A DNA stretch of 13,712 nt from Pseudomonadota bacterium (GTDB taxonomy: Bacteria > Pseudomonadota > Gammaproteobacteria > Burkholderiales > Burkholderiaceae_B), in the NCBI GenBank assembly GCA_021793095.1, contig JAJYTK010000006.1, positions 1 through 13,712 on the forward strand, given 5' to 3'. Both the position numbers and the translations under genes were made by a program. Of this stretch, positions 1-13,712 are shown in pieces. Below the pieces are notes generated by a model. That model was not told where the DNA came from. It saw only the letters and a program-made list of their open reading frames with translations, and ran no database searches. The number at the start of each line of letters is the position of its first letter. Position 1 is the stretch's first letter.

Positions 1-1739
1 AGCACGCCACTGACTCCCCCACCCTAGTCAATGTACAGCAGCTAGTTGAAGAATACCTGGACCGCAGTGATTGGCGTGTCAATGCAAACGCCAATCAGGG
101 CTATTCCTTGGGTGGACTCATTCTTAATATGGCCGGCAATGTGACTGCCAACTATTGGTTAAACCATATCTATGATCCAGACATTGGTATCGCCCACCGC
201 GAGGGCGATGTACATATTCATGATCTGGATATGCTTTCGGGCTATTGCGCCGGCTGGTCGTTGCGCAACCTGCTCCAAGAGGGGTTTAACGGCGTTCCCA
301 ATAAGGTCGAGTCTGCGCCCCCCAAACATTTAAGCAGCGCCTTGGGGCAAATGGTTAATTTTTTAGGCACTTTACAGAATGAGTGGGCTGGTGCACAGGC
401 CTTTAGCTCTTTTGATACCTATCTCGCCCCCTTTATTCGCAAAGATCAGATGAACGAAAGCGAGGTGCGACAGTGCATGCAGGAGTTTATTTATAACCTA
501 AATGTCCCTTCGCGCTGGGGCACACAAACCCCTTTTACCAACCTGAGCTTTGATTGGGTGTGTCCTGATGATCTGGCCAATCAACAGCCATTCATCGGGG
601 GTGAGGTTTTGCCCTTTACCTACGGCGAGCTTCAAGCGGAAATGGATCTCATTAATCGCTGCTTTATAGAAATTATGCTCGCTGGCGATGCCAAAGGACG
701 AGTGTTCACCTTTCCTATCCCTACCTATAACATCACCAAAGAATTCGACTGGGAGGGCCCCAATACTGACTTACTCTTTGCCATGACGGCCAAATATGGT
801 CTGCCCTATTTTCAGAATTTTGTGAACTCTGATCTTGAGCCGCATATGGTGCGCTCAATGTGTTGCCGACTGCAATTAGATTTACGCGAGTTACTCAAAC
901 GTGGTAATGGCCTCTTTGGCTCAGCAGAGCAGACCGGCTCCCTAGGCGTAGTGACCATTAATTGTGCCCGTTTAGGCTATCTCTACAAACATGATTTATC
1001 CGCACTCTACGCGCGGATTGACGAGCTGATGGAGATGGCAAAAAATAGCCTTGAAAAAAAACGTACCACCATCTCTGAATTGATGGAACAAGGGCTTTTC
1101 CCCTATACACGTCGTTATCTTGGCAGTCTCCGTAATCATTTTTCAACCATTGGCGTCAATGGGGTCAATGAAATGATCCGCAATTTCACAGACGACGCGC
1201 ACGATATTACGGATGAGCCAGGCATGCAAATGGCCATCGATCTTTTGCATCATATTCGGGCCAAAATGGTCACATTCCAAGAAGAAACAGGCCACCTTTA
1301 TAACCTCGAGGCGACACCCGCCGAGGGAACAACCTATAGATTCGCCAAGCTAGACCGAGCGCGATTTGCCGACATCATACAGGCTGGTACCGCAGAAAAC
1401 CCCTATTACACCAACTCTACTCAGCTACCCGTAGACCACACCACTGATCCTTTTGAGGCCCTGGCCCTACAAGATGAACTGCAGGCACTGTATACCGGGG
1501 GCACCGTGCTACACCTGTACATGCAAGAAGCGCTTTCTAGCGCCCAAGCCTGCAAATTATTGGTTCGTCGTGCCCTGTCAACCTATCGCCTGCCTTATTT
1601 GACGGTCACCCCCACATTTTCCATCTGCCCCAAGCATGGTTATTTGTCAGGACATCATGAGTTTTGCCCGCGCTGTGATGAGGAAATCCTCGCAGCCAAA
1701 CACAGTGCATCGGTTCAATCTGCATCAGCTGTTGATTGA
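1..1739 (+). CDS. nrdD: Anaerobic ribonucleoside-triphosphate reductase, catalytic chain (5' partial; lacks glycyl-radical domain)
   Basis: This is the 3' part of a class III ribonucleotide reductase, which reduces ribonucleoside triphosphates to deoxyribonucleotides without oxygen. The frame is open from position 3, so the true start lies left of the window; the TTG at 108 falls inside conserved sequence (NANQGYSLGGL) and is not a start. About 578 residues are visible. The two expected active-site cysteines are present: GYCAGW (codon 246-248) and TINCARLGY (codon 963-965). A C-terminal zinc-ribbon follows, CPKHGY...CPRC, with cysteine codons at 1626, 1665 and 1674 and a histidine (1635) in place of the usual second cysteine. 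The chain stops about 20 residues after the ribbon, before any RVxGY glycyl-radical motif. In ordinary NrdD that motif is on the same chain; here it is in the next gene. Family assignment is firm. The substrate-specificity region and any ATP-cone lie outside the window. Confidence 0.95.
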   Translation, partial: HATDSPTLVNVQQLVEEYLDRSDWRVNANANQGYSLGGLILNMAGNVTANYWLNHIYDPDIGIAHREGDVHIHDLDMLSGYCAGWSLRNLLQEGFNGVPNKVESAPPKHLSSALGQMVNFLGTLQNEWAGAQAFSSFDTYLAPFIRKDQMNESEVRQCMQEFIYNLNVPSRWGTQTPFTNLSFDWVCPDDLANQQPFIGGEVLPFTYGELQAEMDLINRCFIEIMLAGDAKGRVFTFPIPTYNITKEFDWEGPNTDLLFAMTAKYGLPYFQNFVNSDLEPHMVRSMCCRLQLDLRELLKRGNGLFGSAEQTGSLGVVTINCARLGYLYKHDLSALYARIDELMEMAKNSLEKKRTTISELMEQGLFPYTRRYLGSLRNHFSTIGVNGVNEMIRNFTDDAHDITDEPGMQMAIDLLHHIRAKMVTFQEETGHLYNLEATPAEGTTYRFAKLDRARFADIIQAGTAENPYYTNSTQLPVDHTTDPFEALALQDELQALYTGGTVLHLYMQEALSSAQACKLLVRRALSTYRLPYLTVTPTFSICPKHGYLSGHHEFCPRCDEEILAAKHSASVQSASAVD

Positions 1740-1759
1740 AAAGGGCCGCACTGCCTTTT
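1739..1759 (+). other. Intercistronic hairpin between nrdD and the radical-domain gene
   Basis: AAAAGG(G)C and GCCTTTT can pair as a 6-7 bp stem with one bulged G, starting inside the nrdD stop codon. A short T-rich stretch (1764-1769) follows. It is too weak for a confident terminator but could tune the ratio of the two reductase chains or protect an mRNA end. This is seen only as pairing potential. Confidence 0.3.
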
Positions 1760-1780
1760 AATGACTTTTTAAAATTAATC

Positions 1781-1786
1781 AGGAGA
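1781..1786 (+). promoter_or_regulatory. Ribosome binding site of the radical-domain gene
   Basis: AGGAGA lies with the AGGAG core 5 nt before the ATG at 1791. This near-consensus site shows that the small downstream reading frame is translated on its own and is not merely a remnant behind a broken nrdD. Confidence 0.8.
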
Positions 1787-1790
1787 AATC

Positions 1791-1961
1791 ATGCAAAACA
1801 TCAACCTCAACACTGCCCAATCTACCGCCGCATTAAAAGATGAGGATCGCCAGCGCTGCGAAGTGTGGACACGCGTCATGGGCTACCACCGTCCGACCTC
1901 CTCGTTTAACATCGGCAAAAAAGGTGAATTTAAAGAGCGCGTGCATTTTGTTGAACATTAA
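1791..1961 (+). CDS. Stand-alone glycyl-radical domain of class III ribonucleotide reductase (56 aa)
   Basis: This small gene encodes the part missing from the upstream nrdD product. The protein has a variable N-terminus (about residues 1-18), then RCEVWTRVMGYHRP, in which Gly31 (codon 1881-1883) aligns with the radical-bearing glycine of NrdD, and then a conserved-looking tail SSFNIGKKGEFKERV. In standard NrdD this is the extreme C-terminus, where NrdG abstracts hydrogen from glycine. Here the gene has its own ATG and a strong ribosome binding site. It is in the same frame as nrdD but separated by three in-frame stops (1737 TGA, 1770 TAA, 1776 TAA), so a single sequencing error or frameshift cannot explain the split. 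I infer that the small chain docks onto NrdD much as the GrcA (YfiD) spare domain docks onto pyruvate formate-lyase. I cannot say from here how widespread this arrangement is. Confidence 0.88.
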   Translation: MQNINLNTAQSTAALKDEDRQRCEVWTRVMGYHRPTSSFNIGKKGEFKERVHFVEH

Positions 1962-2036
1962 CCCGCATTAACCCCCTCTTTAAGCCAATGCTTCCCCACC
2001 CCCGCTCATTCACGCTGTAATGACTTTAGCAGCGGT

Positions 2037-2067
2037 TTGGGCGGGGCCTATTTCCCACCACGCCCAA
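2037..2067 (+). other. Hairpin just upstream of nrdG
   Basis: TTGGGCG (2037-2043) pairs with CGCCCAA (2061-2067), and an inner GGG (2044-2046) can pair with CCC (2054-2056). No T-run follows, so it is not a normal terminator. It ends 21 nt before the chosen nrdG start and may act as an mRNA stabiliser or set nrdG expression. The rest of the 1962-2088 gap shows nothing recognisable. Confidence 0.3.
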
Positions 2068-2088
2068 CATAATAAAGGCAGATTTTTG

Positions 2089-2817
2089 ATGCGAACAAAC
2101 ACCACAACCCCACAGCGCACGGCCATACAACTAGGTGGTTTTGTGCCTTTTAGTGCCAGTGATTATCCCAATCACTTGGTCTGCGTTGCTTTTATACAAG
2201 GATGCAACTGGCGCTGCGGCTACTGCCATAATCCACATTTACAATCGCGTCAGCCCCACCCAATGGCCCCTCAGTGGGCGGACATCACTGATTTTTTGCA
2301 ACAACGTCAGGGCTTATTGGATGCAATTGTCTTTAGCGGCGGAGAGCCCACCATGGATCCCGGACTGCCAGCCGCCATTCTCGAAGCTAAATCTATAGGC
2401 TTTAAAATTGGTTTACACACCACCGGAGCCTATCCCAACAGATTCAAGGAAATACTGCCTCATATTGACTGGGTAGGCTTTGATCTAAAAAGCAGTTGGG
2501 CGCATTATCATGATGTTATTTTGCACCAGCAGCCAATAGAGATGGTGCAGCGCAGTTTAGCGCTACTGCTAGACAGTCACTGTGATTATGAAATACGCAG
2601 CACCCTTCATAGCGGGCTACATCAGCCAGAACATTTGTTAGAGATGGCCCAAAACCTCGCCGCCTATGGCGTACAAGACTGGGTGATACAAAACTTTCGC
2701 ACAGATGGCTGTATTGACCCCGAACTGCTCTATGCCCCGCATGAACCGCAGAAGATTTTAAATGAGGACGTATTACAGACCCTGAAGGCCTACGTCCCCA
2801 ATATTCAGATCCGCTAA
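2089..2817 (+). CDS. nrdG: Anaerobic ribonucleotide reductase activating protein (radical SAM)
   Basis: This is the cytosolic radical-SAM activase that uses a [4Fe-4S] cluster and S-adenosylmethionine to install the glycyl radical, here expected on the separate small protein encoded at 1791-1961. The diagnostic cluster motif is GCNWRCGYCHN with Cys39, Cys43 and Cys46, followed by the SAM-contacting SGGEPT motif. Length is 242 aa from the chosen start, in line with the longer NrdG2-type activases and longer than E. coli NrdG. The start at 2089 is preferred because AAAGGCAG lies just upstream and the protein begins shortly before conserved sequence. An earlier in-frame ATG at 2020 has no ribosome binding site and would translate through the hairpin at 2037-2067. 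The gene is 127 bp downstream of the radical-domain gene on the same strand and probably in one operon. Its 3' end faces the flavoprotein gene across 28 bp. Confidence 0.92.
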   Translation: MRTNTTTPQRTAIQLGGFVPFSASDYPNHLVCVAFIQGCNWRCGYCHNPHLQSRQPHPMAPQWADITDFLQQRQGLLDAIVFSGGEPTMDPGLPAAILEAKSIGFKIGLHTTGAYPNRFKEILPHIDWVGFDLKSSWAHYHDVILHQQPIEMVQRSLALLLDSHCDYEIRSTLHSGLHQPEHLLEMAQNLAAYGVQDWVIQNFRTDGCIDPELLYAPHEPQKILNEDVLQTLKAYVPNIQIR

Positions 2818-2845
2818 AGCTTCAAATCCACTAAAGCAATTCAAC

Positions 2846-4021
2846 TCATGAGGCAGCCGCAGAGAAGGACCACTCTTTAAATGGCAAAGCACTGAGCAAA
2901 TATTCGAGCAAATCAGAAACAGAACGAATCGCCGCCCCAAATGGTAGCGGCTCAGAACTACGGAAAAAGAGCCCCCTTTGGACATCCCCTTTTAGCGCAT
3001 AGGCTAACTGTCTGTTGATACAAAACTGCCCCGCCTTGGCCACCCCGTCGCGCAACCCACAAAAACTCAAACAATCCCACCCCTCGGTGCAATCACGCTC
3101 TGTCGCTACAGACTGGAGCTTGTCCTCTTTGTGCAAATAGGCATCCAACCACGGCGTGCGTACCGCCCGTGCTGGGATACCCACCACACTATTAAAAGTC
3201 ACAATATCCTCGGGCTGAGCCTCAACCATGACTTTTTTGAAATTTTCATGAGCATCACACTCTTGGGTCACCGCAAAGGCACTGCCTAACTGCACGGCAC
3301 TGGCCCCTAGGGATAATAACTCTTTGACCTGCTCTGGCTTATGCACGCCGCCGGCAGCAATAATTGGAATGGAATCAGGATCTATTTTTAATTGCTCAAG
3401 TACCGCTCTTACCTCGCGGATCACATGAGCAAAAGCATAAAACTCTGAATGTATTTCCTTGGCATCCGTCACCCCTAGGTGCCCAGCTGCATAATTGGGG
3501 TTTTCAATCACAATGGCGTCTGGCTTGACCTTGTTACGGGCCCATCGACGCAAGACCACGCGCACCCCACGCGCATCAGACAAAATAGGGATTAAGGCCA
3601 CCTCAGGGTAGTCCTTGGTCAAATCGGGCAAATCCAAAGGCAAACCAGCGCCCACCACAATGGCATCGGCCCCACTTTCACATGCCTGGCGAACGTACTC
3701 TGGATAAGGGGTTACCGCCTTCATCACATTGACAGCGATGGCGCCGCGCCCCTGGCTGAGCTCTTTAGCAGCGCGAATTTCACGGTCTAAAGCAATCAGG
3801 TTTTTATGATTAATGTCTTGCTTGCGCTCTTCTTTACCTTTTGGGGTAGATGCAGGGTCCATCAAATCATCGTGATGACGACGCAAGTCCACACTGGAAA
3901 TTGTGCCCATTGCACCATAAGAAGCGACCGTACCTGCCAATCGATGGGCTGAGATCCCAACCCCCATCCCTCCTTGAATGATAGGTAAGAGTTGCTTGTC
4001 CCTGAGATAAAATGAATACAT
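2846..4021 (-). CDS. Nitronate monooxygenase-like FMN oxidoreductase
   Basis: The protein belongs to the nitronate monooxygenase / 2-nitropropane dioxygenase family, FMN-binding TIM-barrel enzymes that detoxify nitronates; the true substrate is not shown. Visible family features are the N-terminal PIIQGGMGVGIS, the AAGHLG segment with the His matching the family's catalytic histidine (His181 from the ATG), and the flavin-phosphate-binding IIAAGGVHKPEQV...GASAVQLGSAF. Near the C-terminus a cysteine cluster, CTEGWDCLSFC...FCI, resembles the Cys-rich tail of related members. Length is 391 aa from the ATG at 4021. That start is preferred over an in-frame TTG at 4033 because GGA sits 7 nt before the ATG in a suitable position. 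The gene stands alone: pyrB upstream has its own terminator (4180-4208). No convincing sigma-70 promoter was found, but a 19-bp palindrome lies at 4148-4166. FabK-like enoyl reductases are the main alternative relatives. Confidence 0.85.
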   Translation of the reverse strand: MYSFYLRDKQLLPIIQGGMGVGISAHRLAGTVASYGAMGTISSVDLRRHHDDLMDPASTPKGKEERKQDINHKNLIALDREIRAAKELSQGRGAIAVNVMKAVTPYPEYVRQACESGADAIVVGAGLPLDLPDLTKDYPEVALIPILSDARGVRVVLRRWARNKVKPDAIVIENPNYAAGHLGVTDAKEIHSEFYAFAHVIREVRAVLEQLKIDPDSIPIIAAGGVHKPEQVKELLSLGASAVQLGSAFAVTQECDAHENFKKVMVEAQPEDIVTFNSVVGIPARAVRTPWLDAYLHKEDKLQSVATERDCTEGWDCLSFCGLRDGVAKAGQFCINRQLAYALKGDVQRGLFFRSSEPLPFGAAIRSVSDLLEYLLSALPFKEWSFSAAAS

Positions 4022-4147
4022 GCTCAAATCCAAATAAAGAAGTGCCTAGATAATCACACGGAAAATACTTCAAGTATGACTGTTTTTATCTGACCGCTCT
4101 TTAACCCATATCAAATAGCTGCCAGAAAAACCGCGCAATGAAATTAA

Positions 4148-4166
4148 GTTGAGTTTTAAACTCAAC
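4148..4166. promoter_or_regulatory. Perfect 19-bp palindrome, candidate operator
   Basis: GTTGAGTTTTAAACTCAAC has 9-bp perfect arms around one central base. It lies between the pyrB terminator and the flavoprotein gene, 127 bp before that gene's ATG. There is no following T-run on either strand, which makes a dimeric-regulator site more likely than a terminator. No regulator gene is adjacent. Confidence 0.4.
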
Positions 4167-4179
4167 ATTCATTTTCTTA

Positions 4180-4208
4180 AAAAAGCGCTCGCAATGCAAG
4201 CGCTTTTT
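4180..4208 (-). terminator. Rho-independent terminator of pyrB
   Basis: AAAAAGCGCT (4180-4189) and AGCGCTTTTT (4199-4208) form a perfect 10-bp stem with a 9-nt loop. Read on the minus strand it ends in a run of six T, 14 bp after the pyrB stop codon. The symmetric A/T flanks mean it could also stop plus-strand transcription. Confidence 0.85.
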
Positions 4209-4222
4209 AACAACAAAATTAA

Positions 4223-5521
4223 TTAATACATACCATGGAATATGGCATCATCTGGCCCAATATGAGATGGTGGGCTCCAAGTCACATCACGCATGGAATG
4301 CTGAACTAAATTTTCTACCCCCATTAATACAGCAAAAATCGCCATCCGAATAGGAATGCCATTATCTGTTTGCCGGAAAATGGCCAAGCGCGGGTCTTTA
4401 TTAAGATCAGTGCTGAGGTCATTGGCCAGTGGTCGACTGTCTCTGGGCAATGGGTGCATGATAATCGTATCCTGATCGCAATATCGATCAACCAGGGCTT
4501 GGGTGATTTGAAAATCAGGACTATAGCCTTGTATGTCCTCGGCCTGTAAGCGCTCTTTCTGCACACGTGTGGCATAGATCACATCTGCCCCTTTGATCCC
4601 CTCATTGAGATCATTGGTCTGCTCGATCACGTGATTGCCCTGTCGGGCCATAGACTCAATGATGTCCGCCGGCATTTCTAATCCGCGAGGCGAGGCCAAG
4701 GTAAATTTTAAACCCCGGTACAACGCTAATAGCTTGACCAGCGAATGCACGGTACGCCCATATTTGAGATCCCCCACCACTGCCACATGGGCCCCATCCA
4801 AAAGCTTGCCCAGGCGGGAGAACTCGGTCAAGATGGTGTATAAATCGAGCAATGCTTGGCTGGGATGCTCGCCCGAGCCGTCCCCGCCGTTGACTACGGG
4901 GATATTGGTAGCGGCTGCAAACTCAGCCACCGAGCCCTGCTCAGGGTGGCGGATGACCATGGCATCTACGTAGCCCCCCATCACTCGGCTCGTATCGTAG
5001 ATAGACTCGCCTTTTGCCATCGAGGAAAAGGTAAACCCTGTGGTATCACACACAGACCCACCTAAACGGCAAAAGGCAGCCCCAAAGCTCACCCGTGTAC
5101 GGGTGCTGGCCTCGAAGAAAAGGTTGCCCAGCACCGCCCCCTCGAGCACGCGCGAGACTTTTTGGCGGCGCGCGATGGGCTGCATGATATCTGCCAAAGA
5201 GAAAAGCTCTTCGACACTATCACGGGTAAATTGCTCCACAGATAGCAACTGGTTTTTGCCATTAATCTCGATGCGATCGCGCAAACTACCGCGTCGTGGG
5301 GCACTGTCTGCATATTTTTCTAGTAATGCCTCATTTTCCACGATCTCGGTCACAAAACGACGCACCACCTCAGGCATTGCCCGATAGTCCAAAGAACTTT
5401 CGGGCAATAGCCATGAATCTAGTGCACGCCTTTTGACCCCAACCCGAGCTGAAAACATATCTCGGGTCAGATTTAATTTGCGCATCGCATCGCGCAAAAA
5501 CACCTGTTGAGCAACCGCCAT
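4223..5521 (-). CDS. pyrB: Aspartate carbamoyltransferase with N-terminal helix-turn-helix-like extension
   Basis: The enzyme joins carbamoyl phosphate and aspartate in the first committed step of pyrimidine synthesis. Catalytic landmarks are all present: STRTR at 139-143, Lys170, MVIRHPEQG with Arg191, GDGSGEHPSQ with His219, VGDLKYGRTVHSL, TRVQKERL and HPLPR. Numbering is shifted by about 86 residues from E. coli PyrB (roughly 310 aa). This protein is 432 aa, with an N-terminal extension of about 90 residues and a C-terminal one of about 25. Residues 8-40 of the extension (LNLTRDMFSARVGVKRRALDSW) have the spacing of an XRE/Cro-type helix-turn-helix: an A-x3-G turn, then a helix ending in Trp. 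DNA binding is inference. The ATG at 5521 has an AAGGATAG ribosome binding site. No pyrI or pyrC is next to it. The lipoprotein gene is 84 bp upstream on the same strand. Confidence 0.92.
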   Translation of the reverse strand: MAVAQQVFLRDAMRKLNLTRDMFSARVGVKRRALDSWLLPESSLDYRAMPEVVRRFVTEIVENEALLEKYADSAPRRGSLRDRIEINGKNQLLSVEQFTRDSVEELFSLADIMQPIARRQKVSRVLEGAVLGNLFFEASTRTRVSFGAAFCRLGGSVCDTTGFTFSSMAKGESIYDTSRVMGGYVDAMVIRHPEQGSVAEFAAATNIPVVNGGDGSGEHPSQALLDLYTILTEFSRLGKLLDGAHVAVVGDLKYGRTVHSLVKLLALYRGLKFTLASPRGLEMPADIIESMARQGNHVIEQTNDLNEGIKGADVIYATRVQKERLQAEDIQGYSPDFQITQALVDRYCDQDTIIMHPLPRDSRPLANDLSTDLNKDPRLAIFRQTDNGIPIRMAIFAVLMGVENLVQHSMRDVTWSPPSHIGPDDAIFHGMY

Positions 5522-5544
5522 AATTCTATCCTTAAGCTACTAAA

Positions 5545-5575
5545 AATATACGCAATGCGTACATTTTAACGCCAA
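5545..5575 (-). promoter_or_regulatory. Candidate pyrB promoter with overlapping palindrome
   Basis: On the minus strand a TATATT (-10, 5545-5550) follows TTGGCG (-35, 5570-5575) with a long 19-bp spacer, so the promoter is only moderately convincing. A perfect palindrome TACGCA-A-TGCGTA (5549-5561) overlaps the -10 and fills much of the spacer, a classical repressor-site position. The predicted transcript would start about 17 nt before the pyrB ATG. Confidence 0.4.
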
Positions 5576-5605
5576 TCAGAGGATTTTGATACAGGGCGTT
5601 TGCGC

Positions 5606-6253
5606 TTAAGGTTGGACCTGTGGTTGGGGTTGTGATTGAGGTTGTTGCTCTTCGCTATAAGGCGTTGCCCGACCATCATCGCCTGCAATAATTTCTGCAG
5701 CGGTTTGAGCATTTTCTACCGAGCCGACCATGAATACCAATTGACCATTTGTTAAAGGCTCAGAATAACGGGGCACCGCTAACAACGTACCATCCACAGC
5801 CAACGCCAAACGACGATCAGGATTTTCTGTGGTGATATTTTCTAAACGCTGACGTGCTGTATCCGTCAGCATCAATGCCAGCAACCCCTCTCCACTATCC
5901 GATGAGTAAGTTTCTACAGACATTAAGTCATCACGGGTGAAACTAGGCTCGGGTTGTAGGTATAATGTGGTTTCTTCGTCGAGTGTCACCTCTGCCCAAC
6001 CATCTACTGGTTCAAAATCAGCTAAAAACACCATCATTGGGCTGTATTCAACCTCTTGATCGGTGGCTTCGGTACCCTGTCCTGTGCGGGCCCCGGGCTC
6101 AACCGGCGCTGTGGTCGCAGATTGCTCTTGCTCGGTTGTCTCAGCGGGTGCATCCTCAGCTGGGGTAGCATCATGGGGTGTTGTTTGGCACGCCATCAAC
6201 GTCAATACACTAAAGGCCGCCAAACTGCGGCCCAAACCCTTGGCAATTTTCAT
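5606..6253 (-). CDS. Lipoprotein with SecD P1-head-like domain
   Basis: The 215-aa protein starts with a lipoprotein signal, a basic N-terminus, a hydrophobic stretch and the lipobox LMAC with Cys22. Gln follows the cysteine, which by the +2 rule suggests outer-membrane sorting. Residues about 24-68 are a low-complexity Ala/Glu/Thr linker. Residues about 95-190 (YLQPEPSFTRDDL, the segment ending LALAVDGTLLAVPRYSEPL, NGQLVFMVGS) resemble the periplasmic head of the SecD P1 domain, where similar sequence follows the pattern of a transferred acceptor, GRRLAIVLDG and a proline-rich strand. The C-terminus is a Pro/Gln tail (199-215). There are no SecD membrane segments, so it is not the translocase subunit itself. 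The ATG at 6253 has GAGGAT 9 nt upstream. It precedes pyrB on the same strand without a visible terminator. Function is unknown; the SecD relation comes from pattern recognition and needs a profile search. Confidence 0.72.
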   Translation of the reverse strand: MKIAKGLGRSLAAFSVLTLMACQTTPHDATPAEDAPAETTEQEQSATTAPVEPGARTGQGTEATDQEVEYSPMMVFLADFEPVDGWAEVTLDEETTLYLQPEPSFTRDDLMSVETYSSDSGEGLLALMLTDTARQRLENITTENPDRRLALAVDGTLLAVPRYSEPLTNGQLVFMVGSVENAQTAAEIIAGDDGRATPYSEEQQPQSQPQPQVQP

Positions 6254-6366
6254 AATGTGATCCTCATCCTGAACACAACGATGACTGGACCCAATAGGTC
6301 CTGTGAAATAACCATTTCAGTTTAACAGCTCTGGCCAAAAAACACTCTTAAGCAACTTAAAGAAAT

Positions 6367-6882
6367 ATGTCCAAAATGCAGTCAGATCACTCCACACTCA
6401 ATAAACCTACTGACTTTGAATTTATTAACGAACAGGCACTTTACCAACGAGGCCTCAGAGAGCGCGTCTTTCATGCTGTTCTATTCGAGGTATTAGGCAT
6501 CGCCTTTGCCACCCCTTTGGCCATGTGGATGACTCAAAAGCCCGCCTTATCGATGGCCGCATTATCCGCCGTTATTTCTGGGATGGCTATGTTTTGGAAT
6601 ATGGTCTTTAACTGGATCTTTGATGTCTTGCAACGCAAATATCACTTCCGCCGCAATGTTTGGATACGTATTGTGCATGCTTGCTGTTTTGAAATTGGGC
6701 TCATCATCATGGTCGTGCCTTTGGTCGCGTGGTGGGTAAACACCACACTTTGGCATGCCCTTGTAGTAGACATCGGTCTGGTATTGTTCTTCCTACCCTA
6801 TTCTTTCTTCTACAACCTCATCTATGACAAGGTCCGTTTAATACTCATGAAGCGGCGCTCAGCCGATCTTGACAACACCTAA
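6367..6882 (+). CDS. PACE-family multidrug efflux transporter (AceI-like)
   Basis: This is a small inner-membrane protein of the proteobacterial antimicrobial compound efflux family, whose AceI prototype exports chlorhexidine and short diamines by proton exchange. Four membrane segments form two repeated pairs at about 35-53, 62-84, 104-126 and 131-153. Family signatures are RVFHAVLFE, where Glu41 matches the proton-binding Glu15 of AceI, the FNWIFD segment after helix 2, RIVHACCFE (Glu111-like) in helix 3 and YNLIYDKVR after helix 4. At 171 aa it is about 26 residues longer than AceI at the N-terminus; that extra part is polar. The ribosome binding site is weak (AAAGAAAT); an in-frame ATG at 6376 is an alternative start. 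The gene is divergent from the lipoprotein gene across 113 bp, and no LysR-type regulator is adjacent within the window. Actual substrates are unknown. Confidence 0.9.
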   Translation: MSKMQSDHSTLNKPTDFEFINEQALYQRGLRERVFHAVLFEVLGIAFATPLAMWMTQKPALSMAALSAVISGMAMFWNMVFNWIFDVLQRKYHFRRNVWIRIVHACCFEIGLIIMVVPLVAWWVNTTLWHALVVDIGLVLFFLPYSFFYNLIYDKVRLILMKRRSADLDNT

Positions 6883-7136
6883 ATAATATTTATGCACAGC
6901 GGTGGATATCTCTTAGATCGATGAGCTAAAAAAACAACTTTTTCTTGTAAAGCTTGCCCTGTCATCGGCTTGCTTTATTTCCACCTTATTTTCAACATCT
7001 CAACCAAAACCCAAACTAACGCATGTAACCCATTGAATATGAAGGGTTTTTCTCAAGGATAAAGTTTTCCATCTATTTTTGCTTGCTAGACAAGCCCTTG
7101 ACAAATCAATTTTTATTTCTGCCTTCGGAATTATCA

Positions 7137-7173
7137 GTTATCCCCAAAAGCTGTGGATAAGTTTGGTGATAAC
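7137..7173. repeat. Inverted repeat with DnaA-box sequences
   Basis: GTTATCCCCAAA (7137-7148) and TTTGGTGATAAC (7162-7173) are inverted copies matching at 11 of 12 positions. The loop contains TGTGGATAA (7152-7160), the reverse complement of the perfect DnaA box TTATCCACA. The left arm contains TTATCCCCA (7138-7146), one base off the box, and the right arm a site two bases off. This could be a DnaA-responsive operator, a remnant of origin-like DNA, or a leader-RNA hairpin. No dnaA or dnaN is in the window. Confidence 0.5.
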
Positions 7174-7235
7174 TCATTAACAACCGCTCAAAACCCTCAT
7201 TAAATACAGACCTGAGGTTCATTGGTCACTGAATC

Positions 7236-7255
7236 GGCATTTCCCCCCAAATGCC
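7236..7255 (+). other. Hairpin with six-C loop upstream of mgtE
   Basis: GGCATTT and AAATGCC form a perfect 7-bp stem closing a loop of six cytosines. It lies about 96 bp before the mgtE start. Only a short T-poor stretch follows, so it is a poor terminator. It may be part of a structured mgtE leader; it does not look like the known M-box, although I cannot run a covariance search. Confidence 0.35.
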
Positions 7256-7351
7256 TTATTTCAAACTCATAAAAACCCACTAAGTCATTGCACAAAATGA
7301 GTATCTATTGGGGATTGCGCTCTTGGCCAAAAGTATGCTGGATTTCGTACA

Positions 7352-8725
7352 ATGGCCCGAGACACTCACTTACACAAAATACAACGATTTAAACATATGG
7401 ATTCTATAGACCTCACCGGCCCCGTCCACGTCGCTGATATCGTCCCCACTCTAAACCTACTCGATGTAGATGAAGTGTTACAGCGGGCACGCGACTTTCC
7501 TGATCGGTTAATTATCGAGCTTCTAGAAAATAATGAATTCGAATACGCTTTGCCGCTGATTCAACAAATCATTGCTGAAGAGCGTGGCGATATACTCGAA
7601 GCCTTGGCCGAGGACAGCGCAACCCACCTTTTTCTACAACTCAACAGCACCGAGCTAGCTGCCGCTAACTACCTGCTGAGCCCCAAAACTCGGGCGTCTA
7701 TTCTCAAACTAATGAGCTATCCAGAGTTTACGGTAGGCAACATGATGACCACCGAATTCATCGAGGTGCCTAACACCTGGACGGTTCAGCAAACACTGGA
7801 TTACGTCAGAAAGGTCCATGACACCAAAGAAACTGCTTATGCTATTTATGTGATTAACAATAATAAGCAGCTAGAGTTTGTCGTGTCTTTGCGCCATCTG
7901 GTCGTCGCTGAGCCCGAGCAATTGCTCACAGACGTCTGGCAAGGTGATGAGCCCATTACGGTCTCCCCCACCGAAGAGCGTGAGGAGGCCGCCCAAATCA
8001 TTCGCCGCTATGATTACCTGGCCTTGCCAGTGGTCGATGAAGATAACCATATGCTGGGCATCGTGACCGTCGATGACCTGCTGGACACCTTAATGGATGA
8101 GGCTGCCGAGGATATGGAGCGTTTTGGGGGGGCAGAATTTATCAATCAGCCCTATCTACGCATTAAGTTTGGCACCATGTTACGTAAACGAGGTGGTTGG
8201 CTAACCTTGCTATTTGTGGGTGAAATGCTCACTGCTAGCGCCATGCAATACTTTGAGATGGAGCTCGAAAAGGCAGTGGTATTGGCCATGTTCATTCCGC
8301 TAATCATGAGCTCTGGGGGTAACTCAGGCTCACAGGCCACCTCATTATTAATCCGTAGTTTGGCCTTAGAAGAGGTCAAACTTAGAGACTGGTGGCGTGT
8401 ATTAGTCAGAGAGATACCCACGGGGGTGGTGCTGGGGGCATTATTGGGTGCCTTAGGCTTTTTCCGCATTATTCTTTGGAATAATCTCGGTATCTACGAC
8501 TATGGTGAGCATTACATATTAATTGGGATCACTATCTGGATCGCATTAGTGGGGATTGTGACCTTTGGTTCTGCGACGGGGTCAATGCTCCCCTTTGCGC
8601 TCCAACGCGTCGGCCTAGATCCAGCGAGTGCCTCTGCCCCATTAGTCGCGACATTGGTCGACGTCCTGGGGTTAATTATTTACTTTTCAGTAGCTGCCGT
8701 CATCTTAACAGGCACTCTTTTATAG
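7352..8725 (+). CDS. mgtE: Magnesium transporter MgtE
   Basis: This inner-membrane Mg2+ channel is gated by cytosolic Mg2+. At 457 aa it matches the family's usual length. Domain order is a helical N domain (about 25-130), two CBS domains (about 135-195 and 200-258; the second contains YDYLALPVVDEDNHMLGIVTVDDLLDTL), a connecting helix, then five membrane segments (about 280-457). The pore-region motif PLIMSSGGNSGSQAT (about 316-330) and the conserved Asp437 in the last helix (VATLVDVLG), equivalent to the Mg2+-coordinating pore aspartate, are intact. The ATG at 7352 has GGA 9 nt upstream; an ATG at residue 16 is a weaker alternative. The gene appears monocistronic, with the tRNA gene 104 bp downstream having its own promoter candidate. 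Regulation may involve the structured upstream region. Confidence 0.96.
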   Translation: MARDTHLHKIQRFKHMDSIDLTGPVHVADIVPTLNLLDVDEVLQRARDFPDRLIIELLENNEFEYALPLIQQIIAEERGDILEALAEDSATHLFLQLNSTELAAANYLLSPKTRASILKLMSYPEFTVGNMMTTEFIEVPNTWTVQQTLDYVRKVHDTKETAYAIYVINNNKQLEFVVSLRHLVVAEPEQLLTDVWQGDEPITVSPTEEREEAAQIIRRYDYLALPVVDEDNHMLGIVTVDDLLDTLMDEAAEDMERFGGAEFINQPYLRIKFGTMLRKRGGWLTLLFVGEMLTASAMQYFEMELEKAVVLAMFIPLIMSSGGNSGSQATSLLIRSLALEEVKLRDWWRVLVREIPTGVVLGALLGALGFFRIILWNNLGIYDYGEHYILIGITIWIALVGIVTFGSATGSMLPFALQRVGLDPASASAPLVATLVDVLGLIIYFSVAAVILTGTLL

Positions 8726-8785
8726 GCGGCCTATACGCAAAAGACGGGCACAACAGAACAATGAGATTTAATTATCCTTTGCCTC

Positions 8786-8815
8786 TGTACAAAAGCAGAA
8801 TAAATATGTAATAAT
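8786..8815 (+). promoter_or_regulatory. Candidate promoter of the tRNA gene
   Basis: An extended -10, TGT-AATAAT (hexamer 8810-8815), pairs with TGTACA (8786-8791) as a -35 at 18-bp spacing. The -10 ends 14 nt before the mature tRNA 5' end, leaving a short 5' leader for RNase P. Confidence 0.5.
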
Positions 8816-8829
8816 GTGCTCTTGTCTTT

Positions 8830-8905
8830 GGGCCCATAGCTCAGTGGTTAGAGCAGTGGACTCATAATCCATTGGTCGCTGGTTCAAATCCAGCTGGGCC
8901 CACCA
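8830..8905 (+). tRNA. tRNA with CAU anticodon, probably tRNA-Ile2 (lysidine-modified)
   Basis: The 76-nt gene has a perfect 7-bp acceptor stem GGGCCCA/TGGGCCC and encoded CCA. The D-arm is GCTCAGTGGTTAGAGC, the anticodon arm GTGGA-CTCATAA-TCCAT has CAT at 8863-8865, and the T-arm is CTGG-TTCAAAT-CCAG. The body closely follows the E. coli ileX-type tRNA-Ile2 (AGCAG before the anticodon stem, then TTGGTCGCTGGTTCAA). That argues for the isoacceptor whose C34 is changed to lysidine by TilS, so that it reads AUA codons. Elongator tRNA-Met also has CAU and is the main alternative. Confidence 0.9.
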
Positions 8906-8914
8906 GAACATACC

Positions 8915-8943
8915 AAATGCCATGGCCATCATGGCATTTTTTT
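8915..8943 (+). terminator. Rho-independent terminator after the tRNA
   Basis: AAATGCCATG (8915-8924) and CATGGCATTT (8930-8939) form a perfect 10-bp stem with a 5-nt loop, running into seven T (8937-8943). It sits 10 nt after the tRNA CCA end and 24 bp before ubiC, so ubiC needs its own promoter or read-through. Confidence 0.9.
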
Positions 8944-8967
8944 ATTGGCGGATGAAAAGATTTTGGT

Positions 8968-9555
8968 ATGACCTCTCGCGATACGATGACCCCTTTGGCA
9001 CCTTGGCTTGCAGACACACATGCCTCAACTTTTGATGCGTTGCAGGCGCAATGGCTAGTGCGTCCTGGGGCGCTCACAGCGGGTTTACGTGCGTTAGGCC
9101 AACTAGAGTTGACCGTTTTACGCGAATACCCCGATACGCTCGCCAATGCAGAGGCATGGATGATTCAAGGCCAAGGGGGAGATGACATCTGGGTACGCGA
9201 GATTTACATGAGCATTGATGGCACTCCTTGTGTGACGGCCCGCAGCTTTACTCGCCTACGAGATGCTCAGGGCTGTTGGCAGGGTATCCGCGGTTTGGGC
9301 ACACGCCCACTGGCAGACATGCTCTATCATAATCCAGACATCCAACGCAGTCCTTTTTGGATTTGCGCACTCAGCGAGCAGCAGCCGCTCTATCACACCG
9401 TCCAGCGCACCCCAATGGATCCTAATACGGCAGATCCAACACAGCCTTTATTAGCTCGCTGCTCTACTTTTTGGTATCAAGACAACCCACTGCTGGTGGC
9501 AGAGTGTTTTTTACCTGATTTTTGGCCCATCGCCCAGCGTTCAGCACGCACCTGA
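8968..9555 (+). CDS. ubiC: Chorismate-pyruvate lyase
   Basis: This cytosolic enzyme converts chorismate to 4-hydroxybenzoate and pyruvate, the first step of ubiquinone synthesis. Length is 195 aa, somewhat longer than E. coli UbiC (about 165 aa). Family landmarks are WLVRPGALTAGLRALG (29-44), WVREIYMSIDGTP with the substrate-binding Arg77, GLGTRPLADMLY (109-120) and LLVAECFLPDFW with Glu179, matching the essential Glu155 of E. coli UbiC. The ribosome binding site is unclear (GGATG/AAAAG upstream), so the exact start is less certain than the frame. No ubiA follows, unlike the common ubiCA pair. The last 26 codons (170-195), including Glu179, are overlapped on the opposite strand by the tail of the downstream ATPase gene. 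Confidence 0.92.
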   Translation: MTSRDTMTPLAPWLADTHASTFDALQAQWLVRPGALTAGLRALGQLELTVLREYPDTLANAEAWMIQGQGGDDIWVREIYMSIDGTPCVTARSFTRLRDAQGCWQGIRGLGTRPLADMLYHNPDIQRSPFWICALSEQQPLYHTVQRTPMDPNTADPTQPLLARCSTFWYQDNPLLVAECFLPDFWPIAQRSART

Positions 9556-10526
9556 CAACGCAATAAATGCCCCGCCTCATTCAAAATAGGCCGCAACTGC
9601 TGAGGCGCCATGCAGGACTCTTGACGTATCGGGCACCGCTCATAAAATACACACCCCGTTGGCAGCTCTTTATTGCTGGGCAGCTCAACCTCTTTAATTT
9701 CCAAATCAGCGGGTGTTTCACCCATATTCAGCTGTGGCACTGCATCTAATAAGGTCTGCGTATAAGGGTGTAGCGGCGCACTGAGCAATCGCTCGGTCGG
9801 ACCGAGCTCGACTATTTGCCCTAAATACATCACCGCCACCCGAACACTCAAATGCTGGACCACCGCAACATCGTGCGTAATCAATACATAGGTCAGCTGC
9901 AATTCTTTTTGCAATTCATAGAGTAGATTTAATATTTGCGCTTGAACGGAAATATCCAACGCTGAGGTCGGCTCATCCAAAATAATGATCTCAGGCTCTG
10001 GCGCCAAGGCGCGCGCGATCGCGATCCGTTGGCGCTGCCCTCCTGAAAACTCATGGGGAAACCGATCTAGGTACTCGGGGCGAATACCCACCTGTGCTGC
10101 TAATTGTGCCGCCCGGGCACGTAACTCTCGACGCTCTCTCAGGCCCTGCACATATAAAGGCTCAGTAATGACCTGCCACACCCTCAAACGCGGATTAAGC
10201 GAGGACTGCGGGTCTTGAAAAACCACCTGCATATTGCGCCGTTGACTGTCCCAGTGTATCTGCCCTTGTGTAGGCGTGTACAAGCCCATAAGTACCTGTG
10301 CCAGTGTGCTTTTACCACAGCCTGACTCACCCACTATTCCCAGCGTTTCACCACGGTAAATATCCAGACTCACACCATTTAAAGCATGAGCCACACTGGT
10401 CACTTGCCCCCGCCAATTATGGGTCAAGGGAAATTGCATGTGTAAGTTATCCAACTGCAGTAAGCGCTCGGTATGGTGAGCTGTGCTTGTTATCAGTTGA
10501 GAAATACTATTTTCTGTGTGCATCAT
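9477..10526 (-). CDS. dppF: Peptide ABC transporter ATP-binding protein (DppF-type)
   Basis: This is the second of two ATPases that power the peptide importer encoded here. Motifs: Walker A GESGCGKST (66-74, Lys72), Q-loop VVFQDPQSSLNPR (Gln104), signature FSGGQRQRIAIARAL (160-174), Walker B IIILDEPTSALD (180-191) and switch His218. The C-terminal oligopeptide-ATPase extension is present (HPYTQTLLDAVP...PTGCVFYERCP). The segment between the Walker A region and Q-loop (residues 85-103) is shorter than in typical DppF. The first ATG (10526) overlaps the upstream gene's stop as ATGA. The second ATG (10523) has better spacing to the GAGG ribosome binding site and may be the real start. The last 26 or so codons, after the final conserved Cys, are not family-conserved and run antisense into ubiC. 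DppF, OppF or another peptide/nickel family member cannot be told apart from sequence alone. Confidence 0.9.
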   Translation of the reverse strand: MMHTENSISQLITSTAHHTERLLQLDNLHMQFPLTHNWRGQVTSVAHALNGVSLDIYRGETLGIVGESGCGKSTLAQVLMGLYTPTQGQIHWDSQRRNMQVVFQDPQSSLNPRLRVWQVITEPLYVQGLRERRELRARAAQLAAQVGIRPEYLDRFPHEFSGGQRQRIAIARALAPEPEIIILDEPTSALDISVQAQILNLLYELQKELQLTYVLITHDVAVVQHLSVRVAVMYLGQIVELGPTERLLSAPLHPYTQTLLDAVPQLNMGETPADLEIKEVELPSNKELPTGCVFYERCPIRQESCMAPQQLRPILNEAGHLLRCQVRAERWAMGQKSGKKHSATSSGLS

Positions 10527-11572
10527 TCTCCCTCTGCAGCCGGCAACTCAGCATAAAGCCAACAGGCTGCCGCTTGATTGGGCCCCACTGAGTGCATTAA
10601 TGGTCGCTGTTTGCATGCGGCAAAAGCCTCGCTACACCGTTCTTGAAAAGCGCAGCCCGCTGGCAAATGCTGCAAATTGGGGGGCTGCCCTGCAATGGTA
10701 GGCAGTATCTCGCCCCGGGTTTCAGGAGTGGGAATACCCGCCAATAAGCCACGTGTATAAGGATGGGCTGGCCGCTGAATCACCTGTGTGGTAGGCCCAG
10801 ACTCAACCACCGTACCAGCATACATCACATAAATACGCTCACAATACTGTGACACCACCGCCATATCATGCGTAATGATCAACAGCGCAGTTTGCATGCG
10901 TTGCGCCTGCTCTTTAAGTAAATTAAGCACCTGCTTTTGTACAGTGACATCCAAAGCCGTCGTGGGCTCATCTGCAATCAATAACTGGGGGGCACAGGAA
11001 AATGCCATCGCCACCATAATTCGTTGGCGCATGCCCCCAGAAAGCTCAAAAGGATAGGCCTCAAAGACCCGTTCGGCATCAGCAATATACATGGCCTTGA
11101 GTAAGTCGAGAACGCGCGCTCGTGCCTGACGATAACTGAACCCACTCTCATGGTGCAAAATGACATCCATCATTTGCCGGCCAATTCTCATGGTGGGGTT
11201 GAGCGCCGTCATGGGCTCTTGAAAGATCATCGCCACTTCACTGCCCCTTAACGCCTGCATTTGTTTTTCCGTACATGCAAAAACGTCATGCTCCGTGAGC
11301 TGTATAGAGCCTTTTTTCACACGATATTGCGCGGCATTGAGCAAGCGCATGGCCATCATCGCGGTCACCGACTTGCCTGAACCCGACTCGCCCACCAGGC
11401 CCACCACCTCGCCTGGACGCACCTGCAAACTCACCCCATTGAGTGCCTGCACCCGACCGCCAAAGACAGGAAACTCAACCCATAAATCTTCGATGTTGAG
11501 CACAGGCCGGCCAGTACCCACCGCCACAGGCTCAGAAATAGAACAATTTGTGTGGTGATATTGCGCTCTCAT
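10523..11572 (-). CDS. dppD: Peptide ABC transporter ATP-binding protein (DppD-type)
   Basis: This is the first ATPase of the peptide importer, expected to pair with the DppF-type subunit on the cytosolic face of the permeases. Motifs: Walker A GESGSGKS with Lys67, Q-loop AMIFQEPMTALNP, signature ELSGGMRQRIMVAMA, Walker B LLIADEPTTALD and switch ITHDMAVV. The C-terminal extension typical of peptide ATPases follows (HPYTRGLLAGIP...LPAGCAFQERC). The protein has about 20 extra residues before the conserved start (LNIEDLWVEF). The ribosome binding site GAGG lies 8 nt before the ATG at 11572. The gene begins 5 bp after the upstream permease stop and ends in a 4-bp overlap with the next ATPase, pointing to tight translational coupling. 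Confidence 0.92.
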   Translation of the reverse strand: MRAQYHHTNCSISEPVAVGTGRPVLNIEDLWVEFPVFGGRVQALNGVSLQVRPGEVVGLVGESGSGKSVTAMMAMRLLNAAQYRVKKGSIQLTEHDVFACTEKQMQALRGSEVAMIFQEPMTALNPTMRIGRQMMDVILHHESGFSYRQARARVLDLLKAMYIADAERVFEAYPFELSGGMRQRIMVAMAFSCAPQLLIADEPTTALDVTVQKQVLNLLKEQAQRMQTALLIITHDMAVVSQYCERIYVMYAGTVVESGPTTQVIQRPAHPYTRGLLAGIPTPETRGEILPTIAGQPPNLQHLPAGCAFQERCSEAFAACKQRPLMHSVGPNQAAACWLYAELPAAEGE

Positions 11573-11577
11573 TGTGA

Positions 11578-12435
11578 TTACCTCGCCCGTTGCTTGGGGT
11601 CTAACATATCGCGGATACCATCACCCACCAAATTAAAACCGATGGCGGTAAACAAAATAGCAAACCCTGGAAAACTCGCGTACCACCAATGATCCAAAAT
11701 AAAATTGCGACCCGATGCGATCATCGCCCCCCACTCAGCAGCAGGCTGCTGGGCACCTAGGCCGATAAAGCCCAAAGCCGCCGCCATTAAAATAGCATTA
11801 CCAATATCTAAGGTTGTCTGCACCACAATAGGTGGCATTACATTGCGCAGTACATGCCAGCGCAGCAAATGCAGCCGCCCTGCCCCAAAGGTTTGAGCGG
11901 CCTTGATGTAGGTCATCTCTCGAATGCTCAGCGTTTGGCCACGCGCCAAGCGAACATAAAACGGTATACGCACAAAGGTAATGGCCAACATGGCATTAAA
12001 TAGGCTTGGCCCTAGTGCGGCTGCCAACGCCATTGTTAACACCAAGGAGGGCACTGAAAGCACCACATCCATCACGCGCATGATAACGGTGTCTACATAG
12101 CGCCCGGTTAACCCTGCAAAGCAGCCAACAATTGAGCCCGTCACGCTCGCCACAAAGGCCACAAACAGGCCTACTCCTATAGACTGGCGTCCGCCGTGTA
12201 ACACCCGACTAAATATGTCTCTGCCCACCTCATCTGTACCAAAAAAATGACTCCATGAAGGGGGTTGTAAACGCGCTCGCAAATTAATCATATCGGGCTC
12301 GTGAGCCGCAATATACGGCGCCAATAAGGCTGCCAAACACATCAATAAAATAATGGCGAGCCCCACTACAGTCAGTGGGCTTTTGCGTAGTTGGAAAAAA
12401 AAGTAGGCAGAACGACGGTAACCTAGACTGGCCAT
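11578..12435 (-). CDS. dppC: Peptide ABC transporter permease (DppC-type)
   Basis: This is an inner-membrane permease of the peptide importer. Length is 285 aa, normal for the family. It has one N-terminal membrane segment (about 19-43), the OppC-type periplasmic stretch ending HFFGTDEVGRDIFSRVLHGGR, then five further segments carrying the permease fold. The ATPase-coupling EAA-type loop is visible (YIKAAQTFGAGRLHLLRWHVLRN). The AAALGFIGLGAQQPAAEWGAMI segment is characteristic of DppC/OppC. The ribosome binding site AAGGAG stands 6 nt before the ATG. The gene lies 10 bp downstream of the DppB-type gene and 5 bp before the DppD-type gene. Confidence 0.94.
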   Translation of the reverse strand: MASLGYRRSAYFFFQLRKSPLTVVGLAIILLMCLAALLAPYIAAHEPDMINLRARLQPPSWSHFFGTDEVGRDIFSRVLHGGRQSIGVGLFVAFVASVTGSIVGCFAGLTGRYVDTVIMRVMDVVLSVPSLVLTMALAAALGPSLFNAMLAITFVRIPFYVRLARGQTLSIREMTYIKAAQTFGAGRLHLLRWHVLRNVMPPIVVQTTLDIGNAILMAAALGFIGLGAQQPAAEWGAMIASGRNFILDHWWYASFPGFAILFTAIGFNLVGDGIRDMLDPKQRAR

Positions 12436-12445
12436 TGCTTGCTCC

Positions 12446-13462
12446 TTAGCCTACTTCTTTGATGCGCGGATCCACAAAGCGGTACAACAGGTCCACGCAT
12501 AAATTAAGCAATACATAAATAAAGGAAACCAAAATAGCAAAACCCATCACTGCAGGAAAATCCAGCGCTTGGATAGAATCCACCACATATAAACCCATCC
12601 CCGGCCAGGCAAAGACGGTCTCCGTCAATACCGCACCATACAGCAAATCACCCAAAGATAAGCCAATCACAGTGATGGATGGCAATAACGCATTGGGCAA
12701 AGCATACCGGAAAATCACCCGCCCACGAGGCAATCCATAAGCTTTTACGGTGCGTAAATAATCCTCATTTAGCTGCTCGAGCATGGCCGAGCGAATTTGC
12801 CTAGACACCACCCCTAGATGCACAAAACCCAGCGTGATCGCAGGCAACACCATATGTTGCGCTGCATTGAAAAATAATTGCCACTGCCCCTGTAGCAAAG
12901 CATCGAGCATATAAAAACCGCTGATATGCTCTGGCGGTGAAAGCCCCTGACTCAACCGACCTCCCGCCGGGAATAACCCCAACTGAGAATAAAAAATGAC
13001 GATTAAACCTAAACCCAACCAAAAAGCCGGCATTGAAATACCCGACACAGAAAGCCAGCGACAAATATGATCAATCCAACTGTCTTTATAAACCGCCGAG
13101 AGCACGCCCAGGGGCACCCCGATAAGCACCGAGAACACCAAAGCGACCAAAGCTAACTCAAGAGTGGCTGGAAAAAAGACCAATAAGTCATGCAGTACGG
13201 GTCGACCTGTGCGTATCGATGTCCCTAAATCACCCTGCAATAATCCCTTGAAATAGCGCCAATATTGTTCATATAAAGGCAAATCTAGGCCCAACTTGGC
13301 CCGCATGGCCTGTACGATTTCATCCGTTGCACGTTCGCCAGCAACCAAGCGAGCGGGATCACCGGGGATTAAATTAGACACGATGAACGTGATGATCGAC
13401 ACCCCGATCACCACAAACACCAAGCTCAACAAGCGCTTGCGGATGATATGAAAAGCAGTCAT
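12446..13462 (-). CDS. dppB: Peptide ABC transporter permease (DppB-type)
   Basis: This is an inner-membrane permease pairing with the DppC-type subunit to form the transport channel. Length is 338 aa, normal for the family. The N-terminal membrane segment (about 9-31) leads into the family motif NLIPGDPARLVAGERAT and the periplasmic LGLDLPLYEQYWRYFKGLLQGDLGTSIRTGRPV. Five more membrane segments follow. The coupling loop LNEDYLRTVKAYGLPRGRVIFRYALPNALLP is intact, as is the TVFAWPGMGLYVVDSI segment. The ribosome binding site is weak (GAG 8 nt before ATG). The gene is separated from the binding-protein gene by 132 bp with stem-loops, which would fit lower permease than binding-protein expression. 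Confidence 0.94.
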   Translation of the reverse strand: MTAFHIIRKRLLSLVFVVIGVSIITFIVSNLIPGDPARLVAGERATDEIVQAMRAKLGLDLPLYEQYWRYFKGLLQGDLGTSIRTGRPVLHDLLVFFPATLELALVALVFSVLIGVPLGVLSAVYKDSWIDHICRWLSVSGISMPAFWLGLGLIVIFYSQLGLFPAGGRLSQGLSPPEHISGFYMLDALLQGQWQLFFNAAQHMVLPAITLGFVHLGVVSRQIRSAMLEQLNEDYLRTVKAYGLPRGRVIFRYALPNALLPSITVIGLSLGDLLYGAVLTETVFAWPGMGLYVVDSIQALDFPAVMGFAILVSFIYVLLNLCVDLLYRFVDPRIKEVG

Positions 13463-13501
13463 ACAGAAAACTCAGCCATCAATTGCCAGCAAAAATAGGC
13501 A

Positions 13502-13574
13502 GCACTCAGTGCAGCCAGAAAACGCTTTTGGCACTGCATGAGATGGAGGCGAGGCACGAACGCCTCGCCCCTCC
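13502..13574 (-). other. Stem-loops between the binding-protein and permease genes
   Basis: GGCGAGGC (13548-13555) and GCCTCGCC (13562-13569) form a perfect GC-rich 8-bp stem with a 6-nt loop, extendable by GGA/TCC across a two-base bulge. A second, imperfect stem lies at 13511-13540 (TGCAG/CTGCA ends, CC/GG and AAAA/TTTT inside), and a very small one (GCAC/GTGC) at 13502-13512. None ends directly in a T-run. Such hairpins after a binding-protein gene commonly stabilise its mRNA and reduce read-through into the permease genes. Confidence 0.5.
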
Positions 13575-13594
13575 TGATAAAGAGATAAGGTTTT

Positions 13595-13712
13595 TTATTT
13601 CTTGGTTATTTCGTGGACGTTATAGACATCATCGAGCATTGGGTTGTATTCATATCCCTGGATGTTGTCACGCAAGCCTACATGAATCGCCTTTTGGAAA
13701 AGGTAAAAGATC
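13595..13712 (-). CDS. dppA: Peptide ABC transporter substrate-binding protein (C-terminal fragment)
   Basis: Only the last 38 codons and the TAA stop (13595-13597) are in the window; the gene continues past the right edge. The end of the protein reads AIHVGLRDNIQGYEYNP, then MLDDVYNVHEITKK, matching the typical C-terminus of family 5 periplasmic peptide-binding proteins (RDN-x2-GYEYNP...YNV). Its position upstream of permease B on the same strand completes the dppABCDF order. Ligand specificity cannot be judged from this fragment. Confidence 0.82.
   Translation of the reverse strand, partial: IFYLFQKAIHVGLRDNIQGYEYNPMLDDVYNVHEITKK

Follow-up and report, generated by a model that had tools for sequence, protein, structure and literature searches.

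A conserved class III ribonucleotide reductase with its glycyl-radical domain encoded as a separate small protein

In the window (the whole stretch of DNA that was analysed, 13,712 nucleotides), the glycyl-radical domain (GRD) of a class III ribonucleotide reductase is encoded as a 56-aa protein of its own, between the gene for the catalytic chain NrdD and that for the activase NrdG (Table 1). By the sequence features tested, the system is a class III ribonucleotide reductase except that the glycine is off the catalytic chain, and it is very probable that NrdD, the small GRD and NrdG make up a functional enzyme of three proteins. In every characterised NrdD known to us, the catalytic chain itself carries this glycine.

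The window locus and its place in class III

The window is the entire contig G000:C276 of a MAG that is 72% complete and consists of 288 contigs. The nrdD frame is open from base 3, its 5' start lying beyond the window edge, and encodes 578 aa inside the window, or about 590 aa with the 12 residues supplied by the overlapping contig C173. NrdD matched PF13597 with 584.3 bits and NF006126 with 1041.8 bits (cut-off 548), and its stop lies 20 residues past the zinc ribbon. Two further in-frame stops (TAA 1770-1772 and TAA 1776-1778) follow the TGA and precede the ATG at 1791 of the small ORF, which in the window is in the same frame as NrdD. The small protein matched PF13597 with 34.8 bits (cut-off 26.2), showing that the GRD is present on a separate protein, and the two matches divide the profile without overlap, so that together they amount to one. 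Its N-terminal motif is KDEDRQRC, and the radical glycine, Gly31, is encoded by the GGC codon at 1881-1883. Against Pfam at E<=1 the small protein matched PF13597 alone, with no match to a PFL-type glycyl-radical domain, and a sequence search of the PDB with the 56-aa protein gave a single chance-level match (E 0.25). The activase gene, which adjoins the GRD gene, matched TIGR02495 with 170.3 bits (cut-off 131.15). The first-pass annotation had described an NrdD ending past its zinc ribbon and a radical segment in a gene of its own, with a strong ribosome-binding site, the same frame and three in-frame stops; the coordinates and the two halves of PF13597 confirmed this description.

Table 1. 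Features of the split nrdD locus in the window.
Feature	Coordinates	Strand	Remarks
nrdD catalytic chain without radical domain	1..1739	+	PF13597 profile 2-531 of 562
Zinc ribbon CPKH...CPRC	1626..1676	+	Candidate ligands C542, H545, C555 and C558, all on the NrdD chain; from sequence
NrdD C-terminal tail DEEILAAKH...	1677..1736	+	Helix (predicted), residues 556-576 of the AlphaFold2 model; putative docking element
Intergenic segment	1737..1790	+	Stop TGA 1737-1739, 51-nt gap, ribosome-binding site AGGAG 1781-1785
Glycyl-radical domain (GRD) gene, 56 aa	1791..1961	+	PF13597 profile 532-562; relatives
nrdG, radical-SAM activase	2089..2817	+	TIGR02495 (NrdG2), PF04055 Radical_SAM; alternative start 2020

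Residues C287-C288 of NrdD align with a CC pair of the T. maritima NrdD and are candidates for the active-site cysteine of the finger loop. The window NrdD has no ATP-cone. An ATP-cone is present in the NrdD of one relative, G043; the open frames of several other relatives, at 571-606 aa, leave no room for it. No second NrdD was found in the window genome, as far as its 72% completeness reaches, and the sole other match (C173) is a 127-bp contig overlap. A full-length nrdD elsewhere, accompanied by decay at this locus, had been named as the finding that would speak against a functional split; no such gene turned up, and the small gene is conserved (see below).

The closest known system is the NrdD subfamily NF006126 (PRK08270) with its NrdG (TIGR02495), with which the window system shares the barrel, the zinc ribbon, the activase, the GRD sequence and the operon order, but from which it differs by having its radical glycine on a 56-aa chain apart from NrdD and by the missing ATP-cone. 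Because the stop at 1737 precedes the radical domain, we filed the window system as a variant of class III. Excerpts of five surveys and reviews (PMC4390871, PMC9531940, PMC9669993, PMC3019208, PMC2795772) describe class III enzymes as one catalytic chain, forming a dimer, plus an activase, and these excerpts make no mention of a detached radical domain for this class. Our literature search, drawn mostly from papers outside subscription and in part from excerpts, likewise yielded no description of a GRD-split class III NrdD or of a stand-alone phage NrdD GRD. The split class II reductase NrdJa/NrdJb also consists of two chains, but, according to the parts of PMC4520616 and PMC9669993 that cover it, it belongs to another class, is divided at another piece and works without a glycyl radical. 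In some phages nrdD is also in pieces, because introns or homing endonucleases interrupt it (PMC3653736, in excerpt); those breaks are due to inserted elements, whereas here the parts are separated only by a 51-nt gap.

Conservation and evolution of the split

We searched the window genome and 60 others for NrdD and obtained matches in 20 of the 61. Sixteen further NrdDs shared 71-75% identity with the window NrdD over near-complete coverage; L019 (G030) is a fragment spanning residues 8-175 only and was left unclassed, and L020-L022 are distant NrdD types at 25-26% identity. The GRD was on the NrdD chain in none of the 16 close relatives. It lay directly downstream of nrdD in 15 of them, four single-contig genomes (G057, G017, G027, G011) being among the split relatives, and the frame relation and spacing spanned all three frames. 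In the sixteenth, G043, the GRD is found about 9 kb from nrdD, immediately upstream of an nrdG-like radical-SAM gene, and at another locus, L078, it sits behind an nrdG-like ORF that was recognised by eye. One could envision that read-through or frameshifting bridges the two parts into one chain, given that the small ORF shares the NrdD frame in the window and in some relatives. We find this hardly credible and rejected it, since the frame relation and spacing vary, three stops intervene in the window, and the order of genes in L078 and the separation in G043 stand against it; the distance of about 9 kb in the latter means that read-through cannot be general.

The split extends well beyond these relatives. 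An order-level survey gave PF13597 matches in 126 of 399 genomes, and reading these by hand we counted 94 genomes with a catalytic chain that stops before the GRD (profile end <=540, a class that includes the truncated fragments G489 and G617), 6 in-frame splits (a single match containing a stop), 24 genomes with fused forms only and 2 fragments. For part of the 94 genomes with a GRD-less chain, a partner GRD was among the matches listed. At the class level 17 of 185 genomes matched, 13 of them with a split form, 3 with a fused form and 1 weakly. The protein database held 4584 small relatives of similar size at E<=0.01. The best 120 of the 4584, which are the most similar ones, all contained PF13597; most were nameless and the others were called 'hypothetical protein' or 'anaerobic ribonucleoside-triphosphate reductase', and 21 residues between L15 and F53, including Gly31, were invariant among them. 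The median pairwise dN/dS was 0.15 over a 38-codon stretch of 23 sequences (188 of 253 pairs, 65 being saturated or failed). Judged by these comparisons, the small gene is under purifying selection, and the split is genuine and conserved, not a product of decay. The suspicion that it might be a clade-wide trait hidden behind an unnamed or misnamed small protein was thus borne out by the database relatives, their annotations and the order-level survey, and the proposed search for adjacency and for fused versions found adjacency in 15 of the 16 close relatives and both fused and split NrdDs more widely.

Cupriavidus necator H16 carries this trio of genes on its pHG1 record, under the names ribonucleoside triphosphate reductase (676 aa), 'nrdD' (66 aa; the small gene, H16_RS32675) and activating protein. 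Genetic work in this strain reportedly concerned nrdD and nrdG; if the split is functional, work on NrdDG alone, as in C. necator, has overlooked a subunit. On a replicon of C. metallidurans CH34 we found a GRD match at a place where the gene table, which is incomplete, has no entry, and the genome paper of this species, in the portion available, names Rmet_5137 and Rmet_5139 as NrdDG. PA1920 of Pseudomonas aeruginosa, given as 76 kDa in an excerpt of PMC12284477, is about the size of the C. necator chain without a GRD, which we record as a lead only. The least credible reading of all, and one that we rejected, is that decay, a frameshift or an assembly error has broken nrdD and left its last piece lingering: the sequence does come from a draft MAG of 288 contigs at 72% completeness, and three stops do separate the parts, but the split recurs in 15 of 16 relatives in independent assemblies, single-contig genomes included, as well as on pHG1, and the small gene has its own ribosome-binding site, purifying selection and conserved new termini.

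These termini are distinctive on both chains. Tail statistics were based on 83 of 84 split tails that could be picked, 79 of which retain the second CxxC of the zinc ribbon. Directly after this CxxC, a D is found in 78 of the 79, and an E at +3 in 65 of the 79. The tail has a median length of 16 residues, and its pattern CDEE-L-A-K is conserved in split chains and rare in fused ones; among 26 fused rows, a D follows the CxxC only in L060. The start of the GRD is conserved in split forms as L-x-D-D/E-E/D-R-Q-R/P-C. In three archaeal-labelled loci (L075, L076, L079), the cut falls inside the second zinc knuckle and leaves NrdD with half of the Cys pair; the small proteins of L076 and L079 begin with CG just ahead of the GRD motif. 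Since a single Cys remains on NrdD and the small protein starts with CG, a zinc site shared between the two chains is possible in this type of split.

Among 80 named loci, NrdD is fused in 26 and split in 54. Our NrdD tree has 113 rows, of which 84 are split and 29 fused, and at least 11 changes of state are needed on it, at least 7 of them forced by well-supported branches. This count comes from a tree built as 'quick', with 36 open forks and long rows (L105, L116, L119 and others), but it remained at 11 when 4 long or gappy rows were excluded. The alignment comprised the chain up to the zinc ribbon, where trimming may be inexact in some rows, the fused L105 and L116 among them; the chains of L012, L047, L105, L115 and L117 were set by hand, and duplicates (L107, L122-L133, L136, L137) and loci without a picked chain (L002, L019-L022, L120, L121, L134, L135, L138) were excluded. 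Because the root is not known, gain of the split is not distinguished from its loss. Window-family NrdDs of L005, L006, L008, L013 and L016 group with Undibacterium, by which the order of the window is probably Burkholderiales. Split NrdDs occur in MAGs titled Sutterella, Termititenax and Halanaerobiaceae and in some archaeal-labelled ones, these labels being MAG titles that mis-binning could affect.

In fused rows the distance from the HGY of the zinc ribbon to the R of RVxGY is exactly 19 residues in 20 of the 26 shown (29 in total), a constancy which means that the cut falls within a short stretch. L060 is fused with a spacer of 49 residues that includes both extensions (CDEETIAR... and ...TEEQRQTC), and is most simply read, from these motifs, as a re-fused split gene. 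Fused L139 and L143-L146, from one genus in the order of the window, have spacers of 24-26 residues, two of them retaining RQPC, and L140 of the same genus has a spacer of 19.

A model of the complex, and what the split might be for

We folded the window NrdD and GRD as one tethered chain with AlphaFold2, the stops being replaced by Gly as a linker. The best of five models had a mean pLDDT of 87.8 and a pTM of 0.88 (mean pLDDT of the other four, 81.6-85.4), with the linker blocks at 40-55 and GRD residues 611-650 at 86-93. Its alignment with class III enzymes of the fused type continued through the C-terminal domain, and Foldseek returned the same family. The GRD is thus predicted to occupy the place in the NrdD barrel that the C-terminus takes in fused enzymes. 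The model speaks for compatibility and not for binding, because the alignment contains fused homologues, which led to the fused answer.

We propose that NrdG would load the radical on Gly31, with the GRD either free or bound to NrdD, and that the tail helix of NrdD and the N-terminus of the GRD would stand in for the lost covalent link. The radical would then move to the active-site cysteine of NrdD, for which the Cys287-Cys288 pair is available. As it is not covalently attached, the GRD would be exchangeable, and an oxygen-damaged GRD could be swapped for a fresh one, made by the host or by a phage. A functional split would allow the GRD to be exchanged or mutated independently of the barrel, and would provide a system of two parts in which to test the loading of the radical and the damage done by oxygen.

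According to excerpts of PMC3019208 and PMC2795772, oxygen cleaves class III enzymes at the glycine, and the first-pass annotation had suggested that with a replaceable radical subunit oxygen damage would cost only the small protein, to the benefit of a microaerobic life. This rationale has found no support so far. COX2 (PF00116), a crude proxy for oxidase, was detected in 6 of the 24 split genomes and in 3 of the 26 fused ones (Fisher p 0.28), numbers that come from 50 hand-picked genomes of unstated completeness and so do not amount to a strong negative, and a paired comparison on the tree gave no signal in 7 pairs, too few to exclude one. An alternative, to which we give somewhat less than an even chance, is that the split is neutral or serves activation, by giving NrdG access to the glycine of a free GRD with no need to extract it from the barrel, or by setting the ratio of subunits, and is not a matter of oxygen repair. 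It agrees with the lack of a significant link to COX2 in the 50 genomes, with the presence of the split in Sutterella, Termititenax and Halanaerobiaceae MAGs, whose lineages are anaerobic, and with the arrangement in G043, in which the GRD stays by nrdG while nrdD lies elsewhere. However, the COX2 sample was small and hand-picked, the unlinked and viral GRDs described below better fit a role in the supply of spares, and free YfiD showed no detectable activation in the absence of cleaved PFL (PMC8683613, in excerpt), which is at odds with a ready activation of free domains.

The obvious parallel is with the spare parts of PFL, YfiD (GrcA) from E. coli and Y06I from phage T4, small free-standing GRDs that fit into a larger enzyme (PMC8683613, in excerpt); one of the two is thus a phage version. 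Unlike them, the window GRD is of the NrdD type (PF13597), and the catalytic chain encoded beside it lacks one. The enzyme that YfiD rescues possesses a GRD itself, whereas for the window GRD no intact parent NrdD turned up in the genome (72% complete), so that the small protein would be obligate and not a spare. The comparison with GrcA drawn earlier accordingly holds for functional likeness and fails for family membership. The excerpt of PMC8683613 (Andorfer et al. 2021) gives YfiD and T4 Y06I as the only validated spare parts as of 2021 and raises the possibility that other glycyl radical enzymes than PFL might have them too. Concrete candidates for such non-PFL spare parts are the GRDs that lie unlinked or are carried by phages.

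Unlinked and viral GRDs

We searched 53 split and 26 fused genomes with PF13597. Five of the 53 split genomes had more GRDs than catalytic chains (G292, with 4 GRDs, G308, G315, G316 and G283), and a stand-alone GRD was detected in none of the 26 fused genomes. The contigs of the extra GRDs in G292, G308, G315 and G316 had no PF13597 match to a catalytic NrdD. These genomes are drafts in which mis-binning is possible, least so for the locus shared by G315 and G316, where the extra GRDs share the same neighbours. In G551, which belongs to the order of the window, a second GRD lies near genes for AcaB, SSB and DUF2857, surroundings that we take as a putative conjugative element. The loci L169, L170, L171, L172-L174 and L175 are unlinked extra GRDs from MAGs titled Alphaproteobacteria and from the putative conjugative element.

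Stand-alone GRDs were also found on contigs of uncultivated viruses. A first scan of IMG/VR with the GRD alignment (A1) gave 140 relatives, of which 80 were taken (L181-L260); tblastn with the window NrdD and NrdG over flanks of up to 6 kb matched at 0 of these 80 loci, and 5 control loci were positive. A second scan, for the EVYSRVVGY type, gave 408 relatives, and the 80 taken (L261-L340) comprised 62 without an NrdD nearby, 14 long ORFs, 1 with a separate NrdD and 3 not classed. Over both scans, 142 of 160 loci lacked a nearby nrdD, some of these loci sharing a record or being near-copies. When 100 records were searched whole with PF13597 (50 scan-1 loci and 50 scan-2 loci, 49 of the latter chosen as orphan-like), 99 had GRD-sized matches only; the catalytic chain was in L326, which had been picked despite a nearby NrdD. 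The viral records are 7.6-110 kb long, none being rated at >=90% complete, and of the 141 loci that have the motif 61 are flanked by at least 5 kb on each side. These 141 loci, in which the radical-glycine motif is present by selection, form 112 clusters at 90% of the core, and the median lengths of the GRD ORFs are 62 and 66 aa.

On each of 14 sampled contigs, 1-3 ORFs were compared with PHROGs. Clear genes for phage packaging or structure were near the GRD in 5 (L186, L218, L287, L192, L229), weaker or other phage-family matches were obtained in 7 (L314, L286, L284, L283, L205, L222, L245), and the tested ORFs of L217 and L282 gave no phage match. The window GRD itself matched phrog_4132, of 'unknown function'. 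The GRD of L282 matched the end of the NrdD PHROG and had 240 relatives in the protein database at E<=0.001, some of them from Lentisphaeria, Victivallales and Thermoguttaceae MAGs. In INPHARED, the window GRD matched one record (ANMV-1 virus) and the viral-type GRD three. An NrdD immediately precedes the GRD match in MT835493, and the Oceanotoga match falls at the end of a protein annotated as the class III large subunit; no orphan GRD was shown in INPHARED.

These results suggest that the viral and unlinked GRDs are the NrdD counterpart of the PFL spare parts YfiD and Y06I, and, with the extra copies, they lend indirect support to the earlier idea of a replaceable subunit. A broader hypothesis, for which we consider the chances to be evenly balanced, is that the NrdD GRD is a general exchangeable radical cartridge, and that many uncultivated phages and a putative conjugative element bring the domain without a catalytic chain and provide it to the NrdD of the host. 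One could argue instead that the viral GRDs do not serve host NrdD, being either what is left of phage nrdD genes or components of another system. An nrdD is indeed present on some viral contigs (14 of the 80 scan-2 loci as long ORFs, 1 more as a separate NrdD, and MT835493), INPHARED phages showed no orphan, no IMG/VR record reaches 90% completeness, and no hosts are assigned. We nevertheless think this rather unlikely, given the number of clusters (112 among 141 loci) with the motif present, albeit by selection, the ORF medians of 62 and 66 aa, and the absence of a catalytic remnant from 99 of the 100 records searched whole. If the cartridge hypothesis is true, anaerobic deoxynucleotide synthesis could be sustained during infection or after oxygen damage, and the phage GRD would be the class III counterpart of T4 Y06I. 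To our knowledge, it would then also be the first spare part outside pyruvate formate-lyase among the glycyl radical enzymes.

Two further features of the viral GRDs were observed. In L218, L189, L247 and L254 a Cys-rich stretch lies ahead of the GRD motif and may form a metal site of its own, and three viral records (L290, L269/L281 and L278/L292) carry two GRD copies each.
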